Positions 1 through 64,000 of a stretch of DNA of 64,000 nt are shown in pieces. Below the pieces are notes generated by a model. That model made no database searches. It was not told the origin of the DNA and saw only the letters and a program-made list of their open reading frames with translations. Source of the DNA: Phyllobacterium sp. 628 (GTDB lineage: Bacteria; Pseudomonadota; Alphaproteobacteria; Rhizobiales; Rhizobiaceae); contig NZ_CP050301.1 of assembly GCF_014189505.1 (NCBI RefSeq), forward strand, positions 2,239,501 through 2,303,500, in the 5' to 3' direction. The position numbers and the translations under genes are program-made. Position 1 is the stretch's first letter. Each line of letters begins with the position of its first letter.

Positions 1-463
1 CCTCGACAAACAGACTGTCAGAGCCGTTCTTCCGGTCAATAACGGCCTTGGTGAACAGGCTGATATATTGTTCCCGTAGCGGCTTCAGGTCAGATGCAAA
101 GGATTTGCCTTTGCCTGTATTGGCCAACAGATTCAACAGCACATCCACAGAAATTGCAGTTGCAGCATTATCGCCATGCTCGTTCAGATGATCGAGCAAT
201 GTACGGCTACCAGCATATTCGAGCAGAAGCAGATTGCCGTGCTCAGCCAGCACACGGATGGCACCATTGCCATCGTGCCAGTCCAGATAATGGACGCCGC
301 GTAATTCGTTCTCCACCCCGATCTTGTTGAGCGCCTTGACGATCGCAGGCGAACCATCCGCCAGCCGCACCTTGATGATGCGGCTGGTATGGGTTTCAAC
401 GAGCAATTCAGGAGAAGATATCTGCCATTCGGCAGGAAAGGTCTCGTGTATGCTATCAGCCAT
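1..463 (-). CDS. Aminoglycoside/hydroxyurea phosphotransferase-like kinase (3' end outside window)
   Basis: The gene reads leftwards off the window edge; about 154 residues of the N-terminal part are visible, beginning [13 protein letters not shown]. The stretch [18 protein letters not shown] followed by [13 protein letters not shown] matches the N-lobe of the APH(6)/streptomycin 6-kinase-like family (small-molecule kinases of the protein-kinase-like fold). The catalytic loop lies beyond the window, so activity cannot be judged. Its ATG overlaps the 3' end of argC by 8 bases, which suggests translational coupling with argC. Chromosomal members of this family are usually not proven resistance genes, so the substrate is left open. 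Confidence 0.75.
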
Positions 464-1391
464 GCTTCAACATAAGATCCAGATTTTGCACTGCCGCGCC
501 TGAAGCACCTTTGCCGAGATTGTCGAGAAGCGCCACCAGATTGACCTCTCCCTGACCCGGGGTACCCAGTACAAACAGCTTCATAATGTCCGTATCGCGC
601 AGTTCTTCCGCGTCGATCCGGACCAGACCGGCGCTTTCGGCCAACGGTACGACCTGCACGATATCTTGGCCGTCATAATGCGCCTGCAGAGCCGCATGGA
701 TGCTTTCCAATGATGCATTTCCATTGAGATCACCGGTAAAGACAGGAACTTGTACGATCATGCCCTGTGCAAAGCGGCCCACGCTCGGACTGAAAATAGG
801 ACGGCGATCCAGATGGCCATGCGTCTGCAATTCCGGCACGTGCTTGTGCTTGAGCGGCAGACCATAGAGGAAATTATTGGCGCTGATGTGCTCCGGATTG
901 GCAGGGTCTTCCATCTGCGCAATCATCTGCTTGCCGCCACCGGTATAACCGGAAACCGCATTGACAGTGATTGGATAGTCGCCGGGAAGGATACCCGCAT
1001 CGCGCAGTGGCCGCGCAAGCGAGATCGCGCCGGTTGGATAGCAACCGGGGTTGGCAACCAGACGCGCGTCGGCGATTTTCTGCCGCTGGGCATGGTCCAG
1101 TTCGGCGAAGCCATAGGCCCAGTCCGGATGAATCCGGTGCGCTGTGGATGTGTCGATAATCCGCGTCGAGTTGTGACCTTCGAGGATCGAAACGGCTTCC
1201 TTGGATGCATCATCCGGTAGACAGAGAATGGCGACGTCTGCGCCCTTCAGAAAGTCGGCACGCAATTCCTTGTTGCGCCGCTCGGCTTCTGGAATGGATA
1301 GGACTTCCAGATCGTGACGGTTTGCCAGCCGGGTCCGGATCTGCAGACCGGTGGTGCCGTGTTCGCCGTCGATGAAGATTTTCGGTTTCAT
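456..1391 (-). CDS. argC: N-acetyl-gamma-glutamyl-phosphate reductase (type 2)
   Basis: 311 residues. ArgC reduces N-acetyl-glutamyl-phosphate with NADPH to the semialdehyde, the third step of arginine/ornithine synthesis in the cytoplasm. The N-terminal nucleotide-binding segment reads [18 protein letters not shown]. The catalytic cysteine is Cys117 in [11 protein letters not shown], and the C-terminal dimerisation/substrate domain follows. The length and the GEHGTTG signature fit the shorter type 2 enzymes. It lies downstream of speB on the same strand and overlaps the kinase-like gene after it by 8 bases, so it is probably an internal operon gene. Confidence 0.95.
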
Positions 1392-1597
1392 GTTATATGC
1401 CTTTGAAGCTTGGTATTCAGTGGGTTATCGAGAAAACCGGATTCAATATAGGAACAAGGTTTTGAAAATTCAGCCCTGATGAGGCAACTGGTGTGGTTTT
1501 CGAGAACCGGAGCGCAGTGGACATTTTCGTCCATGAGCACCGGAAGCGCAGAAAATCGCATCAGGTCGCCATCAGGATGGATTGTTCCAAGCTTCAT
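1388..1597 (-). CDS. Possible 69-codon ORF bridging speB and argC
   Basis: An ATG-initiated frame of 69 codons exactly fills the gap between speB and argC. Its ATG overlaps the speB stop in an ATGA junction, and its TGA overlaps the argC ATG in another ATGA junction. I do not recognise the product, and it has no obvious signal peptide, membrane segment or cofactor motif. The double stop/start overlap is the only positive evidence. The segment could equally be untranslated spacer carrying an argC promoter. Confidence 0.22.
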
Positions 1598-2544
1598 CGC
1601 TTGGCTTTTTTCTCCGCCAATATACCCAGATAGTACATCGCTATTGTGGCACCGGCGATGGCCGTCACATCCGCATGATCATAGGCGGGGGCAACTTCAA
1701 CAACGTCGGCACCGACAATGTTCAATTCTGTCAGGTGCCGCAGCACTGAGAGGATTTTCGCCGATGACGGGCCGCCAGCAACTGGTGTGCCTGTACCGGG
1801 AGCAAAAGCCGGGTCAAGACAATCGATATCAAACGTCAAATAGACCGGCTTGCCTGCAGTGCGCTTGACAATCGCCTTGGCGATCTCGGCAGCAGACATT
1901 TCCTCGACTTCATAGCCATAGACGATCTGCAGACCGCAATCATCCGGTGCATGGGTGCGGATGCCAACCTGAATGGAATGGGCGGGATCAATTACGCCAT
2001 CGCGGGCGGCCCGTCCGACAAACGAACCGTGGTCAATCCGCTTGCCGTCATCATACCATGTGTCCTGATGCGCATCGAACTGCACCAGCGCAACTGGCCC
2101 GTGTTTGGCTGCATGGGCTTTCAGAATCGGCCAGGTGACGAAATGATCGCCGCCCATGGACAGCAGGAACGCCCCCGATTTGATAATCTTGGCGGCTTCC
2201 CGTTCGATGATTGCCGGTGTTTTCTGATGGTTGCCATAATCGAGCAGGCAATCGCCGTAATCGATCACAGCCAGATCCTCGAAGAGATCGCGCTGGAACG
2301 GATATTGCGGGTCATTGTCAAAAATGGCCGATGCCCGCCGGATAGCCTGCGGGCCAAACCGTGCTCCCGGCCGGTTGGAAACCGCCGCATCGAAGGGAAT
2401 GCCCCAGACTACGACTTCCGCACCGTTCAAATTCTTGGTGTAACGCCGGCGCATGAACGACAACGCACCCGCATGGGTGGGGTCCGTGGCGGCACTGGTC
2501 AATGTCCGTGCAGTGAAGGCGTGATCGATAGTCTTCGAGGGCAT
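1594..2544 (-). CDS. speB: Agmatinase (arginase/ureohydrolase family)
   Basis: 316 residues. It hydrolyses agmatine to putrescine and urea, or a related guanidino substrate, using a binuclear manganese centre. The metal-ligand motifs are visible in order: GGDHFVTWPI, then VQFDAHQDTWYD, then FDIDCLDPAFAPGTGTP. The ATG is preceded by GGAG about 11 bases upstream. The distal position of argC in the same orientation links it to arginine metabolism. Family members also include guanidinobutyrase and related enzymes, so the substrate assignment is by general similarity. Confidence 0.88.
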   Translation of the reverse strand: MPSKTIDHAFTARTLTSAATDPTHAGALSFMRRRYTKNLNGAEVVVWGIPFDAAVSNRPGARFGPQAIRRASAIFDNDPQYPFQRDLFEDLAVIDYGDCLLDYGNHQKTPAIIEREAAKIIKSGAFLLSMGGDHFVTWPILKAHAAKHGPVALVQFDAHQDTWYDDGKRIDHGSFVGRAARDGVIDPAHSIQVGIRTHAPDDCGLQIVYGYEVEEMSAAEIAKAIVKRTAGKPVYLTFDIDCLDPAFAPGTGTPVAGGPSSAKILSVLRHLTELNIVGADVVEVAPAYDHADVTAIAGATIAMYYLGILAEKKAKR

Positions 2545-2582
2545 TGGATTTATAACTCCGGAGATTCTGGCACTACCAAGAT

Positions 2583-2701
2583 ACGTGGTTCGACAAGCTC
2601 ACCATGAGGGAGAGTGAGGATTGCAGGGAGCTATATTCTGCAATATTTCCGGTTACCCTTACAGCACCGTCTTCCCTCATGGTGAGCTTGTCGAACCACG
2701 T
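2583..2701. repeat. Long inverted repeat (intergenic), 29-nt perfect arms
   Basis: Two 29-base arms (2583-2611 and 2673-2701) are perfect reverse complements, with core GGTTCGACAAGCTCACCATG, separated by 61 bases. The same arm sequence recurs as another inverted pair near 57.94-58.05 kb, so it is a dispersed palindromic intergenic element. It lies upstream of speB and beyond the rpsI terminator. Confidence 0.9.
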
Positions 2702-2744
2702 ACCACATATGCAGCGACGCTATCTAAAACTCTGTTCAGCGCAA

Positions 2745-2771
2745 CAAAAAAGCGGACCCGAGGGCCCGCTT
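2745..2771 (-). terminator. Rho-independent terminator of rplM-rpsI
   Basis: In the minus-strand transcript, AAGCGG and CCGCTT close a hairpin with an inner G-U pair and a GC-rich top, followed directly by a run of six U. The G-U pair and the U tract are right only for the minus strand, so it ends the rplM-rpsI message. Confidence 0.85.
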
Positions 2772-2798
2772 TCTGTTCTGTCCAATTGAAACGCTGGT

Positions 2799-3275
2799 TT
2801 AGCGCTTCGAGAACTGGAAGGAACGACGGGCCTTCGCCTTGCCGTACTTCTTGCGTTCAACAACGCGGCTATCGCGTGTGAGGAAACCACCCTTCTTCAG
2901 AACGCCGCGCAGAGCAGGTTCGAAGTAGGTGAGAGCCTTGGAGATGCCGTGACGAACGGCACCGGCCTGACCGGACAGACCACCACCGGCAACGGTAGCA
3001 ATGATGTCATACTGACCAGCACGGTTAGAGGCAACGATTGGCTGCTGCAGGATCATCTGCAGAACCGGACGGGCAAAATACTTGCCGTATTCCTTGTCGT
3101 TGACGATGATCTTGCCGGAACCTGGCTTGATCCAGACGCGGGCAACCGCATCCTTACGCTTGCCGGTTGCATAGGCACGGCCCTTGGCATCAAGCTTCTG
3201 GACATGAACCGGTGCAGCAGCCTGCGTCGATGCGGCAGCAGTACCGAGTTCTGCGAGCGAGTTGAGCTCAGCCAT
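2799..3275 (-). CDS. rpsI: 30S ribosomal protein S9
   Basis: 158 residues. S9 of the small ribosomal subunit; its basic C-terminal tail reaches the P-site tRNA. The sequence ends with the typical [17 protein letters not shown] tail, with a terminal Lys-Arg. The N-terminal 30 or so residues (Ala/Gln-rich, with [15 protein letters not shown]) are an extension common in this group. GGAG lies 8 bases before the ATG. It follows rplM with only 2 bases between the genes, the standard L13-S9 operon. Confidence 0.97.
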
Positions 3276-3277
3276 TC

Positions 3278-3742
3278 TTATGCGCTCCTTTTGTTCTTGG
3301 AATTCAGCGCGCCAACGTCGAGGACTTCTGGTGCCTGAGCTTCATGTGGGTGATTGGAACCTGCGTAAACGCGGAGGTTCTTCATCTGGCGACGGCCGAG
3401 GGGACCACGGGGAACCATGCGCTCGATAGCCTTTTCAACGACGCGTTCCGGAAAACGGCCTTCGAGCAGCTGACGTGCAGTGCGTTCCTTGATGCCACCT
3501 GGGTGGCCGGTGTGCCAGTAGTAAACCTTGTCGGTAAACTTCTTACCGGTGAGTGCTACCTTCTCTGCATTGATGATGATGACATTGTCGCCATCGTCAA
3601 CGTGAGGGGTGAAGGTTGCTTTGTGCTTGCCGCGCAGAATGTTGGCGACGATGGAAGCGAGACGGCCGACGACGAGACCTTCGGCGTCAATCAGGATCCA
3701 CTTTTTCGTCACATCTGCTGGCTTTTGTGTAAAAGTAGCCAT
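3278..3742 (-). CDS. rplM: 50S ribosomal protein L13
   Basis: 154 residues from the chosen ATG ([11 protein letters not shown]). AAGGA lies nine bases upstream of this start; a longer reading adds seven unlikely residues. L13 is an early-assembly protein of the large subunit that binds 23S rRNA. Family signatures are [16 protein letters not shown] near the N-terminus, [10 protein letters not shown] in the middle and [18 protein letters not shown] towards the C-terminus. It is the first gene of the rplM-rpsI operon, and a sigma-70-like promoter is visible about 125 bases upstream. Confidence 0.97.
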
Positions 3743-4035
3743 TGTGTTCGTCCTTGACATCATCCTTCACTAAAGGAAGGCTTTTCTTGTTGCTTAACGT
3801 TGTGCCGATCTTGCAATCGCACAACAATGAAATGCGGCAGGAAGAGACCCACCGCAGTCGAGGGTTCAATACCGGGGCCGCTTGATCACGTCAAGCAAAG
3901 GTTTTTGTTTGATTTCAAAAATAATAAAGCAGAATCAATGTCTTAGTAAAAAGGTATTATATTACCACACATTCTCGAGCTAGGCTTTGCCGGTTTTCGG
4001 CTCGAAATACCCGTGAAACCCGGAAATTGAGGCCA
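3743..4035. other. Leader and promoter region of rplM; otherwise no gene
   Basis: The 290-base gap holds the rplM promoter and a leader of roughly 115 bases. The rest, next to the thioesterase 3' end, is AT-rich, and I see no gene in it. L13 operons are often autoregulated through their leader, but I cannot show a specific structure here. Confidence 0.5.
3866..3894 (-). promoter_or_regulatory. Sigma-70-type promoter for rplM-rpsI
   Basis: On the minus strand there is a TTGACG -35 element (within CTTGACG), a 17-base spacer and a TATTGA -10 element. The -35 agrees with the alphaproteobacterial housekeeping consensus CTTGAC. Confidence 0.65.
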
Positions 4036-4476
4036 TCAGTCCCGCGGTGGAATCGAATAGGTCGCCGTGGCATGCGCCACCAGTTCATCATTTCCCGCGC
4101 TGGTCAGAGAGATATCAACGACCGCCAGTCTTTTACCGAGTTTGAGCAGCTTTGCGGTAGCATTCACCGGTCCGAGCTCCGGCTTACGCAGGAAATTGAT
4201 GTTGAGGTTTGTCGTGACAGCCAGCGCAACCGGCCCGATCTGGGCAAGAATCGCAACATAGGCGGCGATATCGGCAAGTGCGAAAAGCGTTGGCCCGGAA
4301 ACAGTGCCGCCCGGACGCAAGTGCTTTTCCGCTGGATCGAGCCGCATTGTAGCATATCCCGGCCCTGCGCCGGTGACTGTATAGGCAATGCCGTCGGCAT
4401 TCACTTGCGGGAATTCCCGTTCAAGAAACGCCGTTAACCCTTCGACATCCAACGCAGTTCCCAAGGTACTCTCCAT
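4036..4476 (-). CDS. PaaI-family hotdog thioesterase
   Basis: 146 residues from the ATG preceded by GAGAGAA. The segment LRPGGTVSGPTLFALADIAAYVA is the hotdog helix region, and TTNLNINFLRKPELGPVNATAKLLKLGKR matches the PaaI/4HBT-like acyl-CoA thioesterase pattern (substrate loop, then basic strand). Such enzymes hydrolyse acyl-CoA esters as cytoplasmic tetramers. The true substrate is unknown. It is divergent from the secreted-protein gene next door and is not clearly in an operon. Confidence 0.8.
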   Translation of the reverse strand: MESTLGTALDVEGLTAFLEREFPQVNADGIAYTVTGAGPGYATMRLDPAEKHLRPGGTVSGPTLFALADIAAYVAILAQIGPVALAVTTNLNINFLRKPELGPVNATAKLLKLGKRLAVVDISLTSAGNDELVAHATATYSIPPRD

Positions 4477-4541
4477 CTGTTCTCTCGCGGCATTCGCTGA
4501 TATTCCTAGCCATCCGCGTCTCCTTTGCAAGGAAGCCAGTT

Positions 4542-5090
4542 ATGAAATCGCTTCGATCATTTGCCGGTTCGCTTTTTGTCATGACGATTGCCTCAGCTTC
4601 GTTTGTGGCACCATCGCACGCACAAACAGCGCCAGCGCCGCTGATTGAGCCATTCAGTCTGCCGGCAAAGCCAGTGGCGCTCAATCAGGATATTATCAAG
4701 CGCTATCTCTACAGCTTTGCCCCCGTCGGTGCTTTGATGAAAGAAGTGGCCGGGGCTGCCGTCGCACCGGAGGAAACGGCCAAGCTCGATAAGAAGGCGG
4801 CAGAATACGGTTTCAAAAACTTCGAAGATTGGGGTGAGACCACCCGAACCATCATGGTAACGTATCATTGGGCGACCAATCCCGATCCGCGCGAGGAAGT
4901 GGAAAAAGCCCTTGCCACCATTCCCACAATGCCCAACCTGTCGGACAAAGAGAAAGCCAACATGATTGACGGCTTGAAGGCAGGGCTAGCAACGGTTGAA
5001 AATGCCCGGCCGTCGCCGGAAAACCTGGCTGTCGTCAAACGCCACCTTGGTTCTATCAAACCACTCTATAATCAGTGGTCCACCCGCTGA
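4542..5090 (+). CDS. Secreted/periplasmic protein of unknown function
   Basis: 182 residues. The N-terminus MKSLRSFAGSLFVMTIASASF is a signal peptide with a likely cleavage after PSHA-Q. The mature part is mostly helical and charged, with no cysteine or cofactor motif that I recognise; the segment GFKNFEDWGETTRTIMVTYH is distinctive. Its 3' end lies just before the crotonase gene, so the two are probably co-transcribed. I assign no function. Confidence 0.75.
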   Translation: MKSLRSFAGSLFVMTIASASFVAPSHAQTAPAPLIEPFSLPAKPVALNQDIIKRYLYSFAPVGALMKEVAGAAVAPEETAKLDKKAAEYGFKNFEDWGETTRTIMVTYHWATNPDPREEVEKALATIPTMPNLSDKEKANMIDGLKAGLATVENARPSPENLAVVKRHLGSIKPLYNQWSTR

Positions 5091-5113
5091 CAGAAAACGC
5101 AATGAGGAATGCC

Positions 5114-5929
5114 ATGGGAGAAGTTCACGTCATTCGCAAGGATGAACCGATTGTCGGATATGAGCTGGCTTCGGGCGTTTTGCGCCTGACATTGCAAAAT
5201 CCGCCAGCCAACGCCCTTTCCATAGCGATGATGCAGTTGTTGCTGGATCATTTGACGGCTGCGCGCGAAGACAAGGCGGCCCGGGTGATCATCATCGATT
5301 CGGCGCAAAAGCTGTTTTCTGCGGGTCATGATCTGAAGGAACTCACCGCGCACCGGCAGGACGCCGACCGGGGGCGGGCGTTCTTCGAGCAGACCATGCT
5401 GCTTTGCGCCGAATTGATGCAGGCGATCGTTCGTCATCCCCGGCCGGTTATCGCTGCAGTTGGCGGGCTGGCTACAGCGGCGGGCTGCCAGCTTGTCGCC
5501 TCGTGTGATCTTGCCATTTGCTCGGACAAGGCGACCTTCTGCACGCCGGGTGTCAATATCGGTCTGTTCTGTTCCACGCCAATGGTTGCCCTGTCGCGCA
5601 ATGTCTCGCGCAAGCAGGCCATGGAAATGCTGCTGACCGGCGAGACCATCGACGCTTCAAGCGCACGTGAATTCGGTTTGATTAACCGGGTCGTCCCGCA
5701 GGAATATCTGAATCCGATTGTCAGGAAATACGCCCAAACCATTGCAGAAAAATCAACTTTGACCGTCAAGATCGGCAAGGAAGCTTTTTACAATCAGGCT
5801 GAAATGGGCCTTTCTGATGCCTATGACTACACCGCACGCGTGATGGTGGAAAACATGCTGGCGCGCGATGCGGAAGAGGGCATCAATGCTTTCATTGAAA
5901 AGCGTAAGCCGGAATGGACGGGTGAATAG
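5114..5929 (+). CDS. Enoyl-CoA hydratase/isomerase family protein (ECHDC3-like)
   Basis: 271 residues from the ATG preceded by GAGGA five bases upstream (earlier in-frame starts exist). It is a crotonase-fold enzyme: FSAGHDLKEL contains the first oxyanion-hole segment, and AAVGGLATAAGCQLVASCDLA the second. The residues after the second segment (KATFCTPGVNIGLFCSTPM) resemble the ECHDC3-type subgroup, whose substrate is not well defined. It sits between the secreted protein and a CoA-binding protein with two bases before the latter, so it is probably one operon. A role in acyl-CoA metabolism is inferred from the fold. Confidence 0.85.
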   Translation: MGEVHVIRKDEPIVGYELASGVLRLTLQNPPANALSIAMMQLLLDHLTAAREDKAARVIIIDSAQKLFSAGHDLKELTAHRQDADRGRAFFEQTMLLCAELMQAIVRHPRPVIAAVGGLATAAGCQLVASCDLAICSDKATFCTPGVNIGLFCSTPMVALSRNVSRKQAMEMLLTGETIDASSAREFGLINRVVPQEYLNPIVRKYAQTIAEKSTLTVKIGKEAFYNQAEMGLSDAYDYTARVMVENMLARDAEEGINAFIEKRKPEWTGE

Positions 5930-5931
5930 CC

Positions 5932-6456
5932 ATGGATCACGATCATTATCCCGATGATTACATCCATGGCATCCTGTCATCGGTCAAAACCGTTGCCATG
6001 GTCGGCGCATCGGCAAACGAGGTTCGGCCCAGCTTTTTTGTGATGAAATATCTGATGGCGAAGGGCTATCGTGTCATGCCTGTTAATCCCGGGCAGGCAG
6101 GCAAGGAGATTCTCGGCCAACTGGTCTATGCCCGCCTTGCCGATATTCCAGATACGATTGATATGATCGACATATTCCGTGCCTCCGACGCCGTGCCTGG
6201 CATTGTCGATGAAGTTCTCGCATTGAACCCGCGGCCGAAAGCCATCTGGATGCAGTTGACCGTGCGCCACGATGAAGCGGCGCGCAAAGCCGAGGCGGCT
6301 GGTATCCAGGTGGTGATGAATCGCTGTCCTAAAATCGAATATGCCCGCCTGTGCGGCGAAATCGGCTGGAGCGGCGTCAATTCGCGGGTGTTGTCGTCGA
6401 AAAAGCCGCAACTGCGTTCAGGCTTTCAAAGTTTTGGCTTGCGTCAGCCAAAATGA
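5932..6456 (+). CDS. CoA-binding domain protein (YccU-like)
   Basis: 174 residues, a single Rossmann-like CoA-binding domain. Visible signatures are KTVAMVGASANEVRPSFFV at the N-terminus, IDMIDIFRASDAVPGIVDEV in the middle and a KAIWMQLTVRH strand. The family (COG1832) binds coenzyme A and is related to the CoA-binding part of succinyl-CoA synthetase; its cellular role is unclear. It starts two bases after the crotonase stop. Confidence 0.85.
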   Translation: MDHDHYPDDYIHGILSSVKTVAMVGASANEVRPSFFVMKYLMAKGYRVMPVNPGQAGKEILGQLVYARLADIPDTIDMIDIFRASDAVPGIVDEVLALNPRPKAIWMQLTVRHDEAARKAEAAGIQVVMNRCPKIEYARLCGEIGWSGVNSRVLSSKKPQLRSGFQSFGLRQPK

Positions 6457-6518
6457 TTTGGCGTGGCGGTCACAATCCCATAGCCTGACCCAAATCAGTC
6501 ATGATAGGGAGATAAACC

Positions 6519-7805
6519 ATGGCGCATCGCGCACCCGGAATTGAAACTCTTGCCGTCCATGCGGGCGCTCAGCCTGATCCGGCAACCGGGGCACGCGCCA
6601 CGCCGATCTATCAGACCACGGCCTTTGTTTTCGATGATGCCGACCATGCCGCCTCGCTGTTTGGCCTGAAAGCCTTCGGCAATATCTATACCCGCATCAC
6701 CAACCCCACCAATGCCGTGCTGGAAGAACGCGTGGCTGCACTCGAAGGCGGCACCGCTGCGTTGGCTGTGGCATCCGGCCATGCGGCGCAGTTTCTGGTG
6801 TTCCACACGCTGATGCAGCCCGGTGATAATTTCATCGCCTCAAAGAAACTCTATGGCGGTTCAATTAATCAGTTCGGCCAGTCGTTTAAATCCTTTGATT
6901 GGCAGGTCCGCTGGGCTGAGCCCGATGATCTCGCCTCGTTAGAAGCGCAGATTGATGCGCACACACGCGCCATTTTCATTGAGAGCTTTGCCAATCCCGG
7001 TGGCATTGTCACCGATATCGAAGCGATTGCCGAAATAGCCCACAAGCATGGGCTGCCGCTGATCGTAGACAATACGCTCGCATCGCCCTATCTGATCCGG
7101 CCCATCGAGCATGGCGCTGATATCATCGTGCATTCCATGACCAAATTTCTTGGCGGTCATGGCAATTCCATGGGCGGTGTCATTGTTGATTGCGGCACGT
7201 TTGACTGGTCGAAGTCAGGCAACTATCCGCTGCTGTCGCAACCGCGCAGCGAATATAATGGCATTGTCCTGCATGAGACCTTTGGCAATTTTGCCTTTGC
7301 CATCGCCTGCCGGGTGCTGGGTTTGCGTGATCTCGGACCAGCCCTTTCGCCGTTCAATGCGTTCCAGATTTTAACCGGTATCGAAACGTTGCCGCTGCGG
7401 ATGCAACGTCATGCGGATAACGCTTTGACGATAGCCGAATGGCTGTCAACGCATCCAAAAGTGGCCTGGGTCAGTTATGCCGGACTTTCCAACGATCCTT
7501 ACCACGCCTTGCAACAGAAATACGCGCCGAAGGGCGCGGGCGCTGTTTTCACCTTCGGTTTGAAAAGCGGCTATGAAGCCGGGGTAAAACTCGTCGAAAA
7601 TCTGCAGCTGTTTTCGCACCTCGCCAATATCGGCGACACCAAGTCGCTGATCATTCACCCGGCTTCCACCACGCACCGGCAGCTCAGCGACGCACAGAAG
7701 ATTGCAGCAGGTGCCGGACCTGACGTGGTGCGGTTGTCCATCGGCATCGAGACGGTCGAGGATCTGATTTCCGATCTTGAACAGGCTCTGGCAAAGGCAG
7801 GATAA
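6519..7805 (+). CDS. metY: O-acetylhomoserine aminocarboxypropyltransferase (sulfhydrylase)
   Basis: 428 residues, full length for the Cys/Met PLP family. It makes homocysteine from O-acetylhomoserine and sulfide (direct sulfhydrylation). PLP is bound by Lys209 in IIVHSMTKFLGGHGNSMGG. The N-terminal start GIETLAVHAGAQPDPATGA and the segment TPIYQTTAFVF are typical of MetY rather than cystathionine synthases. The ATG follows AGGGAGATAAACC. The cupin gene starts 4 bases after its stop, so the two are probably co-transcribed. Confidence 0.9.
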   Translation: MAHRAPGIETLAVHAGAQPDPATGARATPIYQTTAFVFDDADHAASLFGLKAFGNIYTRITNPTNAVLEERVAALEGGTAALAVASGHAAQFLVFHTLMQPGDNFIASKKLYGGSINQFGQSFKSFDWQVRWAEPDDLASLEAQIDAHTRAIFIESFANPGGIVTDIEAIAEIAHKHGLPLIVDNTLASPYLIRPIEHGADIIVHSMTKFLGGHGNSMGGVIVDCGTFDWSKSGNYPLLSQPRSEYNGIVLHETFGNFAFAIACRVLGLRDLGPALSPFNAFQILTGIETLPLRMQRHADNALTIAEWLSTHPKVAWVSYAGLSNDPYHALQQKYAPKGAGAVFTFGLKSGYEAGVKLVENLQLFSHLANIGDTKSLIIHPASTTHRQLSDAQKIAAGAGPDVVRLSIGIETVEDLISDLEQALAKAG

Positions 7806-7809
7806 TATC

Positions 7810-8160
7810 ATGACAGTGAGCCATTTTGTCCGGATTGATTTCGGCAATATTGACCCCGAGCACGGCGCACCTGCACCTGACCGGATTATCTCGGGCGATC
7901 CGAAATTCCGTACATGGAATTGCGACGAAGCCGAAGGAGGTCTCTATGCCGGGATTTGGGAAGCAACGCCGGGCAAGTGGCGCATCGTCTATGATGAATG
8001 GGAATTCTGCCACATCCTGTCCGGCCGCTCGATCGTTACGGAAGAAGGCGGCGAGGAAAAACATCTGGAAGCGGGAGACAGTTTTGTCCTGCGTCCGGGA
8101 TTTCGCGGGACGTGGGAAGTGCTGGAAACCACGCGCAAGGAATATGTAATTAGGTTGTGA
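7810..8160 (+). CDS. Small cupin-domain protein (cupin_3/DUF861 type)
   Basis: 116 residues from the ATG with GCAGGA upstream. A single beta-barrel cupin domain: the region around KWRIVYDEWEFCHILSGRSIV and EAGDSFVLRPGFRGTWEV has the two cupin motifs, but they are poor in histidines, as in the DUF861 group (related to ureidoglycine aminohydrolase). It ends in the typical KEYVIRL strand. It directly follows metY; the function is unknown. Confidence 0.8.
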   Translation: MTVSHFVRIDFGNIDPEHGAPAPDRIISGDPKFRTWNCDEAEGGLYAGIWEATPGKWRIVYDEWEFCHILSGRSIVTEEGGEEKHLEAGDSFVLRPGFRGTWEVLETTRKEYVIRL

Positions 8161-8497
8161 ATTCGATACCAGCATTTCCTGAAGGTGTTTGGCCCTTGTG
8201 AGATTTTTCTTTGTTATCGTAAAGCCCAACTATTTCCGTCATCCTCGGGCTTGACCCGAGGACCCATGGGTGAGGAGCACCGAGATTACAACTCGTGCAA
8301 AGTGTTCCAGTAAATCGCGGCTTCAATGAAGTGAGGACGTATCTGGATACAATGGAATCTGGGACTAAGGCCTTTTCTTCTTTGCCATGGGTCCTCGGGT
8401 CAAGCCCGAGGATGACGGAGAGAGCGGTATTTGTGATCAAGGAAGAACAGCAAAGGCATGCCTTCACATCATGCGTGGTAATGCTCTTGTCATCATC
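8161..8497. other. Intergenic region between convergent cupin and P450 genes
   Basis: The gap contains the large inverted repeat described separately and no credible gene. It separates two genes that end towards each other. Confidence 0.6.
8236..8418. repeat. Inverted repeat, 34-nt perfect arms, each internally palindromic
   Basis: Arms 8236-8269 and 8385-8418 are perfect reverse complements. Each arm also contains its own short palindrome, CCTCGGGCTTGACCCGAGG, so nested hairpins are possible. The sequence differs from the other inverted repeat family in the window (2.6 kb and 58 kb). Its position between convergent genes suggests a mobile palindromic element that can end or stabilise transcripts from both sides. 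Confidence 0.9.
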
Positions 8498-9748
8498 TCA
8501 CCATTCCACCGCCAAGCGTTCCAATCCATGGAAGTGATATGTATCCTTAAACCGGGGTGGCTCCTTGCATCGAATTCCCGGCAGGCGGTCAAACAGCACT
8601 TTAAGCGAGACCTGCAGCTCCAGCCGCGCCAGCGGAGCGCCGATACAAAAATGAATGCCCGCGCCAAATGACAGATTTTTCTGATCGGTCCTGTCAGGTC
8701 TAAAAGCGTCTGAATCGGCAAAGGCTTTGGGATCGCGATTGCCGGCACCGAGCATCAACCCGATCTGGTGGCCGGGTTTGACTACGATGCTATCGCCCAG
8801 ATCGATCTCCTCATAGGCATAGCGGGTGAACATATGCAGCGGTGCATCGAACCGCAGGCATTCCTCAACCGTGTTTGCTGTGTGCTCCGCATCAGCAAAC
8901 AAGTCCGCAGGGTTTCGCCCGCTTTCGAGAATTGTCTTCACCGCATTGCCGGTCTGGTGCACGGTGGCCTCGTGCCCGGCATTCAGCAACAGGATCGCAG
9001 TGGTGATCAGTTCGTCTTCGGAAAGTTTTGCGCCATCGGCCTCCGCCGCAAGCAAGAGGCTCAACAGATCATCCGCAGGCTCTGAACGCCGTTTGCCCGC
9101 ATATTCACGCAGAAAGCCCGAGAACTCGACAGCTGCCGCATTGGCGCTGTCTTCAGATCGCCTGTCGCGGCCGTGCATATACATCGCCACCATGCGGTGC
9201 GACCAGTCGAGCAACTGCGGCGCTGCTTCGGTAGGAACGCCGAGCATTTCGGCGATCACCGTCACGGGGATTGGTGTGGCAAAATCAGCGATCAGCTCGG
9301 CTTCGCCTTTCATCTCGAACCGGTCGATCAACGCGTGTGCCAAGGTCTCAATGCGCGGACGCAACCGCTCCACCTGCCGCGAAACAAAAGCCCGGTTGAC
9401 CAGCGTGCGCAGCCGCGTATGCGTGGGCGGCTCAAGCTCGAGCATCGAGAATGTCTCGACATGGTCGAAGTCTTTCAGATGCGAACGGTCATCGGCATTG
9501 CCCTGCGAATCGGCCGCGCTGTTCCGCCGTTCCCGGCCAAACCGGCGATCACGCAGCAACTTGCTGACACTGTCATAGCCGATGAAACACCAGAACCCGT
9601 ATTCCTCCCAGAAAAACGCCGATGTCTGTGCATGCAACAAAGCATAGGTTTGGTACGGGTCCTGCACAAAATGCTGGTCATGTGGATCAAGCTGCAAACG
9701 GCGAGTGGCTTGATCAAAGTGCAGGGATGTGCGCGTTACAAGGGTCAT
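8498..9748 (-). CDS. Cytochrome P450
   Basis: 416 residues, typical for a soluble bacterial P450. The I-helix oxygen-activation motif is NAGHEATVHQTGN (Ala-Gly-His-Glu-Ala-Thr), the ExxR pair is in the K helix near TVEECLRFDAPLHMF, and the heme-binding loop is FGAGIHFCIGAPLARLE with the cysteine ligand. It hydroxylates an unknown small molecule and needs separate ferredoxin/reductase partners, none of which is adjacent. It converges on the cupin gene; the barstar-like gene lies just upstream on the same strand. Confidence 0.93.
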   Translation of the reverse strand: MTLVTRTSLHFDQATRRLQLDPHDQHFVQDPYQTYALLHAQTSAFFWEEYGFWCFIGYDSVSKLLRDRRFGRERRNSAADSQGNADDRSHLKDFDHVETFSMLELEPPTHTRLRTLVNRAFVSRQVERLRPRIETLAHALIDRFEMKGEAELIADFATPIPVTVIAEMLGVPTEAAPQLLDWSHRMVAMYMHGRDRRSEDSANAAAVEFSGFLREYAGKRRSEPADDLLSLLLAAEADGAKLSEDELITTAILLLNAGHEATVHQTGNAVKTILESGRNPADLFADAEHTANTVEECLRFDAPLHMFTRYAYEEIDLGDSIVVKPGHQIGLMLGAGNRDPKAFADSDAFRPDRTDQKNLSFGAGIHFCIGAPLARLELQVSLKVLFDRLPGIRCKEPPRFKDTYHFHGLERLAVEW

Positions 9749-9774
9749 GTCATGTTTACCGTGGGATGAAGCAG

Positions 9775-10110
9775 TCAGGCGAAGGCCAGACAGAGGACAG
9801 GTTTAAGACCAGCTTCCATACGCCGCCAATTCACAAAAGCGGCGCATTCCAGAAGGTCGTCATAGGCACGGCGGCAATGTTCGCGCATCTGATCGATGGC
9901 ATCCAGTTGCAACACCACCATACCGCCTTTTTCAACAGTGATTTTGGTCATGCCGTCGTCCGGCTCATCAAGGGATGTCATGCAATCGATCCACGCATCC
10001 ATATTGGCGCCGTAAAAGCCGGGAAGGCCAAAGGTTGCCGCAAATACGCTGTGAAAGCTTTTTTCGTCGAAAATGTTTGAGCAATCGATGCGAATGGTCT
10101 CATATTGCAT
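9775..10110 (-). CDS. Barstar-family protein (orphan RNase inhibitor-like)
   Basis: 111 residues from the ATG preceded by GGAGGGA. The segment SFHSVFAATFGLPGFYGANMDAWIDCMTSL has the barstar pattern: helix, then F-G-x-P-x-Y-G-x-N-x-D-A/W-x-D. Barstar binds and blocks barnase-type RNases. No barnase-like gene is seen within several kilobases on either side. It may be an orphan immunity protein or act in another role. The start overlaps nothing; the FAD oxidoreductase begins 40 bases away on the other strand. Confidence 0.82.
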   Translation of the reverse strand: MQYETIRIDCSNIFDEKSFHSVFAATFGLPGFYGANMDAWIDCMTSLDEPDDGMTKITVEKGGMVVLQLDAIDQMREHCRRAYDDLLECAAFVNWRRMEAGLKPVLCLAFA

Positions 10111-10150
10111 GCGAATCTCCCTCCGTTCCAAGTCATAGCAGGACCCAATC

Positions 10151-11254
10151 ATGAAAATCACCATTGTCGGGGCAGGAATTGCCGGGTTGTCCAGTGCATG
10201 GTCGCTGACCAAGGCCGGGCATTCTGTCACGCTGATCGAGCAGGGTCCGATTCCCAACCCGCTGGCCGCCTCCGGCGATCATCACCGTATCATTCGCCGC
10301 GCCTATGGTGCAGCAGGTGGCTACGCCGACGCAATTTCTGAAGCTTATGAGGCTTGGGATGAACTCTGGCAGGATATTGGAGTGACCCACCTTGATCCGC
10401 GCGGCTTCATTTGCATCTCGCGCGAAGCAGGCGACGAGGCGGAGGAATATCGCGCTGGGCTCGAACATGGCGGTTATCCGCTGGAACTCTACGAGCCCGC
10501 GGAAGCGATCAAGCGCTATGCCTATTTGGAAGAGGGCACTTTCCGCTACGCATTTTTCTCGCCGGAAGGCGGCGCACTGCATTGCAAGAAGATCGCGACG
10601 GATATTGCCCGCTGGCTCCGTGCCCATGGCGCCACATTGCTGGAAAATACCAAGGTAACGGCCGTCGATGCGGCGGCAGGGTCGGTGACCCTGGCTGATG
10701 GAACTGTCATTGCTGCCGATAAGGTTGTCGTCACTGCCGGTGCCTGGGCAACGAAGCTTTTCCCGGATCTGGTGTCCTCGCTCACCACGTATCGCACCGC
10801 GGTTGTCTATCTCGATCCGCCAGCAGACCTCAAAGCCGCTTGGGATAATTCCCCGGTTATATTGGATGTGGGCGGGCGCACTGACGGCTACATCATTCCG
10901 TCAAGCGGTGGCGGTGGCCTGAAATTCGGCTCCGGTCTGCACAAACGCAAATCCGCTGACGCCGATGCAAGCCGCATTCCGGAGCCAGGTGAGGGCGAAG
11001 CCATCCGTGATCTGTTCGCGCCGCCGATGAAACGGCTTGGCGAATACAAGGTCACCAATGTTGTCACGTGCGCCTACACCTTTACGGATGACGAGCGGTT
11101 TTTTGCGACTGAGAAAGACAAGTGCCTGATTGTTTCCGCCTGTTCGGGCCACGGCTACAAGTTTGGTGCGGCGGTGGGACGGCGTGTGGCACAGGCTCTG
11201 GGCACAGGCGACGTGCCTCTGCTCAAGCGCTGGTTGCGGGCCGAGGCCGCCTAA
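10151..11254 (+). CDS. FAD-dependent oxidoreductase (DAO/sarcosine oxidase-like)
   Basis: 367 residues. The N-terminal dinucleotide-binding motif is ITIVGAGIAGLSSAWSLTKAG, with the acidic residue after the second strand (LIEQ). The middle SGDHHRIIRRAYG loop and the C-terminal VSACSGHGYKFGAAVGRRVA match the DAO family, near monomeric sarcosine/N-methyl amino acid oxidases. Such enzymes oxidise amines or amino acids with covalent or non-covalent FAD. The PheC-like periplasmic protein follows after 38 bases, which suggests shared amino-acid metabolism. The exact substrate cannot be read from the sequence. Confidence 0.85.
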   Translation: MKITIVGAGIAGLSSAWSLTKAGHSVTLIEQGPIPNPLAASGDHHRIIRRAYGAAGGYADAISEAYEAWDELWQDIGVTHLDPRGFICISREAGDEAEEYRAGLEHGGYPLELYEPAEAIKRYAYLEEGTFRYAFFSPEGGALHCKKIATDIARWLRAHGATLLENTKVTAVDAAAGSVTLADGTVIAADKVVVTAGAWATKLFPDLVSSLTTYRTAVVYLDPPADLKAAWDNSPVILDVGGRTDGYIIPSSGGGGLKFGSGLHKRKSADADASRIPEPGEGEAIRDLFAPPMKRLGEYKVTNVVTCAYTFTDDERFFATEKDKCLIVSACSGHGYKFGAAVGRRVAQALGTGDVPLLKRWLRAEAA

Positions 11255-11292
11255 ATCGCAAGCCTGATAACATCCAATCAAGGGAGAGAGTG

Positions 11293-12078
11293 ATGTTTCG
11301 TTCTATTATTGTCTTTTTCAGCCTGCTGTTGGCAAGCGTACCAGCCGCCTACGCCAAAGACATGCAGCTGGGTTCCCGGCTGGATGCCATTGTTGAAGCC
11401 GGCGTTCTGAAAGTCGGCTCCACCGGGGACTACAAGCCGTTCAGTTACAAGGACCCGGCAACCGGCGAGTTTTCCGGCTTCGACATCGATCTTGCCAAAA
11501 ACCTTGCCGATACTTTGGGCGTAAAGCTTGAAATCGTACCGACCTCGTGGCCGCAGATGATGCAGGATTTCGAGGCTGAAAAGTTTGACGTTGCCATGGG
11601 CGGCGTTTCCATCACCTTTGACCGCCAGAAAAAGGGTCTCTTCTCCATCCCCTATATGCGTGAAGGCAAGACACCAATTGCCCGCTGCGCTGACAAGGGC
11701 AAGTTTGAGACGCTGGCTGAAATCGACAAGCCCGAGGTGACGGTTATTGCCAATCCGGGCGGCACCAACGAAAAATTCGCGCGCGCCAGCCTGAAACAGG
11801 CAAAGATTGTCATTTTCCCTGACAATACCAAGATATTTGATGAAGTAGCCGCTGGCCGGGCCGATTTGATGATGACCGACGCGTCGGAAACCCGTTATCA
11901 GGAAAAGCTGCATGCGGGTGTGTTGTGTGCTGTTCACCCTGATACGCCGTTCAACTTCGCCGAGAAGGCCTATTGGATCCAGCGGGATATCGGTCTGAAG
12001 GGCTTTGTGGATCAGTGGCTGCATCAATCCATCGAGACCGGTGCCTATGGCAAGACCTATGACAAATGGTTCAAATGA
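11293..12078 (+). CDS. PheC-like periplasmic protein (cyclohexadienyl dehydratase/amino-acid-binding fold)
   Basis: 261 residues from the ATG (AGGGAGAGAG upstream). A signal peptide ends at AAYA-KD. The mature sequence resembles Pseudomonas PheC, a periplasmic cyclohexadienyl/arogenate dehydratase that shares the solute-binding-protein fold. Matching segments are GSTGDYKPFSYKDP, VPTSWPQMM, IPYMREGKTPIARC, VIANPGGTNEKFARASL, ADLMMTDASETRYQ and the AVHPDTPFNFAEKAYW end. No permease or ATPase gene is adjacent, which fits an enzyme rather than a transporter component. I infer enzyme activity from similarity only; an amino-acid-binding protein is the alternative. Confidence 0.7.
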   Translation: MFRSIIVFFSLLLASVPAAYAKDMQLGSRLDAIVEAGVLKVGSTGDYKPFSYKDPATGEFSGFDIDLAKNLADTLGVKLEIVPTSWPQMMQDFEAEKFDVAMGGVSITFDRQKKGLFSIPYMREGKTPIARCADKGKFETLAEIDKPEVTVIANPGGTNEKFARASLKQAKIVIFPDNTKIFDEVAAGRADLMMTDASETRYQEKLHAGVLCAVHPDTPFNFAEKAYWIQRDIGLKGFVDQWLHQSIETGAYGKTYDKWFK

Positions 12079-12140
12079 CAGATCCGGACCCGATAGTGTC
12101 ATTTTGCCGTCACGATCAGGCATGCAAGGCTGCAGAACAT

Positions 12141-12170
12141 CTTGCGGAACAGGGTGGCGACACCCTATGT
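12141..12170 (+). promoter_or_regulatory. Possible heat-shock or sigma-70 promoter for clpP
   Basis: CTTGCGG, a 15-base spacer and CCCTATGT resemble the sigma-32 pattern (CTTG-A/C-A, CCCCAT-N-T). The same bases read as TTGCGG and TATGTA also make a passable sigma-70 promoter with an 18-base spacer. It lies 70 bases before clpP. Heat induction of clpP is expected from the family. Confidence 0.4.
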
Positions 12171-12238
12171 ATCGAATTAGTAATCCACGAATCTGGGGGC
12201 GTTCAAACCCCTTATTCTCCAAAAGCTGAGGCCCACCG

Positions 12239-12868
12239 ATGAGAGATCCAATCGAAACAGCAATGAACCTCGTACCGATGGTCGTCGAACAGACCAACCG
12301 GGGCGAGCGGGCCTATGATATTTTTTCGCGCCTGCTGAAAGAACGCATCATTTTCATTACCGGACCGATCGAGGACGGTATGTCGACGCTGGTTTGCGCC
12401 CAGCTTCTGTTCCTTGAATCGGAAAACCCGAAGAAGGAAATCAACCTCTATATCAATTCCCCCGGCGGCGTCGTCACGTCAGGTATGGCGATCTATGACA
12501 CCATGCAGTTCATCCGTCCTGCCGTCTCGACCCTTTGCTTCGGTCAGGCTGCGTCCATGGGTTCGCTGCTGTTGACAGCCGGTGAAAAGGACATGCGCTT
12601 CGTTCTGCCGAACGCGCGGGTCATGCTGCACCAGCCATCCGGCGGCTTCCAGGGCCAGGCATCCGATATCGAGCGCCATGCGCAGGATATCATCAAGATG
12701 AAGCGCCGTTTGAACGAGATTTACGTCAAACATACCGGACGCGATCTCGAAACAATCGAGCGGACACTCGACCGCGATCACTTCATGACGGCGCAGGAAT
12801 CACTTGAGTTCGGCCTCATCGACAAGGTGCTTGAGTCGCGTGCGGTCCTCGAAGGGGATACAAAGTAA
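12239..12868 (+). CDS. clpP: ATP-dependent Clp protease proteolytic subunit
   Basis: 209 residues. It forms the tetradecameric serine-protease barrel that degrades proteins fed by ClpX or ClpA. The triad is Ser106 (in [15 protein letters not shown]), His131 (in [13 protein letters not shown]) and Asp180 (in TLDRD). The N-terminal [27 protein letters not shown] segment is typical. clpX follows after 228 bases in the same direction, the usual clpP-clpX-lon order. Confidence 0.97.
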
Positions 12869-12885
12869 CCGGCTAAATGGCCGCA

Positions 12886-12915
12886 CCGGGTCAGAAATGA
12901 ACTTTTTTGACCCGG
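12886..12915 (+). other. Hairpin after clpP with U-rich loop
   Basis: CCGGGTCA (12886-12893) and TGACCCGG (12908-12915) pair perfectly, with a T-rich 14-base loop. No T tract follows the stem, so it is not a classical terminator. It may partly separate clpP from clpX or protect the 3' end of the clpP message. Confidence 0.5.
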
Positions 12916-13096
12916 ATGCGTACTTTCTGCCACACAACTGGCTTGCATGCAGGCCAACAGACGTTACGTTAAGTCATTGGTGAGTAGAGGAAGCCTATTC
13001 TTCGAATTACTATTCGAATCATTCCCCGCAGGGCATAGTCCGAGGGGGTGACCGGTTCCCGGCCAAACAGGGCGCCGATACTGAAAGGAAACTGCA

Positions 13097-14371
13097 ATGA
13101 GCAAAGTCAGCAACGGCGGCGGTGATTCCAAGAATACGCTTTATTGCTCGTTTTGCGGGAAGAGCCAGCACGAAGTTCGCAAGTTGATTGCGGGCCCGAC
13201 TGTATTCATCTGCGATGAATGCGTTGAGCTGTGCATGGACATCATCCGCGAGGAAAACAAATCCTCGATGGTGAAATCCCGCGAAGGCGTTCCGACGCCG
13301 CAGGAAATCATGGCTGTACTCGATGATTATGTCATCGGTCAGAGTCATGCCAAGCGTGTTCTCTCTGTCGCGGTGCACAACCACTACAAGCGGTTGGCCC
13401 ACGCATCGAAAAACAATGAAGTCGAATTGGCCAAGTCCAACATCCTCCTTGTTGGTCCAACCGGTTGCGGCAAGACCTATCTGGCGCAATCGCTCGCCCG
13501 CATCATCGACGTGCCGTTTACAATGGCAGACGCGACGACGCTGACGGAAGCTGGTTATGTCGGTGAGGACGTCGAGAACATCATTCTCAAGCTGCTCCAG
13601 TCTGCCGATTACAATGTCGAGCGGGCACAGCGCGGAATTGTCTATATCGACGAAGTCGACAAGATCAGCCGCAAGTCTGACAATCCGTCGATCACCCGGG
13701 ACGTATCTGGCGAGGGCGTGCAGCAGGCGCTGTTGAAGATCATGGAAGGTACGGTTGCTTCCGTTCCGCCACAGGGCGGGCGCAAGCACCCACAGCAGGA
13801 ATTCCTGCAGGTGGATACAACCAATATCCTGTTCATCTGCGGCGGTGCCTTTGCCGGTCTCGACAAGATCATCTCGGCGCGTGGTGAAAAGACCTCCATC
13901 GGCTTCAGTGCTGCGGTCAAGAGCCCGGACGAGCGCCGCGTTGGCGCAATCTTCCGCGAACTTGAGCCCGAAGATCTCCTGAAGTTCGGTCTGATCCCCG
14001 AGTTCGTCGGTCGTCTGCCGGTTATCGCAACGCTGGAAGATCTCGATGAAGTCGCTCTGGTTCAGATTCTCTCCGAACCAAAGAACGCTCTGGTCAAGCA
14101 ATATCAGCGTCTGTTCGACATGGAGAATGTTGAGCTGACATTCCATGAGGATGCTCTCAAGGCCATCGCCAAGCGCGCTATCCTGCGTAAGACCGGTGCC
14201 CGCGGACTGCGTTCGATCATGGAAAAGATCCTGCTTGATACGATGTACGAACTGCCAACGCTTGATGGCGTGCAGGAAGTGGTTATCTCCGGCGATGTCG
14301 TCGAGGGCAATTCGCGTCCGCTCTACATCTATGCGGAGCGCAAGGAAGAAAAGGGCAATGTTTCGGCTTGA
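13097..14371 (+). CDS. clpX: ATP-dependent Clp protease ATP-binding subunit ClpX
   Basis: 424 residues. A hexameric AAA+ unfoldase that selects and unfolds substrates for ClpP. An N-terminal C4 zinc-finger reads [15 protein letters not shown] then [10 protein letters not shown], with four cysteines. Walker A is GPTGCGKT, Walker B is [10 protein letters not shown], and the ClpP-contact loop is near the [10 protein letters not shown]-type segment (SIGFSAAV). GAAAGGA lies upstream of the ATG. A terminator hairpin follows the gene. Confidence 0.97.
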
Positions 14372-14396
14372 TACGCCGGACCAATGTCAGAAAAGC

Positions 14397-14428
14397 AAGG
14401 GCTCCGTATATCGGGGCCCTTTGTTTTT
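14397..14428 (+). terminator. Rho-independent terminator of clpX
   Basis: AAGGGCTCCG and CGGGGCCCTT form a 10-pair stem with one G-U pair and a 5-base loop, followed by TGTTTTT. It lies 25 bases after the clpX stop. Confidence 0.85.
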
Positions 14429-14429
14429 G

Positions 14430-15117
14430 ATATCGCATTTGTTGCGTGACTTAGGACGTCCACTCGTAAATATGGTCGAAATGGTATGAGGCCATTTGTT
14501 CGGATACGAGGAGCAAAGGCGATGGGAATGTTTATCCATTCTCAAGTCCTTTGCGACGATGTAGCCGGGCAAATGGACCATATCCTCCGGACGCCGAAAC
14601 GGCTGCAAGCTGCAGTGTCGAGCCGCTCAGCCGGGGGAAAGGCCCCGCCCTTCGCGCCTCTCCTCGCATCTTTTGCCGTTTCAGGCGCCATTTCAGCCAG
14701 ATTTATGAGTTGACGTCCTAATTGCGCCACGAAACAATATTTACGATTGATTAACCATGAGGGGCGCACTCTTTTTGCAGAGCCACGTAGGCCAGAAGAC
14801 CTTCAGTGGGCAGTATTGTCCCGGTCGATCGATGATTTCCACGAAAATCATCCTCTTCAGAGCTGTGCTGCGTCGCAAAAGATTGCGCTTGGACTTTGGT
14901 GGGAGCAGGATAGATTACGATTCTGTGACCAAGCTTGAAACCGGGGCGCTTGAAACAAGAGCTCCGCCACTCCAAGTAAAGGTTAAGCTGCACAACTGGT
15001 AGTACGCCGCTCTACGCATGATCCTAAAAATGGATCCCGATTTTTGGAAAAAGATCATGCACCAAAGGGTACCCGGATGTGGCGATTTAGGCCGATTGGC
15101 CTGAGAAAGGACATGAA
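14430..15117. other. Non-coding gap between clpX and lon
   Basis: About 690 bases separate the clpX terminator from lon. Short open frames occur on both strands, but none has a good ribosome site or a recognisable product. The segment carries the lon promoter and a small palindromic repeat 60 bases before lon. Two CTTGAAA-like sites lie near 14935 and 14951, without a convincing partner element. Confidence 0.45.
15016..15060. repeat. Rhizobial-type palindromic intergenic repeat
   Basis: GCATGATCCTAAAAATGGAT and the matching ...ATTTTTGGAAAAAGATCATGC end form an imperfect palindrome of 45 bases. This pattern (GCATGATC...GATCATGC around an AAAA/TTTT core) is a very frequent intergenic element in Rhizobiales genomes. 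It sits in the lon leader. Confidence 0.7.
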
Positions 15118-17550
15118 ATGACGGTTGCAAGCAAGAAGACACCGGCGGGTGGAGAAAACGGGCTTTATGCCGTTTTGCCGCTGCGCGACATCGTTGTCTT
15201 CCCACACATGATCGTTCCGCTCTTTGTCGGTCGCGAGAAATCCATTCGCGCACTCGAGGAAGTGATGGGCGTCGACAAGCAAATCCTGCTTGCCACACAG
15301 AAGAACGCTGCGGATGATGATCCGCAGGCTGACGCTATTTACAATATCGGCACCATTGCCAACGTCCTGCAATTGCTGAAATTGCCGGATGGTACGGTCA
15401 AGGTTCTGGTTGAGGGTATTGCCCGCGCTGAAATTACCAGTTTCAGCGAGCGCGAGGATTACCACGAAGCCAACGCCGTAACGCTTAAAGAACCGGCCGA
15501 AGATCCGGTTGAAATCGAAGCTCTGGCCCGCTCTGTGGTGTCGGATTTCGAAAACTACGTGAAGCTGAACAAGAAGATTTCGCCAGAAGTCGTTGGCGCT
15601 GCCGGACAGATCGAGGATTACTCGAAGCTGGCCGATACGGTCGCCTCACATCTCGCGATCAAGATTCCTGAAAAGCAGGACATGCTCTCCATTCTCTCCG
15701 TGCGCGCACGGCTGGAGAAGGCCATGTCATTCATGGAGTCGGAAATTTCCGTTCTTCAGGTGGAAAAGCGTATCCGTTCGCGCGTCAAGCGTCAGATGGA
15801 GAAGACCCAGCGCGAATACTACCTCAACGAACAGATGAAGGCGATCCAGAAGGAACTTGGCGACGGCGAAGACGGCCGCGACGAGGCTGCCGAGCTGGAA
15901 GAGCGCATCAAGAAGACGAAGTTCTCCAAGGAAGCACGCGAGAAAGCAAATCAGGAGCTAAAGAAGCTTCGTCAGATGAGCCCGATGTCGGCCGAGGCGA
16001 CGGTTGTTCGCAACTATCTCGACTGGCTGCTGACCATTCCGTGGAACAAGAAGTCCAAGGTCAAGAACGACCTGAACCTCGCTGACGAGGTTCTGGATGC
16101 CGAGCATTATGGTCTCGACAAGGTGAAAGACCGGATCGTGGAATATCTCGCCGTGCAGGCGCGGTCGACCAAGATCAAAGGTCCGATCCTGTGCCTCGTT
16201 GGTCCTCCCGGCGTCGGCAAGACTTCGCTCGCCCGTTCGATCGCCAAGGCTACCGGCCGTGAATACATCCGTATGTCGCTCGGCGGCGTGCGTGACGAGG
16301 CTGAAATCCGCGGTCACCGCCGTACATACATTGGCTCGATGCCCGGCAAGGTCATTCAGTCGATGAAGAAGGCAAAGAAGTCCAACCCGCTCTTCCTGCT
16401 CGATGAAATCGACAAGATGGGCCAGGACTTCCGCGGTGATCCGTCATCGGCTCTGCTCGAGGTGCTTGATCCGGAACAGAACTCAACCTTCATGGATCAT
16501 TATCTGGAGGTCGAATATGACCTTTCGAATGTGATGTTCGTGACGACTGCCAATACGCTGAACATTCCTGGTCCTTTGATGGATCGTATGGAGATCATCC
16601 GTATCGCCGGTTACACGGAAGACGAGAAGGTCGAGATTGCCAAGCGGCACTTGCTGCCCAAGGCTATCCGCGATCATGCGCTGCAGCCGAAGGAGTTCTC
16701 GGTTTCGGAAGGCGCCATTCGCGCTATCGTCCGCGATTATACGCGGGAAGCTGGTGTGCGCAGTCTCGAACGCGAATTGATGAAGCTTGCCCGTAAGGCA
16801 GTGACGGAAATTCTGAAGTCGAAGTCCAAGATAAAGACGGTGAAGGTGACGGAAGCCAACATCAACGATTATCTCGGCGTGCAGAAGTTCCGCTTTGGCC
16901 AGATCGACGGCGAAGATCAGGTTGGTGTTGTCACAGGTCTTGCCTGGACAGAAGTGGGCGGCGAATTGCTGACCATTGAAGGCGTCATGATGCCCGGCAA
17001 GGGCCGCATGACCGTAACAGGCAACCTGCGCGACGTGATGAAGGAATCGATCTCCGCAGCGGCATCCTATGTCCGCTCAAGGGCAATCGATTTCGGCGTC
17101 GAGCCTCCGCTCTTCGACCGCAGGGATATCCACGTGCATGTGCCGGAAGGTGCAACGCCCAAGGATGGTCCATCGGCTGGTATTGCCATGGTAACGGCGA
17201 TCGTCTCGATCCTGACCGGTATTCCGGTTCGCAAGGACATCGCCATGACCGGCGAGATCACACTGCGCGGCAGGGTTCTGCCGATCGGTGGTCTGAAGGA
17301 AAAACTGCTTGCCGCACTGCGCGGTGGCATCAAGACGGTTCTGATCCCGGAAGAAAACGCCAAGGATCTGGCGGAGATTCCGGACAATGTGAAGAACGGC
17401 CTTGAGATCATTCCGGTCAGCCACGCCAACGAAGTGCTCAAGCATACGCTTGTTCGCGCGCCTGTGCCGATCGAATGGACCGAACCGCTGCATGTGCCGG
17501 CAGCAGCCACCTCCGCTGAGGATGATGCTGCCGCGCAGATCGCGCACTAA
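15118..17550 (+). CDS. lon: ATP-dependent protease Lon (La)
   Basis: 810 residues. Cytoplasmic homohexameric AAA+ protease for misfolded and regulatory proteins. The N-terminal substrate domain starts at [23 protein letters not shown], and a coiled region runs near residues 210-300. Walker A is GPPGVGKTS at about residues 362-370. The catalytic dyad is Ser686 (in [14 protein letters not shown]) and Lys729 (in [11 protein letters not shown]). The ATG has GAAAGGA seven bases upstream. A strong terminator follows. In many rhizobia lon is followed by the HU gene; here it is not. Confidence 0.98.
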
Positions 17551-17564
17551 GCAACACGCGTCAT

Positions 17565-17598
17565 AAAAAAGCCGGGCAAGAAATTGCCCGGCTTTTTT
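17565..17598. terminator. Bidirectional terminator between lon and hupE-like gene
   Basis: AAAAAAGCCGGGCAA and TTGCCCGGCTTTTTT form a 15-pair palindrome with a 4-base loop. Being symmetrical, with A and T tracts at both ends, it can end lon (plus strand) and the convergent hupE-like gene (minus strand). Confidence 0.9.
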
Positions 17599-17615
17599 GA
17601 TTCGTATGGGTCGTT

Positions 17616-18218
17616 TTACAGAGCGCCAGTCAGAATACCGACACCGGCAAGCGCTACGAGCCCGCCAATGACCCGCACAACGCTGGGGCCGACACGCTGG
17701 CTGATCTTGCCGATGGCAAAGCCAATGGCGATACCCGCCACGTGGAGCAGGGCTGTCGCGATCATGAAGCCACCGGCATAGGCAAGGCCTCCGGCGCTTT
17801 CAGGCATTTCTGCACCGTGTGCATGGCCATGGAACACGGCAAACAATCCGACCAGCGTGACAGCGATGGCAACCGATGCCTTGATCTCAAAGGCGACAGC
17901 CGCGCCGAGCACGATAACTGACACAGCAATTCCGAGCTCCACGAAAGGTACTCCGACGCCGGCAACGCCGAGCGCGCCGCCAATAGCCATCATACCCACA
18001 AAAGCCGCAGGAACGAGCCACAGAGCGCGTCCGCCGAGTTGGAAGGCAAAGATGCCGACGAGGACCATCGCCAGTACGTGGTCGAGCCCGGAGATCGGAT
18101 GGCTGAAGCCGTGGGCGAAGCCGCTCGTTTCACCCACGCCCACATGCGCATAGGCAAGGGCAGGGGTGAGTGAAGCGAGGGAGGCAGTGGCGATTCGTAA
18201 TGTGCTGCGCGATAGCAT
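17616..18218 (-). CDS. HupE/UreJ family membrane protein
   Basis: 200 residues from the ATG preceded by GGGAAC. A signal peptide (MLSRSTLRIATASLASLTPALAYA) is followed by HVGVGETSGFAHGFSHPISGLDHVLAM, the histidine-rich signature of HupE/UreJ, and by five to six further hydrophobic helices. A second histidine cluster, FHGHAHGAEMPE, follows. The family transports or accumulates nickel or cobalt, often for urease or hydrogenase. No urease or hydrogenase gene is in this window. It converges on lon. Confidence 0.85.
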   Translation of the reverse strand: MLSRSTLRIATASLASLTPALAYAHVGVGETSGFAHGFSHPISGLDHVLAMVLVGIFAFQLGGRALWLVPAAFVGMMAIGGALGVAGVGVPFVELGIAVSVIVLGAAVAFEIKASVAIAVTLVGLFAVFHGHAHGAEMPESAGGLAYAGGFMIATALLHVAGIAIGFAIGKISQRVGPSVVRVIGGLVALAGVGILTGAL

Positions 18219-18383
18219 GTGAAAGTTCCCGTTATTGGTTTGCTCTTGGAAGGAGAACATCAATGTTGCAGCAGAAACGGGCGGGCGCAAAGCGCAAAAT
18301 AGCGCAGCGGCATTCGTTGCTATGTGAGCGGGGCTTTCTCCAGCTTGTATCCCTGCACCGTTAGTCTTTAGAGCCAAAAAAAC

Positions 18384-19148
18384 TTATGCAAACGGTATTC
18401 TGCGCCATGATTGGCCTTTGCGCATTTTGATCCAGCCGCGCCACAGCAGTTCATAGACTTGCAGGAGCGGTCGTACGGTCTCTCTGCAGATTCGCCCTGC
18501 CAATTTAACCCTTGGTACTTCATATCTGTCGATCGTCGATTGTACCAATGACTGTTTGCACAAGGCCGGACTGATTTGATAAATGCGGAGCCTGTTGAAC
18601 ACTCTATAGTCTGGATTGAAAAGCAGCTCGTCAATACCGGTTGTGACGAACTTTGTTTCGACGAGTAACCGTTGAGCGCAATCTTTGGACACAATGTAGC
18701 CAGCAGTACAATTGTGCCTGCTAAGCAGGCGCGCCAAAACCCGTCCATTGTCAAATATGCTGGCAGGACTGCCGGTTAGAGCTTTTGCGCCGGTTGTTTC
18801 CAGTTTTACGATATCTGCATCGCGCGGTATCCAATGATCACTGCCGACCCATGTGCCGATGTCGGGCGAAAGCACGGCATCATCCTCAAATATCGCAGCA
18901 TACTCCGCGCCGCCTTCAGCAATCAGTTGAAAACATTTTTGATGACTGAGAAAACAACCAACTTCGGACTGCGTTATCGGCGGTTCCCCCTGGGGAAGCC
19001 GCACCCATCTGGCCATGTCCTCATCTGTCAAGATTCGGCCATCAACAGCGGCAACACGCTCGAATGGGACGTAATAGGCAGCAAACAATGTCTGCATGTG
19101 TGAAAGACGTTCTCCCGAACGATCCAAATTAATCAAATAACATTTCAT
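18384..19148 (-). CDS. Glycosyltransferase family 25 (LPS-type)
   Basis: 254 residues. The start MKCYLINLDRSGERLSHMQ and the core QSEVGCFLSHQKCFQLIAEGG, then AIFEDDAVLSPDI, define the GT25 family, which adds galactose or glucose to lipopolysaccharide. The EDD motif takes the place of a DxD metal site. The C-terminal region is basic and may contact the membrane. It lies on the tRNA side of the accessory block and is transcribed away from the tRNA pair. Confidence 0.85.
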   Translation of the reverse strand: MKCYLINLDRSGERLSHMQTLFAAYYVPFERVAAVDGRILTDEDMARWVRLPQGEPPITQSEVGCFLSHQKCFQLIAEGGAEYAAIFEDDAVLSPDIGTWVGSDHWIPRDADIVKLETTGAKALTGSPASIFDNGRVLARLLSRHNCTAGYIVSKDCAQRLLVETKFVTTGIDELLFNPDYRVFNRLRIYQISPALCKQSLVQSTIDRYEVPRVKLAGRICRETVRPLLQVYELLWRGWIKMRKGQSWRRIPFA

Positions 19149-19366
19149 CCCAATATCCGCATCAATGTGCGTCCACCTCGTGATAACGCGCGGTTTGATT
19201 TTTTTTACTAAATTCAGAATGCGGACCGAATAAAAATATCCGCGGGCCAGTTACCCCAGTGATAGCTCTGAAGGATCGAAGTGATTCTTAAAACGAAAAT
19301 TTGCTCCGCAGCAGATGCAATAAACCCACTGCTTTAAATCTAAATGCAAGATACCGGAAAAAGGAA

Positions 19367-19442
<76 letters not shown>

Positions 19443-19630
19443 TACGCAAGGGTATATGGGGAGCGTTTAGGCGTTTCGCGAAAGATTGGCAAGGGGGTGT
19501 GCGACACTTTTATGATTTGTTTGAAGAGTTTTTCACAATCACATTTTTCGTGTTTAGTAGCGCTTGACACTCCTGTGCGAACCCCTTAAACGACGCCTCA
19601 CACCAGATGAACTTCTGGTTTGCAAAGTGC

Positions 19631-19707
19631 GCGGGTGTAGCTCAGTTGGTTAGAGTGCCGGCCTGTCACGCCGGAGGTCGCGGGTTCGAGCCCCGTCACT
19701 CGCGCCA
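19631..19707 (+). tRNA. tRNA-Asp (anticodon GUC)
   Basis: 77 bases including CCA. The acceptor GCGGGTG pairs with CACTCGC (one G-U). The anticodon stem CCGGC/GCCGG holds the loop CTGTCAC, giving anticodon GUC. The D and T arms are regular. It faces the accessory polysaccharide block, which starts within 350 bases. Confidence 0.96.
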
Positions 19708-20053
19708 CTTTTGCCCTTTAAAATCAATAACATTGAAACTTAGCCTTCGAGGAAAAGTTGGGGCGTCAGACCAGATGTTCTGACTTTTGAACGTCATTTC
19801 TTCTCACGAATATTAATTCTGCCTGCTCGACGTATTATATCCGTGCCACATTCGGGCGGATAGCAGCGCGCGTTTGGTCCAGCTACTTTAGATTCGTGGA
19901 TACTGCCATCCTCCGAAAAGCGCATGGAAAGGGCGATGCGCATAAGCAAAAATCTCAAGTGGTTTTTCTCTGATACTTAAAACCTAAAAGCAATACACAG
20001 TCTGCAGCCTATGATATATACTACTATGAGGATCATTAATATTCGGGGGAATA
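19708..20053. other. Gap between tRNA-Asp and the accessory block
   Basis: About 346 bases. The minus strand holds a 49-codon ATG frame (19794-19943; begins MRIALSMRFSEDGSIHESKV) that I do not recognise, possibly a remnant. No integrase gene and no second copy of the tRNA 3' end are visible here. The sequence just before the next gene is AT-rich, as expected for a promoter. Confidence 0.4.
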
Positions 20054-20770
20054 ATGTTTGATCATGTAGTTAGTCTTGGCTCATGGTGCCAAACAACATA
20101 CCAAATTAAAGAACATGTTTTACCATATACGAAGAGTTGCTTTGATTGGTTGGTCACGCCTTGGGATGCGTTAATATCGATTCTTGAAACAAACGGGTCT
20201 CACTTTGGTCTCGCTGGCACTTACGATCCTTTTTCGGAATGCATAAAATGTGACCATTACGGAGTTCTCTATGCCCACGAGTTCAAGAAGGGCTCATCGG
20301 GTAAGCCAGTTGTTACAAATGAGCAGTTGATAAACTGCCGGTCAAAATTACTCTACAAACACAATAAGATGGCTGCGACTCTGGAAGGTGGGGGCTCTGT
20401 GCTCTTCATCCGCTTTGGCGGCACCGCGGAACCGGCTACCGCTGTGCCTCATATGCGCGAATTAAACCCACGCAGTGAAGCTGATCTAAACCACCTTGTT
20501 CATTTGCTGCGAAGAAAATATCCTGCGAATAACATAAGCCTTTTATACCTGTGGCAAGACCCCATTGTTCCGTATAATCTCGATCTCGATAAACTCAGTT
20601 CCCAAATCATGCTAATGCGCATGCCGTTTCTTCCCAACGATGCCTTTACGTGGATGGGAAACACCAGCGTTTGGGGAGCCATGTTTGAAAGAGTGCGCAT
20701 TTTGCAGCAGATGCGCGGTAAATTGCAATTTCAAGAACCTGTTTACTATGTGTCTCCTAATTATTTTTAA
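20054..20770 (+). CDS. DUF1796 putative papain-like cysteine peptidase
   Basis: 238 residues with GGGGGA before the ATG. The start VVSLGSWCQTTYQIKEHVLPYTKSCFDWLVTPWDALI matches the DUF1796 family: Ser-Leu-Gly-x-x-Cys, then the S/C-F-D-W pattern. The family is predicted to be papain-like, with the first cysteine as nucleophile and a later histidine (candidate in CDHYGVLYAHEF), but activity is not demonstrated in general. Such genes often occur in glycan loci. It is the first gene of the accessory block; codon use looks less GC-rich than in the flanking genes. Confidence 0.75.
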   Translation: MFDHVVSLGSWCQTTYQIKEHVLPYTKSCFDWLVTPWDALISILETNGSHFGLAGTYDPFSECIKCDHYGVLYAHEFKKGSSGKPVVTNEQLINCRSKLLYKHNKMAATLEGGGSVLFIRFGGTAEPATAVPHMRELNPRSEADLNHLVHLLRRKYPANNISLLYLWQDPIVPYNLDLDKLSSQIMLMRMPFLPNDAFTWMGNTSVWGAMFERVRILQQMRGKLQFQEPVYYVSPNYF

Positions 20771-21213
20771 ATAATAATGGAAATCTATAAGTACATTAAA
20801 CGCGTCACTTTTATCTCTTAAGTAAATCAGTTCGATAATAGCTTTTGTAAAGTGGTGGATTTCCGCAATTTCGTCCGCCATTTTTCAATAGCTGCAACTT
20901 TGATTTTATTCTGTTCCACCACCACCTTTTGAGATTCGATCTGTAACACGTCGGGGCCTAACGTGACAGTGAAGGCATCAGTATATAGCAACTGAAACCG
21001 CTTCCACATTTGTAGATGGGTGCAGTTCCTGTTCGTGGGTCCTCTGGCTCATTTTGGGCAGAGAATCGACTTACTGTCTTGTCAAAGTTCGCCGGTCACC
21101 TCTGCTGAGCACCCGTATTAAATGCTTGACAGGCCCCCACCATAGGGTATCGATGCAACCGCACACGCGTGATTCAAAAATGATATCATGCCCACAAATT
21201 CAATACGAGATTG
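20771..21213. other. Gap with possible gene remnant
   Basis: 440 bases between two plus-strand genes. The minus strand has a short Lys-rich frame ending in KVAAIEKWRTKLRKSTTLQ, which could be a decayed gene end. I see no convincing gene, RNA or repeat. The gap suggests that sequence was lost or rearranged here. Confidence 0.35.
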
Positions 21214-23115
21214 ATGGACTGCCATATGGGTTTGAATATCGCGTGCTTTTGTATGATGCGCAATGAATCCCCTATTATAGAGCCATTTCTGGATCAGTGC
21301 GCCGAATTTTTCGATACGTTGTATCTTGTCGACCATTCATCCACTGATAAGTCCTTAGAGCTGGCAGAAAATTACGGCCTGTCCGGATTGCAACTGTTTA
21401 ACTTAGTGTCCCGAGGTTACCCGCAATCTGAACTGGCAACGTTTTTTGCTCATCACGCGTTTGATAGCAGCCAAGCCGATTATGTTTTTTTTCTTGATTG
21501 CGATGAGTTTTTGCCGTTCTCCAATAGAGCGGCACTTGAGGCCTTCCTTTTAGACAATCAAGGCCATGATATAATTGAATTGCCTTGGTTGAACATCTGC
21601 CCGAATGATCTTGCAGGTGGCAATATATTCGAGCGCTCGTTTCGCCGAGGAATAGAACCCTCGAAATATGTGAAAGTGATCCTTTCGAAAAGCGCCCATC
21701 AAAAAGCAGACAATTTAAAAGTGCATCAAGGCTATCACGCTGTTGTGGCGCCCGGACATAATTTGACCGTGGGAAAGCCCGGCAAAAGCTGGCTACTACA
21801 TATCCCTATCAGAAGTCGCGTTCAAATAACCTTCAAGCTCGTGGCTGGTCATAACAGACTGGTATTGGAAGGAGGGCTGCTAAAGAAGAAAGAGGGAACA
21901 CATTGGAAAGATCTTGCAAATGAACTACGTTTTCGCAAGCATTCTGATGATTTTCTCGTTGATTTAGCTCTCAATTATCCTGCAATGAGCGGTCAATCCG
22001 ACGAGCAGGAACTCGATTTTACATTTCCATATATAAAATCAAAATATATGGAAAGTTCGGACTATGTGATGATGTCATCAATAGCACTGTTATCTGATGT
22101 GAATGTGGTTGATGAATCGAATGACTACTCATTCACCCTTATTGGGAGCAGCGGAAAAATTATGCTTTCTGACAAAAAGATAGAGAAAAAACCGATGAAG
22201 ATGGACAAATTGAAAATCGCATCCGTGGCAAATATTATTCCGACGGACAATAAACCTGATGTGTTTTCCAATCTGATCGAGCCACTCTTTAGCCTTCCTA
22301 CAAAGATGCCTACAACTGCTTGGTCGGGCCATATACCTTTTCTTTTTGTGCTTTTTAAACTGCTCCGCCCGCGAAGCTATGTTGAGCTCGGTGTTCACAA
22401 TGGTGCAAGCTTTATTGCGGCGTGTACCGCAGCCAAGCAATATCAGTTGAATACTCAACTTTTCGGAATTGATTGCTGGTTCGGCGATGACCATGCCGGA
22501 CATTACGATGGCGACGATTTATATAACGATCTACGTTCCTATACCGAGCGGACATTTGAAAATGCGCGGCTTATCAGAAGCTATTTTCATGAAGCACGGC
22601 CAACATTTTCTGCAGGATCAATTGATCTTTTACATATTGATGGCTTGCATACATATGAAGCAGTCAAGGAAGACTTCGACACATGGGTAACCGGGATGTC
22701 ATCGCAAGGTGTGGTGATGTTTCATGATACCAACGTTCATGACCGCGGTTTCGGCGTGCATCGTTTGTGGAAAGAATTGTCTGAAAATTATTTCACGCTG
22801 GAATTTTTTCATTCACATGGGTTGGGTGTCTTGTTCCTTGATTCAAAGGATCCGCGTATTGCACTATTGTCTGGTCTCAAAGAAACACCAGAACAGTGGT
22901 TGTTTTATAGAGATTTGATTTCGTTAGTTGCTCAGGGGCTGCCGGAACGAATGGGATGGGCGGATGCCTCGCAGCATGTCGGCGAACTCGAAAGAAGACT
23001 GGCTGAAGCAAATAGCCAACTTGACGGAGCTCGACACGATAGAGCCGCAGTTCTGAATTCGACAAGTTGGAGATTAACTCGTCCTCTACGCGCACTGATA
23101 TCCCGGCTACGATAG
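21214..23115 (+). CDS. Two-domain glycosyltransferase family 2-like / SAM methyltransferase protein
   Basis: 633 residues; an alternative ATG lies 12 bases downstream and the ribosome site is weak. Residues 1-260 look like a GT2-type domain of the Glyco_tranf_2_4 kind (IACFCMMRNESPIIEPFLD, then YVFFLDCDEFLPF with a D-x-D-E metal motif). Residues about 350-560 are a class I methyltransferase domain: SYVELGVHNGASFIAAC (SAM loop), LFGIDCWFGDDHAGHYDG and IDLLHIDGLHTYEAVKEDFD. A short coiled-coil (LERRLAEANSQLDGARHD) precedes the C-terminal tag STSWRLTRPLRALISRLR. It probably makes a methylated glycan. The next GT starts 8 bases later. Confidence 0.78.
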   Translation: MDCHMGLNIACFCMMRNESPIIEPFLDQCAEFFDTLYLVDHSSTDKSLELAENYGLSGLQLFNLVSRGYPQSELATFFAHHAFDSSQADYVFFLDCDEFLPFSNRAALEAFLLDNQGHDIIELPWLNICPNDLAGGNIFERSFRRGIEPSKYVKVILSKSAHQKADNLKVHQGYHAVVAPGHNLTVGKPGKSWLLHIPIRSRVQITFKLVAGHNRLVLEGGLLKKKEGTHWKDLANELRFRKHSDDFLVDLALNYPAMSGQSDEQELDFTFPYIKSKYMESSDYVMMSSIALLSDVNVVDESNDYSFTLIGSSGKIMLSDKKIEKKPMKMDKLKIASVANIIPTDNKPDVFSNLIEPLFSLPTKMPTTAWSGHIPFLFVLFKLLRPRSYVELGVHNGASFIAACTAAKQYQLNTQLFGIDCWFGDDHAGHYDGDDLYNDLRSYTERTFENARLIRSYFHEARPTFSAGSIDLLHIDGLHTYEAVKEDFDTWVTGMSSQGVVMFHDTNVHDRGFGVHRLWKELSENYFTLEFFHSHGLGVLFLDSKDPRIALLSGLKETPEQWLFYRDLISLVAQGLPERMGWADASQHVGELERRLAEANSQLDGARHDRAAVLNSTSWRLTRPLRALISRLR

Positions 23116-23123
23116 GCAGGTAT

Positions 23124-23993
23124 ATGCGTATTGCTGTCGTAGGCCCGAAAACGTACTTCGAGAATCATTTTCCCGAGGGTTGGGAAAATAATCCTGATAT
23201 TCTTTGTGCCGATGTTGATGAAGGTCATTACGGCTGGTTAAACATCGTTCACAATTTTCGGCCGGATATAACGTTATTTTATCGTCCCGAGCTGTATCCG
23301 CGAGAATATGTTCTGAGAATTCCTGGCATAAGAATTGCGTTCCTTTCGGAGCCTGTTCCCAACATTGCTGATGGGCAGTTTGTTGAAACTGACGAAACGA
23401 AATTACGATTGCTGGTATACCGCAGACTCGCTTGGGATTGCTTTCATTGGAAGGTTTTTTATGATCCAAGTAAAAAAACGTCGATAGAGAAGCTGGGGTT
23501 TCCTATAGATGAATATCGCGAACTGCCTATCAATACAAAGTGGTTTTGCCCGTCCACTAGAGTACACAAGCGGTGGGACGTTTCGTTTGTGGGAAAGGCT
23601 ACGCCGCATCGGAATTGGCGGCTTGATTTCCTTCGTACAGCGCCTTTTCGATTCATCTGGATTGCGCACGGAGTGTCGGGACGAGAACTTGCCAGTATAT
23701 GCAGGCAGTCCCGTATCGTTGTGAATGTGCATGCCGATGGGCAAGGTGCCATTGAGCCAAGAATCTATCTTGCTGCTGCTTGCGGTGCAACTGTTCTCAC
23801 CGAACCTCTTTCGGCCAAACCCAGATTGTTCAAGAACCAGATATTTGAAACCGAGTCTTGGTCAGTGAATGATATATCAAGGCATTTGGAAGACCATGCC
23901 TCGTTGCCATTTGATGATGACTCACACCGATCCCTTAGTGTGTTGAAATTTATCGAGCAGTGTTATGCTCGATGCCATAAAATCTCACTTTAA
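23124..23993 (+). CDS. Glycosyltransferase (CgeB-like)
   Basis: 289 residues from the ATG (MRIAVVGPKTYFENHFPEGW), preceded by GGCAGG. The C-terminal part IVVNVHADGQGAIEPRIYLAAACGATVLTE resembles the glycosyl-transferase group 1-type end of CgeB-like proteins, where a conserved Glu in the E-P-R/x-Y segment contacts the nucleotide sugar. Sequence between is weakly conserved. It is tightly linked to the GT2/methyltransferase gene before it and to the methyltransferase gene after it, so the three form an operon. The sugar and acceptor are unknown. Confidence 0.68.
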   Translation: MRIAVVGPKTYFENHFPEGWENNPDILCADVDEGHYGWLNIVHNFRPDITLFYRPELYPREYVLRIPGIRIAFLSEPVPNIADGQFVETDETKLRLLVYRRLAWDCFHWKVFYDPSKKTSIEKLGFPIDEYRELPINTKWFCPSTRVHKRWDVSFVGKATPHRNWRLDFLRTAPFRFIWIAHGVSGRELASICRQSRIVVNVHADGQGAIEPRIYLAAACGATVLTEPLSAKPRLFKNQIFETESWSVNDISRHLEDHASLPFDDDSHRSLSVLKFIEQCYARCHKISL

Positions 23994-24013
23994 TTCCACT
24001 GGAGACAGCTCAA

Positions 24014-24958
24014 ATGCACGATACTGCCCGCCGCGCAGGAGCCGCTTTTCTGAACTCCTACGTTGATCCTGCCCAAAAAGTCCGTTTGCTCGACATTGGC
24101 GCAATGGACGTGAATGGAAGCTTACGGTCTGCAGCCCCATCCGCCGTTGAATATGTCGGAGTTGACCTGGAGGCCGGTCCGGGTGTGGATATTGTTTATA
24201 ACATTGGCGATCGTTTACCAGTTGATGACAATTCATTCGATTTCTGCGTGTCTACTTCTTGTTTCGAACATGACCCGCTGTTTTGGCAGACTTTCCTGAA
24301 CGTGGTTGATGCGCTAAAGGATGGCGGATATTTCTATTTGAATGCTCCTTCCAACGGTCCTTACCATACATATCCTACAGATAACTGGCGTTTCTATCCC
24401 GACGCGGGTGTTGCCTTGGTGAGTTGGGCCCGCTTGAATGGCCGAGACATAGAGCTCGTCGAAAGCGGAATATTGAAACGTGATGGCGACGTCTGGAATG
24501 ATTTTATCGCGGTTTTTAAAAAAACGGGTGGAAATTCCCCGGTAAGAACATCTTATTTACTTGATGAATTTTCCGCAGCTACGAATGTTCGTCGCGGCGG
24601 TGAATCCGATGTGACAAATCTGGATCCTTATGGAGAAGACACTCTTATTGCCCATAGGTTGGACTCGCACGTGAAGGATCTGGACGCTTCATCCCAGCAG
24701 CTTAAGGGCGAATTGGAAGAAACAACTCAGGTCGTGCAAAAACTCCAATCAGACCTTATAAATGCGCAGAGTTTGCTTTCCCAACTGGCAACAAATGCAA
24801 AACAGGAGAAGGTGAGGGCTGACGATTTGCAGCAGAGGCTTGCAAGTGAAATTGAGAGAGCAAACATGCTATCCTATGATTTGGAAGCCATAAGCAGATC
24901 GACGAGCTGGCGCTTGACGTCACCTTTGCGCGGAGTTGTTAATATTTTTCGAAGGTAA
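24014..24958 (+). CDS. SAM-dependent methyltransferase with coiled-coil tail
   Basis: 314 residues. The N-terminal class I methyltransferase domain has VRLLDIGAMDVNGSLRS (motif I), EYVGVDLEAGPGVDIVY and FDFCVSTSCFEHDPLFWQT. After residue about 220 comes a long coiled-coil (LDASSQQLKGELEETTQVVQ and following) that leads to the tag STSWRLTSPLRGVVNIFRR. That tag is nearly the same as in the gene two positions upstream, which suggests a common docking or membrane site. An IS element lies 18 bases after the stop. Confidence 0.82.
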   Translation: MHDTARRAGAAFLNSYVDPAQKVRLLDIGAMDVNGSLRSAAPSAVEYVGVDLEAGPGVDIVYNIGDRLPVDDNSFDFCVSTSCFEHDPLFWQTFLNVVDALKDGGYFYLNAPSNGPYHTYPTDNWRFYPDAGVALVSWARLNGRDIELVESGILKRDGDVWNDFIAVFKKTGGNSPVRTSYLLDEFSAATNVRRGGESDVTNLDPYGEDTLIAHRLDSHVKDLDASSQQLKGELEETTQVVQKLQSDLINAQSLLSQLATNAKQEKVRADDLQQRLASEIERANMLSYDLEAISRSTSWRLTSPLRGVVNIFRR

Positions 24959-25010
24959 GCGGATTGATAAAAGCAGTGGCCTGCCCCCATGAGGCGATCC
25001 GGGTTTAATG

Positions 25011-25868
25011 TTAGTGCAGACTTGGTCTGATTGCCATCACTGGCGTTGAGGCTGGCCCATTTTGAGACGGCCAGACAATAGCCACGGGAGCAGGTGATCT
25101 GTAACCCAAGGATGAGTGGGGTCGGATAGTATTGTAATGCCGTCGCCAATTCTCGATGACGATTTGTGCCTCCTTAAGTGTGTAGAAGATTTCTCCGTTG
25201 AGCAGTTCATCCCGAAGCTTTGAATTGAAACTCTCACAATAGCCGTTCTCCCATGGACTACCCGGCATGATGTAGGCGGTTTTGGCACCGACGGCAGCAA
25301 TCCACTCTCTCAAGGCCTTGGCGATGAATTCAGGGCCATTGTCGGACCGGATGTGACCAGGAATGCCGCGCAGGATAAACAGATCAGACAGAACGTCGAT
25401 GACATCCGTCGCCTTCAACTTTCTGTCCACCCTGATGGCAATACATTCCCGTGTGAATTCGTCGATCACATTGAGCATACGGATTTTCCTTCCATTGTGC
25501 GTGCGAGCCTCAACAAAGTCATAGGACCAGACATGGTTGGGGTATTCCGGTCGAAGCCGGATGCACGAACTCTCATTCAGCCATAAACGTGTGCGCTTGG
25601 GTTGTCTGTGTGGAACTTTGAGCCCCTCACGCCGCCATATCCGCTCAACCCGTTTCACATTCACCACCCAACCCGCACGATGCAGCATCGCTGTGATGCG
25701 GCGATATCCGTAGCGGCCATATTGGAGAGCAAGTGCAATGATGTCGGCGGTCAGTGCCGCTTCATCGTCCGGTGTTTTCAAGAGCTTGCGCTGTGTGGAT
25801 CGATGCTGGCCAAGAACCCGGCATGCCCGTCGTTCGGACACGTCAAATTCCTCAACCACATGCTCCAC
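25011..25868 (-). CDS. IS3-family transposase OrfB (DDE integrase domain)
   Basis: Catalytic domain of the transposase. The DDE residues are visible in WSYDFVEART, IRSDNGPEFIAKAL and PWENGYCESFNSKLRDE. The N-terminal part (ERRACRVLGQHRSTQRK) is the HTH_21-like segment. The GTG given here is formal. The natural product is most likely OrfAB, made by -1 frameshifting on GGGAAAC at the end of orfA; the frame stays open back to that point. Confidence 0.93.
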   Translation of the reverse strand: MEHVVEEFDVSERRACRVLGQHRSTQRKLLKTPDDEAALTADIIALALQYGRYGYRRITAMLHRAGWVVNVKRVERIWRREGLKVPHRQPKRTRLWLNESSCIRLRPEYPNHVWSYDFVEARTHNGRKIRMLNVIDEFTRECIAIRVDRKLKATDVIDVLSDLFILRGIPGHIRSDNGPEFIAKALREWIAAVGAKTAYIMPGSPWENGYCESFNSKLRDELLNGEIFYTLKEAQIVIENWRRHYNTIRPHSSLGYRSPAPVAIVWPSQNGPASTPVMAIRPSLH

Positions 25869-25891
25869 ACAGGCACGGCGGCGTGCGGGGC

Positions 25892-26170
25892 TTAAAAGTT
25901 TCCCTTTGCGGCCTCAGCAAGGATCATCTTGTCCAGCGTCAGATCCGAAACAGCCCGCCGAAGACGCGCATTCTCCGCTTCCAGTTCTTTCAGCCGCTTG
26001 ACCTGATCACCCTTCAAGCCGCCGTATTCGGCCCGCCACCGGTAATATGTTACTTCCGTCACACCTATCGATCGAATGGCTTCTGCCATCGACTTCCCCT
26101 GCGAACTTAGAACATCTACCTGACGCAGTTTCATGACAATCTCTTCGGGCTTGTGTCGTTTGCTTGGCAT
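25892..26170 (-). CDS. IS3-family OrfA (HTH protein)
   Basis: 92 residues from the ATG (MPSKRHKPEEIVMKLRQVD). The helix-turn-helix of IS3-type OrfA is seen in AEAIRSIGVTEVTYYRWRAEYGG, followed by a leucine-zipper-like helix (KRLKELEAENARLRRAVSDL). It recognises the element ends. It ends in KGNF at the slippery site GGGAAAC, where a fraction of ribosomes should shift to the orfB frame. Confidence 0.92.
   Translation of the reverse strand: MPSKRHKPEEIVMKLRQVDVLSSQGKSMAEAIRSIGVTEVTYYRWRAEYGGLKGDQVKRLKELEAENARLRRAVSDLTLDKMILAEAAKGNF
25898..25904 (-). promoter_or_regulatory. Programmed -1 frameshift site GGGAAAC in orfA-orfB
   Basis: The minus-strand heptamer G GGA AAC is an X XXY YYZ slippery sequence in the orfA frame. 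Slipping to GGG AAA puts ribosomes into the orfB frame. A GCACG-CCGC-CGTGC hairpin lies about 10 bases downstream and could stimulate shifting. Confidence 0.75.
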
Positions 26171-26256
26171 TCTCAATATCCTTTATCGGCTCAAAAGCCA
26201 TACTTCATAAAGGACCACTTTCAAGGGGGCAGGCCAGCAGGAAGCGGGTAAATCTC

Positions 26257-27039
26257 TTAACTTGGACTTAGAAATTTATTACGGTTTCCGTAAAATCTTT
26301 TCAATGCCTCGTCCCAATTGCCGACTTCAAAATTAGTATGCGTTCGAACGCCGGGCTCAGTATCTAACCTATCTGAGAATTTATTAAATATCGAAGCTTG
26401 CGCGGCAGCGAATTCATTCAGCTTTTCTTGCGAAAAAGTTGCCGGATGTGATTCATGATAAAGCAAGATATCGGCTGTTACACAAAGCTTAGCACCCGCT
26501 AAATAGCCACGAAACGTGAAATCAATATCGTATCCATGCCAACTGTTAAATGTTTCAGCATCAAAACCTCCCAGCATTTCGAATGTTTCTCTTCGGCATG
26601 CTATAAATACGCCATCCAATGCCTTCGTTCCGTTAAAAACTTTAGAGCGGCCCTGACCAAAGACCTGCAATTCAAATTTACCGGGAACAGACGATGGGGC
26701 AAGTATGCTACCTTGGAGGTATGGTTGCCCTGCGTCATACCAGTTGCCACTCACTAAGCGTTCCGTACCGGCCACACCTGTTATATCGTAATAATTTAGG
26801 TCGCGGATGACTTTGGCAATTGGTTCTTTGGTAACAAAATCAATATCATCGTGACAAAAGATAAGAATGTCGCCCTTTGCCATCGATGCTCCTCGATTGA
26901 GGCCTTCCGCCATTGATTGCGCGTCGCTTATACGAATGATTTCATATGGGGTACTTACAGAAGCTGCCAAGCCAGTGTTGAATTTTGAAAACTTTTTTTC
27001 GTTTACACTATTCACAATAAATGAGGAGAAATGTGTCAT
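26257..27039 (-). CDS. Glycosyltransferase family 2-like protein
   Basis: 260 residues from ATG (MTHFSSFIVNSVNEKKF); a TTG start 51 bases earlier is possible and the ribosome site is weak. Signs of a GT2-type fold are GLNRGASMAKGDILIFCHDDIDF, with the His-Asp-Asp metal site, and FIACRRETFEMLGGFDAETFNSWHGYDIDFTFRGYLAG, the acceptor-side region. The start with FIVNS is common in this subgroup of rhizobial glycosyltransferases. It is read towards the IS element and divergent from the next methyltransferase gene. Confidence 0.8.
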   Translation of the reverse strand: MTHFSSFIVNSVNEKKFSKFNTGLAASVSTPYEIIRISDAQSMAEGLNRGASMAKGDILIFCHDDIDFVTKEPIAKVIRDLNYYDITGVAGTERLVSGNWYDAGQPYLQGSILAPSSVPGKFELQVFGQGRSKVFNGTKALDGVFIACRRETFEMLGGFDAETFNSWHGYDIDFTFRGYLAGAKLCVTADILLYHESHPATFSQEKLNEFAAAQASIFNKFSDRLDTEPGVRTHTNFEVGNWDEALKRFYGNRNKFLSPS

Positions 27040-27140
27040 AAGTTTTTCGTGCTCAGCCCATGCAGTAGGAACAGTTGTATGGCTTGACAATTAGCATGCC
27101 CATTGGCGTTATCTCAAGACAAAGCTGAAATTGGTGAGGA

Positions 27141-28082
27141 GTGTTTTATGTTTTTTTGTCTCCAAGCGATGACGATCTTCAGGATCATCACGTAGGCGAT
27201 TTCAGGGGGTATGTTAGAAATCTTGTTTCAAAATCATCGCGAGTTTTAGAAATTGGTCCTAGCTACATGCCGGTATTTCCGCGCCGTGACGGTTATGATG
27301 TTTCAATCGTGGATCACGCAAATGCACCAGATCTGCGGGAAAAATATGGTGCGCTTAACGTCAATACATCCTTCATCGAGGATGTTGATTTTGTATGGGC
27401 AGGCGAGCCACTCAGCGAATTGGTTCAAGGGAACAGTTTTGATGTCATATTCGCTTCGCATGTCGTAGAGCATATGACAAATTTTATCCAGTTCATTAAT
27501 GAGAGCTCCAAATTGTTGAGTCCTGGCGGCAAGCTAATGCTGATTGTCCCGGATAAACGATTCTGCTTCGACATTTTTCAGAGTCTGACCGACACTGCAA
27601 AGACTCTTGAAGATGACTTTTCCAATGCGTCCCGGCATTCTCTGGGCGCATTGTACAGAGAAGAGTCCCAAGTGACCGCCCGTTACGACCAGAAGGATAT
27701 AATTGCGTGGTGGCAAGGATTTGTCATGGATGTGAACATGATGAGATCAGACCCAATTTCGAGATATGACTCGTCGAAGAGAGCAGTTCAAATGACTGAA
27801 TACGTTGATGCTCACGAGTATTTTTTTACTCCCTCAAGTTTTTACTTAATAATGGAAGAACTGCGTTTCTTGAGAATGACCGAGATGAAGGTAGAATTGC
27901 TAACGCGAGCCAGGGGGTGTGAGTTTCTCGTAATACTCGAACGTAGAGCTTACGTAGACGAGTCAATTTCTCGCTTTCAATCAATGAAGAAAGAGCTTTC
28001 GCTAAATATTATGAGAGAGCAGATTGAGGCTTGGGAAAAACTAGCACCGCTGTCCCGGCCAATTGATCGCAGCTTTGTATAG
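27141..28082 (+). CDS. SAM-dependent methyltransferase, start region probably frameshifted
   Basis: About 313 residues. Class I methyltransferase features are SRVLEIGPSYMPVFPRRDG, VSIVDHANAP and FDVIFASHVVEHMTNFIQFI, followed by LSPGGKLMLIVPD. The open frame begins only at a GTG that lies inside the Shine-Dalgarno AGGAG. The ATG with perfect spacing (27148) is in another frame and runs into a stop after 15 codons. A run of seven T follows that ATG; with eight T the ATG enters the gene frame and gives MFFLSPSDDD. The gene may be off, slip-dependent or mis-sequenced. Confidence 0.75.
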   Translation: MFYVFLSPSDDDLQDHHVGDFRGYVRNLVSKSSRVLEIGPSYMPVFPRRDGYDVSIVDHANAPDLREKYGALNVNTSFIEDVDFVWAGEPLSELVQGNSFDVIFASHVVEHMTNFIQFINESSKLLSPGGKLMLIVPDKRFCFDIFQSLTDTAKTLEDDFSNASRHSLGALYREESQVTARYDQKDIIAWWQGFVMDVNMMRSDPISRYDSSKRAVQMTEYVDAHEYFFTPSSFYLIMEELRFLRMTEMKVELLTRARGCEFLVILERRAYVDESISRFQSMKKELSLNIMREQIEAWEKLAPLSRPIDRSFV

Positions 28083-28246
28083 CCCCAGCACAAGCCCAGT
28101 TCTGCCGTAGCAGGTCGTTGAAACTTTTGACTGTTTTGATGAGCAAAAGTACCGCGAGATACATAATTGCAACTTTGTCAATGTAAGTGGATCTCTGACT
28201 TGAACGCTTTATTCTCCTTGTATAGCTTGCGCATGCAATATAGCCC

Positions 28247-31200
28247 ATGATTTGCTTCAACAGAGTCTATCCAACGGAACTCAATTCATTGAACGAGCAA
28301 GAAATGCCTTCCTTTCATAGCCGTCAGAAATCCGGTTTGGTGAATAGCCGACTCATCCGTCACTTGCGATCAGCGACTAGTTTGGGCCGGACTGCTTTTG
28401 CATCGGGTCTGATATCCGTTGGGTTGAATCTGTTTTCCCCTGGTTTGCTTCATGCAGGCGAGCAATATTGGGATGGCGACAACGTCGGTGGTGGCGCGGT
28501 CCCAAATAATGCAGTTGATGGCGGTTCCGGGAGTTGGAACAGCTCCAGTTGGGTAGATTCGGGTGGAACAACAGCTGGTGCCGGCTGGGTCGATGGTAGT
28601 ACTGCTGTTTTTACGGGGGCGTCTGGAAACGTCGGCGTCAATATTCTCAGCACTCAGGAGATTGGAGGACTAACCTTCAAGACAGATAATTATGTCCTTG
28701 GTGGCTTGGGTGCGCTGGAACTCTCCAAAACTGAAACGCTTGTTACGGCTGATGCAGCAGTAAACGCAGTGATAAATACTCAAATTAAGGGTGGTAACAA
28801 TGCGCAATTCGTCAAGGACGGTCTTGGGACTGTTACTTTAACCAATACGGGCAATAACTACACCGGTGGAACCGAAGTTCGAGCCGGGACGCTAAAACTC
28901 CAGGGTTCGAGCCAATTTGGTAATGGCCCTCTTGGCAGTATAAACGGTTTTACGAGTGTGACCGGGGGTACGCTGGACCTTGGGGCAGCAACGCAGCGGC
29001 AAAAGGCTTTGGACGTAAGCGCCGGATCAGTCACGAATGGTACGATACGGGTTGATACGGCTACCATCAGTGGAACAGGCACTATTACTGCAGGCACAAC
29101 CCTAAATGCTGATGATAGTATAAAGCAGTCCGGCGGAACGCTGGCAGGCAAAGCAAATACCAGCGATTATCAATTGTCCGGAGGTGTGCTTGCGGCTACC
29201 GGCGAGGTAAAAACCGATACGGCAACGATTAACGGCCTCGGTATTGTTCAAGCCGGAGGTAAATTGAATGCTGATACAAGTATCACGCAAAGCGGTGGTT
29301 CCATGGAGGGCACCGCGACGACCAAGAATTATGATTTTTCTGGCGGTCTGATTGCCGGCACAGGTGTTGTTGAAACTGATAAGGCAACAATTCGTGGCCT
29401 CGGTATTGTTCAAGCTGGAGGTAAATTGAATGCTGATACAAGTATCACGCAAAGCGGTGGTTCCATGGAGGGCACCGCGACGACCAAGAATTATGATTTT
29501 TCTGGCGGTCTGATTGCAGGTACGGGTGTTGTTGAAACAAAGACGGCAACGATTAGCGGCCTCGGTATTGTTCAAGCCGGCGGTAAATTCAAAGCTGATA
29601 CCAGCATCGCACAAAGCGGTGGTTCCATTGAGGGCACCGCAACAACCAGTGATTATGATTTTTCTGGTGGTCTGATTGCGGGCACTGGTGTTGTTAACAG
29701 CGATACGGCGACAATTCGTGGTCTCGGTATTGTCAAAGCTGGTGGTAAATTGAACGCCGTCACCAGCATTGAGCAAACTGGCGGTTCGATGGAAGGCACT
29801 GCGACGACCAAGGATTATGATTTTTCTGGCGGTCTGATTGCAGGTACGGGTGTTGTTGAAACCAAGACCGCAACAATTCGTGGTAATGGTGTTGTTTTGG
29901 CTGGCGGCCAATTGAACGCTGAAACCAGTATTAAGCAAACTGGCGGTTCAATTGAGGGCACTGCGACGACCAAAGCTTATGAGCTTTCGAATGGCACAAT
30001 TGCCAGTACCGGCCTCGTCGAGACCGATACTGCAAAGATCAATGGTCTTGGTATTGTCAAAGCTGGCGGTAAATTGAACGCCGTCACCAGCATTGCGCAA
30101 ACTGGCGGTTCGATGGAAGGCACCGCGACGACCAAGGATTATGATTTTTCTGGCGGTCTGATTGCAGGTACGGGTGTTGTTGAAACCAAGACCGCAACAA
30201 TTCGTGGTAATGGTGTTGTTTTGGCGGGCGGTAAATTGAACGCTGCTACCAGTATCAAGCAAACCGGCGGTTCAATTGAGGGCACCGCAACGACTCAAGA
30301 TTATAATATGTCGGATGGTTTGCTGGCCGGTACGGGTAAAGTTAACACCAATACCGCGACCATCAGCAACGATGGCGAAATTCTTGCCAATGGCCAATTG
30401 GTTGCTACCACAAGTGTATTGCAATCAGGCGGCACGGTACGCGGGTTGGTTACAACCAATGCCTATAATCTTGACAGTGGTACTGTTACCAATACGGGCA
30501 CCATCACCGCTGCGAGTATTTCGCAAAGCGGCGGTCTTATGCAAGGCATCGCGCTTGCACCGACGTATACCTTATCTGGCGGGACGGCGAGAGGCACAAT
30601 CAGTGCAGCGATTGCTATCAACCAGACAGGAGGATTCCTTGAAGGTCAGAATAACTTTGCAAAAAACTACGATCTTTCTGGTGGTAGTTTGCGAGGCAAG
30701 GTGACCGCTGAAACAGCAACGATTCGTGATGGCGGAACAGTTCAACAAACCGGTTTGATCAGCACTAGCAGCACTATCTCGCAGGTTGGCGGCAGTATGA
30801 AAGGAAGTGCGTTCACCGTTCTTTATTCTCAATCTAGCGGGATCATGTCTGGCGACGTTCAGGCGAACACTTATGTTCTGTCGGGCGATGGTGGTTTTAC
30901 TGGAGATGCAACGACCAACACGTTTAGCCAAACTGGCGGCACAATGCAGGGTTCAGTTGTGACGAACAGCTACCTGATGAGCGGAGGTTCGCTTGTTAGT
31001 AGCGGTAAGGTTGTCACAAAAGCGTTTGGGCAGACAGGCGGCGATGTTTCGGGCACGGTTATTGCGGATATCAGGGCCCGAGCAGACCTTGGAACAATTT
31101 CCACATTATCGCCCTTTGGTGTCAATGTTTCCAACACGGGAAATGGTCTTAGCGTATGGACGACCGGGGATGGCACAATCAGCAATTCTGCGGGGACAGC

Positions 31201-33364
31201 AATTGTCACGCGAGAGACAACAGGCGAAACAAATATCCGGACGGGTGCAAATGTAACTGGTGCAACGGGCATTGATGCCTATGCCACTGGTACCGGGAAT
31301 GTGAACATTGAAAATTACGCTGTGGTTCAGAGCACGAGTGGTGCCGCTATCTCTGCGGGCTCTGCAGGCGGCCGAGTATCTGTTATCGGGTCAGGGGCGA
31401 TAAAAGGCGGCAGCCATGGTGTTTTTGTACAGTCTCAAAATGGAGACATCTCCGTCAAGACTGACAATACGATTAGTGGCAACACCGCTATAGCTCTCGA
31501 AACTACCGGCAATGGCGCTATGGAACTTGACCTTGGCGGGGCGGTATTTGCTGACAATACGGCTGTTTCGTTCCAGGGCGAAACGACCAATTCCCACGCC
31601 TTACTTGATCAGAGCATCACCGCGGGTCAAACGGCGTTGCGCAGTAACAGTAGCGGTGTGGTGACGTTCGACAATTATTCGACGATCAAATCCGCATCTG
31701 GAAACGCGTCCGGCCTGATCTTGCTCGACAATGTTGCTGGTCAAGCTATTCTGAACAACTACTCAGGCGGGCAGATGCAGGGTGTGCTGGCATCGGGAAC
31801 AGGTGCACAGACACTCGTCAACAATATGTCCGGTGGCGTTTGGGATATGGGTAATTCGGGTGTTTCGAATTTGCTGGGCACTAACGATGTTATCCAGAAT
31901 TATGGTTTATTAAAAGCCACTGGTAACACCCAGATTAACGGTCTGGAGCGTTTTGAAAACAATGCAGGCGGCGAGATCAGTCTGGTCAATGGTGTCGTTG
32001 GTGACAAGTTGGCAATTTCTGGCAATTATGTAGGGCACGCAGGCTCCAATATTGCTCTCGATGTCAACTTTGACAACTCAACTGCCGACGCTGTTACCAT
32101 TGGTGGTGTTCTGATGGGAACGACAAACCTGAAGCTTAACGCCTTGACTGAGGGGCAAGCGCCGACTGCTTTCGGAAAGACAATTCTCATTCTGGATGCA
32201 GCGCAAGGTGGGGACGGAACAGTCACCGTTTCGGGCCTCCCGTCAGGTGGTGTGGTGCAATATGATGTCGCCCGCATCGGCGGATCCGGCAGCGACCCTT
32301 CGCGATTTGTTATTCGTTCGGGTATTAACGGGTCCGCGGCAAGTAGCGTGGTCTCCGGATTCATTGCCGCTCAGAATGTCATCGGCTCTTCCTTTTTCAA
32401 GCCATCGAGTGGTTTGATTTCGGCACCCGTTGCTCCGGAAAAGAATCAGTTTGGTTTGGCGCCTTGGATGCGGACCAATGGCGGTATGTCAAAAATTGAT
32501 ACAAATGGTACAATCTATCAACCAGATGGCACGTCTGTTGATGCTCCCGCAACGATCGAAACCAGCTATTACGGCTACCAGGTCGGCATGGATGCGGGTG
32601 TTTTCAACATTCAGGACAGTGGTGCCAATCTGAATTTTGGTCTTACCGGCGGTCAGATTTTTGGTAAATCGGACCAGAAGAATTACGCCAACACGACAGA
32701 CTTCAACTCGGTGTTTTATGGCGGTTATGCCGCCTACACCAAAGGTCCATTTTTCGTCGATGTGCAGGTTCGTCAGGAGCTGATGGATTACACCGTTCAC
32801 GTCGATGATCCTATTTTCAAGATCAATGGTGCTGATGTTAAAGGCAAACGCACATCGATCGGCGGTTCGACTTCCTATACACTCACACATAACGATTGGT
32901 CATTCATTCCGGCTACAGGTTTTACCTATTCCAAAAGCAGCACTGACGACTTGATCATTCCTCAAAATATTGTGCTCAATCAAAATGAAGGGCGGGTCCG
33001 TTTCTCTGATGTCGAGAGCATGATTGGCTTTGGTGGTATTACAGTATCAAAGAATTTCTTCTTCTCCGACGATCGTATTCGCCTCTCGCCCTTCGTGACA
33101 TTGACGGCTTATCATGATTTTGCCGGTGACATCGATGCAACCTTGACGATGGACCCAAGCAGTTCGAGACCAGTTGTATTGCCTGTAAAAACCGAACGGC
33201 TGAAAACCTATGGGGAAGCAAGTTTTGGTATGAATCTGCTCGCCCTCACGGGTAAGATCAATGGCGTCGAACGGTTGGTAATCGGCAGCGTTCGCGGCGA
33301 CGTGCAGTACGGCGAAGATATCGTCGGCGGCTCTGTGACGGCCCAGTTCAGAATGCAGTTTTGA
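28247..33364 (+). CDS. Large autotransporter adhesin (type Va) with tandem repeats
   Basis: 1705 residues; an ATG at 28304 is an alternative start. A long, basic signal region ends near LNLFSPGLLHAGEQYW. The passenger is rich in Gly, Thr, Ser and Asn and has beta-helix-type repeats; one (DGLGTVTLTNTGNNYTGGTEV) is an autotransporter-associated strand repeat. A 54-residue unit is repeated nine times at about residues 268-753. The last 280 residues form the beta-barrel domain (from about APWMRTNGGMSKID) and end in the expected aromatic residue (FRMQF). It is secreted through the outer membrane and probably binds host cells or surfaces. Passenger cysteines are absent, as usual. Confidence 0.9.
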   Translation: MICFNRVYPTELNSLNEQEMPSFHSRQKSGLVNSRLIRHLRSATSLGRTAFASGLISVGLNLFSPGLLHAGEQYWDGDNVGGGAVPNNAVDGGSGSWNSSSWVDSGGTTAGAGWVDGSTAVFTGASGNVGVNILSTQEIGGLTFKTDNYVLGGLGALELSKTETLVTADAAVNAVINTQIKGGNNAQFVKDGLGTVTLTNTGNNYTGGTEVRAGTLKLQGSSQFGNGPLGSINGFTSVTGGTLDLGAATQRQKALDVSAGSVTNGTIRVDTATISGTGTITAGTTLNADDSIKQSGGTLAGKANTSDYQLSGGVLAATGEVKTDTATINGLGIVQAGGKLNADTSITQSGGSMEGTATTKNYDFSGGLIAGTGVVETDKATIRGLGIVQAGGKLNADTSITQSGGSMEGTATTKNYDFSGGLIAGTGVVETKTATISGLGIVQAGGKFKADTSIAQSGGSIEGTATTSDYDFSGGLIAGTGVVNSDTATIRGLGIVKAGGKLNAVTSIEQTGGSMEGTATTKDYDFSGGLIAGTGVVETKTATIRGNGVVLAGGQLNAETSIKQTGGSIEGTATTKAYELSNGTIASTGLVETDTAKINGLGIVKAGGKLNAVTSIAQTGGSMEGTATTKDYDFSGGLIAGTGVVETKTATIRGNGVVLAGGKLNAATSIKQTGGSIEGTATTQDYNMSDGLLAGTGKVNTNTATISNDGEILANGQLVATTSVLQSGGTVRGLVTTNAYNLDSGTVTNTGTITAASISQSGGLMQGIALAPTYTLSGGTARGTISAAIAINQTGGFLEGQNNFAKNYDLSGGSLRGKVTAETATIRDGGTVQQTGLISTSSTISQVGGSMKGSAFTVLYSQSSGIMSGDVQANTYVLSGDGGFTGDATTNTFSQTGGTMQGSVVTNSYLMSGGSLVSSGKVVTKAFGQTGGDVSGTVIADIRARADLGTISTLSPFGVNVSNTGNGLSVWTTGDGTISNSAGTAIVTRETTGETNIRTGANVTGATGIDAYATGTGNVNIENYAVVQSTSGAAISAGSAGGRVSVIGSGAIKGGSHGVFVQSQNGDISVKTDNTISGNTAIALETTGNGAMELDLGGAVFADNTAVSFQGETTNSHALLDQSITAGQTALRSNSSGVVTFDNYSTIKSASGNASGLILLDNVAGQAILNNYSGGQMQGVLASGTGAQTLVNNMSGGVWDMGNSGVSNLLGTNDVIQNYGLLKATGNTQINGLERFENNAGGEISLVNGVVGDKLAISGNYVGHAGSNIALDVNFDNSTADAVTIGGVLMGTTNLKLNALTEGQAPTAFGKTILILDAAQGGDGTVTVSGLPSGGVVQYDVARIGGSGSDPSRFVIRSGINGSAASSVVSGFIAAQNVIGSSFFKPSSGLISAPVAPEKNQFGLAPWMRTNGGMSKIDTNGTIYQPDGTSVDAPATIETSYYGYQVGMDAGVFNIQDSGANLNFGLTGGQIFGKSDQKNYANTTDFNSVFYGGYAAYTKGPFFVDVQVRQELMDYTVHVDDPIFKINGADVKGKRTSIGGSTSYTLTHNDWSFIPATGFTYSKSSTDDLIIPQNIVLNQNEGRVRFSDVESMIGFGGITVSKNFFFSDDRIRLSPFVTLTAYHDFAGDIDATLTMDPSSSRPVVLPVKTERLKTYGEASFGMNLLALTGKINGVERLVIGSVRGDVQYGEDIVGGSVTAQFRMQF
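29048..30505 (+). repeat. Nine tandem 162-bp repeats within the autotransporter passenger
   Basis: Units of exactly 54 codons start at 29048, 29210, 29372, 29534, 29696, 29858, 30020, 30182 and 30344. Each has the pattern TATI-x-G-G-V-x-AGG-x-L-N-x-TSI-QSGGS-EGTATT-Y-SGG-AGTG. Units 2 and 3 are almost identical. The unit 5-6 pair strongly resembles the unit 7-8 pair, as if a 324-bp block had been duplicated. The first and last units are more divergent. Confidence 0.93.
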
Positions 33365-33635
33365 GGTTGCCCGACAAACACACAGTGTCTTGCAAAATGA
33401 AATGGGAGATGTCGTTCCCAGTTTGATATTTTTAATGAGCTAAATACGATCTTACACTGAATACGGTATGTTTGTTCCGTGCTGGCCGCGAGAGAAGTTT
33501 ACAAAAATTTGGACTCTATCTGACACACCCTATCGGTAAATCACCAATTTAATCTCAAATTATTCAATTGGCTAAATAAACACGTGACTCAGAGACTGTT
33601 TTTTGAGTCGATGCTGCACAAGATGTTGCCAATAT
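33365..33635. other. Intergenic region after the autotransporter
   Basis: 270 AT-rich bases between two convergent genes. I see no terminator with a good T tract and no gene. Confidence 0.4.
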
Positions 33636-34550
33636 TCATCGTTTCTCTGCAATGGTCTTCCGAATGCCGTCATCAAAATTAGTTATTGGCGCCCAGTTTA
33701 GTGCTTTTTTTGCCAACTCTATGTCCAAGCTAGCAACATCGACATCAGTTGTTCGGGCTTCAGAATATTCTCTTTTAAACTGATAGCCGGTTGCCATTTC
33801 GATCGTTTCGATAACTTGCAAAACAGAACGAACTTGGCCACTGCCAATGTTCATTATCAATTGTGGTTTGCCAGGAAGCGTTGTTGAGCGTTGTATGGCG
33901 TCCACCAAATCATCAATGAAAATATAGTCTCTCAAGGCAGATCCCGTGCCAAGAATCTTAATTGGCAAATCCTTGCGCCAGTGATCAAGTACAGCCGGAA
34001 TAAGTCCTTGCCCTTTACGAAACTCCTGTCCTGGGCCAAACGGATTTGCTACGCGAAGAATTACATATTCCAGTTGGTCAATGTATCCATGCATTTCAAT
34101 ATATTTTTCGACAGTAAGTTTTGTTATCCCGTGTGAATTTATTGGTCGCGTCAAACTGGTTTCAGGCGTCGGTATTGGCGCGCCTGGCCCATAGACGGTC
34201 CCCCCTGAAGATATGAAAATGTAGCGCCTTACACCTGCTTGGATGCATGCTTGCAGGAATTGGACGTGCGGTATGACGTTTTCCGAAATATCAGCAATCG
34301 CGTAATCATTTTTCATTCCAGGGCTGGATGTTGAAATCAGCTGCACTACAGTATCAACATCTTGAAGAGTAGAGGCCATATCTAGAGGTTGTCGGAAATC
34401 AGCTTCAACAAACTCAATTTGATCGCCGAAAGTTTGTACAAACGGTTTATCGAATTTTCGTGAGACAGCTCTTATTAGTGCATTTTCATTTGCCAAACGT
34501 CTAACAAGGTGACGACCTATAAAGCCATTTGCGCCGTAAATTCCAATCAT
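33636..34550 (-). CDS. NAD-dependent epimerase/dehydratase-like protein with altered catalytic motif
   Basis: 304 residues from the ATG with CCGAGG upstream. The N-terminal Rossmann motif is IGIYGANGFIGRHLVRRL, and the active-site serine region is FISSGGTVYG. The expected Tyr-x-x-x-Lys motif reads HGITK, so the catalytic tyrosine is replaced by histidine (codon CAC at 34131-34133). The C-terminal part (RDYIFIDDLVDAI) keeps the extended-SDR sugar-nucleotide pattern. The family makes or epimerises UDP-sugars; activity here is uncertain. The direction is opposite to that of the autotransporter and the next GT gene. Confidence 0.8.
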   Translation of the reverse strand: MIGIYGANGFIGRHLVRRLANENALIRAVSRKFDKPFVQTFGDQIEFVEADFRQPLDMASTLQDVDTVVQLISTSSPGMKNDYAIADISENVIPHVQFLQACIQAGVRRYIFISSGGTVYGPGAPIPTPETSLTRPINSHGITKLTVEKYIEMHGYIDQLEYVILRVANPFGPGQEFRKGQGLIPAVLDHWRKDLPIKILGTGSALRDYIFIDDLVDAIQRSTTLPGKPQLIMNIGSGQVRSVLQVIETIEMATGYQFKREYSEARTTDVDVASLDIELAKKALNWAPITNFDDGIRKTIAEKR

Positions 34551-34844
34551 TGAAAGCCTCGGTCTCGTTCGCACCATTATCGTCAGTAGTATGGGCTTCT
34601 CAAAATGATGATCAGGATCAAGCTACTTGCAAAACTCGATCGTTCTGATCACGTAATACAGAGATTCAGCTTGAAAGCCAGTGTTGTGTTTTGCCGTTCT
34701 GGTGCAATTGTGAACGTAAACTCAACCCTTGACGCAGTTACCCGGTTCCCATATCTCATTTTTCGGACCAGTGTGTGATGTTGCGTAATCTTGTGGATCA
34801 ATTGTCAATGCTTGCGACGCGCGAGTGTCGTAGGAGTCTCGCTG
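34551..34844. other. Divergent promoter region between epimerase-like and GT2 genes
   Basis: About 290 AT-rich bases between divergent starts. No gene is seen, and I cannot pick a single confident promoter. TAGGAG before the GT2 start is its ribosome site. Confidence 0.4.
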
Positions 34845-35838
34845 ATGAAGAATACAATAGGCATTGATCAAGTGACGCCTCTCGTCTCCATTATCATACC
34901 AGTAAAAAACGGTTTGCCTCAGTTTCGACGCGTAATCGAAATGCTGTCCCGTCAAAAATTTGATGCTGAGTTCGAAGTCATCGTAATAGATTCGGGGTCA
35001 AGAGACGGCTCAAAGGAAATAGTGCCACAAGATGATCCGCGCTTTCGCCTGATCGAGATTTCGTCTGCTGACTTTGGGCACGGAAAAACACGTAATCTTG
35101 GAGCAAGTCTGGCTCGTGGGGAGTTTTGTGCTTTTTTAACTCATGATGCTGTTCCGGCCGATGAATATTGGCTTGCCGAACTAGTCAAGCCACTTCGCGA
35201 AAATGACGAAGTTGCAGGTGTTTTCGGCCGGCACATTGCCTATCCCGATGCTTCACCATTTACCCGTTGGGAATTAGAGACGCATTTTTTCTGGCCTGGC
35301 CAATTGGCCAAGTGTAAAAATTGTGGATGCCCGTTCGTATGCTAGCAACGAAGGGTTGAGGCAGATTTATCATTTTTATTCAGATAATTCATCGTGTTTA
35401 CGCAAGTCAGTATGGGCAACAATTCCGTATCCAGATGTCGATTTTGCTGAAGATCAATTGTGGGCAAAGCAAATTGTTGAAGCTGGTTATACCAAAGCTT
35501 TCGCCTGGAATTCAATCGTCGTACATTCGCATAATTACTCGCCGTGGGAGCGACTGCAGCGAAGCTATGATGAGGCACGAGCGTTTCGTAGATTGTTCGG
35601 TTATAGATTGTGTGAATTTAAATCGTTGGCTTTAAGACGCGCTATAGGCACCACTCTTCGTGACATACGTCTCGCAATCCGGAACGGTTGGATTATTCGT
35701 CATCCACTGGCGACATTAAAGATGCCATTCGACAATATGGCTCGACAGATTGGTCACTATCTGGGATCGATCAAATCGGAACTTTCTTCCAGCCAAGTCG
35801 TGTTCCTATCGCGCGATAAAAAAATTCAAGCAAAATAA
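34845..35838 (+). pseudogene. Glycosyltransferase family 2 (rhamnosyltransferase-like), split by a frameshift
   Basis: The 5' half has VSIIIPVKNGLPQFRRVIEML and EVIVIDSGSRDGSKEI, then FGHGKTRNLGASLARGEF and LTHDAVPADEYWL, a GT2 domain like rhamnosyltransferases. After LAKCKNCGCPFVC the frame stops at 35343. The next frame continues the same protein with RSYASNEGLRQIYHFYSDNSSCLRKSVW, DFAEDQLWAKQIVEAGY and HSHNYSPWERLQRSYDE. Losing one A from the run of five at 35316-35320, or one T just before, would restore a protein of about 330 residues. It could be a real off state, decay or a sequencing error. TAGGAG lies nine bases before the ATG. Confidence 0.8.
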
Positions 35839-35854
35839 TGTTTATGGAAATCTG

Positions 35855-37066
35855 ATGCTTAACAATATTAGAGCTTTTAATCGAGTTGTGAGGCGTGACG
35901 GTGTCCGTGTTGCAGCCAAGAAGGTTATAAGACGCCTCCTTGCCCAAACCTCGGGTGGTTTGAATTCCATACCGGACCCAATTAAGCATTATGAGTTTCT
36001 TCTGGGTGAGGAATCGGGCTTTGGATTAAAACTTACCTCAGAAAATTTAGATCAGAGTTCGATCACATGGTTAATTCCAGATTTTGAAGCCCAGTCTGGG
36101 GGCCATATTAATATCTTCCGCATGATTCAACTTCTGAAAGATAGAGGTTTTCCCAACCAACACGTTGTTATCATGGAACCATATCGATGGTCGTCGGTAG
36201 AGGAGGCGCAGGCAGCGTTATCCCGCTCATTTGGTGATTATGGTATTACAGTATCACTTGGGGTTCGCTCGATCGAACCTTGCGCATATCTGGTTGCTAC
36301 GGGTTGGCAGACAGCCTATTGGGTGTCGAAGTACAAGGATACGTTGCACAAGCTTTATTTCGTTCAGGATTTTGAACCCGCATTCTATTCTCAGGGTAGC
36401 GACTACTATTTTGCAGAGAATACCTACCGCTTGGGTTTGACTGGAATAACCGCTGGATCATGGCTCGCCGATAAGCTCGCCGATGAATATGGAATGAAAA
36501 CTTTTTCGTATTCATTTGCTTGCGATACTGAATTGTACAAGCCTGGCATCCGGCATGAGAACTCTACGAAGCAGATATTTTTCTATGCTCGTCCAGTGAC
36601 GCCAAGGCGCTGTTTTGAAATTGGATTGCTGGCACTTAGAAAAGTCTGTGAAGCAATGCCGAACACGTCGGTGGTTTTTGCCGGATGGGACGTGAAGGGT
36701 TACCACATTCCTTTTCCTCATGTTAGCCACGGCGGGGTTTCTGTTGCTCAACTTCCCAACATTTACGCGCAATGCGACGTCGCATTGATCCTGTCAGCCA
36801 CCAATCTCTCATTGCTTCCTCTAGAGGTTGCTGCTTGCGGTTGTCCTGTGGTTCTCAATGACAACCCGCAATCAAATTGGCTGCTTTCGAACGAAGAAGC
36901 GAATTATTGTGAACTAAGTGTGGAGTCTATTGCTGCTACGATCGTGAACGTTCTGAAGAACCCTGTGGAAGCGAAGAAAAAAGCTTCTGCCGCTTTAGCG
37001 CATAGCCAGAACAGCAGTTGGGAAAACGAAGCCGACGAAGTCGCTAAATTTCTCAAAACGCTCTGA
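35855..37066 (+). CDS. Glycosyltransferase (WsaF-like, GT4-type)
   Basis: 403 residues from the ATG (MLNNIRAFNRVVRRDG). The segment ITWLIPDFEAQSGGHINIFRM and the later LYFVQDFEPAFYSQGSDYYFAENTY with ITAGSWLADKLADEYG match WsaF-like rhamnosyltransferases. The C-terminal LSLLPLEVAACGCPVVLNDN holds the nucleotide-sugar-binding Glu region. WsaF is an S-layer glycan rhamnosyltransferase, so a rhamnose-containing surface glycan is plausible but inferred. It lies 16 bases after the frameshifted GT2 gene in the same direction. Confidence 0.8.
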   Translation: MLNNIRAFNRVVRRDGVRVAAKKVIRRLLAQTSGGLNSIPDPIKHYEFLLGEESGFGLKLTSENLDQSSITWLIPDFEAQSGGHINIFRMIQLLKDRGFPNQHVVIMEPYRWSSVEEAQAALSRSFGDYGITVSLGVRSIEPCAYLVATGWQTAYWVSKYKDTLHKLYFVQDFEPAFYSQGSDYYFAENTYRLGLTGITAGSWLADKLADEYGMKTFSYSFACDTELYKPGIRHENSTKQIFFYARPVTPRRCFEIGLLALRKVCEAMPNTSVVFAGWDVKGYHIPFPHVSHGGVSVAQLPNIYAQCDVALILSATNLSLLPLEVAACGCPVVLNDNPQSNWLLSNEEANYCELSVESIAATIVNVLKNPVEAKKKASAALAHSQNSSWENEADEVAKFLKTL

Positions 37067-37239
37067 TTGCGCAATTGGGTAACAAGCACCATTGATATTG
37101 TGGAATTGTTTTTGGGTTGAGCGCTGTTCGCAATTCACCCCCTCAAAAACGCATTGCTGCGTTGCACAAAAATCAATTGTGAAACCTTTATTTGCTAGGC
37201 AGCATCATTCTTTACTCCGGATTCTGATGGTTGCTGCCC

Positions 37240-38451
37240 ATGCCCTTGCCAATTCTTGCTCTCGCCATTGCCTCGTTTTGCATTGGCACCACTGAATTTG
37301 TCATTATGGGCCTGCTGCCGGAAGTGGCTCTGGATCTGAATGTCAGTATTCCCCATGCCGGTCTGCTCGTCACCGGTTATGCCTTGGGTGTCGTCATCGG
37401 TGCGCCGATCATCGCCATTGCAACTGCCTCCTTGCCGCGCAAGCCGGTCCTGATCGGTCTCGCCATGCTTTTCGTTATCGGCAATCTGTTCTGTGCCATC
37501 GCGCCCAATTACTGGATGCTGATGATCGCACGAGTTGTCACCGCATTCGGCCATGGCGCTTTCTTCGGCATCGGTTCCGTCGTTGCCGCCAATCTGGTGC
37601 CGCGCAATAAGCGCGCCAGTGCCATTGCATTGATGTTCGCTGGCCTGACGCTCGCCAACATCCTTGGTGTTCCTGCCGGTACGGCACTGGGTGAAGCCTA
37701 TGGCTGGCGTGCCACTTTCTATGCCGTGGTCGGCATCGGCATTGCTGCGGTCATTGCCATTGCGCTGCTCGTGCCTGCGGCCAAGGAAGAAGAGCAGGGC
37801 GGGGGCATTTTGAGCGAGATCAAGGTTCTCGGCAAATTGCAGGTTTGGCTTGCCATGCTGATCTCTGCACTGGCCTCCGGCAGCCTCTTTGCCGTCTTTA
37901 CTTATATCAAGCCGATTCTCACGGATGTATCCGGCGTATCCACCTCGGCGGTTACATGGGTGCTGCTGCTGTTTGGCGCAGGCATGACCATTGGCAATGT
38001 CGTCGGTGGCAAGCTGGCCGACTGGAAGCTGATGCCAACTGTCATCGGCACCATGGTTGCCGTCGTTCTGACCCACGCCCTGCTTGCGGAAGTCAGCGGC
38101 TTTGCCGTCGCAGCCATTGCGGTGATCTTTCTCTGGGGCATCTTGACCTTCGTTATCGTACCGCCATTGCAGATGCGGGTGGTTGAAACCGCCAGCGAAG
38201 CGCCGAACCTGGCAGCAACGCTCAACCAGGGTGCATTCAATGTCGGCAACGCCGCGGGTGCGTGGATTGGCGGCGTGGCGCTGACCTCTGGTGTAACTTA
38301 TCAGAACCTTCCCTTCGTGGGTTCGGCGCTTGCCTTGCTCGGACTTGGTGTGGCCATCTGGTCGCAAATGCTCGACCGCAAGGCGCAGCGCAAACACTAT
38401 AATTCCAAAGAGGGCGAACGCCTAAGCCTGGAGCCTCTCGCAGGCCTCTAG
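37240..38451 (+). CDS. MFS transporter (DHA1 family, AraJ/sugar-efflux-like)
   Basis: 403 residues from ATG (MPLPILALAIASFCIGTTEFVIMGLLPEVA); a TTG nine bases earlier is possible. Twelve hydrophobic segments are visible. Between helices 2 and 3 is SLPRKPVLIG, a variant of the family loop motif. The N-terminal SFCIGTTEFVIMGLLPE is typical of the AraJ/NepI-like exporters. It probably pumps a small molecule (sugar, nucleoside or drug) with protons. It ends the accessory block and precedes the nuo operon. Confidence 0.85.
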   Translation: MPLPILALAIASFCIGTTEFVIMGLLPEVALDLNVSIPHAGLLVTGYALGVVIGAPIIAIATASLPRKPVLIGLAMLFVIGNLFCAIAPNYWMLMIARVVTAFGHGAFFGIGSVVAANLVPRNKRASAIALMFAGLTLANILGVPAGTALGEAYGWRATFYAVVGIGIAAVIAIALLVPAAKEEEQGGGILSEIKVLGKLQVWLAMLISALASGSLFAVFTYIKPILTDVSGVSTSAVTWVLLLFGAGMTIGNVVGGKLADWKLMPTVIGTMVAVVLTHALLAEVSGFAVAAIAVIFLWGILTFVIVPPLQMRVVETASEAPNLAATLNQGAFNVGNAAGAWIGGVALTSGVTYQNLPFVGSALALLGLGVAIWSQMLDRKAQRKHYNSKEGERLSLEPLAGL

Positions 38452-38893
38452 GCGCGCCCTCAATTCCCGGGAATACAACACAGTATCCGCGCCTCGGCAC
38501 GGGTGCTGTTTTGGCGCGCGCGACATATCTGTGCTTTGCTCTAAATCGGTTATAGGACCGAATGTCGCAGTTCTAAAATCAACGTCGCGAACGAACAGCG
38601 CGGCAAGTCACATTAATATCATTCTAAAAAGCGATTCAGGCGCGTTTTGTTGATGAAATCGGCTCATAACCTCGGTTTTTGCGGCTTTTTGCCATTCGGA
38701 GTCTGCAAATGACTGTACATGCGTGGCGCTGGAAGGACGATTGTTGCACTTGCGCGCATGGCGCTAACGCGCTAACCCTCGCCGCATCGCACCGGCATCA
38801 AAGCTGGCGCGGTCTGTCGCCTATTGGTGGCAGTCATGTGCATAACATGGCATTCTTGTCAGCCTGAGTTCACAAGGCGGAAAAAGTCGGATC
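38452..38893. other. Promoter region of the nuo operon
   Basis: 440 bases before nuoA. AAGGCGGAAAAAG lies just before the nuoA ATG. A GC-rich palindromic stretch follows the MFS stop and may act as its terminator. I see no gene, and no promoter elements clear enough to assign. Confidence 0.45.
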
Positions 38894-39259
38894 ATGAACG
38901 AGCTTTTAAGTTCCTACCTGCCCATCGTTATCTTTATCGGGGTAGCGCTGGTAATCGGTTTGGCACTGTTGGTTGCGCCTTTTCTGGTCGCATACAAGTC
39001 GCCGGACCCGGAAAAATTGTCGGCCTATGAGTGCGGCTTCAACGCATTCGATGATGCCCGTATGAAGTTCGATATTCGCTTCTATCTTGTTTCGATTCTG
39101 TTCATCATCTTCGATCTCGAAGTGGCCTTCCTGTTTCCGTGGGCGGTTGCCTTCAGCAAGATTGGCTGGTTCGGTTTCTGGTCTATGATGATCTTCCTCG
39201 GCGTGCTGACAATCGGCTTTATTTATGAGTGGAAAAAGGGAGCGCTGGAATGGGATTGA
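38894..39259 (+). CDS. nuoA: NADH-quinone oxidoreductase subunit A
   Basis: 121 residues, three membrane helices. First gene of the complex I operon; the membrane-arm subunit next to the quinone cavity. [39 protein letters not shown] is the conserved middle region, with the loop cysteine of the Q-site. It overlaps nuoB by 10 bases, which couples their translation. Confidence 0.96.
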
Positions 39260-39831
39260 CCGCTAGCCAAACCACCCTCGTTGCACCGAAACCCAAAGGC
39301 ATCATTGACCCTAATACGGGCAAGCCTCTCGGTTCCGATGATGCGTTTTTTGGTGAGATCAACAGCGAACTCGCCGATAAGGGATTTCTCGTCACTTCCG
39401 CTGATGCGCTGGTCACATGGGCGCGTACCGGCTCGCTTATGTGGATGACTTTCGGTCTTGCCTGCTGCGCCGTCGAGATGATGCACACGTCCATGCCGCG
39501 TTATGACGGCGAGCGTTTCGGTTTCGCACCGCGCGCGTCACCGCGTCAGTCTGATGTGATGATCGTTGCCGGCACGCTGACCAACAAGATGGCCCCAGCA
39601 CTGCGCAAGGTTTATGACCAGATGCCTGAGCCGCGTTATGTCATTTCGATGGGCTCCTGCGCCAATGGTGGCGGTTACTACCACTATTCCTATTCGGTGG
39701 TGCGTGGCTGCGATCGCGTGGTTCCGGTTGATATTTATGTGCCGGGTTGCCCGCCCACGGCTGAAGCCCTGCTTTACGGTGTTCTGATGCTGCAGAAGAA
39801 AATCCGCCGCACCGGCACGATTGAACGATAG
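39250..39831 (+). CDS. nuoB: NADH-quinone oxidoreductase subunit B
   Basis: 193 residues from ATG ([14 protein letters not shown]). It carries cluster N2, the last iron-sulfur centre before quinone. Its cysteines are in [26 protein letters not shown] and [14 protein letters not shown]. The N-terminal 30 residues are a variable tail. It lies in the peripheral arm at the membrane interface, together with NuoD. Confidence 0.96.
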
Positions 39832-39840
39832 GAGAGGGCG

Positions 39841-40446
39841 ATGTTTGAAGAAGCATTGAATGAACTCTCCAGCTATCTCCAGGAAAAGCTTGGTTCGTCC
39901 TTGCAAAACGTGGCGCTGGCCTATGGCGATCTGAGCGTGGAAGTTGACGCCGCTAAGCTGCTGGATGTCCTGACCTTCCTGCGTGACGATGTGCAATGCC
40001 AGTTCATTTCGCTGATTGATATCAGCGGTGTGGATTATCCGTCACGCACCCATCGTTTCGATGTGGTTTATCATCTCCTGTCTCCGCGTCAGAACCTGCG
40101 CATCCGCGTCAAGGTTGCGACTGATGAAGACACGCCGGTACCATCCGCCACGCCGGTATTCCCTGGGGCTGACTGGTATGAGCGCGAAACCTACGATCTT
40201 TACGGCGTTCTGTTTTCCGGTCATCCGGATCTGCGCCGCATCCTGACGGATTATGGTTTTGAAGGGCATCCCCTGCGCAAAGACTTCCCGCTGACAGGCT
40301 TCGTCGAAGTCCGTTATGATGATGAGGTCAAGCGCGTGGTGTATGAGCCCGTCGAACTGCGGCAGGAATTCCGGAATTTCGACTTCCAGTCACCATGGGA
40401 AGGCACGGACTATGTGCTGCCGGGTGATGAAAAGGCCAAACAGTGA
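39841..40446 (+). CDS. nuoC: NADH-quinone oxidoreductase subunit C
   Basis: 201 residues. Peripheral-arm subunit that lies next to NuoD. Family signatures are [51 protein letters not shown] and [27 protein letters not shown] precedes the ATG. NuoC and NuoD are separate genes here, as in other alphaproteobacteria, rather than fused as in Escherichia coli. Confidence 0.96.
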
Positions 40447-40498
40447 TGGGCGATGACAGCTACTCACCATTCACTACTCACATTTCGCGGAGCGAAAT

Positions 40499-41689
40499 AT
40501 GACTGAACACAGCGTCCGCAACTTTAACATTAACTTCGGCCCGCAACATCCTGCGGCGCACGGCGTTTTGCGCCTTGTGCTTGAGCTGGATGGTGAAGTG
40601 GTCGCGCGCGTAGACCCGCATATCGGTCTTCTGCATCGCGGCACCGAGAAGTTGATGGAAGCCAAGACCTATCTGCAGGCAGTGCCTTATCTCGACCGCC
40701 TCGACTATGTGGCGCCGATGAATCAGGAACACGCCTATGCACTGGCGGTCGAACGTCTGCTCGGCCTTGAGGTGCCAAAGCGCGGCCAGTTGATCCGCGT
40801 TCTTTATTCGGAAATCGGCCGTATCCTATCGCATCTTCTGAACGTGACCACGCAGGCTATGGACGTTGGCGCGCTGACGCCGCCGCTCTGGGGTTTTGAA
40901 GAGCGCGAAAAGCTGATGGTGTTTTACGAGCGTGCCTGTGGTGCGCGCATGCACGCAGCCTATTTCCGTCCAGGCGGTGTGCATCAGGATATTCCGGACA
41001 AACTTGTCGAGGATATCGGCAAGTGGTGCGATCCATTCCTGCAGACCGTCAAGAACCTCGATGATCTGATCACCCCAAACCGTATTTTCAAGCAGCGCAA
41101 CGTCGATATCGGCGTCGTCAAGCTGGAAGATGCCTGGGCATGGGGCTTTTCCGGTGTCATGGTTCGTGGTTCGGGCGCCGCATGGGATCTGCGCAAGTCA
41201 CAGCCCTATGAATGCTATTCAGAAATGGAATTCGATGTTCCGATCGGCAAGAATGGCGATTGCTACGACCGTTATCTGATCCGCATGGAAGAAATGCGCC
41301 AGTCGGTGCGCATCATGCGTCAGTGCGTTGATCTGCTGCTGGGCAAAGAGCGGGTAGGGCCGGTGTCCAACACATCAGCCAAGATCGTTCCGCCCAAGCG
41401 CGGTGAGATGAAGCGGTCGATGGAAGCGCTGATTCATCATTTCAAGCTCTACACCGAGGGCTACCATGTCCCGGCTGGTGAAGTGTATGCCGCCGTCGAG
41501 GCACCGAAGGGTGAATTCGGCGTGTTCCTTGTTTCGGATGGGTCCAACAAGCCGTACCGCGTCAAACTGCGCGCACCGGGGTTTGCTCATATTCAAGCCA
41601 TGGACTTCTTGTGCCGTGGTCACATGCTGGGCGACGTATCCGCTATTCTCGGTTCGCTCGATATCGTTTTTGGTGAGGTTGATCGCTAA
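40499..41689 (+). CDS. nuoD: NADH-quinone oxidoreductase subunit D
   Basis: 396 residues. It forms the quinone-binding pocket with Nuo[26 protein letters not shown] is the N-terminal signature, with the Q-site histidine; [10 protein letters not shown] and the terminal [22 protein letters not shown]-type end with [13 protein letters not shown] are also typical. The stop overlaps the nuoE ATG by one base. There is a short spacer after nuoC. Confidence 0.97.
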
Positions 41690-42876
41690 TGTCCGTCCGT
41701 CGTCTTGCAGAAGATAGCGTCCAACCAGCAGCGTTTGCGTTCAATCGCGAAAACACTGCCTGGGCTAAGCTGACTATCAAGAAATATCCAAAGGGCCGTG
41801 AACAGTCTGCGGTTATTCCGCTGCTGATGCGCGCGCAGGAACAGGATGGCTGGGTCACCAAGGCCGCCATTGAACATGTCGCCATCATGCTCGACATGCC
41901 GATGATCCGTGTTCTCGAAGTTGCGACGTTCTATACGCAGTTCCAGCTCAAGCCCGTCGGTACCCGCGCTCACATCCAGATTTGCGGCACCACGCCGTGC
42001 ATGCTCCGCGGCGCGGAAGATCTGAAGAAGGTCTGCCAGCACCGTATCCATCACGATCCATTCCACATGAATGAGACCGGCACATTGTCGTGGGAAGAGG
42101 TGGAATGCCTTGGTGCCTGCGTGAATGCGCCAATGGTCATGGTGTTCAAGGATACCTATGAGGATCTGACACCGGAACGCCTCGAAGAAATCATCGACGC
42201 ATTCGAAGCCGGGAAGGGTGACACCATCACACCCGGTCCGCAGATCGACCGTCATTTCTCGGCACCGCTGGGTGAGCGGACTTCGCTGACCGATGGCAAT
42301 GGCGCTGCCAAGCCAAAGCGCGCTGCGAAAAGCACCGTTGATGGGGATGCTGCTGCCGTTCCGCCGACCAATGCCGCCAAGCCGGTCACGCATGATGTGA
42401 CGACCAGTGACGCTATCAAGTCGCCGTCCAAGGCCAAGGCATCGAAGGCAGCGGAAGACGCTGCGTCAAAACCAGCAGAAGTAACGCCTCCAGCGGCACG
42501 CGCCATCAAAAACCCGCCAATCGCTGAGGGTTCGCTGGGCGAAAAGCCTGCGGTCCAGACTATCAAGGCCCCCGCGGCTCAATCGGTTTCGCTCGAGGAC
42601 AAGAATCGTCCTGCAGCCATCGAGAAGCCCGCCGTCGTGGACGACCTCGAACTTATTTCAGGCGTTGGGCCGAAGATTGCGGGCATACTGAATGAGCTTG
42701 GCATTTATACATATGCTCAAGTTGCCAGCTGGAAAAAGGCTGAACGCGAATGGGTAGACGGTTACCTGAACTTCAAGGGCCGTATCGAACGTGATGATTG
42801 GGTGAAGCAAGCCAAGGCCTTGGCCAAGGGCGGCGAAGCCGAATACATCAAGGTTTTCGGCAAAAAGCCGCGATAA
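41689..42876 (+). CDS. nuoE: NADH-quinone oxidoreductase subunit E with C-terminal extension
   Basis: 395 residues, about twice the usual length. Residues 1-200 are the thioredoxin-like [2Fe-2S] domain, with cysteines in ICGTTPCMLRGAEDL and ECLGACVNAPMVMV; it carries cluster N1a beside NuoF. Then comes an Ala/Lys/Pro-rich linker (about 120 residues). The last 70 residues (ELISGVGPKIAGILNELGIY and on) look like a helix-hairpin-helix domain. The same domain ends the small gene after nuoF. The extension is known in Rhizobiales; its role is unknown. Confidence 0.93.
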   Translation: MSVRRLAEDSVQPAAFAFNRENTAWAKLTIKKYPKGREQSAVIPLLMRAQEQDGWVTKAAIEHVAIMLDMPMIRVLEVATFYTQFQLKPVGTRAHIQICGTTPCMLRGAEDLKKVCQHRIHHDPFHMNETGTLSWEEVECLGACVNAPMVMVFKDTYEDLTPERLEEIIDAFEAGKGDTITPGPQIDRHFSAPLGERTSLTDGNGAAKPKRAAKSTVDGDAAAVPPTNAAKPVTHDVTTSDAIKSPSKAKASKAAEDAASKPAEVTPPAARAIKNPPIAEGSLGEKPAVQTIKAPAAQSVSLEDKNRPAAIEKPAVVDDLELISGVGPKIAGILNELGIYTYAQVASWKKAEREWVDGYLNFKGRIERDDWVKQAKALAKGGEAEYIKVFGKKPR

Positions 42877-42884
42877 TATCATTG

Positions 42885-42907
42885 GCGAAAACGATACGCG
42901 TTTTCGC
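42885..42907 (+). other. Intercistronic hairpin between nuoE and nuoF
   Basis: GCGAAAACG and CGTTTTCGC pair perfectly with a 5-base loop (ATACG) in the 66-base gap. It may protect mRNA or tune expression between the two genes. No T tract follows, so it is not an intrinsic terminator. Confidence 0.5.
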
Positions 42908-42942
42908 TGCAGAATGGACGAAGAGAGTAGGACGGGTGCGAA

Positions 42943-44247
42943 ATGCTCGCTGATAAAGACCGCATCTTCACCAATATTTACGGCCTTTTCGACAAATCGT
43001 TGAAAGGTGCAATGTCGCGCGGCCACTGGGATGGTACCGCAGGCATCATTGCCAAGGGCCGTGATTGGATTATCAACGAGATGAAGGCATCCGGCCTGCG
43101 TGGCCGTGGTGGCGCTGGCTTCCCCACGGGTTTGAAGTGGTCCTTCATGCCCAAAGAAAGCGATGGCCGCCCGCATTATCTCGTTATCAATGCGGATGAG
43201 TCCGAGCCGGGCACCTGTAAAGACCGCGATATCATGCGCCACGATCCGCATACGCTGATCGAAGGCTGTCTGATTGCCGGTTTCGCGATGGGTGCCAATA
43301 CCTGCTACATCTATGTGCGCGGCGAATATATCCGCGAGCGCGAAGCCCTGCAGGCAGCCATTGACGAATGTTACGATGCCAAGCTGCTTGGCAAGAACAA
43401 CAAGAACGGCTGGGACTACGATATTTTCGTTCATCACGGTGCCGGCGCTTATATCTGCGGTGAAGAAACCGCATTGCTGGAAAGCCTTGAGGGCAAGAAG
43501 GGCCAGCCGCGCCTGAAGCCGCCATTCCCGGCGAATATGGGTCTCTATGGCTGCCCGACAACCGTCAACAATGTCGAGTCTGTTGCCGTTGCTCCGACCA
43601 TCCTGCGCCGTGGCGCTGCATGGTTCTCTGGCATTGGCCGTCCGAACAATGTCGGCACCAAGCTGTTCATGATCTCCGGCCACGTCAATCGTCCTTGCAC
43701 GGTTGAAGAAGCCATGGGCATCACGTTCCGCGAACTCATCGAAAAGCACGCTGGCGGCATTCGCGGCGGCTGGGACAATCTGCTCGCGGTCATTCCCGGC
43801 GGTGCATCCTGCCCGGTTGTTCCGGCTGCTGATATCATCGATTGTCCGATGGATTTCGATGGTCTGCGCAACGTTAAGTCGTCCTTCGGTACGGCTGCTG
43901 CAATCGTCATGGACAAGTCCACCGATATCGTTCGTGCAATTGCCCGCCTGTCCTACTTCTTCAAGCATGAGAGCTGCGGCCAGTGCACGCCTTGCCGCGA
44001 AGGCACCGGCTGGATGTGGCGCGTCATGGAGCGCATGGCTGTCGGTAATGCGCAGAAGCGTGAAATCGACATGCTGCTCGATGTGACCAAGCAGATTGAA
44101 GGCCACACAATCTGTGCGCTGGGCGATGCTGCCGCATGGCCGGTACAGGGTCTGATCCGGCATTTCCGTCCGGAAATCGAACGCCGTATCGACGAGTTTT
44201 CACGCAACGCTTCCTCGGCAAGCCCTGTGCTTGTCGCAGCGGAATAG
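42943..44247 (+). CDS. nuoF: NADH-quinone oxidoreductase subunit F
   Basis: 434 residues. It binds NADH and FMN and carries a [4Fe-4S] cluster (N3), the entry point for electrons. Signatures are [19 protein letters not shown] (NADH/FMN loop), [19 protein letters not shown] and [17 protein letters not shown], with the cluster cysteines, then [18 protein letters not shown] for the fourth. A 13-base gap separates it from the following small gene. Confidence 0.97.
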
Positions 44248-44260
44248 GGTTGAAGGGACG

Positions 44261-44854
44261 ATGCCGGACAACAAGACAGACACAAGATCGGGCGCGGACT
44301 GGTCGGCAGTGATGCCGAAGCAGGCGATTCCGGCTGCCAATCTGCTGTCGCCGCCCATGGGCGCGATAGCTGCTGCGTCTGTTTTGAGCATTGGCATCGC
44401 CACCCAGATGTGGGGTCTGTGGGCAGGTGCGCTTGCCGGTATGATCGATGCAAATACGCGGGTAAAGCCGCAACCTACTGAGCCTGAGGCGCACGTCGTG
44501 CCAGATGTTGATCAATTGAAGACGATTATCCGCAAGCAAACAGCGGTGCCAGCACCAAAACCGGCTGCTGTTAAAACACCCAAGGCGGCAGTTGCCAAGA
44601 TTTCAAGAGGGCCGGCAAAGCCCGAAGCAATCGCCAAGCCGGTCATTGCGGACGATTTGAAGCGCATTTCCGGCGTTGGTCCGAAACTGGAACAGGTTCT
44701 GAACGGACTTGGTATCTACACCTACGCGCAGATTGCAGCATGGTCACCGCAGGAAATCACCTGGATGGATGATCATCTGAAATTTGGCGGACGTATAGTA
44801 CGTGATGAGTGGGGCAAACAATCCGCTGCTTTGGCAGAGGGGAAGCCTGAATAA
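44261..44854 (+). CDS. Small membrane-anchored protein with helix-hairpin-helix-like domain
   Basis: 197 residues from ATG (MPDNKTDTRSGADW). A hydrophobic segment near residues 30-65 (GAIAAASVLSIGIATQMWGLW and on) is a probable membrane anchor. A Lys/Ala/Pro-rich linker follows. The C-terminal 70 residues (DDLKRISGVGPKLEQVLNGLGIYTYAQ and WMDDHLKFGGRIVRDEWGKQ) repeat the domain that ends NuoE. Rhizobiales nuo operons often have such a gene here. It is not one of the 14 core subunits; a complex I assembly or regulation role is only a guess. Confidence 0.8.
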   Translation: MPDNKTDTRSGADWSAVMPKQAIPAANLLSPPMGAIAAASVLSIGIATQMWGLWAGALAGMIDANTRVKPQPTEPEAHVVPDVDQLKTIIRKQTAVPAPKPAAVKTPKAAVAKISRGPAKPEAIAKPVIADDLKRISGVGPKLEQVLNGLGIYTYAQIAAWSPQEITWMDDHLKFGGRIVRDEWGKQSAALAEGKPE

Positions 44855-44957
44855 AGCCATGCTGGCTTCGACCGGCATGGAGCAATTGAAGGTATTTCAG
44901 CGATGTCGCGGGAATGCCAAATGAAAATGCGGAATGTTCCGCGAGGTTGGACAGACG

Positions 44958-47039
44958 ATGGCGAAGATCAAAGTCGACGGTAGGGAAATCGAAGTACCGG
45001 ATCACTACACGCTTCTGCAGGCTGCAGAAACGGCGGGTGCCGAGGTGCCACGGTTCTGTTTCCATGAGCGCTTGTCGATTGCCGGCAATTGCCGCATGTG
45101 CCTGATCGAAGTGAAGGGCGGACCACCGAAGCCTGCAGCTTCCTGTGCTATGGGCGTGCGCGATCTGCGCCCCGGCCCGAATGGCGAAACGCCCGAGATT
45201 TTCACCAACACACCCATGGTCAAGAAGGCCCGCGAAGGCGTGATGGAATTCCTTTTGATCAACCACCCCCTGGATTGCCCGATTTGCGATCAGGGCGGCG
45301 AGTGCGATCTGCAGGACCAGGCGATGGCCTTTGGTGTCGATTCCTCGCGCTACACCGAAAACAAGCGCGCCGTCGAAGACAAGTACATTGGACCGCTCGT
45401 CAAGACGATCATGACGCGCTGCATTCACTGCACTCGTTGCGTCCGCTTCACGACGGAAGTTGCCGGCATTTCCGAGCTGGGCCTCATTGGCCGCGGTGAA
45501 GATGCCGAGATCACCACTTATCTCGAACAGGCCATGACTTCGGAACTGCAGGGCAATGTGATTGACCTTTGCCCGGTCGGCGCCCTGACATCGAAGCCTT
45601 ATGCGTTTCAGGCGCGCCCATGGGAACTGACCAAGACCGAATCCATCGACGTGATGGACGCTGTTGGTTCAGCCATCCGCGTTGATACCCGTGGCCGCGA
45701 AGTGATGCGCATCCTGCCGCGCATCAATGAATCGGTGAATGAGGAATGGATTTCCGACAAGACCCGCTTCATCTGGGACGGTTTGCGCACGCAGCGCCTC
45801 GACCGCCCCTATGTGCGCAAGGATGGCCGCCTGCTACCGGCAACATGGCCGGAAGCATTCGACGCGATCAAAGCGGCTATCGCCAAGACCACCGGCGACA
45901 AGATCGGCGCGATTGCCGGTGACCTTGCCAGTGTTGAAGAAATGTATGCGCTGAAGCAGCTCGTTGCGTCCTTGGGTTCGGCCCATATCGATGCGCGTCA
46001 GGACGGTTCGGTGTTGAACACAGCCAATGGCCGCGCTTCCTACATCTTCAATCCAAGCATTGACGGCATCGAAGAAGCCGACGCGATCCTGATCATCGGT
46101 TCCAATCCGCGCTTTGAAGCCTCGCTGCTCAATGCCCGTCTGCGCAAGCGCTGGCGCGCTGCCGGAACACCGGTTGCCTTGATCGGCGAACAGGCTGACC
46201 TGCGTTTCAGCTATGAATATCTCGGTGCCGGAGCAGACACCCTGTCTGAACTCGCCAATGGTTCACTGAAATTCCATGCGGTACTGAAGAAGGCCAAGAA
46301 GCCGATGATCATTGTCGGTCAGGGTGCTCTCAGCCGCGCTGATGGTGCTGCGGTTCTTGCGCTTGCTGCCAAGATTGCCGCCGACACCGGCGCGCTTGCC
46401 GATGACTGGAATGGTTTTGGTATCATTCATACGGCTGCAAGCCGCGTTGGTGCGCTCGATATCGGTTTTGTACCGGGCGAGGGCGGCAAGTCGGTTGCCC
46501 AGATGAAGGGCGCACTCGACGTGCTGTTCCTGCTCGGCGCCGATGAGCTGAACTGGGCGGATAAGGGCAATGCCTTTACCGTTTACATCGGCACGCACGG
46601 CGATCAGGGCGCGCACAATGCTGATGTGATCCTGCCGGGCGCAACCTACACCGAAAAATCCGGCACATTCGTCAACACGGAAGGCCGTGTGCAGATGACC
46701 AGCCGTGCCGGTTTTGCCCCGGGCAATGCCAAGGAAGATTGGGCGATCCTGCGCGCACTCTCCGATGTGCTCGGCCACAAGCTGCCATTCGACACACTGG
46801 CCGCCCTGCGCGCCAAACTCTACGCGGAGCATCCGCATCTGGCTGTTGTCGACGCTATTCAGGCGGGCGATGCTGCCGACATCAAGAAACTGGCGAATGC
46901 GTCAGGCGCCGTCGAAAAGACCGCCTTCGTATCACCGGTGCAAGACTTCTACTTGACCAACCCTATCGCTCGCGCATCAGCCGTAATGGCTGAATGTTCT
47001 GCGCTGGCCAAGGGTGGCTTCAAGCAGGCGGCCGAGTAG
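44958..47039 (+). CDS. nuoG: NADH-quinone oxidoreductase subunit G
   Basis: 693 residues from ATG ([13 protein letters not shown]). The N-terminal ferredoxin part holds [2Fe-2S] ([19 protein letters not shown]) and [4Fe-4S] clusters ([19 protein letters not shown] and [16 protein letters not shown]). The remainder is a molybdopterin-oxidoreductase-like domain without a cofactor role in complex I. A C-terminal Ala-rich end is variable. It starts 103 bases after the small gene. Confidence 0.96.
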
Positions 47040-47055
47040 GCGGGGAAAGACTGAG

Positions 47056-48102
47056 ATGGAAGACATTTTCGCAACCTACATTGTGCCGCTGCTGATTATC
47101 CTCGGAAAATCAGTACTGCTGCTCGTGGTGATGCTGCTCATCATCGCTTATCTGCTTCTGGCAGATCGCAAGATCTGGGCGGCTGTTCAGTTGCGCCGTG
47201 GTCCGAACGTGGTTGGCCCGTTCGGCCTGTTCCAGTCATTCGCCGATCTCCTGAAGTTCGTGGTGAAGGAACCGATTATTCCTTCCGGTGCGAATAAAGG
47301 TATTTTCCTTCTGGCGCCGCTGGTTTCCTCGGTTCTCGCCATGGCTGCTTGGGCGGTTATTCCGGTGAACGAGGGTTGGGCGATTGCCAACGTCAATGTC
47401 GGCATTCTCTACGTGCTGGCGATTTCCTCGCTGGAAGTCTACGGCGTGATCATGGCCGGCTGGGCATCGAACTCCAAGTATCCGTTTCTTGGTGCGCTTC
47501 GCTCCGCTGCGCAGATGGTATCCTACGAAGTCTCCATCGGGTTTGTCATTGTTACGGTGCTGTTGTGTGTGGGCTCGTTGAACCTCACCGATATCGTCCT
47601 GTCGCAGAAGACCGGCCTTGGCACCATGGTTGGCCTGCCTAATACTTTCCTTGACTGGCATTGGCTTGGCTTGTTTCCGATGTTCGTCATATTCTTCATC
47701 TCGGCTCTGGCCGAAACCAACCGCCCGCCTTTCGATCTGGTCGAAGCGGAATCGGAACTCGTTGCCGGTCACATGATCGAGTATTCGTCGACTGCGTTCC
47801 TGCTGTTCTTCCTCGGTGAGTATGTCGCCATCACATTGATGTGCGCGCTGACCACGATCCTGTTCCTCGGCGGCTGGCTGCCACCGGTTGATGTGTGGTT
47901 CCTCAATTGGGTACCCGGCATCATCTGGTTCATGCTCAAGCTCTTCTTCGTCTTCTTCATGATCGCCATGGTGAAGGCATTCGTTCCGCGCTACCGCTAC
48001 GATCAATTGATGCGTCTGGGCTGGAAAGTGTTCCTGCCGATCTCGCTGTTCATGGTCATTGCGACAGCCGCGTTTCTTAAAATCACTGGCCTGACACCGT
48101 AA
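47056..48102 (+). CDS. nuoH: NADH-quinone oxidoreductase subunit H
   Basis: 348 residues from ATG ([13 protein letters not shown]), eight membrane helices. It links the peripheral arm to the proton pumps and forms part of the quinone entry channel. Signatures are [22 protein letters not shown] and [19 protein letters not shown], with the acidic loop residues. GGGAAAGACTG precedes the start. Confidence 0.96.
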
Positions 48103-48113
48103 GGAGCATCAGC

Positions 48114-48605
48114 ATGGCACAACTCGCACAAGCTGCTAAATCCCTGCTTCTGGCGGAGTTCGTCGGCGCATTCTTTCTCTCGATGCGTCAGTTCTTCGCC
48201 CCGAAGGCGACATTGAACTACCCTTACGAAAAGGGTCCGCTCAGCCCGCGTTTTCGCGGCGAGCACGCGCTGCGCCGTTATCCCAACGGCGAAGAACGCT
48301 GCATTGCCTGCAAGCTCTGCGAAGCGATCTGCCCGGCACAGGCCATTACCATCGAGGCTGGCCCGCGCCGCAATGACGGAACGCGCCGCACGGTGCGTTA
48401 TGACATTGACATGGTGAAGTGCATTTATTGCGGCTTCTGTCAGGAAGCCTGCCCGGTTGACGCTATCGTCGAAGGGCCGAATTTCGAGTTCGCCACGGAA
48501 ACCCGTGAAGAACTTTACTACGACAAGGACCGGCTGCTCGCCAATGGCGATCGCTGGGAACGTGAACTGGCACGCAACATCGCTATGGATGCACCGTACC
48601 GGTAA
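48114..48605 (+). CDS. nuoI: NADH-quinone oxidoreductase subunit I
   Basis: 163 residues, a peripheral-arm ferredoxin with two [4Fe-4S] clusters (N6a, N6b). The two motifs are [15 protein letters not shown] and [15 protein letters not shown]. The N-terminal amphipathic helix lies at the membrane. It follows nuoH after 11 bases; a gap of about 170 bases then precedes nuoJ. Confidence 0.97.
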
Positions 48606-48772
48606 AAATGAGTGGATGAGGCGGTGCTTCATCCGAGTGCGCGCTTGTGTCTTAGGGAAGGGTGCTTCTACCCGGCCGGAACATGCGTTAAGAGGCTGCG
48701 ACCACACGGAAACTCCGTGAATCGCTTTAAAAATGGCAGAACAGTCTGCCGGAATGGAAATCGGGGGAACCC

Positions 48773-49393
48773 ATGCTGACAGGTATTGCGGCGGCGTTTT
48801 TTTACCTATTCGCCTTCATCACCGTCGCCAGTGCGTTCATGGTGATTGCGGCGCGTAATCCCGTGCACTCCGTGCTGTTTCTTATCCTCGCCTTCTTCAA
48901 TGCAGCGGGACTTTTCCTGCTGACCGGTGCTGAATTCCTGGCGATGATCCTGCTCGTCGTGTATGTCGGCGCGGTCGCGGTTCTGTTCCTCTTCGTTGTG
49001 ATGATGCTGGACGTGGATTTCACCGAGCTGAAGCGCGGCGCGCTGCAATATGCACCCGTCGGCGCGCTCGTCGGTATTATCCTGGCAGCCGAACTGATCA
49101 TTGTTTTGGCCGGTTCCGTCTTCACGCCAACCATTGGCCGTGTGGTTGTTCAGCCGACCCCGAATATTGCCACCCGCACCAACACGGCGGCCCTCGGCGA
49201 CATTCTTTACACGGATTACATTTACTACTTCCAGATTGCCGGTCTCGTGCTTCTGGTTGCCATGATCGGTGCGATTGTGCTGACGCTGCGCCACAAGGAA
49301 GGTGTCAAGCGCCAGAACATTTCGCAGCAGGTCGGACGCACACCCGAGACTGCGATCGAGATCAAGAAAGTTGAAACGGGCAAGGGGATTTGA
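48773..49393 (+). CDS. nuoJ: NADH-quinone oxidoreductase subunit J
   Basis: 206 residues with five membrane helices. [30 protein letters not shown] and [27 protein letters not shown] are the conserved helix region (the pi-bulge helix). The C-terminal [15 protein letters not shown] tail is typical of this group. The stop overlaps the nuoK ATG by one base. Confidence 0.96.
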
Positions 49394-49704
49394 TGATGGT
49401 AATCGGTATCGCACATTATCTGACAGTTTCCGCGCTGCTGTTCACGCTCGGCATCTTCGGCATCTTCCTCAACCGGAAGAACGTCATCGTTATCCTGATG
49501 TCGGTTGAATTGATCCTGCTCGCAGTCAACCTGAACTTCGTGGCCTTCTCCGCCGCTCTCGGCGATCTGGTAGGTCAGGTTTTTGCATTGTTTGTTTTGA
49601 CCGTTGCCGCAGCCGAGGCTGCCATCGGACTTGCTATTCTCGTCGTGTTCTACCGCAATCGTGGGTCGATTGCCGTGGAAGACGTCAACATGATGAAAGG
49701 TTGA
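49393..49704 (+). CDS. nuoK: NADH-quinone oxidoreductase subunit K
   Basis: 103 residues, three membrane helices. The membrane glutamates needed for proton transfer are in [15 protein letters not shown] and [15 protein letters not shown] second ATG three bases later is possible. It starts on the nuoJ stop. Confidence 0.95.
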
Positions 49705-49711
49705 CGGGGGC

Positions 49712-51700
49712 ATGCTGTATCTGGCGATTGTCTTCCTTCCGCTGCTTGGTTTTCTGATCGCGGGTCTGTTCGGCTCGTCCATCGGCGCGAAGGCGAGCGA
49801 GTATGTCACCACCGGTCTGATGATCGTGGTTGCGGTCCTCTCGTGGATTGCATTCACCACCGTCGCACTCGGTCATGGTGAAGCATTCAAGATCCCGGTT
49901 CTGCACTGGGTCGAATCCGGTTCGCTAAGCTTTGACTGGGCTCTGCGCATCGATACGCTGACTGCTGTCGTGCTGATCGTCGTCAATACGGTATCTGCAC
50001 TCGTGCATACCTATTCGATCGGCTACATGCATCACGATCCGCATCGTCCGCGCTTCTTTGCATATCTCTCGCTCTTTACCTTCGCCATGCTGATGCTTGT
50101 GACCGGCGACAACTTGGTCCAGATGTTCTTCGGCTGGGAGGGTGTGGGTCTTGCCTCGTACCTGCTCATCGGTTTCTGGTTCAAGAAGCCATCGGCCAAT
50201 GCCGCTGCGATGAAGGCCTTCATCGTCAACCGCGTCGGTGACTTTGGTTTTCTGCTCGGCATTTTCTCCCTGTTCGTCCTGTTTGATACGGTCCAGTTTG
50301 ACACGCTGTTCGCTTCCGCCGCGCAGTATCTGCCTGCGGAAGGAGCTGGCGATGGCAAGGTCGTCCTGAATTTCCTCGGTTATGCCTTGGGCAAACAGGA
50401 AGCCATCACCGTTGCCTGTCTGTTGCTGTTCATGGGCGCCATGGGCAAGTCCGCACAGTTCCTGCTGCACACCTGGCTGCCTGATGCCATGGAAGGCCCG
50501 ACACCCGTGTCCGCGCTGATCCATGCGGCAACGATGGTTACCGCCGGTGTGTTCATGGTGGCGCGTCTGTCGCCGATCTTCGAATTGTCGCACACCGCCC
50601 TGATCGTCGTGACCGTTGTCGGCGCGACAACAGCGTTCTTCGCGGCGACTGTCGGTCTGGTGCAGAACGACATCAAACGCGTTATTGCCTATTCGACCTG
50701 TTCGCAGCTCGGCTACATGTTCGTTGCGCTGGGTCTCGGCGCTTACGGCGCGGCTATTTTCCACCTGTTCACGCACGCCTTCTTCAAGGCGCTGCTGTTC
50801 CTTGGTGCCGGTTCGGTTATTCATGCGGTTTCGGATGAACAGGACATGCGCAACATGGGTGGTCTGCGCAAGCTGATCCCGCAAACCTACTGGATGATGG
50901 TCATTGGCACGATTGCCCTGACAGGTCTCGGCATTCCCGGCACCTCCATCGGCACTGCCGGGTTCTTCTCCAAGGATGCGATTATTGAATCCGCCTATGC
51001 ATCGACAAGCCCGGCTGCCGGTTATGCCTTCGTCCTGCTTGTAGTCGCCGCGCTGTTCACCAGCTTCTATTCATGGCGTTTGATTTTCATGACGTTCCAT
51101 GGCAAGCCGCGTGCTTCACACGAAGTCATGCATCACGTGCATGAATCGCCTTACGTCATGCTGGTGCCGCTGTTCATTCTCGCTATCGGCGCGCTGTTCG
51201 CCGGCGTTGTATTCCATGAATACTTCTTCGGTCATGAATATGCCGAGTTCTGGAAGGGCGCGCTGTTCACCGGGAAAGAAAACGAAATTCTTGAGCTGCA
51301 TCACCATGTGCCTGCTCTGGTCGCCGCGTCGCCATTCATTGCAATGCTCGCCGGGTTCATCCTGTCCTGGTATTTCTACATCCGCTCGCCGCAGACACCG
51401 GTCCGGCTTGCCGAGCAGCATCGTGGCCTCTACCAGTTCTTGCTCAACAAGTGGTATTTCGACGAACTCTACAACTTCCTGTTTGTGCGTCCGGCGATGG
51501 CCCTTGGCAAGTTCCTCTGGAAGAAGGGCGATGGCTGGCTGATTGACGGCCATGGTCCGGACGGTATCTCGGCGCGTGTCGTCGATGTCACCAACCGCGT
51601 GGTGCGCCTGCAGACCGGTTACCTCTATCATTATGCGTTCGCGATGCTCATTGGGGTCGCCGCACTCGTCACGTGGATGATGCTCGGGAGCAACTTCTGA
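49712..51700 (+). CDS. nuoL: NADH-quinone oxidoreductase subunit L
   Basis: 662 residues, the distal antiporter-like pump with the long lateral helix. The Glu-Gly-Val-Gly helix ([19 protein letters not shown]) and the Lys helix ([35 protein letters not shown]) are visible. The C-terminal helix packs along NuoM and NuoN. Its stop overlaps the nuoM ATG by one base. Confidence 0.97.
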
Positions 51701-53205
51701 TGACCGACTGGCCAATTCTCTCGACTGTTACCTTCCTGCCATTGGTCGGTGCATTCCTGATCCTTCTGATCCGGGATGACAGTGAATCCGCGCGGCGGAA
51801 CATCCGCAACGTGGCACTGTGGACGACAGTCATCACATTCCTGATTTCCCTGCCGATCTGGTATTATTTCGACAAGGGCCATGCCGGTTTCCAGTTCGTG
51901 GAAAAAGCTGCCTGGCTCGACTCCGGCATTTCCTATCACATGGGTGTTGATGGCATTTCGATGCTGTTCGTCATCCTGACGACATTCCTGATGCCGCTAT
52001 GCATTCTGGCAAGCTGGGAAGCCATCCAGACGCGCGTCAAGGAATATATGATTGCCTTCCTCGTGCTGGAAACACTGATGATCGGTGTGTTCTGCGCACT
52101 GGATATCGTGCTCTTCTACGTATTCTTTGAAGCCGTGCTGGTGCCGATGTTCATCATCATTGGTGTGTGGGGCGGCAAGCGCCGCGTCTATGCCAGCTTC
52201 AAGTTCTTCCTCTACACGTTGCTCGGCTCGGTGTTGATGCTCCTGGCTATCATGGCCATGTACTGGCAGGCTGGCACGACAGACATTCCAACCCTGCTGG
52301 CTCATTCCTTCCCGGTTTCGATGCAGACCTGGCTGTGGCTGGCGTTCTTTGCCTCCTTCGCGGTCAAGATGCCGATGTGGCCGGTGCATACATGGTTGCC
52401 GGACGCGCACGTCGAAGCACCGACCGCTGCCTCTGCCATCCTGGCCGGCATCCTGTTGAAGCTTGGCGGTTACGGTTTCCTGCGCTTCTCCCTGCCGATG
52501 TTCCCGGTTGCATCAGCTGACTTTGCACCGTTGATCTACACGCTTTCGGTCGTTGCCATCATCTACACGTCGTTGGTCGCGCTGATGCAGGAAGACATCA
52601 AGAAGCTGATCGCCTATTCGTCAGTGGCGCATATGGGCTACGTGACCATGGGTATCTTTGCTGCCAACGAGCAGGGCATTCAGGGCGCATTGTTCCAGAT
52701 GCTGTCGCATGGCCTCGTTTCAGCTGCGCTGTTCCTGTGTGTTGGCGTTGTCTATGACCGCACCCATACCCGTGACATCTCGGCCTATGGCGGCCTCGTC
52801 AACAACATGCCGAAATATGCGGTGGTGTTCCTGATCCTGACCATGGCCAATGTTGGTCTGCCGGGTACATCAGGCTTCATCGGTGAATTCCTGACCTTGA
52901 TGGGTGTGTTCCGCGTCAACACATGGGTCGCGCTGTTTGCAACATCAGGCGTGATTTTCTCGGCAGCCTATGCCCTTTGGCTCTATCGCCGTGTGGTGTT
53001 CGGTTCGCTCGACAAGGAAAGCCTGAAGGCACTTCTGGATATGTCACCGCGTGAAAAACTGGTGGTCTATCCCTTGGTGATCCTCACCATTTTCTACGGT
53101 ATTTATCCGATGCCCGTTTTCGATGCGACGGCGAGCTCGGTTCATGCCCTTATCAATCAATACAATAACGCGCTGTCCGCAGCCGCCACACTGGCGCTGA
53201 AGTAG
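51700..53205 (+). CDS. nuoM: NADH-quinone oxidoreductase subunit M
   Basis: 501 residues from ATG ([15 protein letters not shown]). An antiporter-like pump with 14 helices; [43 protein letters not shown] is the signature helix region with the key lysine. A conserved glutamate lies in [13 protein letters not shown]. It starts on the nuoL stop. Confidence 0.97.
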
Positions 53206-53224
53206 CAGGAAGAGGCCAAGGCCG

Positions 53225-54661
53225 ATGCAGACCGACATGATTGCCAACCTGACGCTTATGGCTCCTGAACTGCTGATTGCAGTGGGTGCCTTGGCTCTTC
53301 TGATGATCGGGGCCTTTTCCGGTGAACGGGCCAATGCCGTGGTCAATGGACTGGCGGTTGCCTTGCTGCTTGCAGCACTGGCACTCGTTGTTCTGTTCCC
53401 GCAGGACGGTCATGTTTTCGGCCGCGCCTTTGTCTCTGACCCGTTCTCGCGCTTCATGAAGGTGCTGACCCTTGTCGGTGCCATTGTGACGCTCGTCATG
53501 TCGGTGGGTTTTGCCAAGGCCGAAAAGTTCGACAAATTCGAATTCCCGATCCTCATCCTGTTGTCGACACTCGGCATGCTGCTGATGATCTCGGCCAATG
53601 ACACCCTGTCGCTCTATCTCGGCCTCGAATTGCAGTCTCTTGCACTCTACGTTGTTGCCGCGATCAACCGTGACAGCGCCAAATCGACAGAAGCCGGCCT
53701 GAAGTATTTCGTGCTCGGTGCCCTGTCATCCGGCATGCTTTTGTACGGTATCTCGCTCATTTATGGCTTCACCGGCCATACCGGCTTTGAGGGCATTGCC
53801 CAGGTTCTTGCTGGCGGCGAGCGCCAGCTTGGCGTTGTCTTCGGTCTCGTGTTTATCTTTGCCGGTCTGGCATTCAAGATTTCCGCAGTACCATTCCACA
53901 TGTGGACGCCAGACGTTTATGAAGGCGCGCCGACTCCGGTTACTGCATTCTTCGCCACCGCACCAAAGATGGCGGCCATGGCTCTGCTCACCCGCGTTGC
54001 CGTCGAAACCTTCCAGCCGATTGTCCACGACTGGCAGCAGATCATCGTCTTCATTGCGATTGCCTCGATGGTTCTGGGTGCCTTTGCTGCGATTGGTCAG
54101 CGCAACATCAAGCGTCTGATGGCCTATTCGTCGATCAGTCACATGGGCTATGCGCTCGTTGGTCTGGCTGCGGGAACGCAGGTCGGTGTAAAGGGCGTTG
54201 TCATTTACATGCTGATCTATTTGATCACGACGCTCGGCGTGTTTGCTTTCATTCTTGCCATGCGCCGCAAGACCGGCAATGTCGAGTTGATCGAAGATCT
54301 CGCTGGCCTGTCCCGTACCAATCCTATTATGGCGACCATCTTCACTATCCTCATGTTCTCGTTGGCTGGTATTCCGCCGCTCGCCGGGTTCTGGGGCAAG
54401 TGGTATACCTTCCTAGCCGCGATGCAGGCCAATCTCTATGCACTGGCTATTATTGGGATCGTCGCTTCGGTCGTTGGCGCGTTCTACTATTTGCGCATCA
54501 TCAAGATCATGTGGTTCGATGAACCAGCAGGCGGCTTTGTTCCGGTTGCAGGCGAGCTACGTCTTGTTATGGGTGTGTCTGGCTTGTTGGTTCTTGGTTA
54601 TGTACTGATTGGCGGACCGATCAGCACCTATGCGCAAGCTGCCGCCAAGACGTTTTTCTAG
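53225..54661 (+). CDS. nuoN: NADH-quinone oxidoreductase subunit N
   Basis: 478 residues, last antiporter-like pump and last of the 14 core subunits. [19 protein letters not shown] holds the conserved glutamate, and [36 protein letters not shown] the lysine helix. It is followed after 19 bases by birA, probably in the same transcript. Confidence 0.97.
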
Positions 54662-54680
54662 AGGCGGGGAACCCTGATTT

Positions 54681-55511
54681 ATGGGATTCTCGCTCTCGCC
54701 AGTGGCGCAGCAAAATGGTTTCCGTCTCGAGGCATTTGAGACGGTTGGTTCGACCAACGCCATCGCGCTGGAGCGGGCGCAGGAAAACGATCCCGGAAAG
54801 CTCTGGATTGTCTCCAAGAAACAGGAAAGCGGACGCGGCAGACGCGGCCGCGCTTGGGCAACATCCCACGGGAATCTCGCGGCGTCGCTGCTCATTGTCG
54901 GTCATTTCGAACTGAAAATGGCGGCAACGCTCGGCTTCGTCGCCGGGCTTTCGCTTGCCGACGCCCTTGATGCGGTTTGCCCGCAAGCGGACGTTGCCAT
55001 TGGCATGGATGGAGCAGGCTCCCGCAGGGAAGCCATGCAGATCGAGCTGAAATGGCCCAACGACGTCCTTGCCAATGGCGCAAAGCTCTCCGGCATCCTG
55101 CTTGAATCGACCCAATTGCCCGACGGCCGCTTCGCCATTGTCATTGGCATTGGCGTCAATGTGGTGGCTTACCCCGAAGATGTGCCATATCCCGCGACCT
55201 CGCTGGCCAAGCTTGGCGCGACATGCGACGCGGAAACGCTGTTTCTGGCTCTGTCGGATGCGTGGCAGGAAAACAGCCGCATCTGGAACGAGGGGCGGGG
55301 CCTTGCGGATATTCGCAAGCGCTGGCTCAAGCGTGCCGCAGGAATTGGCGGTGAAGTCGCAGTCCGGGTCGACGGCGATATTCTGCGTGGTATATTTGAA
55401 ACAATTGACGAAGACTGTCGTTTTGTCATACGCGATAATGATGGAGAGCGGGTGAAGATTGCTGCCGGCGATGTTCATTTCGGTGCAGTTGCATCGGCAA
55501 GTGCCGGATAG
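54681..55511 (+). CDS. birA: Biotin--[acetyl-CoA-carboxylase] ligase
   Basis: 276 residues. It attaches biotin to carboxylase carrier domains through biotinyl-AMP. The biotin/ATP loop is visible as ESGRGRRGRAWATSHGNLAASLL (Gly-Arg-Gly-Arg-Arg-Gly-Arg), with the lysine loop near QIELKWPNDVLANGAKLSGIL. There is no N-terminal DNA-binding domain, so it is a group I ligase without repressor function. The gene follows nuoN and precedes RNase J, the normal order in this group. Confidence 0.93.
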   Translation: MGFSLSPVAQQNGFRLEAFETVGSTNAIALERAQENDPGKLWIVSKKQESGRGRRGRAWATSHGNLAASLLIVGHFELKMAATLGFVAGLSLADALDAVCPQADVAIGMDGAGSRREAMQIELKWPNDVLANGAKLSGILLESTQLPDGRFAIVIGIGVNVVAYPEDVPYPATSLAKLGATCDAETLFLALSDAWQENSRIWNEGRGLADIRKRWLKRAAGIGGEVAVRVDGDILRGIFETIDEDCRFVIRDNDGERVKIAAGDVHFGAVASASAG

Positions 55512-55530
55512 CCGGTTGTTAGGAGTATAA

Positions 55531-57210
55531 ATGGCAAATTCCGATCAGGCGGAACTGGTGTTCCTGCCTCTGGGCGGTGTTGGTGAAATCGGGATGAATC
55601 TGGCCCTGTATGGCTATGGTCCCGCACAAAAACGCGAATGGGTGGTCGTCGATATGGGCGTCACCTTTGCCGGACCGGATCTTCCAGGCGCTGACCTTGT
55701 GCTGCCGGATATCCGTTTTCTGCAGGCTGAACGCAACAATCTCAAAGGCATTGTCATAACGCATGCGCACGAGGACCATTACGGCGCGCTGCTCGATCTG
55801 TGGCCGCTGCTGAATGTTCCGGTCTATGCCACGCCGTTCACGGCGGGATTGCTGGAAGCCAAGCGCCATTCTGAACCGGGCGCCCCGGATATTCCGGTGA
55901 CGATTTATCGTGCCGGTGAAAAATTCAATGTCGGCCCCTTCGAATTCGAAGCACTGGCGGTTACCCACTCCATCCCCGAACCTGTTTCATTGGCGATCAA
56001 ATCGCCGCTCGGGACGGTTATCCATACTGGCGACTGGAAGATGGACCCTGAACCGTCGCTTGGACCCTTGATCGACGAAGCTCGCTTTCGCGCGCTTGGC
56101 GATGAGGGTGTGCTGGCGATGATGTGTGATTCCACCAATGCGCTGCGCGAAGGTGAATCACCATCCGAGCGGGAAGTCGGCGACAGTCTGCGCGATATTA
56201 TCGAGAATGCCCGTGGCCGCGTCGCGATCACCACCTTCTCGTCGAATGTTGGACGTATCCGCTCCATTGCCATCGCCGCCCGTGATGCGGGCCGTCAGGT
56301 GCTGGTGCTTGGCCGCTCCATGAAGCGTATGATCGATGTGGCGAGCGAGCTTGGCTATCTCGACGGCATTCCGGAGTTTCTGTCGGAAGAAGACTACGGT
56401 TTCATTCCGCGCGAAAACATCGTGATTATCCTCACCGGCAGCCAGGGCGAATCCCGCGCCGCGCTTGCCAAGCTTGCCCGTGATGAAATGCGCAATGTGG
56501 CATTGTCGGCCGGTGACACTGTCATCTACTCCTCGCGTACGATCCCCGGCAACGAAAAGCCGATTATCGAGACCAAAAACCTGCTGATCGAGCAAGGCAT
56601 CCACATCATCTCCGATGACGATCAGCTGGTACATGTTTCCGGCCATCCGCGCCGTAATGAGCTGAAACGGATGTATGAGTGGGTACGCCCGCGCATCCTC
56701 GTGCCGGTACACGGCGAAGCTGCCCATCTGGTCGCGCAGGGCTCATTGGCTGCCATGGCTGGCATTCCAGAAGTGCCGCAGGTGCGCAATGGCGACATTC
56801 TGCGTCTGGCCCCGGGGAAAGCTGAAATCATTGATCAGGCGCCATTCGGCCGTCTGATCAAGGATGGCAGACTGATCGGTGATGAGGAAGAAGTCGGCAT
56901 CGTTGACCGCCGCAAGCTGTCCTATGTCGGTCACGTCGCCGTATCGATGCTGCTTGATGCTAAATTCAACATTATCGAAGATCCGGAGATTGTGCCTGTC
57001 GGTCTGCCGGAAAATGATGATGAGGGCGAGCTTCTCGAAGATCTGCTTTATGACGCGGCGGTTAGTGCGGTACAGAATATACCGCGCGAGAAGCGCAAGG
57101 ATTTGGCCATGGTTCGCGAAGCCGTGCGCCGGGCTGTGCGTTCCGCTTCCAATGAAGTTTGGGGCAAGAAGCCGATCGTCACTGTCTTCGTCACCCGCGT
57201 ACAGGGATAA
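55531..57210 (+). CDS. rnj: Ribonuclease J (metallo-beta-lactamase/beta-CASP)
   Basis: 559 residues. It has 5'-3' exonuclease and endonuclease activity for RNA maturation and decay. The zinc-site motif is VITHAHEDHYGALLDL (His78, His80, Asp82, His83). Other motifs are VIHTGDWKMD, CDSTNALREGESPSE and VSGHPRRNELKRMYEW. The C-terminal 100 residues form the dimerisation domain. RNase J in alphaproteobacteria acts in rRNA processing. It lies in the order birA-rnj-mce. Confidence 0.94.
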   Translation: MANSDQAELVFLPLGGVGEIGMNLALYGYGPAQKREWVVVDMGVTFAGPDLPGADLVLPDIRFLQAERNNLKGIVITHAHEDHYGALLDLWPLLNVPVYATPFTAGLLEAKRHSEPGAPDIPVTIYRAGEKFNVGPFEFEALAVTHSIPEPVSLAIKSPLGTVIHTGDWKMDPEPSLGPLIDEARFRALGDEGVLAMMCDSTNALREGESPSEREVGDSLRDIIENARGRVAITTFSSNVGRIRSIAIAARDAGRQVLVLGRSMKRMIDVASELGYLDGIPEFLSEEDYGFIPRENIVIILTGSQGESRAALAKLARDEMRNVALSAGDTVIYSSRTIPGNEKPIIETKNLLIEQGIHIISDDDQLVHVSGHPRRNELKRMYEWVRPRILVPVHGEAAHLVAQGSLAAMAGIPEVPQVRNGDILRLAPGKAEIIDQAPFGRLIKDGRLIGDEEEVGIVDRRKLSYVGHVAVSMLLDAKFNIIEDPEIVPVGLPENDDEGELLEDLLYDAAVSAVQNIPREKRKDLAMVREAVRRAVRSASNEVWGKKPIVTVFVTRVQG

Positions 57211-57215
57211 ATCGC

Positions 57216-57620
57216 ATGCTCGGCCGTCTCAACCATGTGGCTATTGCCGTTCCCGATCTTGCTGCCGCCTCGGCAGTTTATCGCGATACGCTCGGTGCGA
57301 AACTCACCGAGCCGCAGGTTTTGCCGGAACATGGCGTTACAGTGGTTTTTATCGATGTTGGCAACACCAAGATCGAACTGCTCGAGCCGTTGAACGCGGA
57401 TTCGCCCATTGCTGCGTTCCTCACCAAGAACCCGTCCGGCGGCATGCATCATGTGTGCTACGAAGTGACCGATATTCTGGCGGCGCGAAATCATCTAAAA
57501 GAGCAGGGTGCCCGCATTCTCGGCGATGGCGAACCGAAGATCGGTGCCCATGGCAAGCCGGTGCTGTTCCTTCATCCGAAGGATTTCAACGGCACGCTGA
57601 TTGAACTGGAGCAAATCTGA
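57216..57620 (+). CDS. mce: Methylmalonyl-CoA epimerase
   Basis: 134 residues from ATG (MLGRLNHVAIAVPDLAAAS). A glyoxalase-fold metal enzyme that converts (2R)- and (2S)-methylmalonyl-CoA in propionyl-CoA use. Motifs are LNHVAIAVPDL (metal His), VVFIDVGNTKIELLEPL (metal Glu) and GMHHVCYEVTDI (second His), with VLFLHPKDFNGTLIELEQ at the end. The start lies 5 bases after the RNase J stop. Confidence 0.94.
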   Translation: MLGRLNHVAIAVPDLAAASAVYRDTLGAKLTEPQVLPEHGVTVVFIDVGNTKIELLEPLNADSPIAAFLTKNPSGGMHHVCYEVTDILAARNHLKEQGARILGDGEPKIGAHGKPVLFLHPKDFNGTLIELEQI

Positions 57621-57621
57621 C

Positions 57622-57891
57622 ATGCCCATTGCAACGGGAATGGCCATTTACTTCATTTTCTGGTGGTTGACGCTGTTTACAGTCCTGCCAATTGGCCTGC
57701 GCACGCAGGCTGATGAGGATGATGTTACGTTGGGCACAACCGCCAGCGCGCCCCACAAGCATCGCATGGGCCGGGTATTTTTGCTGACGACGATCATCTC
57801 CGCCGGCATTTTTGTGATCTTTTATGTGGTCAATCAAAAGCTCGGCTTTGGTGTTGATGACATTCCGGTGTTTTTTCCCAAGCTGGATTAG
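57622..57891 (+). CDS. DUF1467 family membrane protein
   Basis: 89 residues from ATG (MPIATGMAIYFIFWWLTLFT), one base after the mce stop. Two membrane helices flank a short loop with GLRTQADEDDVTLGTTASAP and HKHRMGRVFLLTTIISAGIF. DUF1467 proteins are common in this order, usually between mce and proS. Function is unknown. Confidence 0.9.
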   Translation: MPIATGMAIYFIFWWLTLFTVLPIGLRTQADEDDVTLGTTASAPHKHRMGRVFLLTTIISAGIFVIFYVVNQKLGFGVDDIPVFFPKLD

Positions 57892-57935
57892 TGTTAAGGC
57901 CGCACTAGGCTTAGTTTCGCGGCAGGGGCATTTTC

Positions 57936-58049
57936 CGTGGTTCGACAAGCTCACCATGAGGGAGAGCGCTGATTGCAGGGAGCCACGTTCTGAACTGCAT
58001 CAGATAATTGCAGCACCTCTCTCCCTCATGGTGAGCTTGTCGAACCACG
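57936..58049. repeat. Inverted repeat, 31-nt perfect arms (same family as at 2.6 kb)
   Basis: Arms 57936-57966 and 58019-58049 are perfect reverse complements, with the same core GGTTCGACAAGCTCACCATG as the pair near 2.6 kb. It separates the DUF1467 gene from the convergent GT2 gene. Confidence 0.92.
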
Positions 58050-58077
58050 CACGATGCTGCTGCAATCCCTTGAATCC

Positions 58078-59076
58078 TCAAGACCCCGTCGTACGCTTGT
58101 AGTGTGACGATGCTTTGCCAAGACATCCCTGGAAAATTCCGGCAATACTGCCCATGCAGGCAACGACACGCAGCAATGCTTCACCACGGGTAAATGGCGC
58201 AGCCATCATATAAGTGCAGAGCTTGAACACGCGCCCGGCAAGCGAACCCGGCAGCCGCAGCAGCGTGGTGATACGGCAACTGGCGAGCTTTGCGCATATT
58301 TCCACGGCACTGTTGTCCCGGTCGCGCCGGAAATGGTAGCGGAATGTCAGCCGGTCCAGCGGCACGGTCTCATAAGCAATGGCATGCGGAGTCCAGCCGG
58401 TTTTCGCCCCAAGCTTGCGGGCTTCGCGGTACAGGCGCCAATCCTCACCGCCCGCCAACCCAAGCGTATTGTCAAAGCGCAATCCCGTACGGCGGAAGAA
58501 ATCCAGCTTGCCCATCCAACTCCCGGTTGCCAGCAATATCGTGTGGGCTGCATTGTGCGCGCGCCTGTTTGAAGCTTTCAGCTCGTGCCGCCGGTTGCGG
58601 CGGTTCAATCCAGCCCAAACAAGCCGGGCAGAAAAGCCGGCATCGGACGATATGGGCGCGCAGCGTACCGGCGAGCCGACAATATCGAGATCGCACCGGT
58701 CTCGCTCGGCCAACAACTCGATAAGCCAGTCAGACTGCACTTGTTCGTCATCGTCGGCAAAGGTCAGAAGATCATATCCGGCGGCGAGGGCACATTCCAG
58801 CGCGTGGTTGCGCGCACAGGCGATCCCCAACCATGGCTCGATCTCATATTGAACCGGCCGGTCCGTTTGCTGGCGAAACTGGTCGATAATGGCATCAAGC
58901 GTCGCTTCTTCATTGTTCTCGACAATGAGAAAAAGCAGATCGATATCTTGGGGGACCTGCAACTCGAGATAGGATTGCAGCAAATCTTCCAGCATGCGCG
59001 GCCGATTGCGGGTAACGGTGCTGACACATATCCTCCGCTTACGCGGATTCGTTGCGTTGATCTTCGTCGTGACCAT
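58078..59076 (-). CDS. Glycosyltransferase family 2
   Basis: 332 residues from the ATG preceded by a GGGGGG run. The GT2 A-domain reads RICVSTVTRNRPRMLEDLLQSYLEL, then LGIACARNHALECALAAGYDLLTFADDDEQ (Asp-Asp-Asp metal site), and GGEDWRLYREARKLGAKTGW is the acceptor loop. A hydrophobic C-terminal part may bind the membrane. It stands alone, opposite in direction to the flanking mce-DUF1467 and proS genes, and seems inserted into a conserved gene order. The sugar is unknown. Confidence 0.85.
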   Translation of the reverse strand: MVTTKINATNPRKRRICVSTVTRNRPRMLEDLLQSYLELQVPQDIDLLFLIVENNEEATLDAIIDQFRQQTDRPVQYEIEPWLGIACARNHALECALAAGYDLLTFADDDEQVQSDWLIELLAERDRCDLDIVGSPVRCAPISSDAGFSARLVWAGLNRRNRRHELKASNRRAHNAAHTILLATGSWMGKLDFFRRTGLRFDNTLGLAGGEDWRLYREARKLGAKTGWTPHAIAYETVPLDRLTFRYHFRRDRDNSAVEICAKLASCRITTLLRLPGSLAGRVFKLCTYMMAAPFTRGEALLRVVACMGSIAGIFQGCLGKASSHYKRTTGS

Positions 59077-59427
59077 GTTTGTCCCCCCGGACAATGCAAA
59101 AAGAAAATACAAGTCAGCGAACCGACTCGAATCGTCATTGAAAATTTAGCGTGTCTTCCTGATGTGAAAATTACGGCAAACTGAAAAACACACGTCGAAT
59201 TGGCTGAAATACGAATCGCCGGAGCATGAAATCGGAACAATCCACAACTGTTTCAAAATCATAATCTGGCAAAAGATATTGGTTCTAAAAAACTCAAGTG
59301 ACCGCGTAATATCATTACGCGTGTGACTTATCAATCAAATAGAACTGAAGTATTGGCTGCAAGTCATGTACTTGCAGCGTATTTCGAGTTTAACTTTTCT
59401 GTGTAAGTTATTGTATTCAAAAAAATA

Positions 59428-59582
59428 AACAAAAAAAATGCAAGGCTTTCGCCTTGCATTGTAGATCGCGTCTGACCTTATTCCACTTGCGTGGTGGCTG
59501 CGTATAACCGCGCCAAAGGTCACATCCTCCCAAGACTTTGACCGCGCTGGAAAGCAGAATTATTCTTACTTTCTCATTATGC
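59428..59582 (-). ncRNA. Candidate small RNA with intrinsic terminator
   Basis: On the minus strand a possible promoter (GTGACA, 16 bases, CTATTT at 59616-59589) leads to a region with a GACCTT...AAGGTC closing stem and an inner CCAC-CACGCAA-GTGG hairpin. Next is a strong terminator, AATGCAAGGC-GAAA-GCCTTGCATT, followed by eight T. The length would be about 150 bases. No credible protein frame fits inside. I cannot match it to a named sRNA family. Confidence 0.45.
59436..59462 (-). terminator. Rho-independent terminator (minus strand)
   Basis: AATGCAAGGC and GCCTTGCATT form a 10-pair stem with a GAAA tetraloop, and TTTTTTTT follows directly on the minus strand. It has no annotated protein gene immediately upstream, hence the sRNA suggestion. 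Confidence 0.85.
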
Positions 59583-59913
59583 TTAAAAAAATAGCGGACT
59601 GCCTTCGAAATGTCACGAAAAATATTCGATACAGTCATTTTTTGCTTACAAATCTGGCAAGGCGATAAATCTGTCACAAAACTGAGATGTTTTTCATTTG
59701 CGTTTGGCGGGTTTCCAACCAGACTTTAAGCCGTTAAGAAACAGTACTGCGCCGTGCATTTACTTGGATATGCGAGGGTTGCAGCAACGCTTCGAGTGGC
59801 CCGTAATCCGTTCCAGAAAATCCCAGATGATTTTTAGGGGTATGCGCTAACTTTGCACTTGGTTTTGCCTGATTCTTCAAGCATTCAGGCTGTGTTTCAA
59901 TTTGGTGATCTCA

Positions 59914-61263
59914 ATGCGGCTTTCCCGTTATTTTCTGCCTATCTTAAAAGAGAATCCTAAAGAGGCGGAAATCGTCTCGCACCGGCTGATGTTGCGTGCT
60001 GGCCTGATCCGTCAGGAATCGGCTGGCATCTATGCCTGGCTGCCGGCAGGCTTGCGCATCCTCAACAAGGTGTCCAACATCATCCGCGAGGAACAGAACC
60101 GTTCCGGTGCGATTGAATTGCTGATGCCGACCATCCAGTCTGCGGATTTGTGGCGCGAAAGCGGCCGCTATGATGCCTATGGCGATGAGATGCTGCGCAT
60201 CAAGGATCGTGGCGACCGCGAAATGCTGTTCGGCCCGACCAACGAGGAAATGATCACCGAGATTTTCCGCGCCTATGTAAAGTCCTACAAGGATCTGCCG
60301 CTGAATCTCTATCATATCCAGTGGAAGTTCCGCGATGAGCGCCGTCCGCGCTTTGGCGTCATGCGTTCGCGCGAATTCCTGATGAAGGATGCCTATTCCT
60401 TCGATCTGGATTTTGAAGGGGCCAAGGCCGCCTATAACCGTATGTTCGTCGCCTATCTGCGCACGTTCTCGCGGCTGGGGATCAAGGTCATACCAATGCG
60501 CGCCGATACCGGCCCGATTGGCGGTGAACTCAGCCATGAATTCATCATTCTGGCCGAAACCGGCGAAAGCCAGGTTTACTGCGATCGCGCCTATCTCGAT
60601 CTGCCGGTGCCCGGAGCCGACACCAATTTCGACGACAATGCCCAGATCGCCGATATCGTGACCAAATGGACGACGCCCTATGCGGCGACGGACGAAATGC
60701 ACGATGAAGTGGCATGGGACAAGGTGGCTGGCGGCGATCAGCTTGCTGCACGCGGTATTGAAGTCGGCCATATCTTCCATTTCGGCACAAAATACTCCGA
60801 ACCGATGGGCGCCAAGGTCAATGGCCCTGACGGCAAGGAACATATGGTGTCGATGGGCTCCTACGGTATCGGGCCGTCGCGCGTTGTTGCGGCCATTGTT
60901 GAAGCCTCGCACGACGAAAACGGCATCATCTGGCCAAAGGCTGTTGCGCCTTTCGGTGCGGGCATTGTCAACATGAAGCCCGGTGATGAGGGCTGCGATG
61001 CCGTATCTACCAGGATTTATGAGGCTCTGACCAATGCAGGTCTTGAGCCACTGCTCGATGATACCGATGACCGTGCGGGCGCAAAGTTTGCCAAGATGGA
61101 TTTGATCGGCCTGCCCACTCAGGTCATTATTGGTCCGCGCAGCGTCGCTGGGGGCGAAGTCGAAATCAAGGATCGTGCAACGGGTGAGCGCGAAACCCTG
61201 ACCATTGAATCTGCAATTAACAAGCTCGCAGGACCTGCGGACTTTAGGGCAGGAACTCTATGA
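59914..61263 (+). CDS. proS: Prolyl-tRNA synthetase (short, alphaproteobacterial type)
   Basis: 449 residues from ATG ([21 protein letters not shown]). Class II synthetase. Motif 2-type [25 protein letters not shown] and motif 3-like [19 protein letters not shown] are clear. The editing domain inserted in the Escherichia coli enzyme is absent, as usual in alphaproteobacteria. The stop overlaps the lolC ATG (ATGA), so the genes are coupled. Confidence 0.97.
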
Positions 61264-62549
61264 CTGAATCGGCCGTCACTGTCGCACAATCGGGTCCAAA
61301 ACCGTTCTCTGCCTATGAGCGGATGATTGCATGGCGCTATTTGCGCGCCCGCCGCAAGGAAACGTTTATCTCGGTGATTGCCGGTTTCTCTTTTACCGGC
61401 ATCATGCTCGGCGTTGCCACGCTCATCATCGTCATGGCGGTGATGAATGGCTTTCGCGCCGAGCTTCTGACCCGCATTCTTGGGATCAACGGCCATGTCA
61501 TCATGCAGCCGGTGGACCGTCCGCTGGATGACTATGACAATGTGATCAAGCGGATCGATGCTGTTCCCGGCGTGTCCTTTGCCATTCCGGTCATTGAAGG
61601 GCAGGTCCTGGGGCAGGGCAATGTTGGGCAGGGCGCCGGTACGCTTGTGCGGGGTCTGCGTGCAGAAGACATCCAGAAACTCCAGCTTGTCGCCAAAAAC
61701 GTCAAGCAGGGCACTTTCGAAAACTTTGACAAGGCCGGGGGTGTGGCCATCGGCACCCGCATGGCGGAAAATCTTGGTCTTGGCATCGGTGACAAGCTGA
61801 CGTTGATGTCGCTCGATGGTGATGTGACACCGCTTGGTGTATCGCCGCGTGTCAAATCCTATCCTGTGGTGGCCATTTTCCAGATCGGCATGTCGGAATA
61901 TGATGCGTCCATCGCCATCATGCCGCTGGACGAAGCGCAGCTTTATTTCAATCAGGAAGGCAAGGTCCAGTCGATCGAGATTTTTGCCAACAATCCTGAC
62001 AATGTCGACGCGCTGAAAAAGCCCATTGAAGATGCTGCCCAGCGACCGCTTATGCTCACCGACTGGCGCCAGCGCAACGTGACGTTCTTTTCTGCGCTGC
62101 AGGTGGAACGCAACGTCATGTTCATGATTCTGACACTGATCGTGCTTGTCGCAGCGCTGAATATCATTTCAGGCCTCATCATGCTCGTGAAGGATAAGGG
62201 GCGCGATATCGCCATTCTGCGAACCATGGGTGCGACGCGAAACTCGGTCATGCGTATCTTCCTGATGACCGGTGCGGCCATCGGTGTCACCGGCACGATT
62301 GCCGGGGTGGCTCTTGGCGTGCTCGTCTGCCTCAATGTCGAACGCATCCGCCAGTTCTTCTCGTGGTTGTCAGGTACAACCCTGTTCAATCCGGAACTGT
62401 ATTTCCTGAGCACATTGCCCGCCAAGATGGATTTCAACGAAACCTTCACGGTGATTCTGATGGCGCTTGTCCTGTCCTTTCTGGCTACGCTGTTTCCCGC
62501 ATGGCGGGCGGCCAAGCTCGATCCTGTTGAAGCCCTGAGGTACGAATAA
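61260..62549 (+). CDS. lolC: Lipoprotein-releasing ABC transporter permease (LolC/LolE)
   Basis: 429 residues. Inner-membrane permease that hands mature lipoproteins to the periplasmic carrier LolA. It has an N-terminal helix ([30 protein letters not shown]), a large periplasmic domain and three C-terminal helices of the FtsX type (from [28 protein letters not shown]), with [11 protein letters not shown] at the end. One permease gene is present here, so it probably forms a homodimer (LolF-like), as in many alphaproteobacteria. Its stop overlaps the lolD ATG by one base. Confidence 0.92.
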
Positions 62550-63232
62550 TGGCTGCCGGAACTATTCTTCAGCTGACCAATGTCGGCCGCCGGTACAATG
62601 AGATTGGCCGCGAACTGACCATTCTCGATGATGCCAGCTTTTCGCTCGGCAAGGGCGAGATGGTGGCTCTGGTCGCGCCGTCAGGTGCAGGCAAATCCAC
62701 CCTGCTGCACACGGCGGGCCTGCTCGAGCGCCCGGACAATGGCGATGTGATTCTCGACGGCCGTTCCTGCGGCTCGCTGTCCGATGAGGAGCGCACGGCA
62801 ATCCGTCGCAACGATATTGGCTTCGTCTATCAGTTCCATCATCTTTTGCCGGAATTCTCGGCACTGGAAAACGTGATGATGCCGCAGATGATCCGTGGCA
62901 TGAAACCACGTGTGGCTTCCGAACGGGCCCAGCAGCTGCTTGATTATATGAAGGTGGGTGCCCGTGCATCGCATCGCCCGTCCGAGCTTTCCGGTGGTGA
63001 GCAGCAGCGCGTGGCCATCGCCCGTGCTGTGGCCAATGCGCCGCTTGTTCTGCTTGCGGATGAACCGACCGGCAATCTTGATCCGGTGACGGCGGCCTAT
63101 GTGTTCGAGGCGTTGGAAGCCCTGGTGCGCCAGTCCGGCCTTTCCGCCATGATCGCCACGCACAACCATGAATTGGCTCTGCGCATGGATCGCCGGGTGA
63201 CCCTCAAGGACGGCAAGATCACCACAATCTGA
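62549..63232 (+). CDS. lolD: Lipoprotein-releasing ABC transporter ATPase
   Basis: 227 residues. The ATPase of the Lol exporter. Walker A is APSGAGKST, the Q-loop region is [20 protein letters not shown], the signature is [14 protein letters not shown], and Walker B is [11 protein letters not shown]. The [11 protein letters not shown] segment is typical of LolD. It starts on the lolC stop and is followed by a strong hairpin. Confidence 0.96.
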
Positions 63233-63254
63233 TCACCGGGTTCGATCAGATTAC

Positions 63255-63280
63255 CAGCCTTCGGCGCAGGCCGAAGGCTG
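63255..63280 (+). terminator. Strong hairpin after lolD (no T tract)
   Basis: CAGCCTTCGG and CCGAAGGCTG pair perfectly, with a C-G pair closing a 4-base loop, 22 bases after the lolD stop. It lacks a T tract but is probably the 3' boundary of the proS-lolC-lolD message. Confidence 0.55.
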
Positions 63281-63371
63281 CAGTGTGTTCATCAGACCGC
63301 GCCTCGCGTTAATCTCTTTTACCCCTTGTTAGGAATTCGACAACCATAGCCCAAATGGGGGCTTTGGTGCG

Positions 63372-63396
63372 CTTGACTTTGGAACAAAAATAGAAC
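63372..63396 (+). promoter_or_regulatory. LexA-type SOS operator GAAC-N7-GAAC next to a -35 element
   Basis: The sequence GAAC-AAAAATA-GAAC (63382-63396) is a perfect match to the alphaproteobacterial LexA box (GTTC-N7-GTTC on the other strand). It begins 5 bases after CTTGAC, a consensus -35 hexamer, so LexA bound here would block the promoter. The small membrane-peptide gene begins 40 bases further on. Confidence 0.7.
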
Positions 63397-63435
63397 AAAA
63401 CATATACACAACACAAACGAAGAAGGGTTTTACCG

Positions 63436-63522
63436 ATGAGCGAACTTTTCCAGGACGTCATGTCATTCGTTACAGTCAGCCTGTTCATTGCGACATTCGC
63501 CATGTGGGTCAGTGCTATTTGA
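63436..63522 (+). CDS. 28-residue single-span membrane peptide, candidate SOS-induced (SidA-like) division inhibitor
   Basis: The peptide starts MSELFQDVMSFVTVSLF and ends MWVSAI. Residues 8-28 form one hydrophobic helix, and the N-terminal residues are acidic (Glu3, Asp7). AAGGG lies 8 bases before the ATG. The start, the promoter-operator and a terminator hairpin after the stop frame one short transcription unit. In Caulobacter, SidA is a 29-residue inner-membrane peptide induced by SOS that stops division through FtsW/FtsN. The size, the location in the membrane and the LexA box fit that role here, but this is inference. Confidence 0.6.
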   Translation: MSELFQDVMSFVTVSLFIATFAMWVSAI

Positions 63523-63531
63523 GACCGGAAT

Positions 63532-63560
63532 CGGGACGATGAGTAAACGGTCCCGGTTTT
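63532..63560 (+). terminator. Terminator-like hairpin after the membrane-peptide gene
   Basis: CGGGAC (63532-63537) and GTCCCG (63550-63555) form a 6-pair stem with a 12-base loop, followed by GTTTTC. It is of moderate strength and lies 10 bases after the stop codon. It also separates the peptide gene from the convergent phosphatase gene. Confidence 0.6.
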
Positions 63561-63599
63561 CTCCTTCCTGCCAGCGGGTGTTCAGTGCGTGCGCTGTAC

Positions 63600-64000
63600 C
63601 TATTTCTGGTTCCACTTGCGGATCACCGGTTCGGTGAGATCGTGTTCATAACCAAGCACACTCACGCTGGTTGTATCCAGAACAAACAGCGAGCCTGATT
63701 CCGGCGGCAAGCCGAGCCAGCGCGCTGCAAGCACTCTTAAAAAGTGCGAGCTTGAAAAGACGAGAACCGTGCCATCCGTGGCACGCAGCTGTCCAATAAT
63801 CCGGTCCGCGCGCGCACCCACATCCGCAGCCATTTCGCCCTGCGGCGCTCCATCGCGAAACAATTGCCAACCCGGACGCTCGACAAGAATCTGCTTGGTG
63901 GTCAGACCCTCATAGGCACCGTAATCCCATTCGGCCAGATCATCCTTGATCACGCGGGCATTGCCAAAACCGGCGAGGGCGCAGGTATTCGATGCGCGCT
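63600..64000 (-). CDS. Histidine phosphatase family protein (phosphoglycerate-mutase-like; N-terminus outside window)
   Basis: About 133 C-terminal residues are visible; the reading frame runs past the right edge. KDDLAEWDYGAYEGLTTKQI is the typical loop with the acidic catalytic residue, and DGTVLVFSSSHFLRVLAARWLGLPPESG contains the second catalytic histidine. The RHG motif near the N-terminus must lie outside the window. Members remove phosphate from sugars or other small molecules. The gene converges on the small membrane-peptide gene. Confidence 0.88.
   Translation of the reverse strand, partial: RASNTCALAGFGNARVIKDDLAEWDYGAYEGLTTKQILVERPGWQLFRDGAPQGEMAADVGARADRIIGQLRATDGTVLVFSSSHFLRVLAARWLGLPPESGSLFVLDTTSVSVLGYEHDLTEPVIRKWNQK

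Follow-up and report, generated by a model that had tools for sequence, protein, structure and literature searches.

A 28-codon membrane-peptide gene behind a LexA box in Phyllobacterium sp. 628: a probable diverged orthologue of the Caulobacter division inhibitor SidA

Does a tiny unannotated frame, lying behind a LexA-type box just after lolD in Phyllobacterium sp. 628, encode an SOS-controlled inhibitor of cell division? To our knowledge, the SidA family has been regarded as confined to Caulobacter relatives. SidA is described in PMC4211646 as a 29-residue inner-membrane protein that binds FtsW, and the gene corresponds to CCNA_02004 (PMC10769358). The literature searched for SidA homologues outside Caulobacter, as far as its accessible extracts go, names none in Hyphomicrobiales. 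Herein, the locus is considered within the window (the whole 64,000-nt stretch analysed) and in comparison with relatives at increasing distance.

An earlier, sequence-only reading had described a CTTGAC element, a perfect box, an AAGGG and a 28-codon membrane frame after lolD, and all of these were located (Table 1). The encoded peptide is MSELFQDVMSFVTVSLFIATFAMWVSAI, 28 aa with a single hydrophobic stretch. The lolD frame is the genome's best LolD-family match at 256.6 bits, a score under that family's curated cut-off. Two further elements of the description stood in part. The operator, claimed to overlap the promoter, does lie just 3' of the conserved -35 element, and no convincing -10 accompanies it: a sigma-70 promoter scan of the site returned no match, the -35 being good and the -10 not recognisable. 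Similarly, the claimed hairpin and T run are present, with a stem of about 10 bp at roughly 63527-63560 leading into the T stretch, and their value as a terminator is weak, the fold being no more stable than shuffled sequences (z -0.48) and a simple terminator scan, covering loops of 3-8 only, not having listed the hairpin after the peptide frame. Downstream, the convergent gene resembles a 'histidine phosphatase family protein' record (a plasmid match). It occurs in 5 of 20 same-genus loci, the window's among them (L002 and L014-L017 in the locus set), as a lineage-specific insertion by which sidA is parted from dnaE.

Table 1. Features of the peptide locus in window coordinates
Feature	Position	Strand	Remarks
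lolD	62549..63232	+	ABC-transporter ATPase gene; upstream neighbour in 20/20 same-genus genomes
-35 element CTTGACT	63372..63378	+	CTTGAC (63372-63377) invariant in 20 same-genus genomes
LexA operator GAACAAAAATAGAAC	63382..63396	+	direct repeat GAAC-N7-GAAC, exact; motif match, conserved
Ribosome-binding site GAAGGG	63422..63427	+	AAGGG at 63423-63427; 8 nt 5' of ATG; conserved block
Putative sidA-type gene	63436..63522	+	28 codons + TGA, one membrane helix; unannotated
Hairpin + T run	63527..63560	+	possible intrinsic terminator; weak
Convergent histidine-phosphatase-like gene	63600..63998	-	runs off the window; between peptide gene and dnaE

At the same position in relatives, where the sequence-only reading had suggested looking, both box and frame are kept throughout the genus. 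By tblastn, the frame was found at 89-100% identity in all 20 genomes of the genus that were searched, one of them the window's own; the exact box stands 54 nt 5' of the ATG in every one of them, and both GAAC half-sites are invariant. In the wider set, comprising the window's own genome and relatives, the frame was found in 30 of 59 genomes (tblastn, E <= 1). The 19 distinct coding sequences within the genus encode five proteins; variable columns at codon positions 1, 2 and 3 number 4/2/19, and the pooled pN/pS over the distinct copies is 0.041. Judged by this substitution pattern, the 28-codon frame is a real gene under strong purifying selection. Furthermore, lolD and dnaE flank it in all 20 loci.

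As a signal on its own, the box did not hold up. The exact motif was found twice in the 64-kb window against 2.06 expected, and 170 times genome-wide (5.25 Mb) against 188 for the pattern read backwards. Since these counts equal chance in both window and genome, the box alone is not significant; by itself it is at chance level and proves nothing. The second exact GAAC-N7-GAAC in the window, at 44690-44704, has a mixed spacer and is probably a chance occurrence. Fifteen other box sites, mostly with A+T-rich spacers, were fetched from the first 100 of the 170 listed places, and at least 5 of the 15 lie upstream of SOS genes. Perfect boxes precede uvrA with divergent ssb, recA, DNA polymerase IV (dinB), a second Y-family polymerase gene and lexA, a gene present in this genome, where the box and the LexA match are 57 nt apart. 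At the peptide promoter, the GTTC-N7-GTTC direct repeat of the alphaproteobacterial LexA regulon is found 3' of the -35, and by this motif the operator before the peptide gene is a predicted member of this genome's SOS set.

The comparison with SidA required a Caulobacter sequence. A search with MipZ gave only ParA-like matches, and the neighbouring ParB together with its PDB match was used as the route. In C. vibrioides DSM 9893, the lolD-dnaE stretch contains a box and a 29-aa frame that scores 72.4 bits against NF033228 'cell division inhibitor SidA' (NCBIfam, div_inhib_SidA; cut-off 35), and a longer in-frame start in this frame agrees with the correction of the sidA start codon reported in PMC4117421. 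The window peptide shares with SidA its size (28 against 29 residues), one membrane helix, the upstream GAAC-N7-GAAC, the lolD-dnaE position and a common N-terminal pattern around R/Q-D/E, S and F. In contrast, it falls below detection by the curated model and lacks the WMM/VW core, the gap to lolD is about 200 nt instead of about 1.1 kb in C. vibrioides, and the peptide gene is followed by the convergent gene instead of dnaE.

Alignments of 29 Hyphomicrobiales peptides (A2) and nine Caulobacterales peptides (A3) were then set against each other. By hhalign, A2 and A3 matched over 22 columns with a probability of 92.5% and E 4.9e-7; the score of 27.7 was reached by 0 of 600 permuted controls, the best being 16.9 among 300 column permutations and 23.4 among 300 hydropathy-preserving ones. 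In addition, when the 1948 frames from Caulobacterales loci were ranked by A2 alone, the first 17 places all went to SidA frames, with E from 0.0003 to 0.11. The earlier proposal of a SidA-like, LexA-controlled peptide had been drawn solely from the length, the box and the membrane helix; its relationship to SidA is now supported by position, profile-profile comparison and profile ranking.

Direct retrieval gave negative results. Scans of the window peptide against Pfam, NCBIfam and PADLOC assigned no family, and NCBIfam, including the curated SidA model, yielded no match at E <= 10. Among the 59 genomes, 0 relatives exceeded the NF033228 cut-off, and the weak matches that were checked against known lolD positions do not coincide with them. 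The frames that Brevundimonas has at the sidA position score 28.5 bits, also under this cut-off, and the model is therefore narrow; such a narrow reach agrees with the view of the family as confined to Caulobacter relatives. The A2 profile retrieved sidA in 0 of 10 whole Caulobacterales genomes, and when the class was searched with the first profile, of 13 rows, no match other than the window's own peptide was convincing. The next-best match in that search (E 0.007) was rejected, lying inside a 585-aa frame. The sequence is too short for retrieval by profile alone, and the case leans on position and box; the proposed membership in SidA draws on the combination of position, operator and profile similarity.

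Outside the genus, an exact box was found within 200 nt upstream in 8 of 10 fetched loci, those without being L022 and L025. Both were dropped as unclear members, L025 since the match lies inside a 477-aa frame and L022 since its box stands 403 nt upstream. Neither lolD nor dnaE was found in the L022 stretch, where a SidA-like 28-aa frame on the reverse strand (about 1501-1584 of the locus) comes right after the stop of an 86-codon frame; this may perhaps be a second, operonic copy. Box and 28-aa frame are present in the lolD-dnaE gap of S. meliloti Ak57, Sinorhizobium sp. K101 and Shinella sp. PSBB067, and in the first two of these, three half-sites stand in register as a double LexA box. The S. 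meliloti record, whose gene table is incomplete, has no annotated gene in the gap, and the gap of strain Ak57 also contains other short frames. In Paracoccus pantotrophus, the gap holds neither box nor 28-aa frame. Three GAAC half-sites in register at N7 were seen before the peptide gene in loci L090 (3767-3792), L091, L021 and L234, and two overlapping LexA boxes of this kind may afford tighter or cooperative repression. Some Caulobacterales sidA promoters (L212, L214-L216, L220-L222) have two one-mismatch boxes 18 nt apart and no perfect one.

The reach of the arrangement was surveyed across 164 alphaproteobacterial lolD loci, comprising 25 named Caulobacterales, an order sample of 68, a class sample of 69 and 2 plasmid-collection records. 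The order and class loci are non-random, having been taken from the best 30 matches per search together with 80 manually chosen places, for the most part one or two for each family label among the places listed. For the interval count, 61 of the 164 were left out, as their stretches were not found to contain both lolD and dnaE in the expected order; the 103 others gave 67 intervals of at least 150 nt and 36 shorter ones. GAAC-N7-GAAC was present in 43 of the 67 longer intervals, and in 33 it was accompanied by a membrane frame of 24-50 aa whose start lies within 60 nt, compared with a mean of 0.66 boxes (largest 3) and 0 cases of box plus frame in 100 dinucleotide shuffles. Among the control patterns, GTTC-N7-GTTC occurred 7 times (5 with a frame), GAAC-N6-GAAC, GAAC-N8-GAAC and AACG-N7-AACG once each, and three others not at all. 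The 36 intervals below 150 nt contain no box. Broken down by group, the combination of box and frame was found in 21/37 of the order, 6/48 of the class, 4/16 of the Caulobacterales and 2/2 of the plasmid-collection loci.

A profile built from the whole set extended this count. At a threshold of 8 bits or more, a frame was found in 31 of the 68 loci of the order sample (an exact box lying within 150 nt in 26), in 6 of 68 class loci (6 with a box) and in 17 of 25 Caulobacterales loci (9 with an exact box), counts that are not independent, as profile members were chosen by eye, partly by means of the box, and many of the counted peptides are in the profile. The 31 positive order loci span 20 different family labels. 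Conversely, 62 of the 68 stretches in the class sample and 37 of the 68 in the order sample lack the peptide; some of these stretches are short. Twelve of the frames that the profile found were not among its members, and a box with no more than one mismatch stands upstream of 11 of them, where roughly 0.035 per stretch would be expected. Across genera, it is the peptide motif that is common, not the DNA.

Altogether, these results make it rather probable that the window gene is a diverged orthologue of Caulobacter SidA, a predicted SOS-induced and FtsW-directed division inhibitor. Other readings of the locus have to be weighed against this. The peptide might belong to a different type of SOS membrane peptide, for instance a TisB- or DinQ-like toxin acting through a drop in membrane potential and a slowing of metabolism, its likeness to SidA being superficial. 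Such peptides have the same size class, LexA control and a single helix, and DinQ is reported in PMC3567139 as a toxic single-transmembrane SOS peptide. This is unlikely, however, given that position and profile similarity point to SidA, that neither Pfam nor PADLOC matched the window peptide, and that no antisense RNA family was seen in the region, an Rfam scan of 62900-64000 having returned two chance matches, far below threshold.

It has also to be asked whether the frame is a regulatory leader ORF (uORF) of dnaE, tuning expression of the replicative polymerase under SOS. In 15 of 20 same-genus genomes, and likewise in S. meliloti, dnaE follows the frame directly, and possible uORF roles have been suggested for the S. 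meliloti sORF25 (PMC10117765). In the remaining 5 genomes, however, frame and box survive despite the convergent gene that intervenes before dnaE, for which reason a dnaE leader is disfavoured. Moreover, it is the amino-acid sequence that is conserved, beyond length or codons, and C. vibrioides SidA at the same place is a known trans-acting inhibitor (PMC4211646); a leader role is accordingly quite improbable. A small LexA-controlled RNA in which the frame is incidental is conceivable from a short transcript with a hairpin end, yet it is very improbable in view of the low pN/pS with changes concentrated in third positions, the failure of any Rfam family to reach threshold in 62900-64000, and a motif shared across genera at the peptide level and not in DNA. 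Finally, the chance pairing of a random box with a random hydrophobic frame, in keeping with a box count equal to chance in window and genome, is refuted by the 20/20 conservation, the pN/pS and the absence of box plus frame from the 100 survey shuffles.

Under the SidA reading, the peptide is most likely a predicted SOS-induced inhibitor of FtsW-dependent division, both induction and division arrest being deduced by analogy. LexA on the operator would block transcription of the peptide gene, and DNA damage, through RecA-driven cleavage of LexA, would release this repression. The peptide would then insert in the inner membrane, bind FtsW and keep the FtsW/FtsI/FtsN complex inactive, as published for SidA, so that septation would wait until repair. 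Since the convergent gene parts the peptide gene from dnaE, only the peptide in trans, and not a dnaE leader, comes into play here. The FtsW protein encoded in this genome shares 44% identity with its C. vibrioides counterpart and has retained A31, F145 and A246, the sites of published SidA-suppressor mutations, a finding that is only permissive. In an AlphaFold 3 model of low confidence, SidA is positioned at helix 7 of FtsW (PMC13396833).

Several known systems offer points of comparison. DidA of Caulobacter is likewise a DNA-damage-induced, single-helix membrane division inhibitor, but it has 71 residues, is SOS-independent and binds FtsN (as PMC4211646 describes it). YneA, SosA, ChiZ and other SOS division inhibitors are small membrane proteins too, are induced by SOS and target the complex for septal synthesis; they are set apart by other sequences and extra domains such as LysM (PMC13396833). 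A further point of comparison is S. meliloti sORF25, a translated ORF from ribosome profiling in the dnaE1 5'-UTR, published only as a possible uORF (PMC10117765). This small translated ORF lies where strain Ak57 has the 28-aa membrane frame behind the double LexA box; going by location, it is probably the same gene, unrecognised, and translation of the peptide gene in a relative is thereby likely.

These findings provide a direct candidate for stopping division after DNA damage in Hyphomicrobiales, a 28-codon gene skipped by annotation pipelines. They would carry SidA beyond Caulobacterales, into 20 family-level groups of a second order within the sample, account for the published orphan sORF25 if its probable identity is right, and supply dozens of diverged sequences for finding the residues that touch FtsW. 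A broader proposal, tentative and somewhat short of probable, is that sidA is an ancestral alphaproteobacterial SOS checkpoint gene kept beside dnaE, with a single LexA promoter that, in many lineages, brings about division arrest via the peptide and can also read into dnaE. If true, a checkpoint taken for a Caulobacter 'speciality' would be the usual response to damage in Hyphomicrobiales, in species to which the literature searched assigns no division inhibitor.
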